Position numbers and translations under genes: made by a program. The notes beneath the pieces are model-generated. The model was not told where the DNA came from. It saw only the letters and a program-made list of their open reading frames with translations, and did no database searches. From Cupriavidus sp. WKF15 (GTDB lineage Bacteria; Pseudomonadota; Gammaproteobacteria; Burkholderiales; Burkholderiaceae), in contig NZ_CP119574.1 in NCBI RefSeq assembly GCF_029278605.1, positions 496,001-560,000 on the forward strand: DNA of 64,000 nucleotides, given 5' to 3'. Shown one piece after another: positions 1-64,000 of the stretch. How positions within the stretch are numbered: the stretch's first letter is position 1; every line of letters begins with the position of its first letter.

Positions 1-1622
1 CATTCCAGGCTGCGGCCATCCCACGGATCCCCGGTCAGGTCCCGATTCTGGTTGCGATCGCGGATGCTGACGGCAAGCTGCACGATCATGGCCAGGATGC
101 CGGCGGCGATCACGAACGCACCAATCAGCGCGACCACGAGGTAGGGGTGCCAGTCGACGTTGGCATAGTGGTTCATCCGCCGGGTCATGCCCTTGAAGCC
201 CAGTACGTAGAGCGGCATGAATGCCAGGAAGAAGCCGGTCAGCCAGCACCAGAACGACACCTTGCCCCAGAACTCATTGAGCTTGAAGCCGAACACCTTG
301 GGGAACCAGAAACTGATCGCGGCCAGGCAGCCAAAGAGCACACCACCGATGATCACGTTATGGAAATGGGCTACTAGGAACAGGCTGTTGTGCAGTACGA
401 AGTCGGCGCCCGGCACTGCCAGCAGCACGCCGGTCATGCCGCCTACGGCAAAGGTCACCATAAAGCCGATAGTCCACATCGTCGAGGTGTGGAAGCGGAT
501 CCGGCCCCGGTACATGGTGAACAGCCAGTTGAACAGTTTCACCCCTGTGGGAATCGAGATGATGGAGGTCATGATGCCGAAGAAGGCATTGACGTTCGCG
601 CCCGAGCCCATGGTGAAGAAATGGTGCAGCCAGACGAAGAACGACAGCACGCCGATCGAGGAGGTGGCGTAGACCATCGACTTGTAGCCGAACAGCGGCT
701 TGCGCGAAAACGTCGCAATGATCTCGGAGAAGGCCCCGAATGCCGGCAGGATCAGGACGTAGACCTCCGGATGGCCCCAGACCCAGATCAGGTTCACGTA
801 CATCATGGCGTTGCCGCCGAGCTCATTGGTAAAGAAATGCATGCCGAGATAGCGGTCGGCCGTGAGCAGGGCGAGCGTGGCAGTCAGTACCGGAAAGATC
901 GCGACGATCAGGATGTTGGTGATCAGGGCGGTCCAGGTGAAAACCGGCATCTTCATCAGGTCCAGGCCCGGCGCGCGCATGCGCAGAATGGTGACGATGA
1001 AGTTGATGCCCGTCAGCGTGGTGCCCAGCCCGGATATCTGCAGTGACCAGATGTAGTAATCAACGCCGGTCGTCGGGCTGTAGCCGAGTTCGGACAAGGG
1101 CGGGTAGGCCACCCAGCCGGTGGCCGCGAAGTCGCCGACAAACATCGACAGCATCACCAGCACTGCGCCCATCGCCGACATCCAGAAGCTCAGCGAGTTG
1201 ACGAACGGGAAGGCGACGTCGCGCGCGCCGATCTGCAGCGGCACAATGACGTTCATCAGGCCCAGCACCAGAGGCGTGGCCACGAAGAAGATCATGATCA
1301 CGCCGTGGGCCGTGAAGATCTGGTCGTAGTGATGCGGGGGCAGGTATCCAGCGGCATCGCCATACGCGATGGCCTGCTGCGCACGCATCATGATGGCGTC
1401 GGCAAAGCCGCGCAGCAGCATCACCAGCGCCAGGATGATATACATGACGCCGACCTTCTTATGGTCGACGGAGCAGATCCATTCGTTCCACAGGTACTTC
1501 CACTTGCCGAAGTACGTGATGGCGCCCATCAATGCCGTGCCCAGCACGATCACGGCTGCCAGCGTCCCCATGATGATCGGCTCATGCGTGGGGATGGCTT
1601 CAAGATTGAGTTTTCCAAGCAT
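1..1622 (-). CDS. cyoB: Cytochrome bo3-type ubiquinol oxidase subunit I (partial)
   Basis: Subunit I of the inner-membrane quinol oxidase that oxidises ubiquinol, reduces O2 to water and pumps protons. About 540 codons are present; the C-terminal part (family about 660 residues) runs off the left edge. Heme ligands H106, H419 and H421, CuB ligands H284, H333 and H334 and the cross-linking Y288 fall at the numbering of E. coli CyoB. Quinol-site residues R71, D75, H98 and Q101 are also present, arguing for a quinol rather than a cytochrome c oxidase. The ATG at 1622 follows the cyoA stop by 1 nt and has GGAGC 6 nt upstream inside the end of cyoA, so translation is probably coupled. Confidence 0.96.
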
Positions 1623-1623
1623 C

Positions 1624-2616
1624 TTATTGCTCCGTCCGTCCAGGCTGCGCTGTCGGCACGCGCTGGAAGGCCTGCAGAGATTCGAGTGTGTCCGTGCGGC
1701 AGATCTGGCCGCTTGCCTGCATGTATTTGTCCGCGACCTGCTCGAACAGCTTCGGCGCGACGGCGGCGTAGAGCGTGATGGGGTCTTTGCTGCTTGGCTG
1801 TTCCAGCGTGCGGTAGGTCTTCAGGTCGAGTGCCTGGGACGAATTGCGGGCGGCCTGTATCCAGGCATCGAAATCCTCGCGCAAGACCGCCAAAGTCTTG
1901 AAGTGCATGTCTGAGAAGCCGGGGCCGCTGTAGGCTGCCGACTGACCGAGATAGACGCCGGGCGTGTCAGCGATCAGGTGCAGGCGCGTCTGCATCCCCG
2001 CCATGGCATAGACCATGCTGCCTAGTTGCGGAATGAAGAACGAGTTCATCATCGATTCCGCGGTCAGACGGAAGTTGATCGGCGTGCCGATGGGAATCGC
2101 GAGCTGATTCAGCGAAGCGACGCCGTACTCAGGGTAAATGAAGAGCCATTTCCAGTTCAGGGCAATCACATCGACCTGAACCGGCTTGACCTGCGACTGC
2201 AGTGGCCGATAAGGGTCGAGCTTGTGCGTCGAGTGCCAGATCAGCACGGCCAGGCAGGCAACGATCACGCAGGGAATGCTCCAGACCACGATCTCGATCC
2301 TGGTCGAGTGCGCCCATTTGGGAGCGTAGGCGGCGCGCGTGTTGGTCTCGCGGTAGCGCCAGGCGAACCACAGCGTCAGGACGATCACCGGAATGACGAC
2401 CATCAGCATGACGAACAGGGAGATCAGGATGAGTGATTTCTCCTGCTCGCCGATGCTGCCCTTTGGCGCAAAAAGTTCGAGGTTGCATCCACTAAGCAGC
2501 GCACTGCCAAGCGCTGTCAGCAGAAGCGTGGTGATGCGGGGTGGGATGTTTAAAGCCTTGCGGAGGAGCCGGCCGTGTTGATTCTTCTCTGCCGGCCAGG
2601 CGGTTGGTTTGCGCAT
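1624..2616 (-). CDS. cyoA: Ubiquinol oxidase subunit II lipoprotein
   Basis: Subunit II of the bo3-type oxidase. A basic N-terminus leads into a hydrophobic stretch ending in the lipobox LLSGC, so the mature protein is a lipid-anchored membrane protein with two further transmembrane helices (around [13 protein letters not shown] and [17 protein letters not shown]) and a periplasmic cupredoxin-like domain. The Cys/His cluster of the CuA site is absent, as expected for quinol oxidases. ATG 2616 has AAGG 8 nt upstream; a GTG at 2625 is in frame but has no ribosome site. It heads the operon with cyoB; cyoC and cyoD would lie beyond the left edge. Confidence 0.94.
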
Positions 2617-2705
2617 TTCGGACACCTTGGTTAAGCATCACTGAGGTCTCCTCTGCTACCAACCCAAATGCCGAAAGTGATTAATGCGACAGGATCGGGC
2701 CATAT

Positions 2706-2760
2706 TGTATGGATTCCCGTGATGATGTCTGGCATGCTAATTGAAGACAAAACCCATACA
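2706..2760. promoter_or_regulatory. Divergent promoter region with inverted repeat
   Basis: The 160-nt gap between cyoA (minus) and the MocR gene (plus) must hold both promoters. It contains the inverted pair TGTATGG (2706-2712) and CCATACA (2754-2760), 41 nt apart. MocR-type regulators commonly bind repeats in the divergent promoter next to their own gene, so this is a candidate operator. The binding protein is inferred only. Confidence 0.3.
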
Positions 2761-2777
2761 TCGAGGAAAATTTCGCC

Positions 2778-4169
2778 ATGAGATCCATGCAAGCTGGCAG
2801 CGCTGATTCGATTTGGGATTTAAAGATCACTCTTGGGGGCGGTGCGCGGTATTTGCAGATTGTGGACTTCATCGAGCGGGCGATCGGTGAGGGGCGCCTT
2901 GTGGCCGGGGATCGCGTGCCGCCGCAACGCAATCTCGCCAGCGCGCTTGGTGTGGATCTCACAACTGTGACCCGGGCCTATACGGAGGCCAGGCGGCGGC
3001 AGCTGATCGAAGCCAAGGGTGCGCTCGGGACCTTCATTGCCGCTCCGCGTGCTGAGCTGGCCCAGGTGGTGGACATGAGCATGAATGTGCCGCCGCCGCC
3101 GGGACTGGATTACCAGGACCTGCTGCGGCGTGGCCTGTCGCAGGTCTTGCTACGCAGTGATCCGCATCTGCTGATGACATACCAGTTGGGTGGGGGCAGC
3201 ACAGCGGACAGGGCGGCCGGCGCTATCTGGCTGGCACGGACATTTGGGGGGCACATCGATACCGCGCGGCTCGTCGTCTGCCCGGGTGCGCAGACGGCGC
3301 TGGCTGCCCTGATCCTCGCCAGAACGAGGCCGGGCGATGCGATCGTTACCGAGCCGCTGGCCTACCCCGGGATACGTGCCGCAGCCGCAAGGCTAGGGCG
3401 ACGCGTCGTCGTCGCGAGGTGCGACTACGACGGGATGCTGCCCGGCGCGCTCGAAGCTGCCAGTGCCGAGGGGGTGACCCTGGCTTACCTGAATCCGACT
3501 GCGCAAAACCCGACCACACGTACCATGCCGGTCTCGCGCAGGGCTGAAATTGGCCGCGTCGCCAATCAGTACGACATCACCTTGCTCGAGGACGATCCCT
3601 ACTGGTTGCTGACACCGGACGCACCGCCGCCATTGGCTCATTTTGCGCCGACACGCACTTACTACGTATCCACGCTATCCAAGACGCTGAGCCCGGGATT
3701 GCGCACGGCCTATGTCCTGTTGCCAGAAGGCAGGGGTGGCGACGACCTTCTTGCCGCGATGCGCGCCTTCACCCTGATGGCAGCGCCAATGACGGCGGCG
3801 CTGGCCACGCAATGGATCCATGATGGCTCCGCGGCGCAATTGCTCGATGGCATCCGCACCGAGGCTTTCGCACGATGCGAATTGGCCAATCGGTGGCTGA
3901 GCGGCATCGGGCAACTCCCTCCAAGTGCGATCCATGCATGGCATCGTCTGCCAGATTACTGGTCAACGCATCAGCTAACACAGGCGGCCCTGGCGGAGGA
4001 CCTGAGGGTAACGCCTTCTGATGCATTCTGGGAAGGCTCCAATCCGCCGAATGCAATACGCATTTCGCTGGGCGGCGCCAAGGACCGAGCGCAGTTATCG
4101 CAGGCATTGCGCAAACTGGCAGCATTGTTGGAGCGCAGGCCGACGCCAGGACCGGAACTGGTCGTATAG
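2778..4169 (+). CDS. MocR-family GntR/aminotransferase-like regulator
   Basis: Transcription regulator with an N-terminal GntR-type winged helix (about residues 22-90, including VPPQRNLASALGVDLTTVTRAY) fused to a fold-type I aminotransferase domain. PLP-site residues are visible: N239-P240, D272/D273 in LLEDDPY and the Schiff-base lysine K302 in STLSKTLSPGLR. Length 463 is normal for MocR/PdxR proteins, which use PLP or a precursor as effector. The ATG has GAGGA 10 nt upstream. It is transcribed away from cyoAB, so control of the oxidase is possible but not shown. A second family member lies at 52592-53923. Confidence 0.9.
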   Translation: MRSMQAGSADSIWDLKITLGGGARYLQIVDFIERAIGEGRLVAGDRVPPQRNLASALGVDLTTVTRAYTEARRRQLIEAKGALGTFIAAPRAELAQVVDMSMNVPPPPGLDYQDLLRRGLSQVLLRSDPHLLMTYQLGGGSTADRAAGAIWLARTFGGHIDTARLVVCPGAQTALAALILARTRPGDAIVTEPLAYPGIRAAAARLGRRVVVARCDYDGMLPGALEAASAEGVTLAYLNPTAQNPTTRTMPVSRRAEIGRVANQYDITLLEDDPYWLLTPDAPPPLAHFAPTRTYYVSTLSKTLSPGLRTAYVLLPEGRGGDDLLAAMRAFTLMAAPMTAALATQWIHDGSAAQLLDGIRTEAFARCELANRWLSGIGQLPPSAIHAWHRLPDYWSTHQLTQAALAEDLRVTPSDAFWEGSNPPNAIRISLGGAKDRAQLSQALRKLAALLERRPTPGPELVV

Positions 4170-4716
4170 GGCCGAATGCTGGCGAAGCACTATGCGTGCC
4201 GAGCGGCCGGAGCATCACGCCTTGCCAACGCAGCGTTGATCTTCAACATCAGCTGCTCAAGCCGGGTTTGCAATCAAATTCTTAACTGCAATTAATCGCC
4301 AGCGTCACAAGCCAACACCGTGTATGCGGCCGACGTTCGAATGACTTGGCAAGGCTGGGTGCCGAGGGCCGAAATTGGCCGGGTGCGGCCCGAAGCCGAG
4401 CACAACCGAGCGTTCCCCCTGGACTAGTCCGCGTAGAGCAGAAGATGTTAAGGATTGTTCGACGCCTGCCCACAGGCGCCACCGCCGCTCACTGTCCTGC
4501 AGTCGAGAGCAGGCATCAAACAATCCTTAACAGTCAGAGACGGTCGCGGTTTCGCGGCGGCTATCGGATCGAGATCGGCCATTTTGAGTCAGTCGACTCC
4601 GGATCCTCGATGACCGAGTCGGCCGAAAAGCCGACCTTCGAGTTACGAGGGCGGGCTGGTTCCAATCCTAAGCGGCCCTTCGACCCGGGGCAACCGCCGC
4701 GTCCTGATCAGGACCG
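4170..4716. other. Intergenic region without a convincing gene
   Basis: No frame here has coding character. It holds short complementary GC-rich strings such as GGCCGAAATTGGCC (4369-4382) and GAGTCGGCCGAAAAGCCGACC (about 4616-4636). These resemble the degenerate GAATGACCG-type intergenic sequence found elsewhere in the window. The second could act as a hairpin between the two convergent genes. Confidence 0.4.
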
Positions 4717-6951
4717 TTACGTTTCGCCGAGGGTTCGCTTTGCGGTTTCGTACCCAGACTTCTTGTGACGCTCCACCGTCTGCCAGGAGAAATCATTGTC
4801 GAGGAATAGTGGCTCCCCTTGCTTCCCGTGATTGACGATGCGCGTAATGACCGTCGGCGCGGCATCGCCCATCAGTCGGATAAAGCTCGGACGCTGACGC
4901 AATCGCTCGCAAGTCTCCGGCTCAACGTTTTCCATGATTTCCGCGACCAGATTCCGCAAATCTCCGATCCGCTCTCTGACACGCAGTTCATTGCGCACCC
5001 GCTCCGCGTACACGATCTCATCTCGCCTTAACAGTACCTCCGCAAGATTCCCTGGCAACCGCTGATTATTTGGGAACAGATCGACGATAAACACCCGTTT
5101 GCTGATCTCGCCGCAGCGCTCGTTGATGAACTCAAGAGGCGAATTGCTGACGATGCCAGCATCCCAGTAGTGGCTTTCGCGGATGGTCGTCCAGGGAAAG
5201 GCCGGCGGCAGACTGCCGCTGGCCAGGATGTGATCTACCGTCAGGTCATCCACAAAACTATCAAATACCTCCAGCGTGGCAGTCTCGACATTGACCGTGC
5301 TTACGAACAGGCGAACTGGGCTGTCCTTCAACTTGCTGAAGCTCACATATTTCTCAAGCAAGGCCCGCGCGGGCGTCGTGTCATAGAGACTCGTCCACTG
5401 CCAGGGTGGAGGCAACCACGGCTGCAGCCAGTTTGGCAGAAAGAACCTGGGGGAACCGAGCCAGATGGCCCACCAGGCTGACAGGGACCGACGCCAGGAT
5501 TCGGTCGGCGCGCAAGGGGTGGTAAGCGCAAGCTCATTCCAGAACCCTTCCAGCGCGGCCGAAGCATTGCCCGGATTGCTGGCAATGATCGCGCCGTTGA
5601 ACGCGCCGATCGAGACTCCCGCAATGACATCTGGACGGATGGCTGCCTCATCAAGGGCCTTCATCACCCCACATTCGAAGGCACCCAGGGCACCCCCGCC
5701 TTGCAGAATCAATACGGTCTGGCTTGGGATGCTGTCCAACGGAAACTGCGCGTCCGCAAGCCTGCCCTTGATTGCGCCTAGGTTGGTGCGATGACGAATC
5801 AGTAATTCCGCCGCCAGCGTCTCGCTGGCCGGTCTTCCCATCGAAAAGCAGGCACGCAAGACATCCTTTTCGATATACAAGAGCGCGAAAGATCCATCCT
5901 CGAGCGAGCCACGGCTGATGCGTTCGTGAGTCGCCTTGACCGAACCCAGGAAATTGAAACTGAGGTCGAGAATATTGCAGAAGAAGTAGGACACCTCCTC
6001 ATAGGCCAGGCGCTGCCCCATCATGTTCCGCGCCGCCAGCCTGCCCTGCTTGACTGCATTATCCCAGTGTTCAACCCGACGCTGTGCCTTGAATACGATG
6101 TCATAGAAGCTGGCGACATCGCCGGCCGCGAAGATACCGGGCACATTCGTCTCGAGATGCTCGCTGACCACAATGCCGTCATCGACCGTGATGTTGGTGC
6201 CGCGCAAAAACTCAGTCGCCGGCGAGACACCGATCGCAACAACTGCCAGATCGCATGGCAATGCTTCGCCGGACTGCGTCAGGAGTGCCTCGACGTGGCT
6301 GGTACCCAGGAAGCCCGTTACCGCATCTCCTGTGCGAACCTCAATCCCGCGCGACTCGCAATGGCGAGTGAAGAACCCAGACAGCTCGGGCGCCTCAAGC
6401 TGGGACAGAAGACTGTCTTTCTGTTCGAGCAGTACGACGCTAATCCCGAGGCGGGCCAATGTTGTCGCGATTTCGATGCCGAGGAAGCTGCCGCCGATGA
6501 CCGCCACTCGTTTGATACCTGCGGCGGCTAGCCTGAGCGTACTTGCATCCGATGAGGTATGCAGATAGTGGATGCCGTCGAGTTCCGCACCCGGAACCGC
6601 CAGCCGATTCGGCCTCGTTCCAGTTGCGATCAGGAGTTTGCCGAAATGGATGTCCCCGGAGCGATCCGTATGCACGAGCCTGTTCGCTGTATCAATGCCG
6701 GTTGCGCGGGTGCCAAGCATCAGATCGATCGCATTCTCCCGGTAATAAGCTTCACCATGGATCAGCAAACTCTTGTCGGGCTGTGGCCCGAGAAGTACCT
6801 GCTTCGACAGATATGTGTGCCCATAAGGCGAACAATCCTCGCCCGAGATCAGCAGAATGGTGCCGGTCGCACCTTCGGCCCGTAGTGTTTCGGCAGCACT
6901 GACACTCGCCTGCCCGCCACCGAGCAGCACAATATCGAAATGCCTTTGCAT
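4717..6951 (-). CDS. FAD/NAD(P) oxidoreductase fused to patatin-like phospholipase
   Basis: A 744-residue two-domain protein. Residues 1-400 resemble ferredoxin/rubredoxin reductase-type flavoproteins: FAD-binding LLGGGQAS (9-16), a second Rossmann motif VIGGSFLG (151-158) and the FAD-site GIFAAGDVA (272-280). Residues about 411-744 are a patatin domain: oxyanion loop GGGALGAFE (418-426), nucleophile elbow GVSIG with Ser447, and catalytic Asp597 in DAG. All catalytic landmarks of both halves are intact. ATG 6951 is chosen because GGAGG sits 4 nt upstream; an in-frame upstream extension to 7146 is Arg/Ala-rich and unlikely. The join is in one frame with no sign of a shift. Substrate unknown; coupling of redox state to lipid hydrolysis is speculation. 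Confidence 0.88.
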   Translation of the reverse strand: MQRHFDIVLLGGGQASVSAAETLRAEGATGTILLISGEDCSPYGHTYLSKQVLLGPQPDKSLLIHGEAYYRENAIDLMLGTRATGIDTANRLVHTDRSGDIHFGKLLIATGTRPNRLAVPGAELDGIHYLHTSSDASTLRLAAAGIKRVAVIGGSFLGIEIATTLARLGISVVLLEQKDSLLSQLEAPELSGFFTRHCESRGIEVRTGDAVTGFLGTSHVEALLTQSGEALPCDLAVVAIGVSPATEFLRGTNITVDDGIVVSEHLETNVPGIFAAGDVASFYDIVFKAQRRVEHWDNAVKQGRLAARNMMGQRLAYEEVSYFFCNILDLSFNFLGSVKATHERISRGSLEDGSFALLYIEKDVLRACFSMGRPASETLAAELLIRHRTNLGAIKGRLADAQFPLDSIPSQTVLILQGGGALGAFECGVMKALDEAAIRPDVIAGVSIGAFNGAIIASNPGNASAALEGFWNELALTTPCAPTESWRRSLSAWWAIWLGSPRFFLPNWLQPWLPPPWQWTSLYDTTPARALLEKYVSFSKLKDSPVRLFVSTVNVETATLEVFDSFVDDLTVDHILASGSLPPAFPWTTIRESHYWDAGIVSNSPLEFINERCGEISKRVFIVDLFPNNQRLPGNLAEVLLRRDEIVYAERVRNELRVRERIGDLRNLVAEIMENVEPETCERLRQRPSFIRLMGDAAPTVITRIVNHGKQGEPLFLDNDFSWQTVERHKKSGYETAKRTLGET

Positions 6952-7630
6952 TCGTCCTCCGTTTGCTCTTGCTTCGAGGCAAAGATTGGTCGGTGTCGAT
7001 TCTAAGATACTTTGGGCGCCTGTCGCCTGGATCGCCGAAGTTGCCGCGGGAGTTTTCCGGGAGGTAACTGGAGGCAGAGTGTTGCAAGCAGCGCATGGTC
7101 TGGCGCGGCGGGGCCGGGAGGCACTCGCATGAGCGCGTGCACACACGGACCGCCGCCCATTTCTTCAAATGCACTAGGACAATCGCCGAGTCCCTTCAAT
7201 CCACTTCGACAAGGACAAGACGCAGGCTTCGATGCAGTGCATCGCCGATTTGCTCTTGGCTGGAGCGGTCGCTGTGGCCTTCGAAGGCGCAGCCTAAGCG
7301 ACGTCGATTTCCTGCGGTGCTACCCGGATGAGGGCTTGTTGCGTCATGCGACCCCCAAGTCCTCGAAGCGCATTTGGTCGAGGGTGAACGGACAATCGTA
7401 AGTTCTAAAGGGGCTGGTGCCGGCTCGCGCCAGCAGGTTGCTGCCGCGCCGCCAGCGCCGCTTCCAACTGGCCAACCTGGCTGGCCAACTCCCTAGTCGG
7501 CAGCAGCCCGCCTTGTAGGGAGGGTGATTATTGCGACTCATTTTCGGCGGGGGTTGCGGTCGACGGCTGTCCCCCTCTACTATTGATAAGTGCTGAAAAC
7601 GCACGACACTAGCCAGACAGTGCGCGTTGC
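6952..7630. other. 680-nt gap without a recognised gene
   Basis: Lies between two divergent genes and so must contain the promoters of the fusion gene (leftward) and the histidine kinase (rightward). Several short open frames exist on both strands, but none has a ribosome site or a protein-like composition. Confidence 0.4.
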
Positions 7631-9361
7631 ATGACCAACCCTTTCGCCCCCAAAGGCAAGGCCCGGCCGCCATCGTCCAGAAAAGCGCCTCCGCTTGCTA
7701 TCGATTTTGCGATTGGCAGTGGTGCAGTCGTGCTTTGCATCGCGCTGGCTTACCTCGTTCGGGTCACCGCCGAACGGTACCCCCAGATTCTGGCACCGTT
7801 AATACCCATGCTGGGGGCGGGCCTCGGGCTCGTGGTTGGTCTCTACTGGATCCGGCTCAGGCGCGCCACCGGAGACGGTCTTCAGAGTGTGAAGGAAAGC
7901 GAGGCGCGGATGGCGGCGATCATCCGCTCTTCCGTGGAAGCAATCATCACTGTGGACAGCGACCAGCGCGTCGTGCTGTTCAATCCAATGGCCGAGGCCT
8001 TGTTCGCGTGGCCTGCCCAACTCGCGATTGGCCGCCCGCTCGGCGATTTCATTCCCGAGCGGTTCCGGGCTGCGCATGAGGAGCACGTGCGCCGGTTTGG
8101 TATCACGGGGGTGTCGGATCGCCAGATGGGACGTCAACGAGCCCTCTACGCCTTGCGGCGAGACGGCAGCGAATTCCCAATCGAAGCGTCCATCTCGCAA
8201 ACGGCGGAGGGAGGCACCAAGCTGTATACGGTGATGCTGCGCGATATCACCGAACGCGCACGTGCTGATGAGGCGCTGCGGAGCAGTCTGCAGCGCGTGA
8301 AGGAAAGCGAGGCGCGCTTGCGGGGTATCATCCGCTCGTCCATGGAGGCGATCATCACGGTGGACAGCAACCAGCGCGTCCTGCTGTTCAATCCAATGGC
8401 CGAGAGCTTGTTTGGCTGGCCTGCCGAACTCGCGATTGGCCGCCCGCTCGGCGATTTCATTCCCCAGCGCTTCCGCGCCTCCCATGAAGAGCATGTGCGC
8501 CGGTTCGGCATCACCGGTGTGTCCGAGCGCCAGATGGGACGTCAACGGGCACTCCATGCCTTGCGTCGGGACGGCAGCGAATTCCCGATCGAGGCGTCCA
8601 TCTCGCAAACCATTGACGGTGGCACCAAGCTGTACACGGTGATGCTGCGCGACATCACCGAACGCGTACGTGCTGACGAGGCCCTGCGGCGTTCGCGCGA
8701 GGAGCTGCAGCAGCTCTCTGGTAGCGTTCTCTCCATACGCGAGGAGGAAAAGCGACGCGTTGCGCGCGAACTCCATGATGACCTGGGCCAGCGGCTCAGC
8801 GCACTGAAGATGGACACGTCCATGCTTCGCGCCGACATGAAGGACGGCCGTGAAGCTGCAGACCTCCTTCAGGAGATGGATGCCATGGACGAAGTCATCG
8901 ACGACGCCGTAGCCTCGGTTCGCCGCATTGCCAGTGACCTGCGACCGGCCCTGCTCGACGAACTGGGCATGCTGCCCGCCATCGAATGGCTGGCCAACGA
9001 TTTTGCCAACCGGTACGGATTGGCGGTAAGCGTCGACGGCGTCGATGCGGAAGTTCCGGAGCAAACGGCAATCGCCATGTTCCGTATTGCCCAGGAGGCT
9101 TTGAGCAATGTCATCCGGCATGCCGATGCAACGGCCGTACAGATCCACCTTACCGAGAAAGAGAGTCAGATAGAACTGCAGATACAAGACGATGGTGTGG
9201 GTTGGGACAAGCAACCTTCCGGGGCCGGGCCGCGCAAGTCGCTGGGCCTGCTCGGCATCCGGGAGCGGGCGCGCCTCCTGGGTGGTGCCGTCTCGATCGA
9301 TAGCACCCCTGGAAAGGGATTTTGCCTGATGGTACAAGTCCCCCAGGTCAAGGAGACTTAA
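7631..9361 (+). CDS. Sensor histidine kinase with two PAS domains
   Basis: NarX/DegS-type kinase of 576 residues. A hydrophobic N-terminus holds two membrane helices (about 27-46 and 54-74). PAS domains follow at about 92-215 and 228-351, then a HisKA_3 dimerisation domain with phospho-acceptor H382 in RELHDDLGQ, and a HATPase domain with DDGVGWD and the G-box LGLLGIRERA. The two PAS units are nearly identical in protein and DNA (see tandem repeat). The partner regulator follows by 1 nt, so the two form an operon. The signal is unknown; the PAS domains could bind heme, flavin or a small molecule. Confidence 0.92.
   Translation: MTNPFAPKGKARPPSSRKAPPLAIDFAIGSGAVVLCIALAYLVRVTAERYPQILAPLIPMLGAGLGLVVGLYWIRLRRATGDGLQSVKESEARMAAIIRSSVEAIITVDSDQRVVLFNPMAEALFAWPAQLAIGRPLGDFIPERFRAAHEEHVRRFGITGVSDRQMGRQRALYALRRDGSEFPIEASISQTAEGGTKLYTVMLRDITERARADEALRSSLQRVKESEARLRGIIRSSMEAIITVDSNQRVLLFNPMAESLFGWPAELAIGRPLGDFIPQRFRASHEEHVRRFGITGVSERQMGRQRALHALRRDGSEFPIEASISQTIDGGTKLYTVMLRDITERVRADEALRRSREELQQLSGSVLSIREEEKRRVARELHDDLGQRLSALKMDTSMLRADMKDGREAADLLQEMDAMDEVIDDAVASVRRIASDLRPALLDELGMLPAIEWLANDFANRYGLAVSVDGVDAEVPEQTAIAMFRIAQEALSNVIRHADATAVQIHLTEKESQIELQIQDDGVGWDKQPSGAGPRKSLGLLGIRERARLLGGAVSIDSTPGKGFCLMVQVPQVKET
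7889..8704 (+). repeat. In-frame tandem duplication, 408-bp unit, encoding the PAS domains
   Basis: Unit 1 (7889-8296) and unit 2 (8297-8704) both begin GTGAAGGAAAGCGAGGCGCG. They match through almost their full length, with scattered differences that are mostly silent or conservative. The offset is exactly 136 codons. The unit includes the linker helix (VKESEAR) and the domain-end motif RDITER, so one whole PAS module plus linker was copied. Confidence 0.95.
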
Positions 9362-9362
9362 C

Positions 9363-10010
9363 GTGGTACGTGTCATGATTGCCGACGATCACGCATTGGT
9401 CCGCGACGGGCTCAGGCAGATCCTCGAGCGAGCCGGCAAGTTCGAGGTCGTCGCCGAAGCTGCGGACGGGGCGCAGGTCCTTTCTCTGGTGCGCGATTGC
9501 AGCCCGCAGGTGATGTTACTCGACCTCTCCATGCCGGGACGCAGCGGGTTGGAACTGATTCGTCTGTTGCGGGACGAGCAGCCGGCGTTGCGCATTCTCG
9601 TGCTTACCATGCATGCGGAGGCACAATACATTGTTCGCGCTTTCCAGGCGGGGGCTGCCGGCTACCTGACCAAGGAAAGCGCCGCGAATGAAGTGGTCGC
9701 CGCCATTAGTCAGGTAGCCAATGGCAGCACCTATGTCAGCCCGGCCATCGCAGGAAAACTCGCGACGAGTTTGCGGGATCAACATGACGAGGCGCCTCAC
9801 CTGCACTTGTCCGACCGCGAACTGGAGGTCTATCGCCGTCTGGTCCTGGGCGAGTCGCTGACGGCCATCGCGGCGGCGCTGTGTGTGAGCGCCAAGACCG
9901 TCAGTACCTACAAGATGCGCCTGATGGAGAAAATGGATATGTCAAGCGAAGCCGCGCTGGTACGGTATGCCCTGCACCATCATTTGTTTGGCGAGGACGA
10001 GGACCTTTAA
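9363..10010 (+). CDS. NarL/FixJ-family response regulator
   Basis: Cognate regulator of the preceding kinase. The receiver domain (1-120) has the acidic pair D8-D9, phospho-acceptor D54 in MLLDLSMPG and conserved K104. A LuxR-type helix-turn-helix follows at the C-terminus (LSDRELEVYRRLVLGESLTAIA..VSAKTVSTY). It begins with GTG at 9363, 1 nt after the kinase stop, so it is co-translated. Length 215 is typical. Targets unknown. Confidence 0.94.
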   Translation: MVRVMIADDHALVRDGLRQILERAGKFEVVAEAADGAQVLSLVRDCSPQVMLLDLSMPGRSGLELIRLLRDEQPALRILVLTMHAEAQYIVRAFQAGAAGYLTKESAANEVVAAISQVANGSTYVSPAIAGKLATSLRDQHDEAPHLHLSDRELEVYRRLVLGESLTAIAAALCVSAKTVSTYKMRLMEKMDMSSEAALVRYALHHHLFGEDEDL

Positions 10011-10119
10011 GACTTAGCACGAGGTCTCGGTCAACCGGCCGCTCAAATGACCGTATGACCGCGAGGATGGATGGCCGAAGATGGCCGGCAAGCGACCGCT
10101 AGCCGGCCAAGCTCTCTAA
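10011..10119. repeat. Degenerate GAATGACCG-type intergenic repeat
   Basis: Contains CTCAAATGACCGTATGACCGC and the self-complementary GGCCGAAGATGGCCGG followed by AGCGACCGCTAGCCGGCC. Similar word sets (AATGACCG, ATGGCC, GGCCGxxxxCGAC) recur near 4338, 10913, 14040, 48296 and 52267, always between genes. It may act as a hairpin between the regulator gene and the convergent recombinase fragment. Confidence 0.35.
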
Positions 10120-10434
10120 CTACACTTCGGTCTGCTCTGCCATTTCAAGCGCGTCGTCGACCTCAATGCCAAGGTAGCGCACCGTGCTTTCAAGTTTGGT
10201 ATGCCCAAGAAGCAGTTGTACGGCTCGTAGATTCTTTGTGCGCCGGTAGATCAGCGATGCCTTGGTACGCCGGATGGAATGCGTCCCGTAAGCTGAATCG
10301 TCAAGACCAATGGAGACGACCCAGCGATGAACGATTCTCGCGTACTGTCGCGTTGACAGGTGCGGCGATGCGTGCAAGCGACTCGGAAAGAGGTAGTCGC
10401 CCAGTTTGAGTCTGCTCGACATCAAGGACATCAT
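10120..10434 (-). pseudogene. Tyrosine recombinase/integrase, C-terminal fragment
   Basis: About 100 residues matching the C-terminal half of a phage-integrase-type recombinase of roughly 200 residues common in Burkholderiales. Visible catalytic motifs are HSIRRTK (His-x-x-Arg box), LLGHTKLEST (second His) and the nucleophile Tyr in VRYLG. The N-terminal half and first catalytic Arg are missing, and no start with a ribosome site was found. Treated as a remnant. Confidence 0.75.
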
Positions 10435-10587
10435 CTACCTCTCGTATGCTCGGAGTGCACCCCAGTGGTCCCCTGTGATGGCGCCGCCTGGCAATCTGCT
10501 GCATTACGAAATCCGCTATGCTTCGCGGCAGCCGCGCCGGCGAAACGGTCGGAGCGGCCAAGTGATCTCAACTCTGACGACGGATAC

Positions 10588-10845
10588 ATGGCTACCAAAG
10601 AAAGCTTAATTGTCTTGCTCGTGATCGGCGGCATTGCCGGCTGGCTGGCGGGTGTGCTAATGAAGGGCCGCGGCTTGGGGCTACTGATGGACATTGTTCT
10701 GGGCGTCGCCGGCGCCTTCCTCGCCCATTGGCTCGCGGTTAAGCTGGGCATCCACATCAGCAAGGGGTGGATTGGCTCGCTGATCACGGCTACTGTGGGG
10801 GCCGTGCTGATCCTAGTCGTAGCTCGGGGGATCACACGCAGGTAA
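10588..10845 (+). CDS. GlsB/YeaQ/YmgE-family membrane protein
   Basis: An 85-residue, almost wholly hydrophobic protein with three predicted helices. It has the family pattern: GGIAGWLAG near the start, a central MKGRGLGLLMDIVLGVAGAFL and a C-terminal GAVLILVVARGITRR. Members are small inner-membrane proteins linked to stress responses, with no established biochemical role. Start ATG 10588 gives the usual family length; no strong Shine-Dalgarno sequence was seen. Confidence 0.85.
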   Translation: MATKESLIVLLVIGGIAGWLAGVLMKGRGLGLLMDIVLGVAGAFLAHWLAVKLGIHISKGWIGSLITATVGAVLILVVARGITRR

Positions 10846-10847
10846 GT

Positions 10848-10892
10848 GTAGACCGGTCGAGTAGCTGTTCCGCAGCCTCGACCGGCTTCTAC
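10848..10892 (+). terminator. Hairpin after the GlsB-like gene
   Basis: GTAGACCGGTCGAG pairs with CTCGACCGG..CTAC across a 15-nt loop starting 3 nt after the stop codon. It lacks a T-run, so termination strength is uncertain. Confidence 0.5.
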
Positions 10893-11320
10893 CCGGTCGT
10901 CTCTTGACGACCCGAAGCGGGCGTTCGGACAATCGCGCTCCGAATGACCGTCCCCAAGCTGCAACGGCCATCCACCGATTCAGGTGTCTCTCGGCATGTC
11001 AACGAGGTAGCTATCTCTTTTCCCAAGAGGGACTTCTTTGGAAGTACGCATCGAAAATCCAATTTGTTGGCCCCCACATTGCGGATTGGCAGGATGGGCG
11101 CTGCATGACGGCACCCCCGTCTAGGGCTAACGCCTGTTGACGTCCTTCTGATATGCGAAGAGCCCTTGGCACATCTGGTGAGTTGCAGCGACGTGCACGG
11201 GAATCGTCGACGGGGGTGACCGGTAAGCTACCGATTGCAGCGGCAAGAAGTGCCAGGTGCACTGGCGCTGGCAATGCCCGCCTGCGCCAGACCTTCAGAC
11301 CTCCGTCGGACGTGCAGCCC
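10893..11320. other. Gap without a recognised gene
   Basis: Includes one degenerate GAATGACCG-type stretch (10913-10975). No coding character seen on either strand. Confidence 0.35.
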
Positions 11321-11540
11321 AGTCCATCAACAAGTCGTCCTGGGCGGGCGCCTACTACCGGCAAACAGCGAGCGAAGGGCAGTTCGTATCAGGCCGCCGT
11401 CCGGGCACTGGCATTCAAGGGGATACGGATCCTCTACCGCTGCTGGCAAGCGGGAACGCGGTGCGATGAGAGCATCTACCTCAACGCCCTGAGGAAGCGC
11501 GGTTCGCCGCGCATCGGAGACCACGGGCTTCCAAGGTGAC
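11321..11540 (+). pseudogene. IS110-family transposase, frameshifted C-terminal remnant
   Basis: Two overlapping frames read as consecutive pieces of the C-terminal region of IS110/IS1111-type transposases. First comes NKSSWAGAYYRQ in the frame starting at 11329, then, after a shift near 11362, GKQRAKGSSYQAAVRALAFK and RILYRCWQAGTRCDESIYLN followed by ALRKRGSP. This matches the family pattern (W-A-x-x-Y-Y..AVRALAFKWIRI..YRCW). The rest of the element is gone. Confidence 0.6.
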
Positions 11541-12054
11541 CACTCTCGAGCGGCGGTGACGCAGTTCAACTCCAGCTATGAAGACCGACAAGATTACCCG
11601 GCTCGACTGCTCGAACCGGAAACCAACGCTCCTTTGAAAAACCACCTCATGGCGTGACTCAGTCATTCGACGGTGTTTTGTTGAACGATGGCCGGCAGAA
11701 AATGCGGACACCCGAGGCAATCTGTTTCATTGATGTTACGAATTAAGCATCATGCAGGACAGAGTTGACTGGGAACCCGTTGTCATTTGCCGTCGGCACC
11801 ATATAGTAATTTTGTCTGCCTCGCCTTATGCGGATCGAGTGCACGTGGATTTTGTAACGTTTCGATGCGCTTGATAGCACGAATATCAGCGCTCAAGCGC
11901 ACCGCGATCCCAACTCGGAAGACGGGCATGCTTCGACGGGAAGATAGTCGTTTTTCGCACGTGAATCGGCCGTTCATACTGCGAAAGTCATGGTACCGGT
12001 GATGTGCAGCCGGCAGTGCAAAAAAGCGTTTTACCGTTTTTCGCGAGGCACAGA
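11541..12054. other. Gap upstream of the Asp-box protein gene
   Basis: About 500 nt with no convincing gene. The AT-richer part (about 11730-11900) directly precedes the next gene and may hold its promoter. Confidence 0.35.
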
Positions 12055-13707
12055 ATGAAATCAATTTCCAGACGCCTGTCCCGTCTTATTTCCCAGGGTC
12101 TCGCAGGTGGCGGCGTCATCGCGCTCACGTGCGCGATCGGCACAGGCTCCCAGGCGCAGACGCTCGGCCCACTTGTCCAGGTGACCGCGGGCGATCCGTT
12201 CAGTGGATGCGCTGCCGACCAGGTGCACGCGCAGGAGGCCGCATTCGGGAGCATCCTTTATCCAGCCACGTCGATCGAGCCGTGGGTGGCGGCTGATCCG
12301 GCCGACCCGTCTCGCCTCCTCGTCGGCCACCAACAGGACCGCTGGAACGATGGTGGCTCACGCGGGCTCGTCGGCGTCGTCTCCAACGATGCGGGCAACA
12401 CCTGGACCAATTCGATCCCGACCGGCGTTACCGAGTGCACCGGGGGTAAATTCGGTCGCGCCTCCGATCCCTGGGTAGATTTTGCGCAAAATGGAACGGC
12501 GTTCTTCTTCTCGCTGGTGTTGGATCCGATGAAGCCGACGACTCCGTTTGGTGCACGAAATAGCGCGATGCTGGTCAGCCGGTCCGTCGACCACGGCGCG
12601 ACGTGGCAGACTCCGGTTACGCTGATCCGCAACAACTCGCCGCACGTGCTAAATGACAAGAACGCGCTCACCGCCGATCCGACCGCGAGCGATTTCGTCT
12701 ATGCGGTGTGGGATCAACTGAGCGTCTTCCCGCACACCATCGAGGCTGCTCAATTGCTCGCGGAAAACGATGGTGTCGAAATCGCGCGCAAATTGCTCAA
12801 CGCTACAGCGGGCGGTGCTCCGTCCTTCAAGTTTAATTTTACCGGCCCGACCTTCTTCTCGCGATCCATTGACAATGGCGTGACCTGGAGCACGGCCGCC
12901 CCAATCTTCCATCCGGGCACGAACAAACAGACGATCAACAACATCGTGCGGGTGTTGCCTGATGGGAGTGTGCTCGATTTCTTCACTGCGATCGGTGTCA
13001 CAAAGGCGGGTCTCAGCATCGGCTATATAAAGTCCACGGATAAGGGAGGGAGTTGGAGCGGGACGACGTTCGCCAACGATATTCACGTGGTCCGAGTGGT
13101 CACTCCGGACACCGGCGCGCCGATACGCGATGCCTCCATTCTCTACAGCGTGGCTGTGAACCCAGTCACGGGGGCAATCTATCTCGCCTGGCAGGACGAT
13201 CGCTTTTCGACGGCCATGTGCCCCACGCCCACAAGTTCCACAGGGTCAATCCCGATCGACGGGATCGTCTTCAGCGAGTCGGATGACGGCGGGCTAACTT
13301 GGTCGGCGCCGGTGATGATCAACAAGACGCCGGCGAATGCCACGAACCCGTGCCGTCAGCAGGCCTTCATCCCCGCGGTGGTGGCGTCGGGCGACGGCAA
13401 GACGATCGTGGTGACGTACTACGACTTTCGTAATGACGGGAAGATATCTGGCATCGAGGGCACTGACTATTTCGCGCTCTTCTGCCCTACCTCCAGCGAC
13501 TGCACGAAGCCCGCCAACTGGGGCAATGAGAAGCCTCTAACCACAGCCTCGTTCAACATACTTGACGCGCCCGTGGCGCGTGGCCATTTCCTTGGCGATT
13601 ACATGGGCTTGACTGCTAGCGGGCCCAAGACCGTGTATCCGGTATTCGGCATAGCCACGGGTCTCAACGTGACGGCGGAATTCACCCGCCAAATCACATT
13701 GCCGTGA
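12055..13707 (+). CDS. Exported Asp-box (BNR) repeat protein, sialidase-like fold
   Basis: A 550-residue protein with a signal peptide (basic MKSISRRLSRL, hydrophobic core, likely cut after SQA near residue 34). Five Asp-boxes of the S-x-D-x-G-x-x-W type lie at 110-117, 177-184, 271-278, 327-334 and 409-416, the signature of a six-bladed sialidase-like propeller. I see no clear sialidase arginine triad, so enzymatic activity is not claimed; many such proteins are uncharacterised exported glycosidase-like proteins. ATG 12055 starts directly at the signal peptide; an in-frame start 17 codons upstream would spoil it. It stands alone. Confidence 0.8.
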   Translation: MKSISRRLSRLISQGLAGGGVIALTCAIGTGSQAQTLGPLVQVTAGDPFSGCAADQVHAQEAAFGSILYPATSIEPWVAADPADPSRLLVGHQQDRWNDGGSRGLVGVVSNDAGNTWTNSIPTGVTECTGGKFGRASDPWVDFAQNGTAFFFSLVLDPMKPTTPFGARNSAMLVSRSVDHGATWQTPVTLIRNNSPHVLNDKNALTADPTASDFVYAVWDQLSVFPHTIEAAQLLAENDGVEIARKLLNATAGGAPSFKFNFTGPTFFSRSIDNGVTWSTAAPIFHPGTNKQTINNIVRVLPDGSVLDFFTAIGVTKAGLSIGYIKSTDKGGSWSGTTFANDIHVVRVVTPDTGAPIRDASILYSVAVNPVTGAIYLAWQDDRFSTAMCPTPTSSTGSIPIDGIVFSESDDGGLTWSAPVMINKTPANATNPCRQQAFIPAVVASGDGKTIVVTYYDFRNDGKISGIEGTDYFALFCPTSSDCTKPANWGNEKPLTTASFNILDAPVARGHFLGDYMGLTASGPKTVYPVFGIATGLNVTAEFTRQITLP

Positions 13708-14055
13708 GCGCAACCAGCGGCGGCTGGAGGAGGGTCGCCGCCCGGTCCTCCGGCATGCGCAAGGGTCCCGGCAACAGCTCATATGGGGAGGGGAATGCGC
13801 GAGCTCTCTGCGATGATGCAGCAGTGTTTTCGTTGCGTGATCGCCTTGGACGCCCGTTCCCTGCACTCCCGAACCGCAAGATCTCTTTATGATCTTCGTC
13901 TCTTTTTCTGATACCAGCCATTCGGAAATGAACACGTATGCGAGAAGCCAATGGTTTGGCCAATGACCGCCTGTCAGTATCAGGTAGCGAAGGTCCGCAG
14001 CAGGATGTGAATCGGACGTTTCCATGAACGAGCACCAGCCTCAGCGAAGGACCGG
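13708..14055. other. Intergenic region
   Basis: GGCGGC..GCCGCC pairing just after the Asp-box gene (13718-13741) may be a weak terminator. Otherwise no gene was recognised. Confidence 0.3.
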
Positions 14056-14352
14056 TCATGGCCGATCTCTGCCCTCGGCGACCCGGAGCGGCCCCTGATG
14101 GCAAGCTGCGAACTGTTCCGTAACCGCAACATGTATCCGCAAGCGAGGTGTGCCCGTCCCCGCAAGCAAGTAGCCATTCCAGGCTCCCAAGGCACGACGC
14201 ACCTCAAGCGTTGCCACCACCTCATCTGGCTCCCCTTGGTAAAGCTCATGCCAAGAAGACCCGGGCACATAGTCCGCACCGGCCGCGTTCCATTCTTCGA
14301 GAGTAACGGGAGGGACAGGAAGGACGAGATGCAGTCGACCATGCGGCGTCAG
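14056..14352 (-). CDS. Small conserved-looking protein with an apparent CTG start
   Basis: A frame of about 98 residues (HGRLHLVLPVPPVTLEEWN.. GADYVPGSSWHELYQGEPDE..ALGAWNGYLLAGTGTP) with even, protein-like composition but no ATG, GTG or TTG at its 5' end. Its first possible codon, CTG at 14352, overlaps the TGA stop of the upstream HTH gene as CTGA. This is the geometry of the common ATGA overlap, so it is probably a translationally coupled second gene whose start has drifted to CTG, or a gene whose start was lost. Function unknown. Confidence 0.5.
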   Translation of the reverse strand: MTPHGRLHLVLPVPPVTLEEWNAAGADYVPGSSWHELYQGEPDEVVATLEVRRALGAWNGYLLAGTGTPRLRIHVAVTEQFAACHQGPLRVAEGRDRP

Positions 14353-14696
14353 TGCTTGTCAATGCTTCGCGTGGCCAAGGGAGTTTGCTTTTGCGCTGCG
14401 GCTGTCACTGAGTTGGCTCCTAATACACCGTTCAATGCCATTTTCGCGCCAGACTTCTTGAGGACCGGTCCCCAATCGACCAGTCGATAGACCGGCCCAT
14501 CCTTCTCGATACGAACCCCGGCCTGTGCCGCAGCTTGCTTAACAAGCATGGTCACAGTCTTCTTATCGATGCCAGTCCGCGCTACCACCTTGACCAAGGT
14601 CGCATCGGTGATGGCGTCAATCGCAGCCAGAACGGTAAGCATTCGCCGCAGGTCGCCCCTTGGGTATTTCGGCACGTCGTTGTCATCAACTGGCAT
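14349..14696 (-). CDS. Small helix-turn-helix-like protein of unknown function
   Basis: A 115-residue protein beginning MPVDDNDVPKYPRGDLRRML. The central segment TDATLVKVVARTGIDKKTVTMLV reads as a helix-turn-helix, followed by a small wing-like part (RIEKDGPVYRLVDWGPV). Such short proteins recur in Burkholderiales as unnamed DNA-binding candidates. ATG 14696 is preferred over in-frame upstream starts, whose added residues are Cys/Arg/His-rich. It overlaps the following small gene by 4 nt. Confidence 0.6.
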   Translation of the reverse strand: MPVDDNDVPKYPRGDLRRMLTVLAAIDAITDATLVKVVARTGIDKKTVTMLVKQAAAQAGVRIEKDGPVYRLVDWGPVLKKSGAKMALNGVLGANSVTAAAQKQTPLATRSIDKH

Positions 14697-15516
14697 CAAT
14701 TTACACTTGGATCGGATTACCTGCGACAGTCTTTTAACGGCAGAGAAACGAGGGGGTTGACAATTGCAGTGCGCGTGGCCACGGCGCAGTCGGAGGCATG
14801 CGCTCTGACGGTCCAGATGATTCGCACTAGTCCCGACTCGGCAACCTAGATGTCGCGGCGAGCCCGACTGTCCCAACGACCCCGTCTCGTTCATTCACAA
14901 CTCATTCGGCCATTGGCTGAAGTTCACCTGATGGCAGTCGTCCTGGCAACCGGACGCTGCGGCCTTGTCCTCCCGCGCGATGCTCATCGTGGCAGCGTGC
15001 GGATGCTGGACAATCGACAATAACCTGAGGCGCAAGGTGTCATCGAACGACGCCGTCCTGATCGCTTGCCTGAAGGGCCTGGGTGTACTGGCTCGGCTCG
15101 GGCCGCCGCCAGGCACGCCAGGTTGGCGTCCTTGAGATTGGACGTTGCTGCCTTTACCCTCTGGAGTTCGCCTTTCGATAAGCGAGAGCAGTTGTCAGTG
15201 AAATTTGGAAACCGCCTTCACCTTTCTGCGAGACCCGGCTGCATGCAGCGCATCGGAAGATGTTGTCGAGATGTCTTCGCGAAATATAGAGAATGACGCG
15301 CGCCTTGCAGGGGCGTTCCTCAATCTGGCTATTGGCTTCGGATTCTACGTTGACGTTGTCTGCCATCAGTCCAAGTCTGACATCAACTGATGAGGCCATG
15401 ACTCCATTCGTCCCAACGACGCGAAGTACAGGGAATTGCAATGCGAACTGTGCGGGGACGTCCATTAATTACTGCGGTGCTACAGCAGGATAGCGCTAAC
15501 AGGGTATGAGCTGTAG
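14697..15516. other. Gap with no assignable gene
   Basis: About 800 nt. Overlapping short frames on both strands (for example minus 15154-15465 and plus 15205-15390) have plausible amino-acid composition but no ribosome site and no recognisable motif. They may be remnants. Confidence 0.3.
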
Positions 15517-15951
15517 CTAGAGCTCAGCTTTCATCAGGGGCGGCGTTTCAATAATACCGGCGTCGGCGAATTCACGGGATGCCAGTACTTCCGGAGGGAT
15601 GACAGCACGGTCGATAGGTGTGAATCCGAGGCGGGAGAAATAGCCGGCTGCCGCCTTGGTTCCGACGACCAGGGTATCGATGCCGCGCAGGCGGATATCG
15701 GCGACCAGCGCGGAAACCAGCAAGGCAGCCAGCCCTGCCCGTCTCGCGCGCTGGGCGACAGCGACCCCTCGCAACAGGCCAACGCTGCCCCCGAACACCT
15801 CGATGCCGGCGCAGCCGAGCAGGCCCCTCTTGTCCCGGCTGACATGAAATTCCACCGCGTCGCCACGTATCCCGCCGACGGGCAGCGAACACGACCGAAG
15901 CAATGCTTCCACATCATGCAGGTCTGCCTCTGTCGCACGACGCGGCCTCAT
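15517..15951 (-). CDS. GNAT acetyltransferase, ArsN2-like (copy 1)
   Basis: A 144-residue GNAT-fold protein: N-terminal RRATEADLHDVEALLRSC, then the acetyl-CoA-binding strand/loop LLRGVAVAQRARRAGLAALL and C-terminal AAAGYFSRLGFTPIDR. The opening helix with L-R-S-C-x-L-P and the ending GYFSRLGF..V..E resemble the acetyltransferases found in arsenic operons (ArsN2 type), but no ars genes are adjacent. ATG 15951 has AGGT 7 nt upstream. Two related proteins occur at 25128 and 26101. Substrate unknown. Confidence 0.7.
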   Translation of the reverse strand: MRPRRATEADLHDVEALLRSCSLPVGGIRGDAVEFHVSRDKRGLLGCAGIEVFGGSVGLLRGVAVAQRARRAGLAALLVSALVADIRLRGIDTLVVGTKAAAGYFSRLGFTPIDRAVIPPEVLASREFADAGIIETPPLMKAEL

Positions 15952-16022
15952 AGTGTTACCTGTTGCCAATGATTCACGGCGGACATCTCCGCGCTCCGGC
16001 TGTTACCCACCAGCCTAACTAA

Positions 16023-17499
16023 TCTTACTGTGTCATAAAAATTAAGGCATAATATGCCCATCATTTTTCCCTTTGATGGGAGGTGCCATGGGCATATCCA
16101 AAGAGTTCGATCGATACATGGCTCACCTGGCTGAAGGGTTGGGTCATGCCGACCGTCACGCAGGATTGACTGGGTATTGCACCGGTCTGATGCTGCCTCT
16201 GTCGCGCAAGAGCGTCGAACCCATGGCCGCCCGCGTTGATCCGCTGCGCGCCAGCGCCCGGCACCAAGCCCTGCATCACTTTGTCGCCAAGGCCCAATGG
16301 AGTGACCAGCAACTGCTCAATCGCGTGGCGCAGTGGGTGGTGCCGCATATGGACTTCAGCGCTGGCGGCTGGTGGATCGTTGACGACACGGGCTTTCCCA
16401 AGAAGGGCGTCCACTCGGTGGGCGTGACACGCCAATACTGCGGGGTGCTGGGCAAGCAGGACAACTGCCAAGTGGCCGTCAGCGTCTCGCTGGCCTGCGA
16501 ACAAGGCAGCCTACCGGTGGCCTGGCAACTGTACTTGCCCCGCAACTGGGCCGAAGATGCCGAGCGCAGACTCAAGGCCGGGATTCCCGAACACATCGAG
16601 TTTGCGACCAAGCCTCAAATTGCCCTGCAACAGATACGGGGCCTGCTCTCTGAAGGAGCACCCAAGCACTGCGTGCTGGCCGACGCAGGCTACGGGATCG
16701 ACTATGCGTTTCGTCAAGGGCTGACCAATCTGGGCTTGCCCTACGTGGTCGGGATCACCTCGGCCGTGGTGGTCTGGCCACCGGGGGTGGAGCCCCTGCC
16801 GCCAAAGCCCTACAGCGGCATGGGCCGTCCACCGGTGATGCCACGGCGCACCGCCAAGAGACAGCCGGTGAGTGTCAAGGCATTGGCGCAGTCCTTGTCC
16901 GACAGCGCATTCCAGAACATCAGTTGGCGCGAAGGCAGCAACGAGCGCCTGACGGGCCGCTTTGCGGCGCTGCGGGTACGCTGCGCCGGGGGTAACGTGG
17001 GCAAGGCGCGTCTGCTGCCCCAGCAGTGGCTGCTCATCGAGTGGCCCGCAGATCAGGCCGAGCCTGAGAAGTATTACCTGTCCACGCTGCCCGAAACCAC
17101 GGCACTGAACGATCTGGTGCGCGCTGCGCACATGCGCTGGCGCATCGAGCGCGATTATCAAGATCTCAAGCAGGACCTCGGCCTGGGCCACTATGAGGGG
17201 CGGGGTTGGCGGGGCTTTCACCACCACGCCAGCCTGAGCATCGCCGCGTATGGCTTCCTGATGGCGCAGCGACTGAAAGCCGGCAGCAGCGCCGGCGGTA
17301 AAAAAAACTTCATCGAATGCCAGGTGCCTGCCATTCCCGAAGATTACGTTCCTCGGGGAAGTCCGGCGCGCGCAGCGTCACGTGCCGAACTCGATCAGGA
17401 CGCTGCGCCTTCAGTTGAGCGTCGCACTCGCAGGCGCCCTGGGACATTGCCCGCATTGCGCCGCCGTTAGCGTTCGACTACGTTTGTGACACAGTAAGA
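16023..17499 (+). mobile_element. IS701-family insertion sequence
   Basis: A 1477-bp element bounded by the imperfect 15-bp terminal repeats TCTTACTGTGTCATA (16023-16037) and the reverse complement TCTTACTGTGTCACA (17485-17499). It is flanked on both sides by CTAA (16019-16022 and 17500-17503), the 4-bp target duplication typical of IS701. It carries one intact transposase, so it looks recent and potentially active. It lies between the acetyltransferase gene and the PXPV-type gene. Confidence 0.93.
16088..17470 (+). CDS. IS701-family DDE transposase
   Basis: A 460-residue transposase with the RNase-H fold typical of the family. The first catalytic Asp is in WWIVDDTGFPKKG (D99 or D100), the second is D199 in VLADAGYG, and the C-terminal signature is RDYQDLKQDLGLGHYEGR. 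ATG 16088 is chosen for GGAGG 5 nt upstream. The Arg-rich C-terminus reaches almost to the right terminal repeat. Confidence 0.92.
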   Translation: MGISKEFDRYMAHLAEGLGHADRHAGLTGYCTGLMLPLSRKSVEPMAARVDPLRASARHQALHHFVAKAQWSDQQLLNRVAQWVVPHMDFSAGGWWIVDDTGFPKKGVHSVGVTRQYCGVLGKQDNCQVAVSVSLACEQGSLPVAWQLYLPRNWAEDAERRLKAGIPEHIEFATKPQIALQQIRGLLSEGAPKHCVLADAGYGIDYAFRQGLTNLGLPYVVGITSAVVVWPPGVEPLPPKPYSGMGRPPVMPRRTAKRQPVSVKALAQSLSDSAFQNISWREGSNERLTGRFAALRVRCAGGNVGKARLLPQQWLLIEWPADQAEPEKYYLSTLPETTALNDLVRAAHMRWRIERDYQDLKQDLGLGHYEGRGWRGFHHHASLSIAAYGFLMAQRLKAGSSAGGKKNFIECQVPAIPEDYVPRGSPARAASRAELDQDAAPSVERRTRRRPGTLPALRRR

Positions 17500-17515
17500 C
17501 TAACGCTCGCGCATT

Positions 17516-17836
17516 CTAGTCATCGTAGCCGTCATGCCAGCGCCGCCATTCGCGCTGGCGCTCCCGCCATTCATGCTCTCTCCATCGCTGCTCGCGCCGC
17601 CATTGGCGCTCCCTCCAGGCGCGCGCTTGCCAGTCGTCGTAGTAGTAAGCCGGAGCCGCTACCACCGGCTGCTGCTGGACGACCACGGGGGCAGGTTCGT
17701 AGTAGACAGGCGGCGGGGCGACAACCACTGGCGCAGGGATGCCAATACCAATACCCACGTCCACCCGCGCTTCAGCCATGTTGGAGCCAAGAGCGGTAAC
17801 GCCGACCAGAAGCAAGAGCGCTGCGGCCTTTCGCAT
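17516..17836 (-). CDS. Small exported Pro/Val- and Arg/Trp-rich protein
   Basis: A 106-residue protein with a signal peptide (MRKAAALLLLVGVTALGSNMAEA). A central PAPVVVAPPPVYYEPAPVVV segment has PxPV-like repeats, and the strongly charged C-terminal third is rich in WRERQWRREQ-type repeats. Such PxPV-repeat proteins are common, unnamed periplasmic or envelope proteins of Burkholderiales. AGGAG sits 7 nt before the ATG. Its stop lies 13 nt from the IS701 element. Confidence 0.7.
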   Translation of the reverse strand: MRKAAALLLLVGVTALGSNMAEARVDVGIGIGIPAPVVVAPPPVYYEPAPVVVQQQPVVAAPAYYYDDWQARAWRERQWRREQRWREHEWRERQREWRRWHDGYDD

Positions 17837-18199
17837 GATTTTCTCCTTTTTCTCTTGCTGAGACTCTAGGTCAGCATGGTTCTACGGTGTATTAGCAGAT
17901 TTGCACAGCGGTGACATTCTGTAACGCGACGTCGACGCGCAAGGTGTCAAGCCGGACTATGGGAGCTACAAGACAACCGAGCATCTTCCGTGTGGACCGA
18001 AGTCAGAATACCTTCGAGAGGGCGAAGACCCGTAATAGGGGGTGGAGGCGCATCCGTCCAGGCTCACGACTTCAGCTTGCCTGTTTCAGAACTTACGGTT
18101 TGTCACGAGTTCGAGGTCAACTCGACTCGGAACAGTGCGTTTTTTCCGGTAAGCACGGCGCATTGCCGGGCTGCCAAAAATTGCTCAGGAGTTCACGTC

Positions 18200-18643
18200 A
18201 TGAAGAAGCTGTTTGCTGCTCTCGCCTCTGCCGCCCTCGTCGGTACCGTTTTCGCGCAGACTGGTGCGCCAGCTTCCGGGACTCAGCCGCAAGCAGGGGC
18301 GACGAAAGACCAGGTGAAGGTCGTCAAGGAAAAGAGTGCCACCCCGGCGAAGGCCGACAAGGACACGAAGGGTGTCAGCGCGCAGGGCGATGAAGCAAAA
18401 GCGCAAGCCAGCGCCGGCAAGGAAAAGGCTGATGTAAAAGCTGGCGCAAATAAGGCCGCTGCCAAGGGTGCCCACCCTAAGGCGAGCAAGATGGGTGCCG
18501 CCAACACCGAGGCCGGTAAGGCGAAGGCTGAGGCAAAGAATGATTCCGATAAGGCCAAGGCAGATGTGGCGAAGCCCGATGCGCAGCCCGAAGCCGCGAA
18601 GGCCGCAGCCAGTGCTAACGTAGACAAGACGAAGAAGCAGTAA
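18200..18643 (+). CDS. Exported Ala/Lys-rich low-complexity protein
   Basis: A 147-residue protein with a clear signal peptide (MKKLFAALASAALVGTVFA) followed by a long stretch dominated by Ala, Lys, Asp and Glu, with repeated KADKD/KAKAEAK-type words. The composition resembles histone-H1-like or coiled-coil stress proteins, but the signal peptide places it in the periplasm. AGGAG lies 8 nt upstream of the ATG. No enzymatic motif; function unknown. Confidence 0.65.
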   Translation: MKKLFAALASAALVGTVFAQTGAPASGTQPQAGATKDQVKVVKEKSATPAKADKDTKGVSAQGDEAKAQASAGKEKADVKAGANKAAAKGAHPKASKMGAANTEAGKAKAEAKNDSDKAKADVAKPDAQPEAAKAAASANVDKTKKQ

Positions 18644-18785
18644 GCCGCTCGCATCGAGCGACCAGGAGGTCCGTTGCCAGGGCGACGGCCATGGCAACGA
18701 AGCTTGAGTGCCCGAGCTTTGCGGAGAGCGCAGGTTAGCTGAAAGGCAGCCTGGCCTCTGCATTTGTTACGTTTGGGGAAGTGCA

Positions 18786-18947
18786 ATGAAGCCGTTTCTC
18801 GCTTTGCTTGTCGCCGTATCTACACTGCTTGGTGGTTGCGTCGTCGTGCCCTACGATGGCGGGTACTACGGTGGATACTATGGCCCGTACGGGTACTGGG
18901 GCCACAGACACTATGGACACCATGGGCACCACGGGGATGATGATTGA
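18786..18947 (+). CDS. Small lipoprotein with Gly/Tyr/His-rich tail
   Basis: A 53-residue protein. The lipobox LLGGC ends a short signal peptide (MKPFLALLVAVSTLLGGC). The mature part is almost only Gly, Tyr and His (YDGGYYGGYYGPYGYWGHRH, then YGHHGHHGDDD). The His/Asp end could bind metal; this is inferred from composition only. It is the third small exported protein in a row after 17516 and 18200. Confidence 0.65.
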   Translation: MKPFLALLVAVSTLLGGCVVVPYDGGYYGGYYGPYGYWGHRHYGHHGHHGDDD

Positions 18948-19054
18948 GGGCAATCAGGTCGAAATCGCGCTATGGCGTTGTTCGCGCTCGGCGCTCCGGT
19001 TGAGCGCAGGGCTGATGACGGCGACGCAATCATCGCGTCAGCGGGGATAGTCTT

Positions 19055-19672
19055 ATGGATATCTACCAGTTGCGGTTGGTCTCAACGGTCGACGCTCAAT
19101 GGCTATCCGCCGAACATAGGGGGCGTGTAGTTGTCGAAGACAATCAGGTAACGCTGGATGGGGCGCGGCTGGAGATTGTCAGCTTGCAGCGGTCGAGTCG
19201 AACGGAGGCAGTCACGCTTGCCTCTGGTACTTTGCTCGAAGTTTGGCAGCATTCCAAAGTGCTGTTTGTCGGTGCTAGGGCAGAGGATGTCGACGGTGCT
19301 CGAGCAGCGAAGACAGAGAGGGAAGAGGCGGCCCGAATCGCGCTTCACAAAAGTGAGGAGCGTCTTCGTAATCAAGCGCTTGCATTCAATGCGAGTCTGG
19401 CGATTCCAGTTCGGTGGGTGCCTGGTATCGTTGCGGTTGACTCGAGAAATGCCTCGAGGGTGCCTACCCACGACGAGCCCGAACGCGATGTTCACGTCCT
19501 GTTAAACCAGGCCATTCGTGATGGGCGGCTGATACGCGCGGCGGGCGATTTGCTGTGCAAGCGCTTGCGCCAAACCGACGGCGAGCTCCGGTCCGCACGA
19601 GGGCTGGACGAGTATGCTCGGGTATCTTGCCCCGCGTGTTTGGCAGCGGTAAAGCGGTGGGAGAGCGACTAG
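19055..19672 (+). CDS. Protein of unknown function
   Basis: A 205-residue soluble protein (MDIYQLRLVSTVDAQWLSAE..). Residues 83-105 form a charged helix (AAKTEREEAARIALHKSEER). The C-terminus has a CPACL pair that might bind metal or form a disulfide. I do not recognise the family. The ATG is preceded by GCGGGGATAG, a weak ribosome site. Confidence 0.55.
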   Translation: MDIYQLRLVSTVDAQWLSAEHRGRVVVEDNQVTLDGARLEIVSLQRSSRTEAVTLASGTLLEVWQHSKVLFVGARAEDVDGARAAKTEREEAARIALHKSEERLRNQALAFNASLAIPVRWVPGIVAVDSRNASRVPTHDEPERDVHVLLNQAIRDGRLIRAAGDLLCKRLRQTDGELRSARGLDEYARVSCPACLAAVKRWESD

Positions 19673-19871
19673 TGCCATTACGCATCAAAAGCCTTTTCGG
19701 CGAAGTAGTCCACGTGTGGTCGCCTCTGCTGCCGGCCTTCCGTGCTCAATTGCCGATATTCCGCGCAAATGATGGGCCCGCCGAGTGGCTGGGGTCATCA
19801 AGTGTGCCCCCCTTCGCGTTAGAGAAGGGCTGCTTTACCGTTCAGGCCAGGCTGCTCAGGTACGCAGGCGG

Positions 19872-20075
19872 CTATACTTTGCGAATCTTTGACGCTTGCA
19901 GGCCTTTCTGGCCTTGCGAGACATCGAACTCTACCTTTGCGCCTTCCTCAAGCGACTTGAACCCGGTACCTTGGATTTCGCTGTGATGAGCGAACAAGTC
20001 CTTGCCGCTATCGCTGGGCGTGATGAATCCATAGCCCTTTTCGTTGTTAAACCACTTCACAGTGCCAGTCGCCAT
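19872..20075 (-). CDS. Cold-shock-domain protein (CspA family)
   Basis: A 67-residue single cold-shock domain with both RNA-binding motifs (KGYGFI and DLFAHHSEI) and the usual N-terminus [10 protein letters not shown]. It is an RNA/ssDNA chaperone. ATG 20075 gives the canonical length. Its 5' side is shared with the 3' end of the IS607-type element only about 60-70 nt upstream, so its native promoter or cold-shock leader may have been displaced, and read-through from tnpB is possible. Confidence 0.93.
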
Positions 20076-20137
20076 CTTGTCCTCGAAATTTGGTGCGCAC
20101 AGGTAGCTAGAACTTCCCGTTCCATCAGACTTGCTCA

Positions 20138-20155
20138 TTCCTGCTCAAACAGGAA
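20138..20155 (-). ncRNA. Hairpin at the tnpB 3' end, possible part of a guide RNA
   Basis: A perfect 6-bp stem (TTCCTG/CAGGAA) with a 6-nt loop overlaps the tnpB stop. In TnpB systems the guide (omega/reRNA) is transcribed from the end of tnpB through the element boundary. This hairpin is where its scaffold would lie, but the RNA itself is inferred. Confidence 0.3.
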
Positions 20156-21341
20156 CAAAGCTGACTTCCCGCTTCGCGGAGGACGGTTTCACTCGGGTCT
20201 TGCGATCCGAGCCAGAGCCTTCCTCTCCACGGGCTGACACCGTGGAACTCACGGCGTGGTTGCACAGGTTCACGGCCGCGTTCACATCGCGGTCGTGAAT
20301 CGTCCCGCACGGGGGACACATCCATTCGCGCATGGACAGCGGCAAGCTCTCCAGCTTGTGTCCGCACGCCGAGCACGTCTTGCTGCTGGCATAGAAGCGG
20401 TCGGCCACCACCACCTTGGCTCCGCGCATGTCCGCCTTGTACTCCAGCTGCCGCCTCAGTTCGAAGAAGCTCATGTCGGCGATCGAACGCGCCAGGTGCC
20501 GGTTCTTCACCATGCCGCGCACGTTCAGGTCTTCAATGCCGATGGTGTGGAAGCGGCGAGTGAGATCAGTCGTGAGCTTGTGCAGGGCATCCGAGCGGAT
20601 GGCGGCGATGCGGGCATGCAGCTTCGCCAGCTTTGCCTTCGCCTTGCGACGATTGGCCGATCCCTTGACCTTGCGCGACAGGCTGCGCGATAGCTTGCGC
20701 AGGCGGGCTAGCAAAGCCTTGTGCGGCTTGGGACCAGGAATCGCCTCTCCCGTCGAGAGCGTGGCCAGCGCCGACACACCCAGATCGACACCCACTGCCC
20801 CTTGGTTTTCGGCTTCGGGCAGGTGCGAACTGTCGGGTGTGTCCACGGTGATGCTGACGAACCAGCGGTCGGCCACACGGGAGACCGTGGCCGACATGAT
20901 CTTGCCAGCAAAGCGCAACGTCTCGCGCATGCGCACCCAGCCGAGATTGGGGATGCGAATGCGTGAGGCGTCGATACTGAACTGATCGTTGGTGAGCGTA
21001 AAGCGGTCGTGCACGCCCTTCTTGCGGAACTGCGGATAGCGGGCGCGGCCCGCGAAGAAATTCTTGAACGCCTCGCCCAACTGGATGATCGCCATCTGCG
21101 GCGCATTCTTGGTGACTTCCATCATCCACGGAAACTGCTCGCGCTTGATCGCGTTCAGTTGGCGTCGCAACGCCGCCTGCGACGGCTTGAGCAGCGCATT
21201 GTCCGTCTTCCACGCCTCGTACTGGCGCTTCCACTCGGCCAGCGCCCAGTTATAGGCGAAGCGCGCCGTGCCCGCGGCTCGCGCCAGATACGTGGCTTGC
21301 GCGTTGTTCGGATCGAGGGCGATGCGGTGGGCAATCAGCAT
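20145..21341 (-). CDS. tnpB: TnpB RNA-guided nuclease (IS200/IS605/IS607 type)
   Basis: A 398-residue protein with the complete TnpB layout: an N-terminal recognition part, then a RuvC-like domain with D186 (VGVDLGVSAL), E270 (GIEDLNVRGM) and D350/D352 (HDRDVNAAVNL). A four-Cys zinc finger (C323, C326, C342, C345) is inserted before the last motif. All catalytic positions are present, so it may be an active programmable nuclease. Its ATG overlaps the tnpA stop by 7 nt, implying coupled translation. Confidence 0.93.
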   Translation of the reverse strand: MLIAHRIALDPNNAQATYLARAAGTARFAYNWALAEWKRQYEAWKTDNALLKPSQAALRRQLNAIKREQFPWMMEVTKNAPQMAIIQLGEAFKNFFAGRARYPQFRKKGVHDRFTLTNDQFSIDASRIRIPNLGWVRMRETLRFAGKIMSATVSRVADRWFVSITVDTPDSSHLPEAENQGAVGVDLGVSALATLSTGEAIPGPKPHKALLARLRKLSRSLSRKVKGSANRRKAKAKLAKLHARIAAIRSDALHKLTTDLTRRFHTIGIEDLNVRGMVKNRHLARSIADMSFFELRRQLEYKADMRGAKVVVADRFYASSKTCSACGHKLESLPLSMREWMCPPCGTIHDRDVNAAVNLCNHAVSSTVSARGEEGSGSDRKTRVKPSSAKREVSFVPV

Positions 21342-21967
21342 GACTGGGCATGCTCGACGGCCTGGCGCACGCCGTCGAGCAGCTTCTGATTCTTGCGCGA
21401 ACGGCTGCCGTAGAGCCGGGCACTGAACACCGTGATGATCTCCAGCACGTCCTTGGCCAAGTCTTCCTCGAACGTCGTGTCCTCGCCCTGGTTGAGGATC
21501 ACGACCTCGACGTTCTTCGCCTCGCAGATGGCGAACACCAGTTCCGCACCGAAGCGCAGCAGCCTGTCCTTGTGGGTGATGACCAGGCGCCCGACAGCGC
21601 CCTCGATGATCGCGCCCAGCAGGCGCTTGAGGCCCTTCTTGTGGTAGTTCATGCCGGAGCCAAGGTCGCCAATCACCTCAAACGTCCAGCCCTGGCGGGC
21701 ACAGTAAAGCTCCAGCACCTGCTTCTGCCGCTCAAGGTCATCCTTCTGGTCGTGGCTGGAAACGCGGGCGTAGGCCACGGTGCGTCGCGCCGTAGCGATT
21801 GCATAGAATTGCTCGGGTCGCAGCCGCGCCAGATCATAGCGACGACGCCCGCCCGCTGTGCGTTCGTCTGGGATGAGCTTGCCTTCGCGCTCCCAGCGCC
21901 TCAGCGTTGGGGCCGAGACGCCCAGAAACTCCGCTGCTTCTTGAATGCTGCCCATCATGCGTGACAT
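21335..21967 (-). CDS. tnpA: IS607-family serine recombinase TnpA
   Basis: About 210 residues. An N-terminal MerR-like helix-turn-helix (SIQEAAEFLGVSAPTLRRWE) is followed by a serine-recombinase domain with catalytic Ser70 in YARVSSHDQ, then GSGMNYHKKGLKRLLG and the conserved TTFEEDLAKDVLEIITVFSARLYG end. The start is uncertain: ATG 21967, 21958 and 21955 all precede the HTH and none has a clear ribosome site; longer upstream starts add non-conserved residues. Confidence 0.9.
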   Translation of the reverse strand: MSRMMGSIQEAAEFLGVSAPTLRRWEREGKLIPDERTAGGRRRYDLARLRPEQFYAIATARRTVAYARVSSHDQKDDLERQKQVLELYCARQGWTFEVIGDLGSGMNYHKKGLKRLLGAIIEGAVGRLVITHKDRLLRFGAELVFAICEAKNVEVVILNQGEDTTFEEDLAKDVLEIITVFSARLYGSRSRKNQKLLDGVRQAVEHAQSC

Positions 21968-22222
21968 GCGCAAATTGTGCATGTCTGCGCAATAATGCGC
22001 AACTAATTCATCAGCAGTTCGAGCCCCGTTGGAATTATCGCAACGCCCGAACATTATTGGCTGTCGTGTGCCGTTGCGTACATCCAGCATAGCTGAAGAG
22101 GTGCGTGGCGACATCTCAGGGTTTACCTCTCGGCGACATGGTCGACGATAGGGCGCGAGTAGTTAGATGGACCCGGCGGCCAAGCCGAGCGCCGCCGAAA
22201 TGAAGGAATGCATGAGTTGAAG

Positions 22223-22345
22223 TTACTCGGCCCAAACGATATCGGAGTTCTGCAGCAGATGCTCGGCCAGGATGTAGTCACCAAGCCTCATAGCCACCTT
22301 CAGATTTGAGGCCAAAGTTTCTCTTAATTCTGACGTAAGAAAATT
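22223..22345 (-). pseudogene. Remnant of the GDYILAGHLL protein family (C-terminus)
   Basis: Forty codons ending ..AMRLGDYILAEHLLQNSDIV then WAE and a stop, closed upstream by an in-frame stop. The end matches the C-termini of the proteins at 22711-23142 (GDYILAGHLLGETTLTWG) and 43476-43850 (GDYILAGHLLREVDAEWTE). The N-terminal three quarters are lost. No start is available. Confidence 0.7.
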
Positions 22346-22383
22346 TTAAATCGATATAGACTGGCCATGAAGTCCTGCTACCA

Positions 22384-22418
22384 CCCGCGTAACCACCCCG
22401 GCTACGCGGGTTTTTTTT
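22384..22418 (+). terminator. Strong intrinsic terminator without an upstream gene
   Basis: CCCGCGTA (22384-22391) pairs perfectly with TACGCGGG (22403-22410) across an 11-nt loop and is followed by eight T. This is a textbook rho-independent terminator for the plus strand, yet no plus-strand gene precedes it within 2 kb. It may end a small RNA starting in the AT-rich stretch 22310-22380, or be left from a deleted gene. Confidence 0.8.
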
Positions 22419-22710
22419 GGGGGCAGCGTGAGGCTTGCTCTTTGGTCTGACGCGCCATCCCGCCCATCAGCAGCTTTGTGGTGTCAGCGGACTCCGACAA
22501 TCTCCCAGAGATGCCAATCGGTCGGTTGGCGAATGGCTACGGGCGCCACCGCTTGCATAGCACTGACGCCTCATGGTGTAGTCCAACCAGTGATTCAGCG
22601 GACGTTGGAGGCAAGGCGAAGGGGGAAGGTGCCACATAGCGCTGGGGTCGTGCTAGCCGCCGTTCGGCGTTCATGCCACCTCAATACAAGAGCGTGGCGA
22701 AGCTCATCAA
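22419..22710. other. Gap without a recognised gene
   Basis: Short frames only; no motif or ribosome site found. Confidence 0.3.
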
Positions 22711-23142
22711 TTATCCCCAGGTGAGTGTTGTCTCCCCTAGCAGGTGTCCCGCCAGGATGTAATCGCCGTGCCGTACAGCCCGTTCCTCGAGCTCGTCGAG
22801 GCACGCCTCTGGTAGCTCCGTTAAATCGAACAAGCAGTAAAGATGACGTTGACGAAAGGTGAGCTTGTCCGCTCTCAAGCCGCGAATTAATGCATCTGGG
22901 GAACGTACGGCCGCATGTTCAATGGTCCGGAACCGCACCGAGTCGCCACCGGCATCGCCAAGCCGGCCGAGCTCCAACGCATCTTGCCAAGCCGTTTTGA
23001 GGCCAATTCCGGGCATCCAGATGAGAACTTCTGTTCCGCTGTTGCAGCCGGCATCGCCATGCACGACAGCACAGCATGTAAGGGCGCCTATGGCAATAAC
23101 CTGCCGCAAAATTGCGCGCGGAAGGGGGCCGGTGGAGCTCAT
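22711..23142 (-). CDS. Uncharacterised GDYILAGHLL-family protein, apparently exported
   Basis: A 143-residue protein. ATG 23142 (GAGGTG 4 nt upstream) gives a signal-peptide-like N-terminus: MSSTGPLPRAILRQVIAIGA, then LTCCAVVHGDAG. The rest aligns with the protein at 43476-43850: (T/G)WQDA(L/I)EL(G/A)RLGD, a variable R/H core, TFRQR(H/N)LYC(L/Q)F(D/N)L and the end GDYILAGHLL. The two copies share no other context. I do not recognise the family and assign no function. A longer in-frame start (23304) would destroy the signal peptide. Confidence 0.65.
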   Translation of the reverse strand: MSSTGPLPRAILRQVIAIGALTCCAVVHGDAGCNSGTEVLIWMPGIGLKTAWQDALELGRLGDAGGDSVRFRTIEHAAVRSPDALIRGLRADKLTFRQRHLYCLFDLTELPEACLDELEERAVRHGDYILAGHLLGETTLTWG

Positions 23143-23252
23143 GAACACCTCACTATCCAGTGGATACTGAAATCCGTCACCCCTAGTCCAGAATTCGGCA
23201 TCGGAAGGCTGACCAATTGAATCGGGGGCTGGATACTGCCATAGCGACGTTG

Positions 23253-23822
23253 CTAGCCGACCCGCAACGTGGACCCACTTGCCTTCGCATTGAATACGTG
23301 GCACGTATAACTGTCCAGCGTATTTGCCGCGATTGCCAGAATGATGTCTAGGATGTTTTCTTCACGATAGCCAGCATGCAAAAAGGTCTTGACCTCATGC
23401 TCGCTGGGGCGACCGCGATGTATGAACATTGCACGTGTAAAACTGACTAGAGCCCGAAGCCGGGCATCAGCGAGAGGCTTGCCGTGACGGATTGCCGCCA
23501 CAATCTTTCTGAAGGTCTCATTGGCGGTGCAGGTGCCGTCACCAGAGGCCAGCTCGTCGTAGTTGCAGCCACTGGCAACCGCAAGTACAAGAAAAACCAC
23601 TCGTTGTTCGAGCTGTGTCAGGGTTAAATCCTGACTCATAGCGCGGCAGCAATTTTGGTACGTGGCAAATAGTGAGGGCGCAACGGCCATAGCGGCATTC
23701 ATGGTCGAGACGGTATCCGTCTTATCGATTGCCTCGCAATGCGTGTCACTGTCATTGGCGGGCACGGCTTCCCGGCCGGCATCGCAGAGCGAAATGCCGG
23801 CACCAGCGAGCATGTTCTTCAT
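23253..23822 (-). CDS. Carboxymuconolactone decarboxylase/AhpD-like protein with altered active site
   Basis: Up to 189 residues. The C-terminal two thirds follow the AhpD-like helical pattern (LTQLEQRVVFLVLAVASGCN.. ALVSFTRAMFIHRGRPSEHE..FLHAGYREENILDIIL). Where active AhpD proteins have Cys-x-x-Cys, this one reads SGCNYDELAS, retaining one Cys and losing the pair, so peroxidase activity is doubtful. The N-terminal 60 residues are Cys-rich and poorly matched; the true start may be internal (Met at about residue 41). Compare the intact CDDC protein at 29549. Confidence 0.6.
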   Translation of the reverse strand: MKNMLAGAGISLCDAGREAVPANDSDTHCEAIDKTDTVSTMNAAMAVAPSLFATYQNCCRAMSQDLTLTQLEQRVVFLVLAVASGCNYDELASGDGTCTANETFRKIVAAIRHGKPLADARLRALVSFTRAMFIHRGRPSEHEVKTFLHAGYREENILDIILAIAANTLDSYTCHVFNAKASGSTLRVG

Positions 23823-23886
23823 AGCGCAAGTCCTAGTTGGGTGGTTGCTGCCTGGTCTCTGCTTGTGTCAATCGGTAATGAGCCGC

Positions 23887-24132
23887 TCACAAGGCAAGAC
23901 AGCCGGCAATCATCCTCGGGACTGGAGGCGGAAACACGCGCCAGCATCCGTCATCGTGCCGAAAGAAGAACAACGCGCGCAACCCGGCCGGTTGCGCGCT
24001 CTCGACGCAAACGTAGCGTCGTCGACCTGAGATGGTGCGACTGAATTCGACTACGCGGACCGCTGCCGTGGAACCAGGCGCGAGCCACTTCTCGACCTGG
24101 AAACGCAGCGACTGCTCGTTCGTGCCTTTCAT
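23887..24132 (-). CDS. Small conserved hypothetical protein
   Basis: An 81-residue protein starting MKGTNEQSLRFQVEKWLAPG with GGAGGGG 2-6 nt upstream of ATG 24132. Central RYVCVESAQPAGLRALFFFR and HDDGCWRVFPP match a short, unnamed family I recall from Burkholderiales genomes (..LVEKWLAP..RYVCVE..FFFRHDDGSW..FPP). No function known. Confidence 0.65.
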   Translation of the reverse strand: MKGTNEQSLRFQVEKWLAPGSTAAVRVVEFSRTISGRRRYVCVESAQPAGLRALFFFRHDDGCWRVFPPPVPRMIAGCLAL

Positions 24133-24533
24133 GACCCCTCCAACATCCCAATGCTTTCTTTTTGCCGCGCTTATAGGGCCCAACAGGAGCCATGGCCATG
24201 GGGCGAAGGTGCAATGCGCTTCATGACACCTACGCTTCGCGGTCGAATCTTGAGGGACAACTCTATGCCATAAACTGCCGCCGTGCGTAATTTTTTTTGG
24301 GGTGAAATAGCAACAGCCGAAGGGCAGGAGGCTGCTTGCGCTTCTCTGGGATTGGGCAGAAGCCGGGCTCGTGGCCTGGGCTCAGAGCTCGGCAAGCGTC
24401 CAGAGAAGGAATTAAAAATCGTTTATGTCAGGACTAAGGCGCTCAGCCTTGTCGCTGCCGTAGGCGGCCACGGCCTCAAGCCGCGAAGCGGAGGCAGCTC
24501 ATCAACATGGTTCCGAATGAGCCGGTACGCGCC
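24133..24533. other. Gap without a recognised gene
   Basis: Contains an isolated T8 run (24291-24298) with no hairpin before it. Nothing else recognised. Confidence 0.3.
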
Positions 24534-25068
24534 TCAGCTAAGGCCCGTTACCGCGTTCAATGCTGCGTCCAGGATTGCTTCTGGTGGCAACGGCGGATTC
24601 GAGAATCGGAATCTCTTTCGAAGCGCGCCTGCTTCGTAGTCGACACCATAGCAATCGATGCCTAGTACGCGCACACCAGCTGGCACAATGCGTGAGACTT
24701 CCCGCACAAGATTGGCCTCAGTCTCTCCGGACAATTGGTCAACAAGGCACAGGTCAGCTTTATCCAGCCATCCCATCCGTCCGAGGCCCTCAATGAATCG
24801 GACTTTCCTTGTGCTCAATCGGAAGAACATGAAGTCCAGCGCCAACAGTTGCTCCGTCCCTGGCTCATAGCGCAGGTAACGAGCAAGAAATGCAGAACTT
24901 GGTTCGAAGCGCTCAGCATCGCCGACAACCGTCAGCCGGCGTGCAGTCTGAACGTCGGTGGCATTGCACCACAGTCGCATACGGGTAACCAGGCAGGGTC
25001 ACTGAGTGGGTGGCCAGCGTGCCCAAAGCGGCTTCGTGTAGGAGATTGATGACGTGTCCAACAGACAT
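24534..25068 (-). pseudogene. HugZ/pyridoxamine-phosphate-oxidase-like gene with internal deletion
   Basis: From ATG 25068 one frame reads MSVGHVINLLHEAALGTLAT, then HSVTLPGYPYATVVQ, the N-terminal strand pattern of HugZ-type flavin/heme-binding split-barrel proteins. The reading then shifts. A second frame from about 24950 gives VQTARRLTVVGDAERFEP..LDFMFFRLSTRKVRFIEGLGRM and a C-terminal DUF2470-like part (VLGIDCYGVDYEAG..). Roughly 40 residues between the halves are missing. The combined order fits one 240-residue family, so this is a decayed gene rather than two small ones. The family acts in heme use or oxidation. Confidence 0.6.
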
Positions 25069-25127
25069 TCTTCACACCGTTCTCTGGTCAACCGCATCTT
25101 GATGATGTCGGTGCGACGCGGCACTTT

Positions 25128-25571
25128 CTATCCTAGCTCACATCTCATGCAAAGCGCTGATGTTAGGGCCGCACGCTGGACAGCTGGCAATAACTTGACT
25201 TCATGTGGCACTTCTTCAGTCGCGACGAGCGAGAATCCCCAGCGAGCGAAGTACGCGGGAGCCACTGTGGAGAAAATATAGGCATCATGAGCTTCTGTGC
25301 CGCGAGCCCGCATCAATAGTATTTCAACCGGGCGCGTTGCGATGCCGTTTTCTCGGTATGCTGGCTCAACTGCGACTGAGCGGATGAGCACATGCGAGCC
25401 GCGATATTCCGCTGCCGCACATCCAACAATGCGGTCTTCATATATCGCAACTTGGAAGTCTTCAATTAACTCATAGGTATCGGAGGTGGGGAGGCCGCAT
25501 TGCTCAAGCAATGCAGCAATGTGATGCCAATCTGAACGAAGGGCCGAGCGCACAACAACGTCGGTCAGCAT
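25128..25571 (-). CDS. GNAT acetyltransferase, ArsN2-like (copy 2)
   Basis: A 147-residue GNAT protein: VVVRSALRSDWHHIAALLEQ then CGLPTS, acetyl-CoA loop IRSVAVEPAYRENGIATRPV, C-terminal APAYFARWGFSLVATEEVP. It is the same length as copy 3 (26101-26544) and shares its layout including an FARxGF end. The normally R/Q-x-x-G-x-G/A loop reads YRENGIAT, consistent with cofactor binding. ATG 25571 is used; its ribosome site is weak. Substrate unknown. Confidence 0.7.
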   Translation of the reverse strand: MLTDVVVRSALRSDWHHIAALLEQCGLPTSDTYELIEDFQVAIYEDRIVGCAAAEYRGSHVLIRSVAVEPAYRENGIATRPVEILLMRARGTEAHDAYIFSTVAPAYFARWGFSLVATEEVPHEVKLLPAVQRAALTSALCMRCELG

Positions 25572-26100
25572 GATGATGTGTCTCCTGCGTGCGTCATCTT
25601 CTGCCGAGAAGTCCCGCGCACATCAAATAATATTGAAGGCAATTATGTTGCCCTCGTTGTATGACAGTCCGGCGGTTATGCAACCTCAGATAGACCGTTC
25701 AGTAAGACTATCATCGAACAAGGAGCTCGTCTGTAAGTGATTGTGATTGAGCTTCCCTGCACCGCGTCGACCGTGCGTAGCCGGATGGCGCCTCCCTCAG
25801 TGCATTTTTTTACCTCATTGATAGCAGTGTATTGTGATATTAGTTTTGTCTAATGCAGGATTTAGTTTTTGTAAATGTGCGTTGAAGCATTCTGGCGACT
25901 CATTCGGGTGAGACCAAATTTAACTGCCCTATAGAGTCTTGCTTAGATAAAAGCGAAGAGATGAAAGCTAGTTCATTTGGCTGAGAGAATTTTTCCGTGC
26001 GTATAGTTAAAATATAGAGGGTGCACTGTTGAGGGGGCGCACTTTTGAGGCGCGATATGAGTCTCAAATTGTTGTGGGAGCATCGGGGGGGATAAGAAGA
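25572..26100. other. AT-richer gap between two divergent GNAT genes
   Basis: About 530 nt visibly richer in A/T than its surroundings (for example 25800-25890 and 25990-26040), with no gene. It must contain the promoters of both acetyltransferase genes. Confidence 0.45.
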
Positions 26101-26544
26101 ATGATAAGAGATGTGAGGATTCGCGCCGCCGGGTCGGCAGACGTAGAAGCAATCTCGCACGTGCTCCGTTCCTGCGGTTTGCTCGGCAGCGATATTGACC
26201 CCTCGGCGAGCCTCTACAGCCTGGCTGCCATAGGTGAGAACGTAATCGGCTGCGCCTGCGGCGAAATGCATGGCGAGACGGTCATCATTCAGGCCGCTGC
26301 GGTTCTAGGCGAGTACCGGGGCCATCAGGTTGCTACGCATCTGGTTAGGGCCATCTTGATGCGTGCCCGCGCCAACGGCTGCACGAGGGCTGCGGTGCTC
26401 ACGTCCGAGCATCCTGCGTTCTTTGCTCGTTTCGGGTTCACGCTCACCGCGTTAGAAGACATGCCACAGAGGATGAAGCTGTCCAAGGAATTCCTTCGGC
26501 GGTTTGGCGCAAGGACACACTACATGTGCCGTCATCTCGACTGA
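26101..26544 (+). CDS. GNAT acetyltransferase, ArsN2-like (copy 3)
   Basis: A 147-residue GNAT protein: RIRAAGSADVEAISHVLRSC then GLLGS, cofactor loop IQAAAVLGEYRGHQVATHLV, end HPAFFARFGFTLTALEDMPQ. Opening and closing motifs match copies 1 and 2. ATG 26101 is preceded by a purine-rich GGGGGGATAAGAAGA. An in-frame upstream extension to 26029 is not needed. Divergent from copy 2. Confidence 0.7.
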   Translation: MIRDVRIRAAGSADVEAISHVLRSCGLLGSDIDPSASLYSLAAIGENVIGCACGEMHGETVIIQAAAVLGEYRGHQVATHLVRAILMRARANGCTRAAVLTSEHPAFFARFGFTLTALEDMPQRMKLSKEFLRRFGARTHYMCRHLD

Positions 26545-27038
26545 TTTCGCAGCGATTATCGAGCACTACGGCACGGCACTGATAGCAATCGAAGACCCTG
26601 TGCGCGAATGCTCTGTTGCGTGCGAGGCGAAACCTCAAAGACCCCGGGGCATGAACCGAGCCTTCTCAAACCTCGTGAAGTGCGCTGAAATATGAAATCA
26701 ATCTCGCTCTCGGGAAAGTCGCCAAGGTTGCGGTATGCTACTCGCATTCTCTCCTGGTGGGAATTCCGCTCGACCTCGGTCAGAGCAACCACACTAGCCA
26801 GCCAGCAGGGACCGCGAATGCCATTGTAGCCAGCGCCGTCTCCACGGCCCATAGTTCTCGTCCATCAATTGACCGCTGCGTTGACAGCGCTTATCTACAC
26901 GCTTAAACCCTTCAAGGGCTTCGAGTACGTGTGTGGCATGTGTTTAAAAGCATCATAGTGTGAGATGAACTGTCCCACAATAGAGTGTGGGAGATGGCAC
27001 CTCCTGCCAAAAGGGGGCATGCTTTGCCCCCGCTCGTT
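26545..27038. other. Gap without a recognised gene
   Basis: A minus-strand frame at 26556-26852 has some protein-like stretches but no start or motif; possibly debris. Confidence 0.3.
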
Positions 27039-27209
27039 GTCGGGGATACCGTAGAGGCAATGTTTCAGGGCTCGCCAGAGCAGCTCGCCGACATGTGCGG
27101 TTGGTTGAGCGAAGGCATGTCGGCAGCGCTTGTGGAAGAACTTGACGTTACTGAAGTGAAGCCACCATTTGCGCGCTATGACCGGTTCGAGCGCTTGCCC
27201 TCCCTGTAA
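27039..27209 (+). pseudogene. Acylphosphatase, C-terminal remnant
   Basis: Fifty-six codons reading VGDTVEAMFQGSPEQLADMC then GWLSEGMSAALVEELDVTEV and RFERLP, the C-terminal half of acylphosphatase (family pattern GTVEAVxQG..V..W...GP..ARV..V). The N-terminal half with the catalytic Arg and Asn is absent, and the upstream sequence does not continue the family. Confidence 0.55.
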
Positions 27210-27237
27210 GGGCATTCATCGCGCACCGTGTTCGTTG

Positions 27238-27480
27238 ACTGCACTGCGGGCTATGCAGGCGCTCAAACCAAAGGAACAGAGAACTGCCAGGGCGCCACCG
27301 ACCGGTTTGCTGACAATGAAGCCGGGAGTATCCGCCGGCGGGGTGCCTGCAAAGGTGCGCTAGGATGTAATTCGGGCATGCCTCCAGCGCAGCTTACCCA
27401 GGCAAATCTCGGCGAGCGTCATGAGGGGATTGAAGTGCGCACCGGAAATATTGATGAATGTGGCGATGAGCGCAGTCGGT
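27238..27480 (-). pseudogene. Aquaporin/MIP-family remnant with internal deletion
   Basis: The minus strand reads TALIATFINISGAHFNPLMT then LAEICLGKLRWRHARITS and a stop. The same frame continues RTFAGTPPADTPGFIVSKPV then GGALAVL. GAHFNP is the first aquaporin NPA-type box; the second piece matches the segment following the second box of the family (..DTFAGIRPxDVPGFI..). The membrane core between them is deleted. Aquaglyceroporins of this kind occur in some arsenic operons. Confidence 0.5.
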
Positions 27481-27759
27481 CACGCCCACAACCTGCTGCA
27501 AATCCGGGCCTCTGTGTTCAATAACCAGCTCTGGTGGTACGTTGAACGATGGTTCCCTCCAACGCCGGAGAAGAAGGCTCACCGCCTTGCCGCTTACTCA
27601 GCCCCTGGGTTGGCGAGGTCTCCTACACGCAATTTCTCCCGGAAGACTGATGGAGGTCTCAGGTTCTCGAGCCACGGTTTTGTGCAGTGACGAGCTGATA
27701 TTCCAGTACAACGAAAAGCGAGGTTGAGACCCAGCTCTGCCTCACCATCGAAAAGACTA

Positions 27760-28956
27760 ATGGCAATGACTGCTCCTGCTGGTACCTTACGCCAGATTCC
27801 CACCAGCATCTGGATGCTGGGCTTCGTCAGCTTGCTGATGGATGTGTCGTCTGAGCTCATCCATAGCCTGCTGCCTGTCTTCATGGTCACTACGCTCGGT
27901 GCAAGTGCCATGGCGGTCGGGCTAATAGAAGGCGCGGGCGAGGCGACGGCCCTGATTGTAAAAGTCTTTTCCGGCGCATTGAGCGACTATTTAGGAAGGC
28001 GCAAGGGACTGGCAGTCTTCGGCTATGCGTTGGGTGCGCTGTCGAAGCCGTTCTTTGCATTTGCCTCGGGGGTCGGCATGGTGCTGGGTGCGCGCGTTGC
28101 TGACCGTGTTGGCAAGGGCATTCGTGGTGCGCCGCGTGATGCACTGGTCGCGGATATTGCTCCGCCCCACCTTCGAGGTGCCGCCTTCGGACTTCGACAG
28201 TCGCTGGATACAGTGGGAGCCTTCCTCGGCCCCCTGATTGCTATCGGTTTGATGTATCTCTGGGCGAACGACTTTAGGTCCGTCTTCTTGGTGGCCGTTA
28301 TTCCGGGCATCTTAGCTGTCGTCTTGCTCTTGTTCGGTGTGCAAGAGCCGGAGGCCCACGAAGGTGCAAAGCGTGTTAACCCCGTTCAACGCGAGAATCT
28401 CGTGCGGTTGAGTCCAGCCTATTGGGGTGTGGTTGCCGTGGGTGCGGTGTTCACGCTGGCGCGATTCAGTGAAGCATTCCTGGTGCTGAGGGCTCAGCGT
28501 TTGGGCCTGCCGCTGTTCCTGGCGCCTCTCGTTCTGGTGGCGATGAATCTTGTGTATGCCATCGCAGCCTATCCATTCGGGAAGCTGGCTGACGAGTACA
28601 GTCATTCCAAACTCCTGGTATGGGGACTGGTGGTGCTGATAGCGGCTGACGTTGTGCTTGCCATGGCTTCGCACTGGTCGGTCGCGCTCTGCGGAGTCGT
28701 GCTCTGGGGGTTGCATATGGGAATGACGCAGGGACTCTTGGCGACCATGGTCGCCGATACCGCGCCAGCTGACCTCAGGGGCACGGCGTTCGGTGTCTTC
28801 AATCTGGCTAGCGGGCTGGCGCTGCTGATTGCGAGCGCATTGGCGGGCTGGCTGTGGGATAGATTCGGAGCCGCCTTTACGTTCTATGGCGGAGCAATAT
28901 TCAGCGGTGTGACTATCTGCCTGATTCTCACTGCGAAATTCGTCCGACGACGGTGA
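27760..28956 (+). CDS. MFS transporter
   Basis: About 398 residues with 12 predicted membrane helices. The cytoplasmic loop between helices 2 and 3 has GALSDYLGRRKG and the second-half counterpart is GKLADEYSHSK, both forms of the MFS motif G-x-L-(A/S)-D-x-x-G-R-(R/K). It is the only apparently intact gene in a debris-rich stretch. ATG 27760 is chosen to start just before the first helix; no good ribosome site is seen. Substrate cannot be read from sequence. Confidence 0.85.
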   Translation: MAMTAPAGTLRQIPTSIWMLGFVSLLMDVSSELIHSLLPVFMVTTLGASAMAVGLIEGAGEATALIVKVFSGALSDYLGRRKGLAVFGYALGALSKPFFAFASGVGMVLGARVADRVGKGIRGAPRDALVADIAPPHLRGAAFGLRQSLDTVGAFLGPLIAIGLMYLWANDFRSVFLVAVIPGILAVVLLLFGVQEPEAHEGAKRVNPVQRENLVRLSPAYWGVVAVGAVFTLARFSEAFLVLRAQRLGLPLFLAPLVLVAMNLVYAIAAYPFGKLADEYSHSKLLVWGLVVLIAADVVLAMASHWSVALCGVVLWGLHMGMTQGLLATMVADTAPADLRGTAFGVFNLASGLALLIASALAGWLWDRFGAAFTFYGGAIFSGVTICLILTAKFVRRR

Positions 28957-28973
28957 AGGTAGTCGGGCTCTGG

Positions 28974-29492
28974 TCAGTCTTGGGAATGAGCGCCATGATG
29001 ATGCGCATGGCCCTCCATCGCGTCTGCGCCATGGTCGGAAACTTGCGTATCGAACCAAGCGTGAAGAGCAGACACAAGACTGGGCTCAGTAGTGCGAAAA
29101 GACAGTTCGCCGCCCCTTGCGACGTCCATGTATGTAATAGAAATTTGGCCCGGCTTCGCTGCCTTGAGTTGGGCAAGGCCAGGCATCTCATTGCCATGTA
29201 TGTACGAAGGGCCTGAGAAATCGCCTGCCTGGAACTGCTTCTGGATGAGCTGTAGGTGTTCTCGCACCAATCGGACCTGCGTGACATCGGACGCATCATC
29301 CTTCGCGACCACGCGCTGGGTTCCCCCGTCCCTCGTCTTGGTAAATACGTGTGTTGTGGCCCTTAGACTGAACGGCATCACGTCTGCGCCTAACTTGGCG
29401 ACCTCCGCTTGGCGTTGCGTGTCAGCAGATTGCGCGGTGAGCGGTAGGCTTGAAAAGACGGAAAGCGTAAGGCAAAGACTGAGCTTCTTCAC
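28974..29492 (-). CDS. Periplasmic protein of unknown function with His-rich tail
   Basis: A 172-residue protein from GTG 29492 (GGAG 8 nt upstream) with a signal peptide (MKKLSLCLTLSVFSSLPLTA). The body ends in a conserved-looking LVSALHAWFDTQVSDHGADA and a tail MEGHAHHHGAHSQD that could bind metal. It is the last gene of the minus-strand cluster beginning at bigR, beyond the IS66 insertion. Family not recognised beyond small proteins of this kind in Burkholderiales. Confidence 0.65.
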   Translation of the reverse strand: MKKLSLCLTLSVFSSLPLTAQSADTQRQAEVAKLGADVMPFSLRATTHVFTKTRDGGTQRVVAKDDASDVTQVRLVREHLQLIQKQFQAGDFSGPSYIHGNEMPGLAQLKAAKPGQISITYMDVARGGELSFRTTEPSLVSALHAWFDTQVSDHGADAMEGHAHHHGAHSQD

Positions 29493-29548
29493 GATGGACT
29501 CCGGACTCAATAGGCAGTGCAGTTGTGTTGGGTAGCCCGACACCTGCG

Positions 29549-29896
29549 TCAGGACGAAAACTCCTCAAATGCAGCGAGCGCGTGCGTGGCGTACATCATC
29601 GACGGCCCGCCTCCCATATACACGGCTGTTCCCAGCACTTCCTCTAATTTAGCTCGGGTGGTTCCGAGTTGGACAAGCGTTTTGACGTGAAAGCCAATGC
29701 AGTCATCGCAGCGGCACGCGATTGCAATACCCAGCGCCACCAACTCCCGGGTCTTTTTGCTTAGCGCGCCTTCTTTGGTGCCGGCTGCAGCCAGCTGGCT
29801 GAAGGCCGTCATCAAGCCCGGCTGGCTCTCTCGCAGGCCGCGCATTTGCGCCGACACGTCTTTGACCACAGTCTTGAATTCTGGCAGGCCACTCAT
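29549..29896 (-). CDS. AhpD-like carboxymuconolactone decarboxylase family protein
   Basis: A 115-residue all-helical protein with the redox pair CDDC followed by IGFHVKTLVQLG, the AhpD/CMD active-site pattern (C-x-x-C-x-x-x-H). ATG 29896 has AAGGAGG 5 nt upstream, a strong site that rules out the longer frame. It originally followed the DUF2892 gene; the IS66 element now separates them. A peroxidase or disulfide role in sulfur stress is an inference from context. Confidence 0.85.
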   Translation of the reverse strand: MSGLPEFKTVVKDVSAQMRGLRESQPGLMTAFSQLAAAGTKEGALSKKTRELVALGIAIACRCDDCIGFHVKTLVQLGTTRAKLEEVLGTAVYMGGGPSMMYATHALAAFEEFSS

Positions 29897-30045
29897 GAAA
29901 ACCTCCTTCATCTTGAGGCCTGCGATGGCAGGCCGAACGATATATGGACTTACTTGGCACCAGACTGTAAGGGCCCGGTGAACCCGTCTTGAAGGGAAGC
30001 AGGAGAGCAAGGAGCATCGTGTCCATCTAAATTCTTGGTGGACAC

Positions 30046-30423
30046 GTGAACACTATCGAAGAGAGCGTACCAGCGCGACGCCGACGTCAGCATAGCGCCG
30101 AGTTCAAGGCCAAAGCCGTCCAGGACTGCATGCATCCTGGTGTTTCGATTGCGGCAGTAGCGCTGCACCATCGCGTGAACGCGAATCTGCTGCGGCGCTG
30201 GGTCGCTGAGCACCAAGCGTTGGAAGCCGCGGGCGAAGCCCGCGCATTGATGACAGTACCCCAAGCCGAGTTCATCCCGCTGCAGATCGGCGATCCCACG
30301 CCGACGCCGGCGATACCGGATATACAGATCGAAGTGCGACGCGGTGCAGCGACGATCAACATTCGTTGGCCGGGATCGGCCGCAGCAGAGTGTGGCGAAT
30401 GGCTTCAGGGGTGGTTGCGTTGA
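30046..30423 (+). CDS. tnpA: IS66 accessory protein TnpA
   Basis: A 125-residue helix-turn-helix protein (RRRQHSAEFKAKAVQDCMHP, then GVSIAAVALHHRVNANLLRRWV) of the IS66 OrfA family, required with TnpB for transposition. Overlaps tnpB by 25 nt. Confidence 0.92.
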   Translation: MNTIEESVPARRRRQHSAEFKAKAVQDCMHPGVSIAAVALHHRVNANLLRRWVAEHQALEAAGEARALMTVPQAEFIPLQIGDPTPTPAIPDIQIEVRRGAATINIRWPGSAAAECGEWLQGWLR

Positions 30424-30755
30424 TCCGCGTCGAGGCAATCTGGCTAGCCACCGAGCCGCTGGACATGCGAGCGGGAACAGATACGGTCTTGGCTCGGGTG
30501 GTGAAGGTATTTGGAGCCGCCCGGCCACATCATGCTTATCTCTTCACGAACAAGCGTGCCACGCGGATCAAGGTGCTGGTGTACGACGGCATTGGCATCT
30601 GGTTGGCGACGCGGCGGCTCAATAAGGGTCGCTTCGTCTGGACCGACGGTATGACAGCCATCACGACGCCGCTGTGTCGGGAGCAACTGGATGCGTTGGT
30701 GCTGGGCCTGCCTTGGCAGCGCTTGGGCCGCGATGAGGCGATCACCGTGCTTTAG
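30399..30755 (+). CDS. tnpB: IS66 accessory protein TnpB
   Basis: A 118-residue protein of the IS66 Orf2 family, recognised by PLDMRAGTDTVLARVV, RATRIKVLVYDGIGIWL and NKGRFVW. ATG 30399 lies inside the end of tnpA, the normal overlap in these elements. It is unrelated to the RNA-guided TnpB at 20145. Confidence 0.92.
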   Translation: MASGVVALIRVEAIWLATEPLDMRAGTDTVLARVVKVFGAARPHHAYLFTNKRATRIKVLVYDGIGIWLATRRLNKGRFVWTDGMTAITTPLCREQLDALVLGLPWQRLGRDEAITVL

Positions 30756-30837
30756 TCGTGGCTTGGCACAGGAGCCGAGCGTCCATTGGGGGCTGTGCCA
30801 ATGGTTGGAGTGACCGGGAACTGGCAAGATTCGGAAC

Positions 30838-32394
30838 ATGAATCCCGCCGAGAACCTGGACGACCTGAGCCCACAGCAATTGCGCGAGTTGGCTGCGACG
30901 CTGCGGGCGCAGATCCAGGAGCATGACGCCGTCATTGCGCGGCACGCGCAGGAGTTGCGCTACCGGCAAACCAAGATCGATCAGCTCACTCACGAGCTAG
31001 CCATCCACAAGCGTTGGAAGTTCGGCAAACGCAGCGAGCAACTGACATCGGCCCAGGCAAGCTTGCTGGAGGAAGCCCTCGATGCAGACCTTGAGGCAAT
31101 CGAAGCCGAGTTGGAAGCGCTGATGCCGCCGTCCAAGTCGGAGCCCAGGGACAAGCCGAAACGCCAGGCGCTTCCGCCTCAATTGCCTCGCACCGAGATC
31201 CGTCACGAGCCAGAGTCCGAGACCTGCACGTGCGGCTGCGCGCTCAAGCGCATTGGCGAAGACGTCAGTGAGAAGCTGGATTACACCCCTGGCGTGTTCA
31301 CGGTCGAACGTCATATCCGGGGCAAGTGGGTATGCGGGCAATGTGAGACTCTCACTCAGGCACCGGTTCCTCCCCACGTCATCGACAAGGGCATCCCCAC
31401 CGCCGGGCTGCTGGCGCATACGCTGGTGTCCAAGTTTGGCGACCATCTTCCTCTGTATCGGCAAGAACGCATCTACGCGCGGGCCGGCCTGGCAATCCCG
31501 CAATCGACGCTGGGTGCGTGGGTCGGTATCTGCGGTGTGCGACTGCAACCGCTGGTGGATGCCCTGCAGGCTGAGGTATTGACCCAGAGCGTACTGCACG
31601 CCGACGAGACACCAGTGCAGATGCTCTCGCCAGGCGACGGCAAGACGCATCGCGCCTACCTGTGGGCCTACGCACCGAGCCAGCTCTCATCGTTGCGTGC
31701 AGTGATCTATCAGTTTGCACCTAGCCGCAGCGGCGAACATGCTCGCGCATTCTTGCAGGACTGGCAGGGCAAGCTGGTATGCGACGACTTCTCTGGCTAC
31801 AAGGCCAGCTTCGGCGGTGGCATCGTCGAGATTGGGTGCATGGCTCACGCGCGTCGTAAGTACTTTGAGCTGCACGACAAGCACAAGAGCGAGTTGGCTG
31901 GCCAGGCGCTACGCTTCATTGCCGGGCTCTACGAGATCGAGCGAGAGGTGCGGGACGCAGAACCAGAACTACGCTTGGAAGCGCGACAGCAGCGGGCCAG
32001 ACCAATCCTGGACGCACTGCATCTCTGGCTTGAAGAACAAAGGCGGCGGGTGCCAGACGGTTCGGCCATTGCGCGAGCTATCGACTACAGCCTCAAACGC
32101 TGGGTGGCACTCGTGCGCTACGTTGAGGATCCAGCCGTGCCTATCGATAACAACCATATCGAAGGGCAAATACGGCCTATCGCTCTTGGAAGATCGAACT
32201 GGCTGTTCGCAGGTTCGCTGCGCGCTGGCCAGCGCGCCGCCGCAGTCATGAGTCTGATCCAGTCGGCGAAGCTCAATGGGCATGACCCCTACGCCTACTT
32301 GAAAGACGTGCTTACGCGACTGCCAACCCAGAAGACCGCTGACATCGCGGAGCTCCTGCCACATCGCTGGACTGCCTCCGTCCTCCCTGAGTAG
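30838..32394 (+). CDS. tnpC: IS66-family DDE transposase TnpC
   Basis: A 518-residue transposase. It has an N-terminal coiled-coil/zinc part (CTCGC, then CGQC), catalytic D256 (HADETPVQML), D316/D317 (VCDDFSGYK) and E442 (NNHIEGQIRPIALGR), followed by the conserved NWLFAGS. Intact. The stop lies 31 nt before the right end of the element. Confidence 0.95.
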   Translation: MNPAENLDDLSPQQLRELAATLRAQIQEHDAVIARHAQELRYRQTKIDQLTHELAIHKRWKFGKRSEQLTSAQASLLEEALDADLEAIEAELEALMPPSKSEPRDKPKRQALPPQLPRTEIRHEPESETCTCGCALKRIGEDVSEKLDYTPGVFTVERHIRGKWVCGQCETLTQAPVPPHVIDKGIPTAGLLAHTLVSKFGDHLPLYRQERIYARAGLAIPQSTLGAWVGICGVRLQPLVDALQAEVLTQSVLHADETPVQMLSPGDGKTHRAYLWAYAPSQLSSLRAVIYQFAPSRSGEHARAFLQDWQGKLVCDDFSGYKASFGGGIVEIGCMAHARRKYFELHDKHKSELAGQALRFIAGLYEIEREVRDAEPELRLEARQQRARPILDALHLWLEEQRRRVPDGSAIARAIDYSLKRWVALVRYVEDPAVPIDNNHIEGQIRPIALGRSNWLFAGSLRAGQRAAAVMSLIQSAKLNGHDPYAYLKDVLTRLPTQKTADIAELLPHRWTASVLPE

Positions 32395-32410
32395 CCACGT
32401 CAAGACGGGT

Positions 32411-32620
32411 TCACCGGGCGCTTACACCAGACTTCGGTGACGCGCAGGTCTTTACACCAACAATGCTGTAGGCGGGGCAGACGCGCACGACGCCTGTCAG
32501 CAGTGGCAGGATGCCAATCCAGCCCCAGGCGCCAATGCGACCCGTCGCGGCCAGGCCAATTAGGACCAGCCCAACGACAATCCGGAGGACTCGGTCAATG
32601 GTTCCAACATTTGCTTGCAT
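32411..32620 (-). CDS. DUF2892 (YgaP-like) membrane protein with IS-altered C-terminus
   Basis: A 69-residue protein with two helices (IVVGLVLIGLAAT and GWIGILPLLTGVVRVCPAYS) and the family end CPAYSxxGVKTC. ATG 32620 has AAGGAGC upstream. Before the IS66 insertion the frame ended KSGAK-stop; it now reads into the IS terminal repeat and ends KSGVSAR, using a TGA inside the repeat. The change is limited to the last residues, so the protein may still work. Partners of this family occur with rhodanese and sulfide genes. Confidence 0.85.
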   Translation of the reverse strand: MQANVGTIDRVLRIVVGLVLIGLAATGRIGAWGWIGILPLLTGVVRVCPAYSIVGVKTCASPKSGVSAR

Positions 32621-32797
32621 GACTGGCTCCTTGTCCATAACAAGACGGTGTGGATGAAAAGCAGAGTGGGGTTGCTGCTGAAAATATTGAGTTCTGGAAG
32701 CGAGAGCTCTTAAATGGTCTCGCCCCTTACAGGACGTCAGGCGTTGACGTGGCGCAAGCTCATGCGGAGCGATTACGCTGTCGGCGCTGGACTGACG

Positions 32798-33616
32798 CTA
32801 TCGTGCGTCCTTCGGCTTGTCGCCCTTTGGCCAATCTTTCACCCTGGCCGCATAATCGGGCCTCGGCTGCCGCGTGAAGTAGGCTGCCACGTCTACGGAA
32901 TCCTGCGCAGACAGCGTTCCACCCTGGCCAAGCGGCATGTTGTGCTTCACAAAAGCAGCGGCGGTGTACATGCGCGCCATCCCCGCTCCTACATTGAAGG
33001 AGTCCTTGCCCCAGACGGGCGGGAAAATGTAACCGCCTTGCGGGTTCTTGGTGCCCAGCCCCTCCGCCCCGTGGCAGGACGCGCATTGCGCTGCATAGAG
33101 TGCCTTACCGTGCTCTCTGTTCGGGACGAGCGCGGTATCAATCTTTTCGAAACCTCTGCCGGTCACGTTGGTGCCGGCCGGGACCCCCGTGGACAGCCAC
33201 TTCATGTAGGCCATGATGGCATTCATTTCGGCCGAGTCGAACGCCAGCGGCTTGCCGTTCATTGAGCGTTGGAAGCAGTCATTGACGCGCTCCTGTAGCG
33301 AGATGATTTTTCCACTGCGCGACCGGTATTCCGGAAAGGCTCCGGCCAGCCCCACCCACGGCGATGCATAGGCAGTCGTTCCGGCATTGAGGTGACAGCT
33401 CGTACAGTTCAGTCTATTGCCGACATTGTTCGGAAGCTGTTTGTGGGTGTCCGTCAGCAAGACCTTCCCATGCCTGATGGCATCACCCATTGGCCCCTTG
33501 GGAATTGAAGCCTCGTCTGGCACGGGCATAGGCACCGCCTGCGATTCAGATAGCACTGGCGCACTGGCGGCTGCCAGCATGGCCAGGGTTAGAACACGCA
33601 GCTTGATTGTGTTCAC
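32798..33616 (-). CDS. Diheme c-type cytochrome, thiosulfate dehydrogenase (TsdA)-like
   Basis: A 272-residue periplasmic protein with a signal peptide. Heme sites are CTSCH (71-75) and CASCH (178-182). The segment SLQERVNDCFQRSMNG with Cys114 is characteristic of TsdA, where a Cys serves as an unusual axial heme ligand, and HNMPLG holds a probable Met ligand (M227) of the second heme. TsdA oxidises thiosulfate to tetrathionate or runs in reverse. The start is GTG 33616 (GAGGA 7 nt upstream). Its place in a BigR-type cluster supports a sulfur role. Confidence 0.75.
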   Translation of the reverse strand: MNTIKLRVLTLAMLAAASAPVLSESQAVPMPVPDEASIPKGPMGDAIRHGKVLLTDTHKQLPNNVGNRLNCTSCHLNAGTTAYASPWVGLAGAFPEYRSRSGKIISLQERVNDCFQRSMNGKPLAFDSAEMNAIMAYMKWLSTGVPAGTNVTGRGFEKIDTALVPNREHGKALYAAQCASCHGAEGLGTKNPQGGYIFPPVWGKDSFNVGAGMARMYTAAAFVKHNMPLGQGGTLSAQDSVDVAAYFTRQPRPDYAARVKDWPKGDKPKDAR

Positions 33617-33671
33617 GAGTGTGTCCTCAGGAATGGTTGTGTCGACTAACGTGTTCGCTTTGGTATTCGCA

Positions 33672-34490
33672 TTAGGCAGCCATGGCGACTTTCGCGACCA
33701 TGCCGATGGCAATCAGGCCGGCGACCACTGCAAAACCTTGTTGCAGCCTGTGGCCGCTCAACCGGCTGGCGACGAGCCTGCCCCCTAACATGGCAACCAT
33801 GGCACTTCCAGCGAACGGCGCACCAATCTGCCAGTTCATGCGCCCGGCAATCGCGGTCGAAATGACGCCGGAAGCGGAGACCGGCGTGATGACTGCCAGG
33901 GACGCTGCCACGATGGCGTGCACTGGGGCGTTGGTGGCCTTCTTCAGGGCGGGAACAATGACAAAGCCGCCACCGACACCGAGCAGACCGGAGAGAAAGC
34001 CGGCGCCTACACCGGAGAGCGCAAGGGCGCGGGTGCAGGAAGCGGTCCAGACAAAGCGGCCGGTGCGATTGTCCAGTTGGCAAGGCTGCAACAGGCCGGC
34101 TCCCGTTGGGTGTTCCGGCGTGCTCCCGGTCGCTTGCCAGAACATCCGCCATGCCACAAAGGCCAGCACGGCTGCGAATAGCAGCGTTAGTGGGCCGTTC
34201 GGCAGACGGTGCGCGAGCCACAATCCGACAGGTGAGAACAGCGTGCCGGCGATAGCCATCAGCATGGCAGCGCGGTAACGCACAATGCCTGCGCGTAGTC
34301 CAAGTATGGCTCCTACGGCGGCAGACAGGCCCACCACAAGCAGCGCGACCGACGCGGCCTCCGCAACGTTCAGATGCAGAACGAAGAGCAGTAGCGGCAC
34401 AGCGAGAATAGCGCCACCTGCCCCGGTCAACGCCAGGATGAGACCGACTACCGAGTCCAGCGCTGCACTGACGGCAAGTACGTTTTCCAT
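33672..34490 (-). CDS. TauE/SafE (TSUP)-family sulfite exporter-like protein
   Basis: A 272-residue protein with about eight membrane helices and the duplicated glycine-rich family motif (LILALTGAGGAILAVPLL and GFLSGLLGVGGGFVIVPAL). TSUP proteins export sulfite or related oxyanions. In persulfide clusters they are thought to remove the sulfite made by persulfide dioxygenase. Follows the two transporter halves on the same strand. Confidence 0.88.
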   Translation of the reverse strand: MENVLAVSAALDSVVGLILALTGAGGAILAVPLLLFVLHLNVAEAASVALLVVGLSAAVGAILGLRAGIVRYRAAMLMAIAGTLFSPVGLWLAHRLPNGPLTLLFAAVLAFVAWRMFWQATGSTPEHPTGAGLLQPCQLDNRTGRFVWTASCTRALALSGVGAGFLSGLLGVGGGFVIVPALKKATNAPVHAIVAASLAVITPVSASGVISTAIAGRMNWQIGAPFAGSAMVAMLGGRLVASRLSGHRLQQGFAVVAGLIAIGMVAKVAMAA

Positions 34491-34546
34491 CGATGTACGG
34501 CTTAACAGATGCGTTCATTGGACGTCGCCGCCGGGTGCTGGCCTGC

Positions 34547-34978
34547 TTACGCCCGTTGCAGGGTCGATTTGGCCCGCTCGGCGATTTCGAACACGACCAT
34601 GCCGGCCACCATCGCCGCCACAAAGCCAACGGCCTTTGGATAGCCAGCGCCCAAGGCCACTAGCGCGGGGCCGGGGCAGAAGCCTGCCAGACCCCAGCCG
34701 ATGCCGAACGCCGTGCTGCCCAGCACCAGCCGCAGCGTCACGGTCGTGGTGGCGGGAAGTTGCACGGGCAGCCCAAGGAAAGAGCGCTTGCGGCGTTTGG
34801 CAATCAGGAAGGCGAGTGAGCCGACGGCAATCGCACCGGCCATCACAAAGGCCAGGGACGGGTCCCAGATTCCTGCCAGGTCGAGGAAGCCCTGTACTTT
34901 GTCGGGGTTGGCCATGCCGGAGACCATCAGGCCGATGCCGAAGAGCAGGCCCGCGAGCAATGCGGTAATGGCGGTCAC
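34547..34978 (-). CDS. YeeE/YedE-family half transporter (second half)
   Basis: A 143-residue membrane protein ([20 protein letters not shown] and [20 protein letters not shown]). It contains the G-x-C-P-G-P cysteine motif of YeeE/YedE sulfur-compound transporters. GTG 34978 is chosen: GGAGG lies 5 nt upstream and the start follows the previous stop by 1 nt. Together with the next entry it makes one full-length YeeE/YedE equivalent, as in PmpA/PmpB-type loci. Confidence 0.88.
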
Positions 34979-34979
34979 G

Positions 34980-35414
34980 TCAGCCTCCAATTAGGTGCCG
35001 CTGCACGAAGACAGTCAGAAATCCCGCCACCATGAACGTCAGGGTGGCGACCAGGGAGCGGACGGAACCGCGCGAGATGCCGCACACGCCGTGGCCGCTG
35101 GTGCAACCGCTGGCGTAGCGGGTGCCAAGGCCGACCAGAAAACCAGCGACCAGGATTTCTCCCCAACTCGCCTGGATATCGGCAACAGCGGGCTTGCCGA
35201 GCAGGCTCGCAAGTACTGGAGCGCCGACCAGTCCGGCAAGGAAGGCCAGGCGCCAGGCCATGTCCTTTCGGGGCAGGCTGAGTAGGCCGCCAAGAATGCC
35301 ACTGATGCCGGCAATGCGGCCGTTGAGGAGCACTAGTACGGCTGCTGCGGCGCCGATGACGAGTCCGCCAACCAGCGACAGACCAGGCGTGAAGTTAGCA
35401 AGGTCAATCAGCAT
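34980..35414 (-). CDS. YeeE/YedE-family half transporter (first half)
   Basis: A 144-residue membrane protein with four helices and the signature [20 protein letters not shown], whose cysteines in the single-chain thiosulfate transporter are needed for transport. The ATG overlaps the bigR stop by 7 nt (ATGCTGA). Thiosulfate or another sulfane-sulfur compound is the likely substrate; direction is not evident. Confidence 0.88.
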
Positions 35415-35746
35415 GTCGCGTCCTCCGAGGTATTGGCGCAGAACTGTTGATAAAGCACGGCCATGACGGCAAGCGCCTGGGGGCTTGCCACCGAATAGAA
35501 AATGTTCTTGCCGTCGCGGCGCGTCGCCACCAGACCGTTTTCACGGAGCACGGCGAGCTGTTGAGACAGCGTCGGCTGCCGGATGCCTAGCTGTTCCTCC
35601 AGCTCGCCAACAGACAACTCATCCTGCGACAGGCGGCACATCAGCAGCAGGCGGTCCGGATTGGCGAGCACCTTGAGCAGCGCACAGGCGTTCGTCGCAG
35701 CAGCTTGCATCGTGGCGAGGTCGATGGTCGGGTGGGACTGGTCCAT
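35408..35746 (-). CDS. bigR: ArsR/SmtB-family persulfide-responsive repressor, BigR/YgaV-like
   Basis: A 112-residue winged-helix protein: LKVLANPDRLLLMCRLSQDE, recognition helix GIRQPTLSQQLAVLRENGLV and a beta-wing RRDGKNIFYS. Cys37 and Cys103 occupy the positions of the redox pair in BigR/SqrR, which form a disulfide or polysulfide bridge on persulfide exposure and release DNA. It lacks metal-site motifs of arsenic or zinc sensors. It heads the minus-strand cluster and is divergent from the dioxygenase gene. Confidence 0.88.
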   Translation of the reverse strand: MDQSHPTIDLATMQAAATNACALLKVLANPDRLLLMCRLSQDELSVGELEEQLGIRQPTLSQQLAVLRENGLVATRRDGKNIFYSVASPQALAVMAVLYQQFCANTSEDATC

Positions 35747-35770
35747 GGGTTGTCTACACTTTGTCTGTTA

Positions 35771-35796
35771 ATAGTATATTGAAAAATAAACTATCT
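35771..35796. promoter_or_regulatory. Candidate BigR operator
   Basis: An AT-rich inverted repeat, ATAGT (35772-35776) ... ACTAT (35791-35795), within a run that is about 85% A/T. It sits in the 84-nt space between bigR and the divergent dioxygenase gene. BigR boxes in other bacteria are AT-rich inverted repeats in the same position. Confidence 0.6.
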
Positions 35797-35830
35797 GTGA
35801 TCAGAATGTTTTGCATCCAAGGAGGCAAGC

Positions 35831-36691
35831 ATGCAACCGACCATTCAACCGTTCTTTGACCCGGCCACCTGGACCGTAACGTACGTGGTGTATCAGGCGG
35901 GGTGTCCGGAGTGCGCCATTATCGACTCGGTGCTGGACTACGACCCCAAGGCGGGGCGGACATCGACAGCAAGTGCCGATAAGGTCATTGCGTTCGTTCG
36001 CGAGCATGCGCTGCGGGTCGAGTGGATTCTCGAAACACATGCGCACGCCGACCATCTCTCTGCTGCCCCTTATCTCAAGCGCCAACTGGGTGGCCGCATT
36101 GCCATCGGCCAGGACATCCGTCGTGTCCAAGGTGTGTTCAAGAAGCTCTTCAATCTCGAACCGGAGTTTCGGCTCGACGGGTCGCAATTCGACCATCTGT
36201 TTGAAGACGGTGAGACGTTCGACATCGGCGGTCTGACCGGCAAGGCGGTTCATGTGCCCGGCCACACCCCCGCCGACATGGCCTACCAGATAGGAGATGC
36301 GGTCTTTGTCGGCGACACGCTGTTCATGCCGGATGTCGGCACTGCCCGCTGCGACTTTCCAGGGGGCAATGCGCATGAGTTGTACCGGTCCATCCGCAAG
36401 CTGCTGGACTTGCCTGGCGAGACGCGACTGTTCATGTGCCACGACTATCCGCCCGAAGGGCGCGGCCCGACTTGGCAGACGACTGTCAGCGCCCAGCGTG
36501 AAGGCAACATCCACGTGCACGATGGCGTGAGCGAGGACCAGTTTGTGGCGATGCGGCGGGCACGTGACGCAACGCTGGCAATGCCGACGCTGATATTGCC
36601 GTCGGTCCAGGTCAACATCCGCGCCGGCGAATTGCCTCCACCCGAGCTCAACGGGGTGCGCTATTTGAAAATCCCGCTCAACGCCTTGTGA
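35831..36691 (+). CDS. blh: MBL-fold persulfide dioxygenase-like hydrolase (Blh/ETHE1 type)
   Basis: A 286-residue metallo-beta-lactamase-fold protein. Metal-site residues are H70, H72, D74 and H75 (THAHADH), H141/H145 (HVPGHTP), D162 (VGDTLF) and H204 (FMCHDYPP). ETHE1-type enzymes use one iron at this site to oxidise glutathione persulfide to sulfite. AAGGAGG lies 5 nt before the ATG. With bigR and the YeeE/YedE pair divergent, this matches Blh of the Xylella/Agrobacterium bigR operon. Confidence 0.9.
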   Translation: MQPTIQPFFDPATWTVTYVVYQAGCPECAIIDSVLDYDPKAGRTSTASADKVIAFVREHALRVEWILETHAHADHLSAAPYLKRQLGGRIAIGQDIRRVQGVFKKLFNLEPEFRLDGSQFDHLFEDGETFDIGGLTGKAVHVPGHTPADMAYQIGDAVFVGDTLFMPDVGTARCDFPGGNAHELYRSIRKLLDLPGETRLFMCHDYPPEGRGPTWQTTVSAQREGNIHVHDGVSEDQFVAMRRARDATLAMPTLILPSVQVNIRAGELPPPELNGVRYLKIPLNAL

Positions 36692-36938
36692 TGGGCGATA
36701 GTAGCTGCGAATTGACAGTTTGGGTTTCTGTGCAAGTCCCTAGCCGCTCCGATGCCGGGCAGAGTCGGAGTGCCGGGTATTGGGTGAATGGCTAGACTCG
36801 GTCGCTACGTTAACCAAAAACACTTCGCTTCTGTGAGACTTCTCCAGAACAAGAAATCTAACGATTAGGTCGGCTAACGCCTTGCGTCAGTGGGTCGTTT
36901 GAGCTGTGCCCCCTGACACAGAGAAGGGCCATGTAAAG
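36692..36938. other. Gap after the dioxygenase gene
   Basis: CTCCGA (36749-36754) can pair with TCGGAG (36767-36772) as a short hairpin, possibly a terminator without a T-run. No gene recognised. Confidence 0.35.
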
Positions 36939-38054
36939 ATGCACTTCGGTATCAGAGCAAATCTTGGTCAATTCCTGCAGCAACTACTGCAGGTTCTGCT
37001 CGTTGGCCTGACCATCGGGATGATGCGCAACGTTGTACCCGCGTTGGCCGAGTCTTAATTCGGCGTGCCACGCGGTTCATTCATGCTCTTGGTAGCCTTT
37101 GTCGTCGCCTTCGGCTTTGTGAAGGGCGCGATGAACTTCGTCGCGGGCCGTATGGCCGAACATTTTGGGCGAAAGCGAGTACTGCTGCTTGGCTGGCTCG
37201 TTGCCTTGCCAATACCCGCTTTGGTGTACTTGGCGACCAGTTGGTCGTGGATTGTGTTCGCGACCATCCTGCTCGGTATAAACCAAGGTCTGACCTGGTC
37301 CATGACTCAGACTGCGAAGCTCGATATCACGCGGGCGGACCAGCGGGGCTTGGTGATTGGTCTGAATGAATTGTCCGGTTACGTCGGCGTGGCGCTTGCT
37401 GGCGTTGTCACTGGATACCTCGCCTCGCTGCTCGGCCCACGGCAAGGTTTGCTCTGGTTCGGCGGCGTGGTCATCGGACTGGCCACGATTCTCGCTCGGC
37501 TCTCAGTGGTCGAGACCCCGCCTTGGGCGCGAGAAGAAGTAAAGCAACACGCAAGTCCGGCGGCACCAGCACTGCGCCCGAAATATCCGGAAGCGATTGG
37601 GCCGCAACCCACCACTGCAGAGATGTTTGCGCTGATGACCTGGCGTGACCGACGGATGGCAGCACTTTGCCAGGCTGGGATGGTCGAAAAGTTCGTCGAT
37701 GCCCTGGTCTGGGTGTTCTGGCCTGTTTATCTGCATCAGCGCGGGGTGAGCCTGCCTGGAATTGGGTGGATTGTCGGCGTCTATGGCTTTACCTGGGGTG
37801 CGGCACAGTTTTTCACCGGTAAGCTGTCGGACCGCATTGGCCGCCATCTTCTCAACACCTTTGGTATGTGGATTTGCGGCGCAGCTGTTGCGCTAATGTC
37901 GCTCGGCTCGGGCTCAACCTGGTGGAGCGCCCCTGCCGTGATAACCGGACTCGGTATGGCCATGCTTTACCCAAACCTGAGCGCGGCGGTCGCCGATATT
38001 GCCCATCCGGATTCGAGAGCTTCGGCCATCGGCATCTACCGATTTTAGCGTAAC
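36939..38054 (+). pseudogene. MFS transporter disrupted by two nonsense codons and an IS5 element
   Basis: From ATG 36939 the frame reads MHFGIRANLGQFLQQLLQVL..PALAES then TAA (37056-37058), and continues FGVPRGSFMLLVAFVV.. uninterrupted for 329 codons to IGIYRF and TAG (38046-38048), then R-N-L. Relatives have Glu and Trp at the two stop positions, so each is a single-base change. The MFS loops GRMAEHFGRKR and GKLSDRIGRH are intact. The frame runs into the CTAG duplication of the IS5 element, which removes the 3' end. A 327-residue product starting downstream of the first stop is possible but would lack helix 1. Confidence 0.85.
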
Positions 38055-38075
38055 CTAGGGAAAGACTGACCCGCT

Positions 38076-38979
38076 GTGCGACACGTGCTGCTGCCCACAG
38101 CGTGTCGAATGCCAAGTAGTAGGGGCGGCAAAGCTCGCTCTTGTCTTGTCGTATCCCAAGCGCCGAAGGAAAGCGTTTGGAACTGCGACCTGTTGTGCGA
38201 CCAACAGTTGCCTATCCAGACATGCTCAACTGGTAACGGCTGGGTATGAAGCTTTGGAGACAACGTGCCTCTCGATTGACGGCTCGCCCCGGTGACGGGA
38301 AGGGTCGACACTGCCAGCCATCGGCGGTGTGGGGTGCCAGGCAAGTTCCGCATGCGTAACGTAAGTGAATTGTTGATAAACCTCGTCATTTCCAAAGGGC
38401 CAAAACGGCTGACAGGCCCTGACCAAAAGGTGTGCAGCCGGTTGCTCCTCTAATCAGAAGGAGCACGTCGTCACAAGCGCTGCCGGGGGAAAGACAGACG
38501 CTAAACGGATAGGCCCGGGAACAGTCGGGTCGGCAAGAACGGGAACGTGGTAAGCCCGACTCTCTGCCGAGGTTCGGAACATCGAATCGTTGGCAAGCGA
38601 CCCGCGAGGGAAGCTGTTGGGGAAGCGGGTAAGAGAACGCGGAAAAAGCGAATGCCGATCTGTAATGGAACGGATAGGGGTTCGAACTTTGCCCCGGCCC
38701 GAAAGGGCGCAGACTTCCGCGAGGTGTGGCTGTCGCAGGCCAGTATTTGAGGTTCGACGAAGGGAAGCTTGGGAGAGGCTGCCTCGTTGCAGTTCAGCGC
38801 CCTCGTCTCAGCAATGGGATGAATCAACGATACGACGTTTGCGAAGGTCTTGAGCAGTACGGCGAGACCGGTATCAACTGATGATGCTTTAGCTGTGCTT
38901 GAGCCGTTTGCGGTGAAAGTCGCTTGGGCGGTTCTTTGGGGAGGGGGCGGCAGTGATGCTGTCTCCTTACCCGCTTAAT
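38076..38979 (+). ncRNA. ORF-less group II intron, copy A (degenerate)
   Basis: Starts GTGCGACACGTGCTGC, matching the group II 5' consensus GTGYG, and ends in AAT. A domain V-like hairpin lies at 38901-38934 (GAGCCGTTTGCG..GGGCGGTTC), followed by a 45-nt domain VI region (TTTGGGGAGGGGGCGGC..). It aligns end to end with copy B. Domain V pairing is weaker than in copy B, so this copy may not splice. No intron-encoded protein is present; a maturase would have to act in trans. It lies just inside the left terminus of the IS5 element. Confidence 0.8.
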
Positions 38980-39047
38980 CAGCGCGGCAGTCATCTGTGA
39001 GTGGCGTGTAAGCGTTGTCATGTGCATGCCCACGATATGAGTCGGAG

Positions 39048-40016
39048 ATGAAGCGACAGATCAGTTTTGCGGAAGCGGAAAGCCACGGCAAGAAGCGGGT
39101 GACGCGACGCGAGCGCTTCCTGACGGAGATGGAGAGTTTGGTGCCGTGGACGCGCCTGATTGCGGCGGTCGAGCCGTACTACCCCAAGGGCAAACGTGGA
39201 CGGCCGCCGATCGGTCTGGAGCGGATGCTGCGCATCTACTTCCTGCAGCAGTGGTACGGGTTGTCGGACGAAGCGCTGGAAGACGCGCTGTACGACAGCA
39301 TGGCGATGCGGGCGTTTGCCGGGGTCGACCTGGCGGTCGAAGCGGTGCCAGACGCGACCACGCTGCTGAAGTTTCGCCGCCTGCTCGTCGAGCATGAACT
39401 GACGCGAAAGCTGTTCGACGAGATCGGCATCATGTTGTGCGAGCGGGGGCTGATGATGAAGGAAGGCACGATTGTGGATGCCACTATCATCGAGGCGCCG
39501 CCGTCGACCAAGAACAAGGAGAAGAGCCGCGACCCGGAGATGCACCAGACCAAGAAGGGTAATGAATGGCATTTTGGTATGAAGGCACATGTCGGCGTGG
39601 ATGCGGCTTCGCGGCTGGTGCACAGCGTGGTGGGCACGGCGGCCAACGAGTCGGATGTGTCGCAGGCGCATGCCTTGCTGCATGGCCACGAGAAGCTCGC
39701 GTTTGGCGACGCGGGCTACACGGTCGTGGACAAGCGCAAGGAGATGCAAGGCAAGTCCGTGAAGTGGCGGGTGGCCGTCAAGCGCGGCAAGATCAAGGCG
39801 ATGCGTGACGGTGCGTTCAAGGAGCTCCTGATCGCCGTGGAGCGGACCAAGGCCCAGATTCGGGCGCGGGTCGAGCATCCGTTCCACGTCATCAAGAATC
39901 TCTTCGGTCATCGCAAGGTTCGCTACAAGGGCCTGGTCAAGAACACGGCGCAGTTGTTCAGCCTGTTTGGTCTGGCGAATCTGGTGCTCGCCAGGAAGCT
40001 GTTGTTGGCCTCATAG
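39048..40016 (+). CDS. IS5-family DDE transposase
   Basis: A 322-residue transposase starting MKRQISFAEAESHGKKRVTR, typical for the IS5 group. Catalytic residues are D144 (TIVDATIIEAP), D221 (AFGDAGYT) and E276 (RVEHPFHVIKNLFG). The frame is intact. ATG 39048 directly follows GTCGGAG. The element's ends are now split by introns, so transposition would be impaired even if the protein is made. Confidence 0.93.
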   Translation: MKRQISFAEAESHGKKRVTRRERFLTEMESLVPWTRLIAAVEPYYPKGKRGRPPIGLERMLRIYFLQQWYGLSDEALEDALYDSMAMRAFAGVDLAVEAVPDATTLLKFRRLLVEHELTRKLFDEIGIMLCERGLMMKEGTIVDATIIEAPPSTKNKEKSRDPEMHQTKKGNEWHFGMKAHVGVDAASRLVHSVVGTAANESDVSQAHALLHGHEKLAFGDAGYTVVDKRKEMQGKSVKWRVAVKRGKIKAMRDGAFKELLIAVERTKAQIRARVEHPFHVIKNLFGHRKVRYKGLVKNTAQLFSLFGLANLVLARKLLLAS

Positions 40017-40058
40017 GGGAGCAATCCGTCCTGAGCGCGCAAAGCGCGCCAGGAAAGG

Positions 40059-41425
40059 GAGCCTGTCAGATTTTTAGTGTGCCGAGGTCATGAGACGATT
40101 ACGGAAACGTCCAATGACCGACACGACAGTGAACAAGAAGAGCAAGAACCCGAAGGCACCGAAGCTGTTTCCCGATGAGCTGATCGATCAACTGCTGGCC
40201 CAGGTGCAGAGCAAGGATGCCGAGTCGATCCTGGGCGAATCGGGCTTGGCCGGCCAGCTCAAGAAGCAGTTGGCCGAGCGTATGCTCGCCGCCGAGTTGA
40301 GTCACCATCTGGATAACGAGGCCGAGCAAGGCAAGACCGGCAACCACCGCAACGGCACCAGCCCCAAGACGGTCCTGACGCCCAACGGTGAGCTGAATCT
40401 GGATATTCCGCGCGATCGGCAGGCGACGTTCGAGCCCCAATTGGTCGGCAAGTATCAACGCCGGCTGCCTGGCTTCGACGACCACGTCATCAGCATGTAT
40501 GCGCGCGGCATGAGCGTGCGCGAGATTCAGGGCCATCTGCTGGAGCTGTACGGGCTGCAGGTATCGCCCGATCTGATTTCCACGGTCACCGACGAGGTGC
40601 TGGCTGACGTCGAGCAATGGCAGCAACGCCCGCTCGAGGCCATGTATCCGATCGTGTACTTTGACGCGCTACGACTGAAGATTCGCGACGAAGGCACGGT
40701 CAAGAACAAGGCGGTCTATCTGGCGCTGGGCATCCGCGCCGACGGCCGCAAGGAAGTGCTAGGTCTGTGGATCGAGCAAACCGAAGGCGCCAAGTTCTGG
40801 CTGAAGGTCTTCAACGAACTGAAGAACCGCGGCTTGCACGACGTCCTGATCGCGGTGGTCGACGGCTTGCGCGGCTTCCCCGAGGCGATCGAGGCGGTCT
40901 ATCCGGCCGCGCAAATCCAGACCTGCATCGTGCATCTGATCCGCAATTCGCTGAATCTGGCGAGCTGGAAGGACCGTAAGCCGTTGGCTGCCGCGCTCAA
41001 GCCGATCTATCAGGCCGCCACGGCCGAGGCGGCGGCCGCAGCGCTCGACACCTTTGCGGGAAGTGAGTGGGGACGCAAATTCCCTACCGTCGCGGCCATG
41101 TGGCAGCGCCAATGGGAACAGGTGATTCCCTTCTTCGTCTATCCGCCTGAGGTGCGTCGAATCATCTATACGACAAACGCCATCGAGAGCATGCACATGC
41201 AGTTGCGCAAGATCGTCAAGAATCGCGGCCACTTCCCCAGCGACGAGGCCGCCAGCAAACTGCTGTATCTGGCCTTGCGCAACATCGAAAAGGATTGGAA
41301 GATGCCACCTATCACCTGGCGGCAAGCAGTCAATCAGTTCGCCATTCTGTTTGGCGAGCGATTCACCTCCGCCATGAGCTGAGATTTTTTAACCGACCTC
41401 AGCACACAAAATTCCTGACACCTCC
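40059..41425 (+). mobile_element. IS256-family element inserted in the IS5 3' region
   Basis: A 1367-bp element. Inner terminal repeats TGTCAGATTTTTAGTGTGCC (from 40064) and reverse complement TGTCAGGAATTTTGTGTGCT (to 41420) are both followed inward by GAGGTC. An 8-bp duplication AGGAAAGG flanks it (40051-40058 and 41426-41433) if the ends are set 5 bp outside TGTCAG. Removing it rejoins the IS5 tail as GCGCCAGGAAAGGTGCGAA. Confidence 0.85.
40114..41382 (+). CDS. IS256-family DDE transposase
   Basis: A 422-residue transposase from ATG 40114 (an in-frame ATG at 40090 adds MRRLRKRP). Catalytic D184 (VYFDALRLKIRDEG), D250 (AVVDGLRGFP) and E358 (TTNAIESMHMQLRK) match the family signature. Intact and probably functional. 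Confidence 0.94.
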   Translation: MTDTTVNKKSKNPKAPKLFPDELIDQLLAQVQSKDAESILGESGLAGQLKKQLAERMLAAELSHHLDNEAEQGKTGNHRNGTSPKTVLTPNGELNLDIPRDRQATFEPQLVGKYQRRLPGFDDHVISMYARGMSVREIQGHLLELYGLQVSPDLISTVTDEVLADVEQWQQRPLEAMYPIVYFDALRLKIRDEGTVKNKAVYLALGIRADGRKEVLGLWIEQTEGAKFWLKVFNELKNRGLHDVLIAVVDGLRGFPEAIEAVYPAAQIQTCIVHLIRNSLNLASWKDRKPLAAALKPIYQAATAEAAAAALDTFAGSEWGRKFPTVAAMWQRQWEQVIPFFVYPPEVRRIIYTTNAIESMHMQLRKIVKNRGHFPSDEAASKLLYLALRNIEKDWKMPPITWRQAVNQFAILFGERFTSAMS

Positions 41426-41528
41426 AGGAAAGGTGCGAAACGAGAGAAAAAATGGCTTGAATCGGCCCATCTCTCCCGCGTTGCGAAAATCGAAATCCTT
41501 GGCTTGTGCAACATCAAGCGCAAACCTC

Positions 41529-42434
41529 ATTAGCGGGTAAGGGAACGACGTCACCGTCGCCCCCTCCCCAAAGAACCGTACGTGCGAGTTTCCCCGCATA
41601 CGGCTCGCGCATGGCTAAAGCACCGTTGCCCGGCGCCGGCCTTTCCATACAGCACAAGACCTTCGCATACGTCATATCGTTGGCCCATCTCATTGCTGAG
41701 GCGGAGGCGCTGAACTGCCGTAAAACAACGACAGTCTCTTCCAAGCTGCCCCGCGTTGGACCGCAAATACTGGTTCGCGACAGCCACACCTCGCGCAAGT
41801 CTGCACCCTTTCAGGTCGGAGCAAAGTTTGAACTCCTATCCGGACGATTACAGTCTGGCATTCGCTTTTTGCGCGTTCTCTTACCCGCTTCCCCAACAGC
41901 TTCCCTCACGGGTCGCTTGCCAACGATTCGATGTTCTAAATGTTGGCAGAGAATCGGGCTTACCACGTTCCCGTTCTTGCCGACCTCGGCGATACCTCCA
42001 GCCCGAGGACTGTCCGTTTAGCGCCCGCCTATCCCACGGCAGCCCTGATGACGACGTGCCCCTACTGATCAAAGGAGCAACCAGCTGCTTACCTTTTGGT
42101 CAGGGCCTACCAGCCGCTTTGGCCCATCGGAATTGACGCGGTTTATCAGCGATTCACATCTGTTGCGCATGCGGAAATTTCCTAGTCCCTACACCGCGTT
42201 GCGGCTTGCAGCGTCGCCACCATTCGTCGCCGAATCATGACGTCTTTCGACGGGTACATTGTCCCCGGAGCTTCAGACCCGACGATTACTCATCACGCCT
42301 GTCCAGGTAGGAGACTGCTGGTCGTACAGCAGGTCACAGCACACTAGTACCGTATGTGACAAGACAAGAACGAACTTCGCTGCCCGCTGAAACTTGACTA
42401 CCGACACGCCGCGGGCAAGCAGCACGTGTCGCAC
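41529..42434 (-). ncRNA. ORF-less group II intron, copy B
   Basis: On the minus strand it begins GTGCGACACGTGCTGCTTGC at 42434 and ends AAT at 41529. A canonical 34-nt domain V is at 41573-41606: GAGCCGTATGCG, then GGGAAACT, then CGCACGTACGGTTC, with the catalytic AGC triad and GAAA-like loop. A domain VI stem follows (GGGGGCGACGG..). It is homologous to copy A along its length and has no reading frame for an intron protein. Lies just inside the right terminus of the IS5 element. Confidence 0.88.
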
Positions 42435-42451
42435 GATCAGCGATTCCCTAG

Positions 42452-42679
42452 AGAGGGTGCTCTGCGCTTATGGGTGTGGTGCTTCTGCACGTTAGCGTGG
42501 TGCCGCAACGCGCCATTGACGCGCTTCGCGGCAAACAGTGGCACATAGTCTTGAATCCGCGCCTCTACAATGAAGTCCTGCAACGCTTCAATGTAAATTT
42601 TCCACATCGGCCCCCTCGGCGAAAAAAAAGCGAACCGAAGTTCGCACTGATTCCGACTGGGCGTGCGCGCTAGGAAATA
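42452..42679. other. Right flank of the IS5 element, no recognised gene
   Basis: A 67-codon plus-strand frame (42470-42673) reads ..GKQWHIVLNPRLYNEVLQRF.. and looks slightly protein-like but has no homolog I recognise. It could be debris, and I do not see the MFS gene resume here. Confidence 0.3.
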
Positions 42680-43183
42680 CTATAGGGCAGGGCCAACACC
42701 TTTGTCGTGGGCCAAATGCTTTGTGGTGTTCTTGGCCGTTTCGTCGGACGCGCCGGCGGGCGTCGAAAAGGCCGATTGCCATGCTACTAGGACAGATTCG
42801 CTTCCTGTGGGCGCGTTCTTCGCGAGGTTTTCGAATAACTCTTGCGTATCGCGCTGACATTGCTGGAGGTGCGCTTGGGCGGCCGTCGAGAATTCGCCGT
42901 GAATGCTCGACAGGATTTCGGAGACCTGCCGGCTGTACGATGCCGCCTTTTCGGCTATGGGCTGGGTCAGGTGCACAGGCAGGGAAGCCCACTCTTGCTG
43001 GTTGTTGGCCGAAAGCGTCTTGCCCAGGATTTCATGATTTTCGGCGATAGTTGATTTGACTACTTGCAGATTTAGCTCAGCCAGCTTTTCGATGCCTTCG
43101 AAGGCTATGGTCGCCAGACCAAGGAGCCTTTCCACGCCCGCTTTCTGCGCGGAGATGGATTGTTCGGGGATGGGAGTGCTCAT
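42680..43183 (-). CDS. Phasin family protein (PHB granule-associated)
   Basis: A 167-residue, mostly helical amphipathic protein: ISAQKAGVERLLGLATIAFE, then GIEKLAELNLQVVKSTIAEN, the phasin N-terminal pattern. Phasins coat polyhydroxybutyrate granules and control their size and number. ATG 43183 with GGAGCAGTG upstream is chosen over a longer frame. The C-terminal region (NLAKNAPTGSESVLVAWQSA) is typical of betaproteobacterial phasins. Monocistronic. Confidence 0.88.
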   Translation of the reverse strand: MSTPIPEQSISAQKAGVERLLGLATIAFEGIEKLAELNLQVVKSTIAENHEILGKTLSANNQQEWASLPVHLTQPIAEKAASYSRQVSEILSSIHGEFSTAAQAHLQQCQRDTQELFENLAKNAPTGSESVLVAWQSAFSTPAGASDETAKNTTKHLAHDKGVGPAL

Positions 43184-43475
43184 CACTGCTCCATAGGTGA
43201 GGCTGCGAGTGTTCGAGGGGAACTCTGAATCAGGACACAAGTAGTGCGCCGCCAAGTGGAAGTTTTTGCTGCGTTGCGGCAAAAATCATTCTAGGGGCGA
43301 TTGCTCGGAAGTCAACTGTTTTTCGCTTGGGCAGGCTTGCGCGCTCGTAATGAAGTCGAGTTTCCGGTTGGCCGAAGAGTCCGTGGCAGAAAACAACCGA
43401 TATCAGCGCCTTCCCGCACTTGGTTACCAAATCGTCATTTGGATTGTGTCCAATGCACGGGGCTCAGGCGCCGCC

Positions 43476-43850
43476 TTACTCGGTCCATTCCGCATCAACC
43501 TCCCGCAGCAGGTGCCCCGCGAGAATGTAGTCCCCAAAACTACTTGCCTTCGCTTCCAATGCCGCCAGGGCATTAGCTGCGAGCCGGTCTAGATTGAACT
43601 GGCAGTACAGGTTTCGTTGCCGGAACGTCGTCTTCGGGCGCTGGAGGCCAGCAATCAATGCTGCTCGCGAACTGACCGCAATGCTCTCGTGACCGCGATA
43701 CGCGACGCGTATCCCAACCTGGTCGCCAAGGCGGGCGAGTTCGATGGCGTCCTGCCACCCTGACTCATACTGCAAGTCGAGCGTGGTTATCTCCGTGCTA
43801 TCGAGAAGACGCAGTGCTTCACTTCTGCTCTTCGCGCTTGCTCTCGTCAC
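43476..43850 (-). CDS. Uncharacterised GDYILAGHLL-family protein
   Basis: A 124-residue protein without a signal peptide. It shares with 22711-23142 the blocks GWQDAIELARLGD, TFRQRNLYCQFNL and GDYILAGHLL. Start GTG 43850 has GGGGAG 4 nt upstream and overlaps the stop of the small upstream frame as GTGA, so it is probably translated by coupling. The conserved Tyr/Cys/Arg-rich middle suggests a folded binding domain, but no known family or function is recognised. Confidence 0.7.
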   Translation of the reverse strand: MTRASAKSRSEALRLLDSTEITTLDLQYESGWQDAIELARLGDQVGIRVAYRGHESIAVSSRAALIAGLQRPKTTFRQRNLYCQFNLDRLAANALAALEAKASSFGDYILAGHLLREVDAEWTE

Positions 43851-44014
43851 GGTGCTCCCCCCTTCACTTCATCGGGACCGCCTTTGTTGCAGCGCGGTAA
43901 TTCATATACGCTAACCGCTGCGGCGAGATTGCGCAATGCAATTTCGTCGCTTGGGAGCATGTGGTTGGGAAGGTTGTAGGCGGGCCATATGGCCCGCTGG
44001 TGTAAGTTGGACAT
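43847..44014 (-). CDS. Small protein upstream of the GDYILAGHLL-family gene
   Basis: A 55-residue frame (MSNLHQRAIWPAYNLPNHML..). Its TGA overlaps the next start in GTGA. The ribosome site is weak. It may be a short leader or a real partner; no family recognised. Confidence 0.45.
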   Translation of the reverse strand: MSNLHQRAIWPAYNLPNHMLPSDEIALRNLAAAVSVYELPRCNKGGPDEVKGGAP

Positions 44015-44058
44015 CGCATGATGATGACGACGAAACGTCAGCATGCCAGGGTGAGACC

Positions 44059-44385
44059 TCATTCCGTCAAGGGAACGCCGGGAAGGAACTCCACGCCAGT
44101 TCGCTTCACAAGTTCGCGGTAGCTGATGGGACGGCCGGCGCGTGCGGAATCTGAGTTTTCAATCCAGTGAGCCCAAGCTCGATGGGACGTCGGGTCGTAC
44201 ACAAGCTTGAACCGGTATTGCGGCACCTACACTTGGTCGGGTCCAATGGTGTTTGGGGCGGCAGTCCCGAACACCGGTCCCGTAATGACGTACACATCCC
44301 CCGTGGCGCGCTGGACGTACTTTCGTGTTGCCTTCTCGATGCCCGCCCAGCTCCTTCTATTATTCTGCGGGGCCTGGGGACCATA
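44059..44385 (-). pseudogene. DNA/RNA non-specific endonuclease (NUC1) C-terminal remnant
   Basis: The frame reads GPQAPQNNRRSWAGIEKATR, KYVQRATGDVYVITGPVFG..TIGPDQV, a TAG, then VPQYRFKLVYDPTSHRAWAH..ISYRELVKRTGVEFLPG. This is the second half of the NUC1 nuclease fold (..MVPQ.P.NN..W..IE...R.......VYVITGP). Relatives have Trp at the TAG. The catalytic DRGH region is lost upstream. Decayed. Confidence 0.6.
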
Positions 44386-44517
44386 TTTTATGCAGACCCA
44401 ATGTGTTCAGATATCAGGTGTTCCCCGTGTGCACAACTTGGCTGCCCACACCGCAAGCCGATCGACGTTCTCGGGTAATACGCGATCAGTTGAGCAGGCT
44501 GGCCATTGCCCTGGTGT

Positions 44518-45900
44518 CTAGCGGTCCCAGCGGGTCCGCAGAAATCCAACCAGACTAATGGTCGCTGCCACGGCAATGCTGACGGCCACCAGTACGAAAG
44601 CCGTATGCAAGCTTGCGTAGCCTTGCAGGACCAGCACCATGGCAGTCAGCGCAAATACGCAGCGCACCACACTTGCGGTCATCGGCCAGAGGATGCGTTG
44701 TGCGCCCTGACCTGCAAAGTAGAGCTCGAAAATCACGCCGATCGCCGCATAGAAAGGCGCTACCAGATGCAGGTATTGGGCGCCCACCGCCATCACGGCG
44801 CTATCGCTGGTAAACAAGCCCAGCCAGAGTTGCGGGAAGAGCGAGACAACCAGTCCGCCCAGGCCAACCACGCCGGCAACAAACAGTACGTTCACGATCG
44901 CCACGCGCCGGGCACGCGCCACGTTGCCCGCACCCAGGTTCGTGCCCACCAGCGTGATCGCGGCGGTTCCGAATCCGAACATCACCGGCACCAGCAGCAG
45001 CTCGAGGCGTGAGGCAATGCCGTAGCCGGCGATGGCGGCGACGCTCACGGCACCGGCCGCAGCGGTCAGCGCGTTGACTGAGGTGGCCGACATGACGGCG
45101 TTGATCGACGACAGCAAGCCGACGCCAAGCATCGCACTGAAATGCTTGCGTTGCAGCGGATAGCGGCGCAGGCGCAACGTTGACGAGGGCAAACGCATGT
45201 AGACGACCACCACGCCCAGCGCGGCGATATTGCACAGCACCTGGGCGACGCCGGCGCCCGCCACACCCATGCGGGGCGCACCCAGCCAGCCGTTAATCAG
45301 TACCGGTGACAGTATCAGGCCGGCAACTGCGCCGCCCAGGATGATCATCGCCGGCACCTTGACGTTGCCGGCGCCGCGCAGCGCCGCCTGCAGCAGCAGG
45401 AGTATCCAGAACGGGATCGCGCCTCCAAACAGGATGTTGGAGTAGAGCACCGCCTGGTCCAGCGATGGTCCGCTGCCACCCAGGCTGCGGTACAGTGCCG
45501 GTCCGGCCAACAGCACCACCAGGGAGGACAGTGCACCTGCCATGGCGCCGGTGATCACCGCATGCCAGGCCAGGCTTTCCGCCTCGTCCTGGCGGCGGGC
45601 GCCGGTGGCGCGGGCGATCGTCGACGACACCCCGCCCCCGATGCCGGCACTCGCTATCGTGGTCATCATGACCATGACGGGAACCACCAGGGATGCGGCG
45701 GCGATCGCTTTCACGCCTAGTGCGCTGACAAAATAGGTCTCGGCGACACTGACCAAGGTCGTCATGAACAGCACTGCAACCGTCGGCAAGGCAAGGCGGA
45801 TCAAATTTGACAACAACGGACCGTGGAGCAGTCTGTTGGCCGGCAGGTTATCCGGAGGCGGAGAAATCTTCTCGGCCTGATTGGCAAGCGTAGCGGGCAT
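44518..45900 (-). CDS. MATE-family multidrug efflux transporter
   Basis: A 460-residue protein with 12 predicted helices arranged as two similar halves (N half LIRLALPTVAVLFMTTLVSV..; C half FSAMLGVGLLSSINAVMSAT..) and the MATE-typical GxGTAAITLVGTNLGAGNVARA. MATE pumps use H+ or Na+ gradients to export cationic compounds. The starting codon is ATG 45900. Substrate unknown. Confidence 0.92.
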   Translation of the reverse strand: MPATLANQAEKISPPPDNLPANRLLHGPLLSNLIRLALPTVAVLFMTTLVSVAETYFVSALGVKAIAAASLVVPVMVMMTTIASAGIGGGVSSTIARATGARRQDEAESLAWHAVITGAMAGALSSLVVLLAGPALYRSLGGSGPSLDQAVLYSNILFGGAIPFWILLLLQAALRGAGNVKVPAMIILGGAVAGLILSPVLINGWLGAPRMGVAGAGVAQVLCNIAALGVVVVYMRLPSSTLRLRRYPLQRKHFSAMLGVGLLSSINAVMSATSVNALTAAAGAVSVAAIAGYGIASRLELLLVPVMFGFGTAAITLVGTNLGAGNVARARRVAIVNVLFVAGVVGLGGLVVSLFPQLWLGLFTSDSAVMAVGAQYLHLVAPFYAAIGVIFELYFAGQGAQRILWPMTASVVRCVFALTAMVLVLQGYASLHTAFVLVAVSIAVAATISLVGFLRTRWDR

Positions 45901-45931
45901 GATCGTTTGTAAGAGGATGCGTGGTCGTGGT

Positions 45932-46867
45932 TCAGGCGGTCGCGGCGGCTCGGGTGAATTCCGCAGCGTGCGCCTCCACGAACTCGCGCATGCTCATCGG
46001 CGCACGGCCCGTCAGCCGCGTGAAGTCGTCCGTCATGCGGTCGTAGCGGCCCTGCTGATGCAAGCGCGCCATCGCGGCGAGGTGCGCCAGCAGATGCGCC
46101 GGAAGACCGGCGTCGCGCATCCTGCCGATCCAGGCGTCAACCGGCACGTCGCGGTAGATGATCTCGCGCCCGAGCACCTCGGAGAAGATCTTCGCGAAAT
46201 GCGTCAGGTCGGTCGACTCGGGACCGGTGAGGTTGTAGATGCGGCCGATGTGCGCAGCCGGCTCGTCCAGCACCAAGGCGACGGCGAGCGCGACGTCCAC
46301 CGCAGAGATGGGCGCGGTGCGGCCGCCGCCAAGTGGCAGCACGAGCGCATCGCTGTCGCGCACGCCCGTCGCGGCGGCCGCCAGGAAGAAGCCTTCCAGG
46401 AACACCGTCGGCCGCATCGTGACGACCGGCAGGCCGGACCACGCAAGCGCCTGCTCGGCGAGCCAGTGCAGCTTGTGCTGGGGGCTGTCGGTTGTCTCGG
46501 TGATGCTCATTTGCGTGATCGTCATCTGCGAAATGTTCACGATGGCCTCGACGCCGTGGTGACGGGCGACAGCAGCAATGTTGACGGTGGCCTCGAGATA
46601 GGCCGCGGAGACCGACATGCCGAAGTAAATGCGTTTGCAGCCCTCGACGGCGCAATGCACCGACGCGAGGTCGGTCAGGTCGCCCACTACCACCTCAGCG
46701 CCGAGGCGGCGAAGGCCTTCCGCGCGCGCGTCCTCCCGTCGCACCATGGCGCGCACCTTGTGGCCCTGGGCCAGCAGCATCTCGGTGACGCTGCGGCCGA
46801 TGGCGCCGACCGCCCCGGCGGCGCCGGTCACGAGGATGGGAAAATCGATGTCTAAAAGGGGGGTCAT
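45932..46867 (-). CDS. NmrA-like NAD(P)-binding oxidoreductase/sensor
   Basis: A 311-residue Rossmann protein with the dinucleotide motif VTGAAGAVGAIGRSV at residues 12-26. The usual catalytic Tyr-x-x-x-Lys of SDR enzymes is not evident, as in NmrA/YlbE-type proteins that sense redox cofactors or reduce quinones. ATG 46867 has AAGGAA 5 nt upstream; a longer open frame to 47233 is not supported. Divergent from the LysR gene, its likely regulator. Confidence 0.85.
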   Translation of the reverse strand: MTPLLDIDFPILVTGAAGAVGAIGRSVTEMLLAQGHKVRAMVRREDARAEGLRRLGAEVVVGDLTDLASVHCAVEGCKRIYFGMSVSAAYLEATVNIAAVARHHGVEAIVNISQMTITQMSITETTDSPQHKLHWLAEQALAWSGLPVVTMRPTVFLEGFFLAAAATGVRDSDALVLPLGGGRTAPISAVDVALAVALVLDEPAAHIGRIYNLTGPESTDLTHFAKIFSEVLGREIIYRDVPVDAWIGRMRDAGLPAHLLAHLAAMARLHQQGRYDRMTDDFTRLTGRAPMSMREFVEAHAAEFTRAAATA

Positions 46868-47065
46868 AACGTTTCCTTGGGAATCAGGTTGTGAGGGAAG
46901 GGATAGGAATCGGCGCTGCATACTGCGCATGCGACAGTCATTGAAATTCAGTTCCCGCGACACGGAAGCTCTTCGCCCGCGATCGCCTTGATCGAGCGCG
47001 CGCCGACCGTCTACTGCGTTGAAACCGCACCGCCGGCGTCGGACAGGGTGCGCGATGGGGCTAGT

Positions 47066-47084
47066 GTGGGTCTGAAGGACCCAC
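47066..47084. promoter_or_regulatory. Palindrome in the NmrA/LysR divergent promoter
   Basis: GTGGGTC-TGAAG-GACCCAC, a perfect 7-bp inverted repeat, flanked by direct CTAGTG/ACTAGTG words (47061-47066 and 47089-47095). It lies 39 nt before the LysR start and fits a LysR-type operator. Confidence 0.5.
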
Positions 47085-47122
47085 TTGACTAGTGCAATGT
47101 TCTGAAGCCAATATTGCACGGC

Positions 47123-48064
47123 ATGAAAACATATGACCTGAACCTGCTGCGCACGCTGGACGCGTTGCTGGCCGCCGGCAGCGTCACCGGCGCCGCCGAT
47201 CGGCTTCACCTGAGCGTGCCGGCGACCAGCCACGCGCTCGCGCGCCTGCGCGAACTCACTGGCGATCCGCTCCTGGTGCGCGCTGGCCGGCGCCTTGTGC
47301 CCACACCGCGTGCCGTGGCGCTGCGCGAGCCGGTGGCGCAGTGGATTGCGCAGGCCGCGGCGCTGGTGCAGGCGCCGCGCGGTGACGACTTGGCGGCCAC
47401 TGAACGGAGCTTCGTCGTGCGCGCGCCGGACGGCTTCGCGATCGCCTTCGGCGGTGCCCTCGGCGCCGCGCTGGCGGCAGAAATGCCGCGCGCCCAGTTA
47501 CGCTTCGTGACCGAGACACAAGACGACGACGGTGCGCTGCGCGACGGTCGCGTCGACCTCGACATCGGTACGTTCAGGCCGCGAGAACCCGAGATCGAAG
47601 TCGTCGACCTGTTCCCCCAATCTCTGATCGCGGTCGTGCGCGCCGGTCATCCGTTTGCCGCCCGCCCTGCGACCGCGCGCCGCTACGCAGCACAGTCGCA
47701 CATTGACGTGCAGCGCCGCGCAGGCGCGCCATCGGCAGTCGATGACGCGCTGGCCGCGCTCGGCCTGGCGCGGCGCGTCGTGCTCACCGTGGCGAATGCC
47801 AGCGCGGCGCCCGTCATCGCCGCACGGGGCGACTTCGTCGCCACTCTCAGCGAGCGATTGGGGCGGGCGATGGCGCCCGGCCTCGGTCTCGTGGTGGTGC
47901 CGCTGCCGTTCCTGCCGCGCGGCGAGACGGTAGTCATGGCATGGCATCCGCGCCACGCAGCCGATCCGGCGCACGCGTGGCTGCGGCGGCAGGTGCCGGC
48001 AGCGATCGCCGCCGCCGGTGCCGCCCAGGGCTATCGGATGGTCTCGGCCCCTTCGACGACGTGA
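47123..48064 (+). CDS. LysR-family transcriptional regulator
   Basis: A 313-residue protein. The N-terminal helix-turn-helix is unusually clear (YDLNLLRTLDALLAAGSVTG, then AADRLHLSVPATSHALARLRE), followed by a periplasmic-binding-type effector domain. ATG 47123 begins at the conserved MKTYDLNLL. It probably controls the divergent NmrA-like gene through the palindrome between them. Very high GC in its third positions. Confidence 0.9.
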   Translation: MKTYDLNLLRTLDALLAAGSVTGAADRLHLSVPATSHALARLRELTGDPLLVRAGRRLVPTPRAVALREPVAQWIAQAAALVQAPRGDDLAATERSFVVRAPDGFAIAFGGALGAALAAEMPRAQLRFVTETQDDDGALRDGRVDLDIGTFRPREPEIEVVDLFPQSLIAVVRAGHPFAARPATARRYAAQSHIDVQRRAGAPSAVDDALAALGLARRVVLTVANASAAPVIAARGDFVATLSERLGRAMAPGLGLVVVPLPFLPRGETVVMAWHPRHAADPAHAWLRRQVPAAIAAAGAAQGYRMVSAPSTT

Positions 48065-48681
48065 GCGCAGGCATGCCTGCGGCGCACGGCGACTGACGGG
48101 GAGAGGGATCCGCTTGCGGGCTGGGCACAATGGTGCCCGGCCCCAACTGAGGTGGCGGAAATAATCGCTCGCAGGCCGGCCTGATGCCCGGCCGAATTGA
48201 GACCGGGCGCGCGGCTTGAATTTACCCAATGAAAGTAACGAAGCCACTTTCGTCGCCGCCGGAGACGAAAGTCCGTTAGCGGGGCTGAAGCCGACATTCG
48301 AACGACCGAGTGACCGCGCGGGCCAATGACGTTTCATGGCCGACTTCAGGTGCCCGAGGGGAGGGCGCGGGTCGGCGCTACCCGACCATTCTCCGCAGCA
48401 GGCCGGTTTAATTGTTCCAACTCAGACGAGCAGGCGGCAATGGAGGAGATCAGACTAATGTTGTCGGATTTGCCAATGACGTGGCGAACGACAGGTGGAG
48501 GGCTGACCGCCATCCACCGCTATCAGTGCGATGCATGATGGCCCGTCGGCCGACGCATGGCCTGAATTTCCAGCCCAGTACGGGATTCGCAGGAACTTGC
48601 TACATTGCTGACTTCTGGCAAAAACAGCCCCACGCTGCTGCCCGCTCACCGCAAACCGACAGCCCAAGGAGGAGACATCGA
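48065..48681. other. Intergenic region with degenerate GAATGACCG-type repeat
   Basis: Around 48296-48360: ATTCGAACGACCGAGTGACCG and CCAATGACGTTTCATGGCCG, the same word set as near 10040, 10930, 14040 and 52270. A hairpin is possible at ACTTTCGTCGCC..GGAGACGAAAGT (48247-48272). No gene recognised. Confidence 0.4.
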
Positions 48682-49818
48682 ATGCGCACCGCACTTCAAC
48701 TTCGTTCGAAAATCAAGAGCAGCGGTGAACTCGAGTTGTCGCTAGACAGCATCGACACGCCGCACCCCGGCCCGGATGAAGTGCTCATCCGCATTGAAGC
48801 CTCTCCCCTCAACCCGTCCGATCTCGGTCTGCTGTTCGGTGCTGCTGACATGAGCACAGCCAAGGCCAGCGGCACGGCCGAGCGCCCCGTAGTCACCGCG
48901 CGTGTTCCGGAAGGCGCGATGCGCAGCATGGCGGGCCGCCTGGATGTGTCCATGCCGGTTGGCAATGAGGGCGCGGGCTTGGTCGTCGATGCAGGCTCGT
49001 CCCCTGCGGCGCAAGCCTTGATGGGCAAGACTGTGGCTGCCATCGGCGGCGCGATGTACTCGCAGTACCGCTGCATTCCCGCGGACCAGTGCCTGGTCCT
49101 TCCCGAAGGCGCCACGCCTGCTGACGGCGCGTCGTCATTCGTCAACCCGCTCACCGCACTGGGCATGGTTGAGACCATGCGGCTCGAAGGACATAGCGCC
49201 CTGGTGCACACCGCCGCGGCGTCCAACCTGGGCCAGATGCTCAATCAGATCTGTCTCAAGGATGGCATCAAGCTGGTGAACATCGTGCGGAAGCAAGAGC
49301 AGGTGGACCTGCTCAAGGCACAAGGTGCGGTCCACGTCTGCAACGCCGCGTCGCCCACGTTCATGCAGGACCTCACCGAGGCACTCGTCGCCACTGGCGC
49401 AACGATCGCGTTCGACGCCACGGGCGGCGGCAAGCTCGGCGGCCAGATCCTCACCTGCATGGAAGCAGCCTTGAACAAGTCGGCCCGCGAATACAGCCGC
49501 TATGGCTCGACCACCCACAAGCAGGTCTACCTTTACGGCGGCCTGGACACAAGCCCGACCGAGTTTAACCGCAACTTCGGCATGGCGTGGGGCATGGGCG
49601 GCTGGCTGGTGTTCCCGTTCCTGCAAAAGATCGGGCGCGAGCGGGCCAACGCGCTGAAGCAACGCGTGGTGGCGGAGCTGAAGACCACCTTTGCCAGCCA
49701 TTACTCGAAAGAGATCTCGCTGGCCGAGGCACTGGACCTGGACGTGATCGCCGTCTACAACAAGCGTGCGACGGGGGAGAAGTACCTGATCAACCCGAAC
49801 AAGGGCCTGGCTGGATAA
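48682..49818 (+). CDS. MDR-superfamily alcohol dehydrogenase/quinone reductase-like protein
   Basis: A 378-residue medium-chain dehydrogenase/reductase. N-terminal GroES-like fold (GPDEVLIRIEASPLNPSDLG) and cofactor domain. The usual glycine-rich cofactor motif is modified to HTAAASNLGQ, and structural-zinc cysteines are absent, so it belongs among the zinc-independent members. AAGGAGG (48666-48672) lies 9 nt before the ATG. A substrate cannot be assigned. Confidence 0.82.
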   Translation: MRTALQLRSKIKSSGELELSLDSIDTPHPGPDEVLIRIEASPLNPSDLGLLFGAADMSTAKASGTAERPVVTARVPEGAMRSMAGRLDVSMPVGNEGAGLVVDAGSSPAAQALMGKTVAAIGGAMYSQYRCIPADQCLVLPEGATPADGASSFVNPLTALGMVETMRLEGHSALVHTAAASNLGQMLNQICLKDGIKLVNIVRKQEQVDLLKAQGAVHVCNAASPTFMQDLTEALVATGATIAFDATGGGKLGGQILTCMEAALNKSAREYSRYGSTTHKQVYLYGGLDTSPTEFNRNFGMAWGMGGWLVFPFLQKIGRERANALKQRVVAELKTTFASHYSKEISLAEALDLDVIAVYNKRATGEKYLINPNKGLAG

Positions 49819-50113
49819 ATCGCCCCGGGGCGCCTTGCGCGCCCACCGTGTCAAGAATCTGCCTCTGCGCCATAGTCAGCGGCGCTACGCTGCCGGCCGG
49901 CAATGGGTGAGCGCCTTCCAGTTCCTCGGCGGTGTAGAAGCTCACCCAGATACTGCCCTGGCAGTCATCGCGCACCAGGGGCAAGTCCAGCGCAACGCTG
50001 GGTGCCGCGAGCATCAATGGCGTTCCCCGCTTGGCGTTGCCATGGGTCAGCGGCATTGCCAGACCGGCGTTGCGTGCGGCCTCAGCACGTTCGATCCGTG
50101 CGAAGATCGTCAT
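49790..50113 (-). CDS. Possible small hypothetical protein
   Basis: A frame of 107 residues (MTIFARIERAEAARNAGLAM ..DDCQGSIWVSFYTAEELEGA..). Composition is fairly protein-like, but it overlaps the 3' end of the convergent dehydrogenase gene by 29 nt and has no strong ribosome site. Could be real or a chance frame. Confidence 0.35.
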   Translation of the reverse strand: MTIFARIERAEAARNAGLAMPLTHGNAKRGTPLMLAAPSVALDLPLVRDDCQGSIWVSFYTAEELEGAHPLPAGSVAPLTMAQRQILDTVGAQGAPGRFIQPGPCSG

Positions 50114-50215
50114 GCCCTTGTCCAATTGGCCGCCGGCTTCTGCCGGAGATGCCGCGGCCGTCTCTGGCTTGAACGAGACGGTCGCAGTTTAAGCATTCAC
50201 AACGACGTGCCTGCT

Positions 50216-50794
50216 TCAAATCGCAGTAGGGTTGGCCTGCATGATTAGCACCTTTGTGTTTGCGAGAATCTGCCGTGCAAGGCTGGCGTCACCCGCCGCC
50301 CGCGACATACTCACCGCGCCGACGATGGCGGTGAGAATCGCCGTTGCGCGGGCGGTCGCCGCCTCGCCGCTGCCGATGGTCTGCGCAATCTGCTGCACGT
50401 TTTTGTTGAACTGTTCGGCAATGACCTGCTGGACCTGCGGGCCTGCGTAGCGTGCTTCTCCGGCGAGCGTGCAAATGCCGCAGCCGCCCGTCGGATCGGC
50501 CACATGAGCGGGATCAAGCCACGTATCCACTACTTGTTCAAGAGTGGGTTTCTTCTTGCGCGAAAAAAGCGCATCGAGCTTGGTCTGGCCTCTATCCATG
50601 GCGCGCCTGGCCGCCTCGGCAATCATTGCGTCGCGAGACTCGAAATGCCCATAGAAGGCCCCCTTGGTGAGGCCCGCGTTCTGCATCAACTCCGCCACAG
50701 CAACGCTATCAAGCCCTCGTTCGCTTATCTGACGTGCGGCTTCGTCCAGGATGCGCTCTCGGCTGGCCGCCTTCTCTGCTTGTGAATGTCCCAT
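50216..50794 (-). CDS. TetR-family transcriptional regulator
   Basis: A 192-residue regulator: ILDEAARQISERGLDSVAVA, then ELMQNAGLTKGAFYGHFESR, the TetR helix-turn-helix. The C-terminal domain has a CGIC pair (residues around 105-108). It is divergent from the gene at 50939, and the space between holds a direct repeat that is the likely operator. Confidence 0.92.
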   Translation of the reverse strand: MGHSQAEKAASRERILDEAARQISERGLDSVAVAELMQNAGLTKGAFYGHFESRDAMIAEAARRAMDRGQTKLDALFSRKKKPTLEQVVDTWLDPAHVADPTGGCGICTLAGEARYAGPQVQQVIAEQFNKNVQQIAQTIGSGEAATARATAILTAIVGAVSMSRAAGDASLARQILANTKVLIMQANPTAI

Positions 50795-50828
50795 TGCTTA
50801 GCAATCCCAACACACTGATACTTGACAA

Positions 50829-50868
50829 TCTGCAGTACGAACGTAATACTGATTCTGCAGTGCGAATG
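50829..50868. promoter_or_regulatory. Direct repeat, candidate TetR operator
   Basis: TCTGCAGTACGAACG (50829-50843) and TCTGCAGTGCGAATG (50854-50868) are 25 nt apart, in the gap between the TetR gene and its divergent neighbour. Confidence 0.5.
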
Positions 50869-50938
50869 ACCTGCACATTATACCGCGCCGGCAGCCGCGT
50901 GAATCGGCGGAAAGGCATATCAGTGAAAGGAGCAGTTG

Positions 50939-51661
50939 ATGAGCGCATTACTTGAACAAGCAGTCGGGGCCCACGGAGGGATCAAGAACTGGAGGAAGCT
51001 CCGCGCCGTATCCGCCAGACTGGATATCGGCGGTGCCCTATGGCAGGTCAAGGGGCAACCTGAAATGTTCAGGGACGTCGAACTGGAGGCGGACCTGCGA
51101 ACGGAACGCCTTGCGATGACGTCGCAGACTGCCGGTTGGAAAGGCCATTTCACGCCGGACCTGGTGCGAATCGAATCGTTAAAAGGAGATTGGATCGAAG
51201 AGCGCCACGCGCCAAGGACGTCGTATGAAGGCCATACTCTGCAGACCCAGTGGGACCGCTTGCATGCGTTGTACTTTGGCAGCTACGCCCTCTGGACCTA
51301 CCTGACCATACCGTTTCTCTATACATACCCAGGCTTCCATACGGAAGTGTTGCCCGAATGGAAAGAAAACGGAGAGGTGTGGCAGCGGCTGAAGGTGACG
51401 TTCCCGGACTCGATTGCGAGCCATAGCCGGGAGCAGATCTCCTATTTCGGCAAAGACGGCCTGCTGCGCCGCCACGATTTCACAGTGGAGGTGGTGAATG
51501 GTGCGCCCGGCGCCAACTACGCATCGAACTATCAGAACGTTGGCGGCATCATCGTCCCGATGTCGCGTCGCGTCTATGCCTATGACACGGCAGGACAAAA
51601 GATCGCTGACCCGCTTCTCGTGTCCATCGATTTTCGTTCGGTTGCATGGCGCACGGACTGA
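50939..51661 (+). CDS. Protein of unknown function, divergent from TetR
   Basis: A 240-residue protein (MSALLEQAVGAHGGIKNWRK..). No signal peptide. The rhythm of short beta strands (LRTERLAMTSQTAGWKGHFT.. DLVRIESLKGDWIEERHAPR..) suggests a beta-rich or LolA-like fold, but this is a guess. AAGGAG lies 6 nt before ATG 50939. Likely controlled by the adjacent TetR. Confidence 0.72.
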   Translation: MSALLEQAVGAHGGIKNWRKLRAVSARLDIGGALWQVKGQPEMFRDVELEADLRTERLAMTSQTAGWKGHFTPDLVRIESLKGDWIEERHAPRTSYEGHTLQTQWDRLHALYFGSYALWTYLTIPFLYTYPGFHTEVLPEWKENGEVWQRLKVTFPDSIASHSREQISYFGKDGLLRRHDFTVEVVNGAPGANYASNYQNVGGIIVPMSRRVYAYDTAGQKIADPLLVSIDFRSVAWRTD

Positions 51662-51785
51662 GCCTGTGTTCTGAACAGTCTTGTCGCGTTGTGGCGCGTA
51701 CTACCCCTTCAAATCCCAAAGGCACGAATGGTTTGCTCTGGCTGAACCTTCCGTGCACCAGTAAAAGGGGTTCCGGCCATGAAAG

Positions 51786-51995
51786 CCCATCATCTTCAAA
51801 GACCTGACTATTCGTGGCTTCTCGATAGGAAACCCTCACTTCGCCAATCAAATCACCGATGGTGTCAGCCGCGCAGATGGTGGTATCGGGCAGATGTCAG
51901 TTCCCATCGCGGCGGAATACGGACTCGAGGAAATCGGTGCTGCGATCGTCCATGCCGAGAAGGGCGGAAAAATTCTGCTGAAGGTGGCTAGTTAG
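51786..51995 (+). pseudogene. Zinc-type alcohol dehydrogenase/quinone reductase, C-terminal remnant
   Basis: Seventy codons reading PIIFKDLTIRGFSIGNPHFA..QMSVPIAAEYGLEEIGAAIV then HAEKGGKILLKVAS and a stop. This is the C-terminal end of MDR-family quinone reductases (..LIFKxxTxRGF..P.A..Y.L..I..A..H...GGKVLL). No N-terminal part or start nearby. Confidence 0.6.
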
Positions 51996-52591
51996 AAAAA
52001 GGGAAACAGCGGAGGCTCCGCCCTGAATGTCAACGACGGGCGGGGCCGCAATTTGCTCGTAGCAGACATTCGGATGTCCGGCCTGGCGCATCGGCGAACC
52101 TCGCTTATGGCCGAACCCGGTCAACGGAGGGGGAGGGAGGCGATCGTCGTCTGCGCAGCCATTTGTACAGCGCGCCTCGTCAGTGTGATTTCGAGATCAG
52201 TGGGTCTGGGGCATATCGGTATGAATGCGATTCGACGGCGTCCAGTTTCTTGAATGGCGCAAGCCGGTTTCGAATGACCGACTCAAGCTAGAGGAGCAAC
52301 TGGCCGTATCCGACAACCCTTCTCCGTCGCGGGGGTAGTGATACCAGTGACCGGTGTTTGACTACGACTAGACATCGTATTCTTCGGGTGCTTTCCGCCG
52401 GGTACCATCAGAGCAGTCGATGCCGAATTCGACGCCTGGCTAAGGAACGTTTCAAGGTGCGATTACGCTTTACGCGCGTGTCGGCGGGCAGCCGATCCGG
52501 TGGGCTTGTCTGCGCGTTGTTGTGGCTGGCGTGCGCGAGACTCGTCGTGCATTGTTTTTACCGGGTTGCAATCAGGCCGCGCGAAGCACCG
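51996..52591. other. Gap without a recognised gene
   Basis: Carries another degenerate GAATGACCG-type stretch (52267-52340: TTTCGAATGACCGACTCAAG..). Nothing else supported. Confidence 0.35.
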
Positions 52592-53923
52592 TCAGTAGGT
52601 ATGATCGGCAATCACGCGGGCCACCGCCTGAAGTGAATGCCTGAGCGCGTCCATGCTGACGGAGCCCAGCGCCAGCCGTATCGCACGCGGAACCGTACCG
52701 GACGTAGAGAACGGATGCGCCGTGGAGACCGAGATCCGCTCCCGCATCAGCGCCATGGCGATCGCGTCCGCGCGGACCTCCTCTTCCAGGGGAAGCCAGA
52801 CGAAGTACGAAGCGGGATGACTGATTCGCTTGATCCCGCCGAGCACTTCAGAGGCAAGACGCTGGCGCGCCGCTGCATCCTGTCGCTTGGCGGCTTCCAG
52901 TCTTGCCACCGTGCCGTCCTCGATCCAGCCGCAGGCCATGGTTGTCATGATCGCGGGTGTATTCCAGGTCGTCGCGCGGATGGTTCTCTCGAGCTTGGGT
53001 ACGAGTTCGCGCGGGGCGCAAACAAAGCCGACGCGCAGCCCCGTTGCCACGCTCTTTGACAGGCTCGATACATTCACTGTTGTCTCCGGCGCGAGCGACG
53101 CCAACGGAGGCGGTGCATCATCGGCCAGGAAGGCGTAGGCGGCGTCTTCGATGATTAGCAGGCCATGCTGGCGCGCAATGCTGACGAACTGCCGACGTCG
53201 GCTTGCGCTCATCACCCAGCCGAGCGGATTGTGCAGCGTCGGCATGGTGTACACGGCGCGAACCCGTCTTTGGGTGCACAAGTGCAGCAATGCGTTCAGA
53301 TCGGGGCCCTGTGCGCCGGCTGGAAGCGGCGCGAGTTCCAGGCGGTTGGCCTCGGCGGCGAGCTTGAATCCCGGGTAAGTCAGGGCGTCCACGGCTACCA
53401 CGTCGCCCGGTTCGAGCGCGGCCATGGCTGTCATCGTCAATCCATGCTGGGCGCCGCTCGTCAGCAGGACGGTGTCCGCTGATGCCGGCACGCCGCGGTT
53501 CGCCAGATGCCGTGCCACCACTTCGCGTTCGTGCTCGCGCCCGCCGTGAGGCTGGTAGCGAAGCAGCGCTTCCAGCTCGCCCGCGGCTGCGAGCTGGCGC
53601 AGCGCCGTCCGAAGGAGTTCTGTCTGGTCCGGCAAGGCGGGGTAGTTGAAGCTCAGGTCGACCGTGTCGGCGCTCCAGGCCAGCAAGTCGACGCCCTGGC
53701 CACGGGGCAGTGCCTCCTTGACGAACGTGCCGCGTCCGGTTTCTCCACTCACCAGCCCCATTTCCTGAAGCTCAGCGTAGACGCGCGTGGCTGTGACCAG
53801 CGCGAGTCCTTCGCGCGCCGCAAGGTCGCGGTGCGTCGGCAGCCGCGTGCCGGGACGCAATCGCCCGGCGCGAATGTCGTCCGCGAGGCGGTCGACCAGT
53901 TGCTTGTAGCGAGCCTGGCGCAT
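52592..53923 (-). CDS. MocR/PdxR-family GntR-aminotransferase regulator
   Basis: A 443-residue regulator with a winged helix (RYKQLVDRLADDIRAGRLRP..TRLPTHRDLAAREGLALVTA) and an aminotransferase-like domain with the PLP lysine in NVSSLSKSVATGLR (K290 counting from ATG 53923). An in-frame TTG at 53944 adds 7 residues; neither start has a clear ribosome site. It is divergent from the DJ-1/PfpI gene, its likely target. Confidence 0.9.
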   Translation of the reverse strand: MRQARYKQLVDRLADDIRAGRLRPGTRLPTHRDLAAREGLALVTATRVYAELQEMGLVSGETGRGTFVKEALPRGQGVDLLAWSADTVDLSFNYPALPDQTELLRTALRQLAAAGELEALLRYQPHGGREHEREVVARHLANRGVPASADTVLLTSGAQHGLTMTAMAALEPGDVVAVDALTYPGFKLAAEANRLELAPLPAGAQGPDLNALLHLCTQRRVRAVYTMPTLHNPLGWVMSASRRRQFVSIARQHGLLIIEDAAYAFLADDAPPPLASLAPETTVNVSSLSKSVATGLRVGFVCAPRELVPKLERTIRATTWNTPAIMTTMACGWIEDGTVARLEAAKRQDAAARQRLASEVLGGIKRISHPASYFVWLPLEEEVRADAIAMALMRERISVSTAHPFSTSGTVPRAIRLALGSVSMDALRHSLQAVARVIADHTY

Positions 53924-53930
53924 GCTGGAG

Positions 53931-53952
53931 TGTATCCATGACAATTATTTGA
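53931..53952. promoter_or_regulatory. 22-bp motif, copy 1, in the MocR/DJ-1 divergent promoter
   Basis: Starts TGTATCCATGACAATT and ends ATTTGA. An identical 22-bp copy occurs at 56053-56074 upstream of the MarR gene. MocR regulators bind such A/T-rich motifs in divergent promoters, so a shared operator is likely, but this is inferred. Confidence 0.55.
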
Positions 53953-53975
53953 GCGTATTGATTATCCGCTCCAGA

Positions 53976-54608
53976 ATGGGCCTGTACAAGGACACACACT
54001 TGAGGCTCGCCGTGCACATCGCCATCCTGGCCTTCGAAGGCTTCAACGAACTCGACTCGCTGATCGCCTTCAACATCCTTAACCGGGTCACGCAGTCGGA
54101 CTGGCGCGTGTCGATCGCCAGTCCGACTGCCACCATACGTTCGATGAACGGCCTGGTGATGGAGTCGCAGGCCTCGCTCGAGGAGGCCTGCGAGGCGGAC
54201 GCGGTGCTGGTCGGTAGCGGGGTGCGCACGCGCGATGTTGTCGCCGATACGGCACTGATGTCGCAATTGAAGCTGGACCCGACACGTCAGTTGCTCGGTG
54301 CGCAATGTTCGGGGACGTTGATACTCGCTAGACTCGGCTTGCTGGGCGACGTGCCGGCGTGCACAGACCTGACCACGAAGTCGTGGGTGCAGGAAGCCGG
54401 AGTCGCCGTGCTGGATCAGCCATTTGTGGCCCATGGGAACGTGGCGACTGCGGGCGGTTGCTTGTCGGCGCCGTATCTGGCTGCCTGGTTCATCGCACGA
54501 CTGAAAGGCGTGGATGCTGCGTGCAGTGCGATTCACTACGTCGCGCCGGTCGGGGAGAAGGACGCCTTTGTGGCGCGCGCGCTGCGGAACATTTCGCCAT
54601 TCCTCTGA
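53976..54608 (+). CDS. DJ-1/PfpI-family protein
   Basis: A 210-residue protein with the family fold and a nucleophile elbow LLGAQCSGTLILA, Cys111. The preceding part (VHIAILAFEGFNELDSLIAF) is the first beta-alpha unit. ATG 53976 is used, but TTG 54000 with AAGGA 7 nt upstream is an attractive alternative (202 residues). Members include proteases, glyoxalases, amidase-like enzymes and regulator domains; without an HTH this is probably an enzyme. Divergent from the MocR gene. Confidence 0.85.
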   Translation: MGLYKDTHLRLAVHIAILAFEGFNELDSLIAFNILNRVTQSDWRVSIASPTATIRSMNGLVMESQASLEEACEADAVLVGSGVRTRDVVADTALMSQLKLDPTRQLLGAQCSGTLILARLGLLGDVPACTDLTTKSWVQEAGVAVLDQPFVAHGNVATAGGCLSAPYLAAWFIARLKGVDAACSAIHYVAPVGEKDAFVARALRNISPFL

Positions 54609-54679
54609 GGCTCACTGAGGCTGACGGGGGAGGGGGAGCGATCTCTGGTGGCTGGCACGGGAATTCTCGAGCCGTTTAC

Positions 54680-54715
54680 TTCGCATACGAAATGTACATA
54701 TACTTCGCATGCGAA
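54680..54715. promoter_or_regulatory. Twin palindromes, candidate MarR operators upstream of the hydratase gene
   Basis: TTCGCATACGAA (54680-54691) and TTCGCATGCGAA (54704-54715), 24 nt apart, about two helical turns. The second is a perfect 12-bp palindrome. The same site recurs at 56010-56021 in the MarR promoter, which ties this gene to that regulator. Confidence 0.65.
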
Positions 54716-54765
54716 CCTAGTGAATGCCTGTGACATTCATCACCCAACCCACCTAGAGGTCGACC

Positions 54766-55554
54766 ATGACCCCGGAAATCCATTTTGACCTGAGCGACGG
54801 CGTCCTGACCATTACGCTTGCCCGGCCGGAGAAGAAAAATGCCATGACGAACGAGATGTACGGCGTGCTGGCCGATACGATCGACGCGGCGCAGCAGGAC
54901 CACAGTATCCGCGTCGTGCTGTTGCAGGGAGATGGAGACAGCTTCACGGCCGGCAGTGATGTGGGGGAGTTTGCGGCGATCGCGGCGGGAAAGGGGCCCG
55001 GCGAACGGAACGTGCATCGCTTCCTGCACGCGCTCGCCAATGCGACGAAGACGCTCGTTGCCGCAGTCAACGGCAAGGCGGTCGGCGTCGGCACCACCAT
55101 GTTGCTTCATTGTGACTACGTCGTGCTCGCCGAAGACGCACAACTCATCACGCCGTTCGTCAACCTTGCCCTCGTTCCCGAGGCGGCTTCGAGTTACCTG
55201 TTGCCCTTGCGCATTGGACATGCCCGGGCCTTCGAGATGTTCGCGCTGGGCGAGCCGCTCGATGCACAAAACGCCGTTGCATGGGGCATCGCCAACAAAG
55301 TCTGCGCCACCGATCAACTGCGGGAGGAAGCGGCGCGGATGGCCCGCAGGATTGCCGGGAAGCCGTCTGGCTCGCTGAACGCAATGAAGACGCTGATGCG
55401 CGACGCGGAAAGACTGGTCGCGCAAATGGCGAGCGAAAGCGCCCGGTTCGAGGAGCGGCTCGCCAGTGCGGAAGCGAGGGAAGCCTTCTCGGCCTTTGCC
55501 GAGAAGCGCAAGCCTGATTTCATGCGAATCGCGGCCCGCGCTGTCCAGGGCTAG
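54766..55554 (+). CDS. Enoyl-CoA hydratase/isomerase family protein
   Basis: A 262-residue crotonase-fold protein: the oxyanion-hole part SFTAGSDVGEF (around 58-68) and the second motif AAVNGKAVGVGTTMLLHCD, with a Glu in LALVPEAASSYLLP in the usual catalytic region. It could be a hydratase or an isomerase of fatty-acid or aromatic CoA esters. Preceded by two MarR-type palindromes and convergent with the marR gene, overlapping its shifted end by 4 nt. Confidence 0.9.
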   Translation: MTPEIHFDLSDGVLTITLARPEKKNAMTNEMYGVLADTIDAAQQDHSIRVVLLQGDGDSFTAGSDVGEFAAIAAGKGPGERNVHRFLHALANATKTLVAAVNGKAVGVGTTMLLHCDYVVLAEDAQLITPFVNLALVPEAASSYLLPLRIGHARAFEMFALGEPLDAQNAVAWGIANKVCATDQLREEAARMARRIAGKPSGSLNAMKTLMRDAERLVAQMASESARFEERLASAEAREAFSAFAEKRKPDFMRIAARAVQG

Positions 55555-55980
55555 GCTTCGCTGTCGTCAGTGGCCGGGAATTTTGTCTGCAGGCTTGTCA
55601 GCCACCGTGCGACGATATCCAACTCGGCCTCGGTGAAGCCTTTCGTTAGTTTGGCGTTCAATGCCTTCATTCCGGCTTTCGAGCGCTGGCGCGCGGCCGG
55701 CTTCGGTCAACCATAGGCGTGACACACGGCGATCGGACTCGTCCGGCCGGCGCTCGATTAGCCCCGCCTTTTCCGTACGGTCGGCAAGGCCGCTCATCCC
55801 CGGTGCCCCCAGGTCCAATGCGGCAGCCGCCTCGCTCATCAGCGCACCGTCGTTGCCTCCCAGGAAAAACAGGAGCCCTGCCTGGGCTGCAGTCACGCCG
55901 CCTCCGGCCACTCGCGCTTGTGACCACCGCTGCAGGCGCCGCTGGCCCACATTCAACAGATAGACAAGGTGATGTTCCAT
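55551..55980 (-). pseudogene. MarR-family regulator with a frameshift
   Basis: From ATG 55980 (MEHHLVYLLNVGQRRLQRWS) about 95 residues follow the MarR winged helix (AAAALDLGAPGMSGLADRTE..GLIERRPDESDRRVSRLWLT). After LTEAGRA the frame goes wrong. The sister frame continues AGMKALNAKLTKGFTEAELD, IVARWLTSLQTKFP to a stop at 55551, the expected C-terminal helices. One indel near 55675-55690 explains it. Either a real mutation or a sequence error; if real, dimerisation is lost. Confidence 0.75.
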
Positions 55981-56009
55981 ATCGGGATCCGCTTGGACGT
56001 GGGAGTTAG

Positions 56010-56021
56010 TTCGTATGCGAA
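56010..56021. promoter_or_regulatory. MarR-type palindrome in the marR promoter
   Basis: TTCGTATGCGAA, the reverse complement of the site at 54680-54691, 30 nt before the marR start. Confidence 0.6.
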
Positions 56022-56052
56022 TATACCATGCACCCCTGTCAATGCCGCCGAT

Positions 56053-56074
56053 TGTATCCATGACAATTATTTGA
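56053..56074. promoter_or_regulatory. 22-bp motif, copy 2, upstream of marR
   Basis: Identical to 53931-53952 over all 22 bp (TGTATCCATGACAATT.. ATTTGA). Its neighbour, the MarR palindrome at 56010, suggests two regulators meet here. Confidence 0.55.
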
Positions 56075-56211
56075 ATGTCATGGTGCATTGACCTTACGAT
56101 GGAGCCATACCCTCCTTGGTCAGGTCCGATACGCTGAAGTGCGAGTGAAGTCTGGCAGCGCTTGCCCCGAAAGCGGGACGGCCAACATGGCGGGGAAACA
56201 AGGAGGAATCA

Positions 56212-56556
56212 TGGACGACTTCCTGACCGCCCTCGGCGCCATCTGCTTTTTTATCTCCGTGTACACGGCGCTGTCGTATGAGCCGAAGGCGATCAACATC
56301 CGCGCCGGAATTCCGCGCAATCCCCTTCAGTCGATAGGCCGCGAGACGGGAAAGCCGGGCAGCTCCGAGCTCGCCTCCGCGGCTTGCCATCCACGCTGGC
56401 CGGGAAGGGATTCGCGCAGGCGCTCGCTCCATTGCGAGAGGACATCATCGGGCCGAATACGCTCGTCCCGCAGGTGACGTTCCGGAACAGCTCTATGCTC
56501 ATCTCAGGTTTCATCGCCCATCGCGAACCCATACAGCCTTTGCGCCTGCATTATTA
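56212..56556 (+). pseudogene. Degenerate frame of unknown family, apparently frameshifted
   Basis: ATG 56212 has AAGGAGG 4 nt upstream and begins MDDFLTALGAICFFISVYTA then LSYEPKAINIRAGIPRNPLQ. Near 56365 the protein-like character moves to another frame: LPSTLAGKGFAQALAPLRED, IIGPNTLVPQVTFRNSSMLI, SGFIAHREP, ending in TAG at 56554-56556. I do not recognise the family. The strong ribosome site and two coherent pieces argue for one broken gene. Confidence 0.4.
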
Positions 56557-56827
56557 GTTTGTGTCCTGAATCGCGGCATATTTGTCATTTGAGATGCGAC
56601 GGAAAGGGCCAATCATTAGCAAATGCCTCGGCGCAACAGGCCCGCTCCTATCAGGACAAAAGCCGCGTGACGGCCCACACCTTGACGCGGTTGCCGCTCC
56701 CGGCAGGCCCCGACATGGGTGGGGGCGCTCGGGCAATTGCATGGGCGATGCCACCATGCAGGACAGCATGCTGCGAGGCATCATCCTGCTTCAGGATCAG
56801 GGCCCACGCCCGACGAAGAAACTCACC

Positions 56828-57304
56828 ATGTCGACAATTCACTTTCACTATAAGACCACTTCGACGCCCGAGCAGTTTGTCGCTGCGCTGACTGACTTCG
56901 GTCCTGGTCGCTCGGAGCTCTTCGGCAACAGCGCAGACGAATACCTGAAGGTGCATCACCGGGGCGCCTTCGAGGCCGACGTCACGGAGGGCTCGGGCGG
57001 CATCTGGGAACGACTGCATTACGACTGGTCGGATCCCGATTGTGTCGTCTTGACGACAACCGACTCCAACGTATGGGGAGGCCGGTCAGGCCATACCTAT
57101 ACGTTCACGCGTCTGCCTGACGGGACGACCGCGCTGGACGCGGTCGTGGTGCGGGAAGGAAAGAACATCAAAGGACGGGTGCTCGGGCTCGTGCTCGGAA
57201 CCATCGGTAGACACGTTCTGGCAAAGGCCTTTGCGAAGAGCATCAAGGCCATTGAAATCCAGAACAGCGTGGCAAGAAAAGAAGGCGCGCCGAGTACCGG
57301 CTAA
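56828..57304 (+). CDS. SRPBCC (START-like) family protein
   Basis: A 158-residue protein with a helix-grip pattern: MSTIHFHYKTTSTPEQFVAA, a central GGIWERLHYDWSDPDCVVLT, strand WGGRSGHTYTFTRLPDGTTA and a long C-terminal helix (TIGRHVLAKAFAKSIKAIE). Such proteins bind hydrophobic ligands or act as cyclase/aromatase-like enzymes. The ribosome site is weak. Upstream in-frame codons lack family character. Confidence 0.75.
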   Translation: MSTIHFHYKTTSTPEQFVAALTDFGPGRSELFGNSADEYLKVHHRGAFEADVTEGSGGIWERLHYDWSDPDCVVLTTTDSNVWGGRSGHTYTFTRLPDGTTALDAVVVREGKNIKGRVLGLVLGTIGRHVLAKAFAKSIKAIEIQNSVARKEGAPSTG

Positions 57305-57445
57305 ACCTCAAACGCAGGCGGCGATCTGGGCAATCCGTCGCACCAGACTTGGGTGCGCAAACGTCAACGTCAGGCACGGCCGTGGCGGGAGGACGCGCCC
57401 CAGCTTCCCGCAGCAATCGATCACAGGGCTGCCGAGGTGAAATCG

Positions 57446-57664
57446 ATGGACTCGCACGTCGACCACATCCTGATCGTCGATGACGACTGGGAAATCCGCG
57501 AATTGGTCTCGGCCTATCTCACCAAGAACGGTCTGCGTGTGACGGTGGCGCCCGATGGCCGGCATATGCGGTCGTTCCTGGAAGCCAATACCGTTGACCT
57601 GGGCTCGACGTGTGCGCTTGTCGAAAGCTTGCCTACGACTACCAGGACACCGGAAAGGCGGTGA
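57446..57664 (+). pseudogene. Response-regulator receiver domain, truncated
   Basis: Starting MDSHVDHILIVDDDWEIREL with the acidic cluster and continuing VSAYLTKNGLRVTVAPDG, the N-terminal half of an OmpR-type receiver. Similarity stops at VDL, just before the phospho-acceptor Asp, and an unrelated Thr/Arg-rich tail follows. GAGGTG precedes the ATG. The rest of the gene is deleted. Confidence 0.7.
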
Positions 57665-57744
57665 CCGTGCAGTAGAAGTCGGCGGCGCCATCGACACGGC
57701 TCGCCAACTCCCACAGTTTACCTATTACCCAAAAAGGAATCGAT

Positions 57745-58521
57745 ATGTTGAATCGCAAATTTGCCCCTCTCGCGCTGCTGGCATTCGGCATGGCCGTCAG
57801 CGCGCCAACCTTTGCAGCGGACGACGTCAACCAGCCTTCCGTTGTGATCGTGCATGGCGCCTTTGCCGACGGCTCTGACTGGGCGAAAGTCATCCCGCTT
57901 CTGCAAGCGAAAGGCGTGAAGGTTCAGGCCGTTCAGAACGGGCTGAACTCGCTTGCAGACGACGTGGCTGCCACGCGTCGTGCCATCGACAATCAGTCCG
58001 GCAAGGTCGTTCTGGTGGGCCACTCGTGGGGCGGCACCGTCATCTCCGAGGCGGGCGCGAATGACAAGGTCTCCGCACTGGTTTATGTGGCTGCCTTCGC
58101 ACCCGATGCCGGGCAGTCGACGGAAGAGGCGGGAAAGGGATTCGCACCCGCGCCCGGCAGCGCCAAGCTGGTTGTGGATACCGAAGGCTACCTGTCGCTT
58201 CCCGAGGCCGCGCTGGCCAGCGATTTTGCGCAGGATGTCCCGGCCGCGCAGGCACGCGTCATGGCGGCCACGCAGGGGCCGGTCAAGGCCACGGCATTTG
58301 GCGAAAAGACGACGGTTGCTGCCTGGGCTGAGAAGCCTTCGTGGTACATCGTCAGCGAAGACGACCGGATGATCCAGCCGGATCTGGAGCGGGCCATGGC
58401 GAAGAAGATTGGTGCACGGGTGACGAGTCTCCCGACAAGCCATGTCCCCCAGCAGTCGCGACCCGAGGAAGTGGCAAAGGTCGTTCTCGATGCCGTGCAC
58501 GCTGTTGAGGCGCACAGGTAA
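57745..58521 (+). CDS. Exported alpha/beta hydrolase
   Basis: A 258-residue protein with a signal peptide (MLNRKFAPLALLAFGMAVSA PTFA). The alpha/beta-hydrolase triad is visible: Ser94 in GHSWGG, Asp206/207 in VSEDDRM and His233 in TSHVPQ. HGAFADGSDW supplies the oxyanion region. It resembles the salicylate-esterase/hydroxynitrile-lyase-like group of small hydrolases seen in bacteria. AAAAGGAA precedes the ATG. Substrate unknown. Confidence 0.88.
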   Translation: MLNRKFAPLALLAFGMAVSAPTFAADDVNQPSVVIVHGAFADGSDWAKVIPLLQAKGVKVQAVQNGLNSLADDVAATRRAIDNQSGKVVLVGHSWGGTVISEAGANDKVSALVYVAAFAPDAGQSTEEAGKGFAPAPGSAKLVVDTEGYLSLPEAALASDFAQDVPAAQARVMAATQGPVKATAFGEKTTVAAWAEKPSWYIVSEDDRMIQPDLERAMAKKIGARVTSLPTSHVPQQSRPEEVAKVVLDAVHAVEAHR

Positions 58522-58898
58522 GAAAAGGAAGTTGCGTCTAACGGGCATCGTCACCCCCAAAGTGCGCACTGAGCGACGTGCCTGCCCATCCGTTTTTGGG
58601 AGACTGACATTGACGGCGCCACGTCAACTAGCGGTGAACGCTGCGTCCTGTCTCAATGGGATTGTCAGGCGGCCGGGGCCAATCCAGAATGAGCCAACGA
58701 TGTAAGGATGGTGAAGAGATTCAGGAGACCCGATAAGCAGTCGGCACTTGGTTTGCGCTGGTTGTGCAGCGCGGCTCCGTCACTATCTGAACCCGTTTTC
58801 CGTATCCCACCACGCGTTCATCAAACTCGAAGCCGCCGGAGCGAGACGGCTTTTTTGAAAGACTAGACGGGGCACACACCCCAACCAGGAGGCATCGC
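58522..58898. other. Gap containing dispersed repeat copy 1
   Basis: No gene recognised. The repeat at 58603-58722 is described separately. The rest may hold the promoter of the next gene. Confidence 0.4.
58603..58722. repeat. Dispersed repeat of about 120 nt, copy 1
   Basis: Key shared words with copy 2 are AACGCTGC, CAATGGGATTGTCAG, CCAGAATG and CTAACGATG/CCAACGATG, in the same order and spacing. Similarity is strong in the middle and fades at the ends. It looks like the end of a mobile element rather than a coding fragment. Confidence 0.6.
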
Positions 58899-59312
58899 AT
58901 GCACCCACTCCGTCAACTCAGGGAAACAAGCGTTCCCACGTATGAGGCGATTGCCGCCATCCTGGCGGAAGACGTCGTCTTCAACAGCCCGCTTCTTGTA
59001 CGCCCTATTGCCGGGCGCGATGCGGTTGCGCGAACCTTGGTCCAATCCAGCACCACCCGGGGAAGTCCAGGCGAGTACGTCCTTGAGTGCAAGATTGACG
59101 CCAACACCACGCTGCTGCGCTGGAAAGGCACAATTGACGGTCATCCTCTTGAAAGCCTGGAGCTGTTGGTGGACGACGCTAATGGCCTCTTGGTCGAGCG
59201 CACTATCGCTTTTCGCCCGTTCCCCGCGTTGCGCATCTTTCGGGACAGGATGAAGGCAAGCCTTGGCGACAGCCTGGGTGTCGGCATGTGGGACTACGAG
59301 CCCGAGGCCTGA
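58899..59312 (+). CDS. NTF2/SnoaL-like protein
   Basis: A 137-residue protein of the nuclear transport factor 2 fold: YEAIAAILAEDVVFNSPLLV, RPIAGRDAV.., then CKIDANTTLLRWKGTIDGHP and ERTIAFRPFPALRIFRDRM. This cone-shaped fold is used by ketosteroid-isomerase-like and SnoaL-like enzymes. AGGAGG lies 6 nt before the ATG. Substrate not predictable. Confidence 0.78.
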   Translation: MHPLRQLRETSVPTYEAIAAILAEDVVFNSPLLVRPIAGRDAVARTLVQSSTTRGSPGEYVLECKIDANTTLLRWKGTIDGHPLESLELLVDDANGLLVERTIAFRPFPALRIFRDRMKASLGDSLGVGMWDYEPEA

Positions 59313-59628
59313 GGCTTTGATCGCGCACCGGCGTCAGCGAGACCATGGCGCGGGTGCCGTAAGAGCGTACAGACAGCGGCGATGCCTTCGAACCCGTTGA
59401 CGCCTCCCAAGTTGAGGGCCAGCGGCGCGTCAGCGCTTGTGCGGTACCGACTGGGCCGCTGCCTGCAATGTGAGCTTTTCCTCTCTCGAATTACAGCGTT
59501 GATCACGCCGTGTAGGCGCGTCTCTATACCCGACGAGTCGCGCATTTGTCGCGCCCATCTTGATTGCGACCACAATTAATCCTAGACTGAGTCGAACGGA
59601 ATCCGGCTGAGCCGAGCAAGAGAAAATT
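59313..59628. other. Gap without a recognised gene
   Basis: About 315 nt before the quinone reductase gene; it must hold its promoter. No other signal seen. Confidence 0.35.
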
Positions 59629-60621
59629 ATGAAAGCCATTCAATTGAACGCATTTGGCGAAGCAGATGTGCTCGGCTTGTCTGATGTTGAAGTTCCAGTT
59701 CCACGCGATGAGGAGGTTTTGATCAGGGTCTCTGCCGCTGGCGTCAGCTTCGTCGACGTGCGGCAGCGCCTCGGTGTCTACAATCAGGCGTCCACACGTG
59801 TCGGGGGCATCTCATTTCCTCACGTTCCGGGCTCGCAGGCCGTCGGAACGGTCGTCGCGCTTGGCCCGACAGCGAACCGGGCCTTGCATGGACGGAAGGT
59901 CGTTGCGCACGTCCGCAAAGGGGCTTATGCCGAATACCTGATAGCACCAGGTCCAGATTGCGTCGTGGTGCCCGATGATGCCGACGAAGCGGTGTTGGCC
60001 GCGATTCCCATGCAAGGGCTGACCGCCTACTGTCTGCTGACCGCGTCAACGGTGCTCAAAGCGGGGGAAAGCATCCTCGTGCATGCGGCCGGCGGCGGGG
60101 TCGGCAGCATTGCGGTCCAGATCGCGAAAATCATGGGTGCCGGCCCCGTCATTGCGACGGCGGCAACACCAGAGAAACGTGATTATGCGCTCGCAATGGG
60201 CGCAGATTTCGCGATCGACTATGAAAGACCAGACTGGCCCAGTCAGGTACTGCAGGCGACGGGTGGTCGCGGAGTGGATGTACTGCTGGAGTCAATTGGC
60301 GGGGATGTGTTCGAACGAAACTTTGAGTGCCTGGCCGACTTCGGACGCTGCGTCATCTTTGGGTCAGCCCGTGGCCCCGGAAAACCTGTCGAACCCCGTC
60401 GCTTGATGACCCGATGCCAAAGCCTCGCCGGATTCTACCTGCCAGTGCTCTACGACGATGTCGAGAGAACGAGTCAAGGCCTTCAGTTCCTGGTTGACCA
60501 CGTAGTGGCCGGAAACATCAACGTTCGGATCGCTGAAGAGATCCCGCTCGCCGAAGCATGTCGCGCACACCGAATGCTCGAAGGCAGGGAGGTGATCGGA
60601 GCGGTCGTCCTGAGGCCGTAG
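59629..60621 (+). CDS. Zinc-independent quinone oxidoreductase (MDR family)
   Basis: A 330-residue NAD(P)H:quinone reductase-like enzyme. GroES-like fold (MKAIQLNAFGEADVLGLSDV..RVSAAGVSFVDVRQR), the cofactor motif LVHAAGGGVGSIAVQIAK, and no structural-zinc cysteines. It may reduce quinones or unsaturated carbonyls. The TetR gene follows 90 nt later on the same strand. Confidence 0.9.
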   Translation: MKAIQLNAFGEADVLGLSDVEVPVPRDEEVLIRVSAAGVSFVDVRQRLGVYNQASTRVGGISFPHVPGSQAVGTVVALGPTANRALHGRKVVAHVRKGAYAEYLIAPGPDCVVVPDDADEAVLAAIPMQGLTAYCLLTASTVLKAGESILVHAAGGGVGSIAVQIAKIMGAGPVIATAATPEKRDYALAMGADFAIDYERPDWPSQVLQATGGRGVDVLLESIGGDVFERNFECLADFGRCVIFGSARGPGKPVEPRRLMTRCQSLAGFYLPVLYDDVERTSQGLQFLVDHVVAGNINVRIAEEIPLAEACRAHRMLEGREVIGAVVLRP

Positions 60622-60710
60622 TCCAAAGCCGCTTTCGAAGTTCAACGAGACATGGAGCATGTGCATCAGTCCGAAAAGTGGTCTAACACCGAATCAATCG
60701 GGGGACATTC

Positions 60711-61301
60711 ATGGTGTATGTAAGACGAGAGCAATCTGACGAAAACCGCGCGGCCTTGCTGGCCACGGCCGGTCGGTTGTTTCGCGAACGAGGTATCGAT
60801 GGCGTGGGTGTTGCGGAAATCGCGCGCGAAGCCGGGCTGACACATGGGGCGTTGTATGCGCATTTTCGCTCGAAGGACGATCTTGCGACGGAAGCCTTTT
60901 CGCAGGGCCTGGCGCGGAGCCGCGAAGCGTTCCGCGGCGAGGCAACGCGCCGCATGCGCAGCGTGTCGGAATATCTCGACTATTTGCTTTCGCCACTGCG
61001 GCGCGACAATCCTGGCATGAGTTGCCCGATGACGGCGTCGGCTAGCGAAATCGGGCGACATGGAAAGGACATCAGCGCGCGGTTCGCCCAAGGGTTTCAG
61101 GAAAAGGCGAGCGCATTCGAGGCCGTGCTTGACGAATCTATGCCCGAGGCCGAACGGCGCCGTCTGGCGATGACCATTGTCGCGGCGGAGATCGGGGCAA
61201 TGGCCGCCGCCCGTGCTGTCGCAAAAAGCGACCCGTCGTTGTCCGATGAAATACTGAAGGCGGTGCATGCCGTACTGGTGAAAGCCTCGAAGGGACAGTA
61301 A
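60711..61301 (+). CDS. TetR-family transcriptional regulator
   Basis: A 196-residue regulator: LLATAGRLFRERGIDGVGVA, then EIAREAGLTHGALYAHFRSK, the TetR DNA-binding domain. The C-terminal domain keeps the CPM motif (NPGMSCPMTASASE) of the group that senses quinone-like or thiol-reactive compounds. GGGGGA lies 5 nt before the ATG. It probably controls the flanking oxidoreductase and YciI-like genes. Confidence 0.9.
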   Translation: MVYVRREQSDENRAALLATAGRLFRERGIDGVGVAEIAREAGLTHGALYAHFRSKDDLATEAFSQGLARSREAFRGEATRRMRSVSEYLDYLLSPLRRDNPGMSCPMTASASEIGRHGKDISARFAQGFQEKASAFEAVLDESMPEAERRRLAMTIVAAEIGAMAAARAVAKSDPSLSDEILKAVHAVLVKASKGQ

Positions 61302-61442
61302 AACGACGTTCGATATCTGACTGCGCCACGTCACCCGAGAATGCGCGGATCGTTCGTCTCCGGCTGGCTCGCGAGTTCATCCTCGGCATTGAAGCGCACT
61401 AACCAACCTTCATCACAGATACCCCAACTCAAGGACAACATC

Positions 61443-62306
61443 GTGTCACAAGATCTGTCACGCCGCCGCTTCCTTGTATCCGCCGCCGCAGGCGTCGCAG
61501 GCCTTGCGCTTGCCGACATGTCCTCGGCCATGGCAGCGTCCTCGCTCTCCCAAGACGCTGCCGTGCAAGCCGCGGCGCCTGCGCTTCCCACGCTTTCTGA
61601 AGTCCTATCAGGAGATCCTGGCTCAATGAAATTCGTGAACTACGCGAAGTACGTTCACGATCAGGACAGAGTGAACGCGTCCCGAGCCGAACACGTTGCT
61701 TATGCAGATGCACTTCGCGAACACGACCGGCTAGTGATGGGGGGGCCATTGCTGGACGACGACGGGCGGGCCGGCGGTGTCCTGCTCGTTTATCAGGTTG
61801 CGTCTGAACAGGAAGCTGAGACGTTAGCGCAAAGAGATCCGTTCGTTCTGCAAGGTGCGATTGCGGACTATCGCCTGGCGGAGTGGGCCGTGCTTAGCAG
61901 AAACGTCGACGTCAAGACCCTTGCCGCTTCGCTCGTCACGGCGGATCGGCAAGCTCAGCCCAAGGATCCGCGCGCCTCTGATGCTACGTCGCTCGCACCG
62001 GACGCACGCCCCGCGAGGCTTTATGTCAATTACGCGAAATACGTTTCCGACCACTCCCGCATCGAGCGGGTGAGGCCTGCGCACCGGTCGTATGCGCGGG
62101 CGATCAGGGCGAAAGGCGCGCTGATGATAGCCGGTCCTTTCGCAGACGACTCGGGCGCACTGCTCATTTATCGGGCACAGTCGAAAGACGAGGCGATGGC
62201 GCTGGTATTAGAGGACCCGTACCACGCCGAGGGCGTGTATGAAACTTACGCGCTTTCAGAGTGGCGGCTGTTCGGATTGAATGCAGGATTGATCGAGAGA
62301 CGTTGA
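61443..62306 (+). CDS. Tat-exported protein with two YciI-like domains
   Basis: A 287-residue protein starting with a twin-arginine signal (SRRRFLVSAAAGVAGLALAD) and cleavage near AMAAS. Two YciI-like domains follow, about residues 56-158 and 188-284, sharing NYAKYVxDxxRxxxxRxxHxxYAxA(L/I)R and GPxxDD..GxLL(V)YxxxSxxEAxxLxxxDP(F/Y). GTG 61443 has AAGGA 7 nt upstream; the longer in-frame ATG at 61341 would push the signal too far in. Tat export implies folding before export, perhaps with a cofactor. Confidence 0.85.
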   Translation: MSQDLSRRRFLVSAAAGVAGLALADMSSAMAASSLSQDAAVQAAAPALPTLSEVLSGDPGSMKFVNYAKYVHDQDRVNASRAEHVAYADALREHDRLVMGGPLLDDDGRAGGVLLVYQVASEQEAETLAQRDPFVLQGAIADYRLAEWAVLSRNVDVKTLAASLVTADRQAQPKDPRASDATSLAPDARPARLYVNYAKYVSDHSRIERVRPAHRSYARAIRAKGALMIAGPFADDSGALLIYRAQSKDEAMALVLEDPYHAEGVYETYALSEWRLFGLNAGLIERR

Positions 62307-62393
62307 AGCGCATACTGACCGGGCCTTCTGTGGATAAGGCCCGGTCATAGGAGCGAAAGCGCACCTGGTTCCGCCACGTATCGAGTACGCCGA

Positions 62394-63302
62394 ATGGACC
62401 TGAACCTGATCACGCTATTCGTTGAGATTGTGGAGTGCCATGGCCTGGCTGCGGCAGCGCGCAAGCTCGATATGTCGAAGTCAAACATCAGCCAGAGACT
62501 CAAGGTTCTCGAGCGCGAAACACGCGCGCAACTTGTCCGACGATCGGCACGCAGTTTCGAGCTGACCGAAGCGGGCCAGGTACTCTATGCCGCCGGACGG
62601 CGCACGCTTGATGATCTGGACAACGCCCGCGCATCCATCGACATGCTTGGGCACACGTTGACGGGTCGGATTCGCATCAGCGTACCCACCGGAATTGGCA
62701 GGCTGTTCATCGGGCCGAAGCTACGTGAATTCGCGCGGATTCATCCGGGAATCTCGCTGACGATCACCTTCAGTAACAGGGTCGAAGATCTGATTGCTTC
62801 CGAAATCGATATCGCGCTGCGCATCGAGCGAACACCTCCTTTGGATTACGTCGCACGTGAAGTTTGCTCCATTGACTGGGTTCTTTGCGCATCCGCGGAT
62901 TATTTTATGAGACACGGACCGATTAACCACCCTGCTGACCTCGCCTCGCAGGTTTTTATCGGGCTGCCGCCGAGCCAGGAAACGACGATCGAGCTTAGAA
63001 ATCGAAATGACGATGCAGACGCCCAGCTCATCCATATCCAGCCAACGCTGCAATCGGCAGACTACCCCTTTATTCTCGATGCTGTGCTCGAAGGCATGGG
63101 AATCGGCATTCTGCCGAAATACGCCATGTGCGGGTCGAGCGCCCGGAATCTCCAGCAAGTCCTTCCGCAGTACCGGATCGTCGGGCAACTAAACAGCCTG
63201 TATATTCTCACGCTGCCCAGCCATTTCCCGTCACCCGCAAAGCGGGCGCTGATAGAGTTTCTTGAAAAGGAATTGAGGGAATACGCTGAGAGCTGGAAAT
63301 AA
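62394..63302 (+). CDS. LysR-family transcriptional regulator
   Basis: A 302-residue regulator with an N-terminal winged helix (VECHGLAAAARKLDMSKSNI, then SQRLKVLERETRAQLVRRSA) and a substrate-binding domain. Same strand as the YciI gene 87 nt upstream. Targets unknown, but the YciI gene or the aldehyde dehydrogenase are candidates. Confidence 0.92.
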   Translation: MDLNLITLFVEIVECHGLAAAARKLDMSKSNISQRLKVLERETRAQLVRRSARSFELTEAGQVLYAAGRRTLDDLDNARASIDMLGHTLTGRIRISVPTGIGRLFIGPKLREFARIHPGISLTITFSNRVEDLIASEIDIALRIERTPPLDYVAREVCSIDWVLCASADYFMRHGPINHPADLASQVFIGLPPSQETTIELRNRNDDADAQLIHIQPTLQSADYPFILDAVLEGMGIGILPKYAMCGSSARNLQQVLPQYRIVGQLNSLYILTLPSHFPSPAKRALIEFLEKELREYAESWK

Positions 63303-63750
63303 GCGCCTCAAATTGCGCCGGCCCCTCAGAACCGGTGCGCCAATTCGACACCTCACCACACTAGTTGTGCCGCTGCTGTCAACAAGGAATCACAACGATT
63401 GCGCGGCCGCAGGGCGCCACGACAATCGCCCCTTTGAACCATTGGTTCAGTGCGACCACACTACGCGCCACCACTGTGTGCACGTCCAAAAGGCCACCTG
63501 CGCACACCTCATCATGACGCCGAAAGCGGCTGTCCGTGTCACTCCAGGCCGCTTCACGTGCGCACTGGCCAACGTGCCATGCCTCCGTTCCTGGTGCCTG
63601 TGTCGACGGCGTCATGTTCACTGGTAGTTAACGCTGCATCCGTTTCCAATGGGATTGTCAGCCGGCAGCGTGAATTCCAGAATGTGCTAACGATGCATGG
63701 ATGGCGAAGAAACTCAGTCCATGTTCCGCTGACACACCGAGGACCGCCAG
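63303..63750. other. Gap containing dispersed repeat copy 2
   Basis: No gene recognised. The repeat occupies 63593-63716, ending just before the next gene's ribosome site. Confidence 0.4.
63593..63716. repeat. Dispersed repeat of about 120 nt, copy 2
   Basis: Matches 58603-58722 in the same orientation (AACGCTGC, CAATGGGATTGTCAG, CCAGAATG, CTAACGATG in order). It ends about 35 nt before the aldehyde dehydrogenase start, so it may carry part of that promoter. Confidence 0.6.
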
Positions 63751-64000
63751 ATGGAATACCAGACAATCAACCCGGCGACAGGGAAGCTAGTCAAGTCGTT
63801 CGACACCGCGAAGGACCACGAAATCGAGGAGATTATTGCGACGGCTCAAAATGCTTTTGAACTGGATTGGCGGCATCGGTCCGTTGTGGATCGTGCGCAG
63901 ATTATCGCGAAAGCAGCATCCATTCTGCGGGAAAAGGCGGAAGATTACGCGCAGATTATCACGATGGAAATGGGAAAGAGGATTGCCGAAGCCCGCGTCG
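63751..64000 (+). CDS. NAD(P)-dependent aldehyde dehydrogenase, N-terminal part
   Basis: The first 83 residues of an aldehyde dehydrogenase: MEYQTINPATGKLVKSFDTA, then..AQNAFELDWRHRSVVDRAQI and ITMEMGKRIAEARV, matching succinate-semialdehyde dehydrogenase-type enzymes. GAGGA lies 8 nt before the ATG. Cut by the right edge; the catalytic Cys and Glu are outside the window. Confidence 0.88.
   Translation, partial: MEYQTINPATGKLVKSFDTAKDHEIEEIIATAQNAFELDWRHRSVVDRAQIIAKAASILREKAEDYAQIITMEMGKRIAEARV

Follow-up and report, generated by a model that had tools for sequence, protein, structure and literature searches.

The two ends of one IS5-family element appear to have been entered by two related, diverged ORF-less group II introns in separate retrohoming events, each through a composite site and with a helper acting in trans; we put the probability of this reading at roughly 85%. 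The window, in whose positions all coordinates are given, is a 64,000-nt stretch of Cupriavidus sp. WKF15 (NZ_CP119574.1, positions 496,001-560,000; assembly GCF_029278605.1). The element spans 38059-42447, is flanked by CTAG duplications, and carries one intron inside each terminus and an IS256 in its tail (Table 1).

Table 1. Parts of the IS5-family element and its insertions, in window positions.
Feature	Position	Strand	Remarks
Left CTAG target duplication	38055..38058	.	TA of the homing site (-16/-15), before the damage, comes from here; intact copies (L083, others) have YTAR in that spot
Left IS tip / 5' exon, GGAAAGACTGA + CCCGCT	38059..38075	+	Terminal bases are a copy of the intron 3' end, TT replaced
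Left ORF-less group II intron, 900 nt	38076..38975	+	RF02012, RF00029
IS5 body, 5' part, with first IS256 duplication copy (40051-40058)	38976..40058	+	94-95% to intact L083
IS5-family transposase ORF, uninterrupted	39051..40016	+	NF033581, DDE_Tnp_1, DUF772
IS256-family element, 1367 bp	40059..41425	+	8-bp duplication AGGAAAGG at 40051-40058 and 41426-41433
IS256-family transposase	40090-41382		NF033543 profile passed
IS5 right part; 3' exon of right intron (AATGAGG... on - strand)	41426..41531	+	91% to L083
Right ORF-less group II intron, 903 nt	41532..42434	-	RF02012, RF00029
Right IS tip / 5' exon GGAATCGCTGATC, 13 nt; IBS2 GGAAT, IBS1 CTGATC	42435..42447	-	EBS1/EBS2 pairing
Right CTAG target duplication	42448..42451	.	

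The element and its two introns

The host element encodes an IS5-type DDE transposase, which scores 352.9 bits with NF033581 (cut-off 140) and matches Pfam PF01609 (DDE_Tnp_1) and PF05598 (DUF772). It also has the terminal repeats and short duplication of the family, with tips GGAAAGACTGA.. and GGAATCGCTGATC and CTAG present at both flanks, as an earlier note on this DNA had claimed. The IS256 with its 8-bp duplication, described in the same note, is matched by NF033543; of the plasmid relatives with 30% query coverage, the nine best are 85-94% alike. The 1204 bp that the note expected after removal of all three inserts becomes 1211 bp when the lengths are recalculated with corrected intron ends. 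The search it proposed for an empty IS in relatives yielded L083, an intact IS of 1205 bp with both ends empty at the same sites.

The group II identity of both segments was assessed with the Rfam covariance models, as the note had advised, and all matches lie above the gathering cut-offs. RF02012 (domain I-IV core; cut-off 34) matches at 38189-38335 (+, 102.1 bits) and 42333-42186 (-, 109.1 bits), and RF00029 (domain V/VI; cut-off 40) at 38899-38975 (+, 50.7 bits) and 41608-41532 (-, 65.4 bits), the left intron thus having the lower domain V/VI score. The proposed homology and opposite orientation of the two segments hold as well, since their inverted alignment has arms of 254, 177, 91 and 83 nt at 80-87% and reaches 76% overall. 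Concerning the boundaries, the starts were placed correctly, but the claimed AAT end was not: AAT already occurs in the empty IS ends (the right site in L083 reads GATC^AATGAGG) and both RF00029 matches stop before it, at ...ACCCGCT. AAT is therefore 3' exon, and the introns finish ...ACCCGCT at 38975 and 41532.

That both introns are ORF-less was confirmed: they are too short for a reverse transcriptase (RT) of 567-573 aa and no ORF longer than 171 aa overlaps either of them. The alignment of the left intron to the RT-bearing L242 breaks about 110 nt before the RT ORF and restarts in its final codons, which points to an origin by ORF deletion. Both introns are members of a Burkholderiaceae intron family. 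An IStron, in which a single intron encloses an IS and the two are spliced out together, was also considered and rejected, as the window has two introns, both complete from start to end and oppositely oriented.

Guide pairing and a proposed composite homing site

The right intron pairs with its own exon at 6/6 positions through EBS1 (GATCAG) and at 5/5 through EBS2 (ATTCC), and the left intron fits its tip in the undamaged form but not the exon now present. Each forms 11/11 Watson-Crick pairs with the type of tip found at its end and 9/11 with the other type (the right intron with one G-U more). On the IS, EBS2 covers the first 5 nt from the outer edge (-13 to -9) and EBS1 covers nucleotides 8-13 (-6 to -1). 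The claim that the homing site lies within the terminal repeat, so that both inverted ends were occupied, thus stands in a refined form, the pairing being with a 13-nt tip that differs between the ends. The simpler idea that both ends were filled because of identical sequence does not quite hold, as the tips differ at EBS-contacted positions.

Further copies of the intron family were compared. At least 119 stretches matched in one intron search, and 29 of the 119 contained an alignable intron; one genome scan scored two candidates per genome. Seven of the 29 were left out on inspection by eye, six for sharing a site with another copy (L133, L134, L144, L171, L182, L223) and L197 for a displaced start. 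A readable 5' start was required of every copy throughout, and removal of 3 duplicates reduced the 5' exon set from 51 to 48. Some transposase-like ORFs and flanks were judged by eye and not by profile.

With EBS1 at a fixed loop position, 26 introns formed 142 of 156 possible pairs (only introns with a 20-nt EBS1 loop were used, 26 left, L272 added), and 5000 shuffles gave 63.5 (sd 7.8, max 92). For EBS2, likewise fixed to one column, 31 introns formed 139 of 155 pairs (32 rows left once 20 copies that were short, broken or duplicates had been dropped), and 1000 shuffles gave 66.6 (sd 6.2, max 88); both sets of shuffles ignore intron kinship, and columns chosen as best-scoring favour the real pairing, yet the shuffles lie far off. 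The fixed-column test replaced an earlier, weak one in which EBS2 was sought in a free window (18 of the 48 without a readable EBS1 hairpin dropped, 30 left), with 156/180 pairs against 145.1 (sd 2.8, max 153). Counted by eye, the 31 rows hold 22 different EBS2 pentamers, and copies of the family also sit at many unrelated targets, where the EBS matches too. The guide sequences of the two window introns fit the outermost letters of their own end types, which argues, at the level of sequence, that this is a parasite homing to the tips of such jumping genes.

Besides the EBS-matched bases, conservation is found only at YA, -16/-15. The unique 5' exons have A at -15 in 42/48 and T at -16 in 36/48, positions elsewhere from -30 to -1 staying at or below 0.28 bits; exons outside the IS5-like tip set have A at -15 in 28/30 and T or C at -16 in 27/30. 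Since the IS5-family duplication, often YTAR, puts TA at -16/-15, the duplication and the 13-nt IS tip together make up the homing site, and IS5 insertions therefore tend to create such sites at both ends. The spacing is exact: YTAR followed by a 13-nt tip and the intron start was matched 12 times, in 8 of the 398 genomes of the window's family, and the same pattern with a 12-nt or a 14-nt tip had no match in these 398 genomes. Among 18 IS5-like tips, assigned as such from IS structure beyond the tip in a few and from tip likeness or ORFs judged by eye in the others, two are damaged (winL, the window's left one, and L080); the other 16 comprise 11 with YTAR, 2 with GTAA and three with neither (L064, L187, L219). 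A tblastn search of 51 copies with the window transposase gave relatives in the window and L075 and nowhere else, apart from a weak match of 49 residues in L162.

At the left junction, the 5' exon reads GGAAAGACTGACCCGCT, where intact L083 and the clean copies L075 and L071 read GGAAAGACTGATT, its TT having given way to bases that repeat the end of the intron itself (CCCGCT). Left EBS1 pairs at 3/6 positions with the present exon and at 6/6 with the undamaged CTGATT. The left copy is damaged in its present state, its IBS1 having been overwritten by a copy of the intron 3' end. A possible route is template switching, the RT copying on from the intron 5' end into the 3' terminus of a second intron RNA, or round an intron circle. 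The same few bases would remain if two introns had inserted in tandem and a deletion had followed, or could stand there by chance, and the intron-tail junction was seen in only 2 of the 48 unique 5' exons, winL and L080. However, these two carry the oddity (6-7 and 10 nt matching the 3' terminus of the respective intron) at two different IS tip types, both with a 6/6 EBS1 fit to the tip of a related undamaged copy, and we give tandem insertion or chance somewhat less than even odds. The repeated junction may be a natural trace of template switching in retrohoming.

Movement between IS ends and other occupied ends

The right intron is identical at 903/903 positions to a copy at another IS5 end of the same genome (G000:C2:1026463-1027365), whereas the IS flanks of the two (108 bp) are 87% alike and the adjoining 5' exons read GGAATC and GGGATC; the right intron thus looks recently moved. 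The left intron is 94% alike to L075 (G023) and 93% to L272 (G353), which occupy the same kind of IS tip, and the L272 IS is only 75-79% alike to that of the window. As the introns are far more alike than the surrounding IS, they move independently of it, and would have spread between IS ends without the IS moving. A single intron entry followed by IS transposition, the outermost 13 nt being still recognised by the transposase, would agree with the CTAG seen on either side of the window's occupied IS and of L272. These duplications are, however, accounted for by transposition preceding intron entry, and the excess likeness of the introns, the empty ends of a 95% relative (L083) and the lack of a second full IS copy in the same genome among the 40 of 115 candidates scored make this course very improbable.

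Gene conversion from one IS end to another, in place of retrohoming, could likewise put an identical right intron into two IS ends of one genome, but the differing flanks and adjoining 5' exon, and the unrelated targets with matching EBS, leave it very improbable. On the intron tree, 4 changes suffice to explain the IS-tip label, where shuffled labels need 10.9; the forks that decide whether left and right introns group together are weak.

For separate retrohoming, the RT would be supplied in trans, probably from RT-bearing introns resident in the genome, and we infer that it reads YA at -16/-15. Candidate helpers are four RT genes of 568-573 aa, lying in introns that can be aligned at the RNA level with the ORF-less introns; one is an RT-maturase-HNH by Pfam and another is recognised by the group II RT model. 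Judged by eye, 3 of the 4 candidate helper introns have TA at -17/-16 of the 5' exon, one base off the YA position, which speaks against this scheme.

Intron matches on both strands were found in the window itself and in 0 of 279 other loci examined; loci with several intron matches had all of them in one orientation. A 52-bp perfect palindrome in genome G076 (CTAG-tip-intron start-tip-CTAG), too short to be caught by that two-strand scan, suggests a second case of both ends occupied. Another tip of the palindrome type in G076 continues differently. When an inverted tip with the same 4-bp duplication was sought downstream of the intron in 50 copies, one convincing mate appeared, the left tip for the window's right intron; L113 and L126 had a perfect inverted tip, the duplication being absent in that search. 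On closer reading, L113 and L273 have both tips with TAA on each side, and L272 has both tips with CTAG.

Possible meaning and comparison with known systems

We regard it as an even bet that the ORF-less introns are partly specialised on IS5 elements through the composite site, two duplication bases being read by the helper protein and the 13 outermost IS bases by RNA. As the IS prefers YTAR, most of its insertions would write two fresh homing sites, and occupancy may freeze the IS in place; with the transposase gene left whole, this would amount to a natural, retargetable brake on the spread of the IS. Such an arrangement offers a concrete reason why a retroelement should keep a constant distance to the tips of transposons, since the target preference of the one element provides a piece of the site to which the other homes. 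Whether group II introns hold back IS spread by capping the ends thereby becomes open to test, and the family, with its great variety of guide sequences, is a natural collection in which to study target recognition.

ORF-less introns that target an IS are already on record, as is homing to the two inverted repeats of an IS, and the window case is a variant of these. RmInt2 of Sinorhizobium meliloti has been described in both inverted repeats of ISRm17 (PMC8496243), so the earlier note was too broad in knowing of no example with both terminal repeats occupied; for both ends of one IS copy, we found no report in the open-licence literature, and that narrower part stands. Compared by description, the window introns differ from RmInt2 in having no RT ORF, in a different intron at each end, and in a target duplication that contributes to the site.

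The TeI3 introns of Thermosynechococcus elongatus are described as ORF-less with ORF remnants, with EBS diverged to new targets and movement by IEPs encoded elsewhere; one TeI3 family lies in a conserved site of the IS200-type ISEL1, identical inner introns occur in diverged hosts, and the TeI4h protein encoded in that genome prefers A-15 and C-16 (PMC2882425). The window introns resemble TeI3, as far as that account goes, in ORF deletion, EBS divergence, an IS as target, identical introns in diverged hosts and, presumably, a helper elsewhere. Their site, however, is the extreme tip of IS5-family elements, at both ends, whereas that of TeI3 is given as a conserved site within ISEL1.

RmInt1 has its natural target within ISRm2011-2 (IS630 family), where insertion is said to block IS spread (PMC5894124), and it encodes its own protein (PMC8914252). 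The window introns share the target in an IS but, going by these descriptions, differ in having no RT ORF and in occupying both IS ends. The IStron, described as a chimera of one group I intron and an IS (PMC4227781), likewise joins ribozyme and IS in one element; in the window, by contrast, two whole group II introns lie inside the ends of the IS.

Architecture of the element and its intron boundaries

The genome that carries the window consists of three contigs (7.4 Mb), and the window lies on the contig C3. The earlier note had described an IS5-family element with one group II intron in each end and an IS256 element in its tail, and this description proved right in its main points. The IS5 transposase ORF is unbroken and passed the IS5 profile in a profile search. 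Both end segments score above the cut-offs in the Rfam models for group II domains I-IV and V/VI, and the supposed relation between the two intron segments was confirmed by alignment (76% alike). The introns, of 900 and 903 nt, leave no room for the reverse transcriptase (RT) of their relatives. The MFS-type ORF beside the element is possibly a gene that the IS, together with a point change, has disrupted. Six genomes of the same genus (L094-L099) have a common IS5 copy in which the query stretch 433-611 is replaced by about 0.7 kb.

Features in and beside the IS5-family element (window coordinates)
Feature	Coordinates	Strand	Remarks
MFS-type ORF	37065-38048		ends in TAG, ten bases short of the IS and six short of its CTAG
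IS5-family element	38059-42447		CTAG on either flank
Left intron	38076-38975	+	
Right intron	41532-42434	-	
IS256-family element			inside the IS5 tail; 1367 bp; 8-bp duplication

An intact relative with both ends empty, L083 (IS body 95% alike over 1077 bp), reads CTAG-GGAAAGACTGATT-TAATCAGCG at its left end and CTAG-GGAATCGCTGATC-AATGAGG at its right end. Since intact relatives show the empty ends, the right intron can be placed as a clean insertion at GATC^AATGAGG, with GTGCGAC at its start and ACCCGCT at its end. These termini recur in the left intron, whose 5' exon ends in GACTGACCCGCT in place of GACTGATT; the clean GACTGATT is present at two other left-end intron copies, L075 and the 96-nt fragment L071. 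The bases preceding the intron equal the intron's own final 6-7 nt at the window's left end and its final 10 nt in another copy, L080. In these two copies EBS1, a guide loop pairing with the 5' exon, matches the tip of an undamaged relative at 6/6 positions, versus 3/6 and 0/6 for the present exon. Such an intron-tail junction would form if the RT, having copied the intron RNA to its 5' end, passed to the 3' terminus of a second intron or went on round a circle; a deletion within a tandem intron pair would yield the same junction. Because its EBS1 pairs poorly with the present exon, the left copy should splice poorly, and the right copy may splice.

The IS tip as a homing site

Among the IS copies inspected, a duplication, either YTAR, which is frequent in the IS5 family, or TAA, immediately precedes the tip (the outermost 13 nt of the IS, which is the 5' exon of the intron). 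If the intron enters 13 nt inside the IS, the TA of the duplication lands at -16/-15, counted upstream from the intron start. A scan of 398 genomes from the window's family for YTAR, GR, 11 free bases and intron start gave 12 matches in 8 genomes, two of the 12 being both strands of one palindrome; with one base fewer or one base more there were no matches in these 398 genomes. The tip types include GGAAAGACTGATT, GGAATCGCTGATC, GAGACNGTTTCAA, GAAGCTTTAACAA and GGATGGTGTYCAA. YTAR accompanies 11 of 16 undamaged IS5-like tips, GTAA two and neither of them three. The uninterrupted junction of the GAGACCGTTTCAA type matched 200 plasmid records (195 over at least 80% of the junction), and two among the ten matches listed are annotated ISJp4 or ISRme6. 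Both tips are present in the IS of locus L272, with CTAG twice and the right tip empty, and in that of L273, with TAA on either side. In addition to these two loci, matching IS sequence adjoins the intron in the window, L070 and L075; the remaining tips were assigned by resemblance.

When the 5' exons were scanned, unguided, for complementarity to the aligned 5' part of the intron, the result was one loop matching the final six bases of the exon and a second loop matching bases farther out. Across 26 introns, EBS1 at a fixed loop position makes 142 of the 156 pairs possible, with perfect pairing in 19 introns (5000 shuffles: mean 63.5, maximum 92), and EBS2 at a fixed column makes 139 of 155 in 31 introns (1000 shuffles: mean 66.6, maximum 88), though both positions were chosen as best-scoring and the introns are related, not independent, so that the shuffle numbers are not probabilities. 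The left intron shows 11/11 Watson-Crick pairs with the left tip type versus 9/11 with the right tip, and the right intron 11/11 with the right tip versus 9/11 plus one G-U with the left. Judged by these pairings, each window intron is tuned to its own IS end; cross-homing of either one to the opposite end may occur.

The collection comprises 51 copies with a readable 5' start, and 48 distinct 5' exons are represented among them. The remaining 5' exon is free but for two bases, A at -15 (42/48) and T at -16 (36/48). Because the preference is kept in 30 exons outside IS5-like tips, with A at -15 in 28 and T or C at -16 in 27, it is a property of the intron system and not of the IS. A-15 and C-16 are described as preferred by a Thermosynechococcus group II protein in PMC2882425.

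Movement, spread and candidate helpers

The introns move separately from the IS. A copy on contig C2, in a different IS5 end, matches the right intron at all 903 nt, the adjoining 108 bp of IS being 87% alike. Between the left intron and its counterpart in L272, from another genus, identity is 93%, versus 75-79% for the IS body. No complete case of both ends occupied was found besides the window among 279 loci. The genome G076 contains a 52-bp perfect palindrome consisting of CTAG, tip, GTGCGACAC and then the mirror image, and another tip of this type in G076 continues with GTAACC, not GTGCGAC. On the simplest reading, this scar would be an IS whose ends were once both occupied, collapsed between two palindromic intron starts.

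The intron family extends over plasmids and genomes of Cupriavidus, Paraburkholderia, Caballeronia and other Burkholderiaceae, and a Rhodanobacter contig has one 143-nt stretch of it. With two candidates scored in each genome and a threshold of 1e-80, matches came from 15 of 299 genomes belonging to the window's bacterial family. Targets are very diverse, with IS5-type ends and flanks that, read by eye, resemble IS3-, IS4- and IS110-type transposase genes. L077 and L078 (G028) have the intron and the visible 5' flank (45-60 nt) in common and diverge exactly at the intron 3' end, as if this were the edge of a moving unit. On two Paraburkholderia plasmids (L065, and L066 near 2890) an IS110-family start codon, which is annotated in L065, follows the intron start within a few bases, TTGCGAC replaces GTGCGAC, and the 3' flanks differ. 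On a Paraburkholderia sediminicola contig (L126) a perfect inverted repeat of the 13 nt preceding the intron lies 1027 nt downstream of the intron start; the pair may mark the termini of a further small IS. A circular 2.8-kb Pseudomonas aeruginosa 'plasmid' (L067; CP075775.1, 2837 bp), with a group II intron ltrA as its sole annotated gene, could be a circular form of an intron, or else a product of the assembly.

Four introns in the genome of the window carry an RT gene (L240-L243; 568-573 aa), and their RNA can be aligned to the left intron at 63-72%. The L242 RT has RT, maturase and HNH domains (Pfam) and the L240 RT passes the group II RT model; for the remaining two the test covered the RT domain only. 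Against L242, the alignment of the left intron breaks off some 110 nt upstream of the ORF and is taken up again within its last eleven codons; against L240 this happens at the stop codon. We infer that these four proteins could drive the ORF-less introns in trans; a helper may also be among the seven other RT genes of the genome. L240, L241, L242 and L243 (contig C1, near 2.92, 0.52, 3.67 and 0.23 Mb) start, by eye, 10-11 nt after a TANAAT box (TACAAT, TAGAAT, TATAAT and TACAAT, respectively), as though promoter -10 elements marked the place to home, immediately downstream. For a second reverse transcriptase, of 514 aa, there are six equal-score matches on C1, at 60626, 887746, 1322350, 2649875, 2923788 and 3014593.

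Place among known systems

Our search of the open-licence literature found no single IS copy with both ends filled by different, end-matched ORF-less introns, and no report of a composite homing site formed by target duplication and IS tip. Homing into both inverted repeats of an IS has been described for the intron RmInt2 and ISRm17 in Sinorhizobium meliloti. The introns of the window are comparable to those of T. elongatus, which, according to PMC2882425, are likewise ORF-less, have altered EBS, are driven in trans and are located in an IS.
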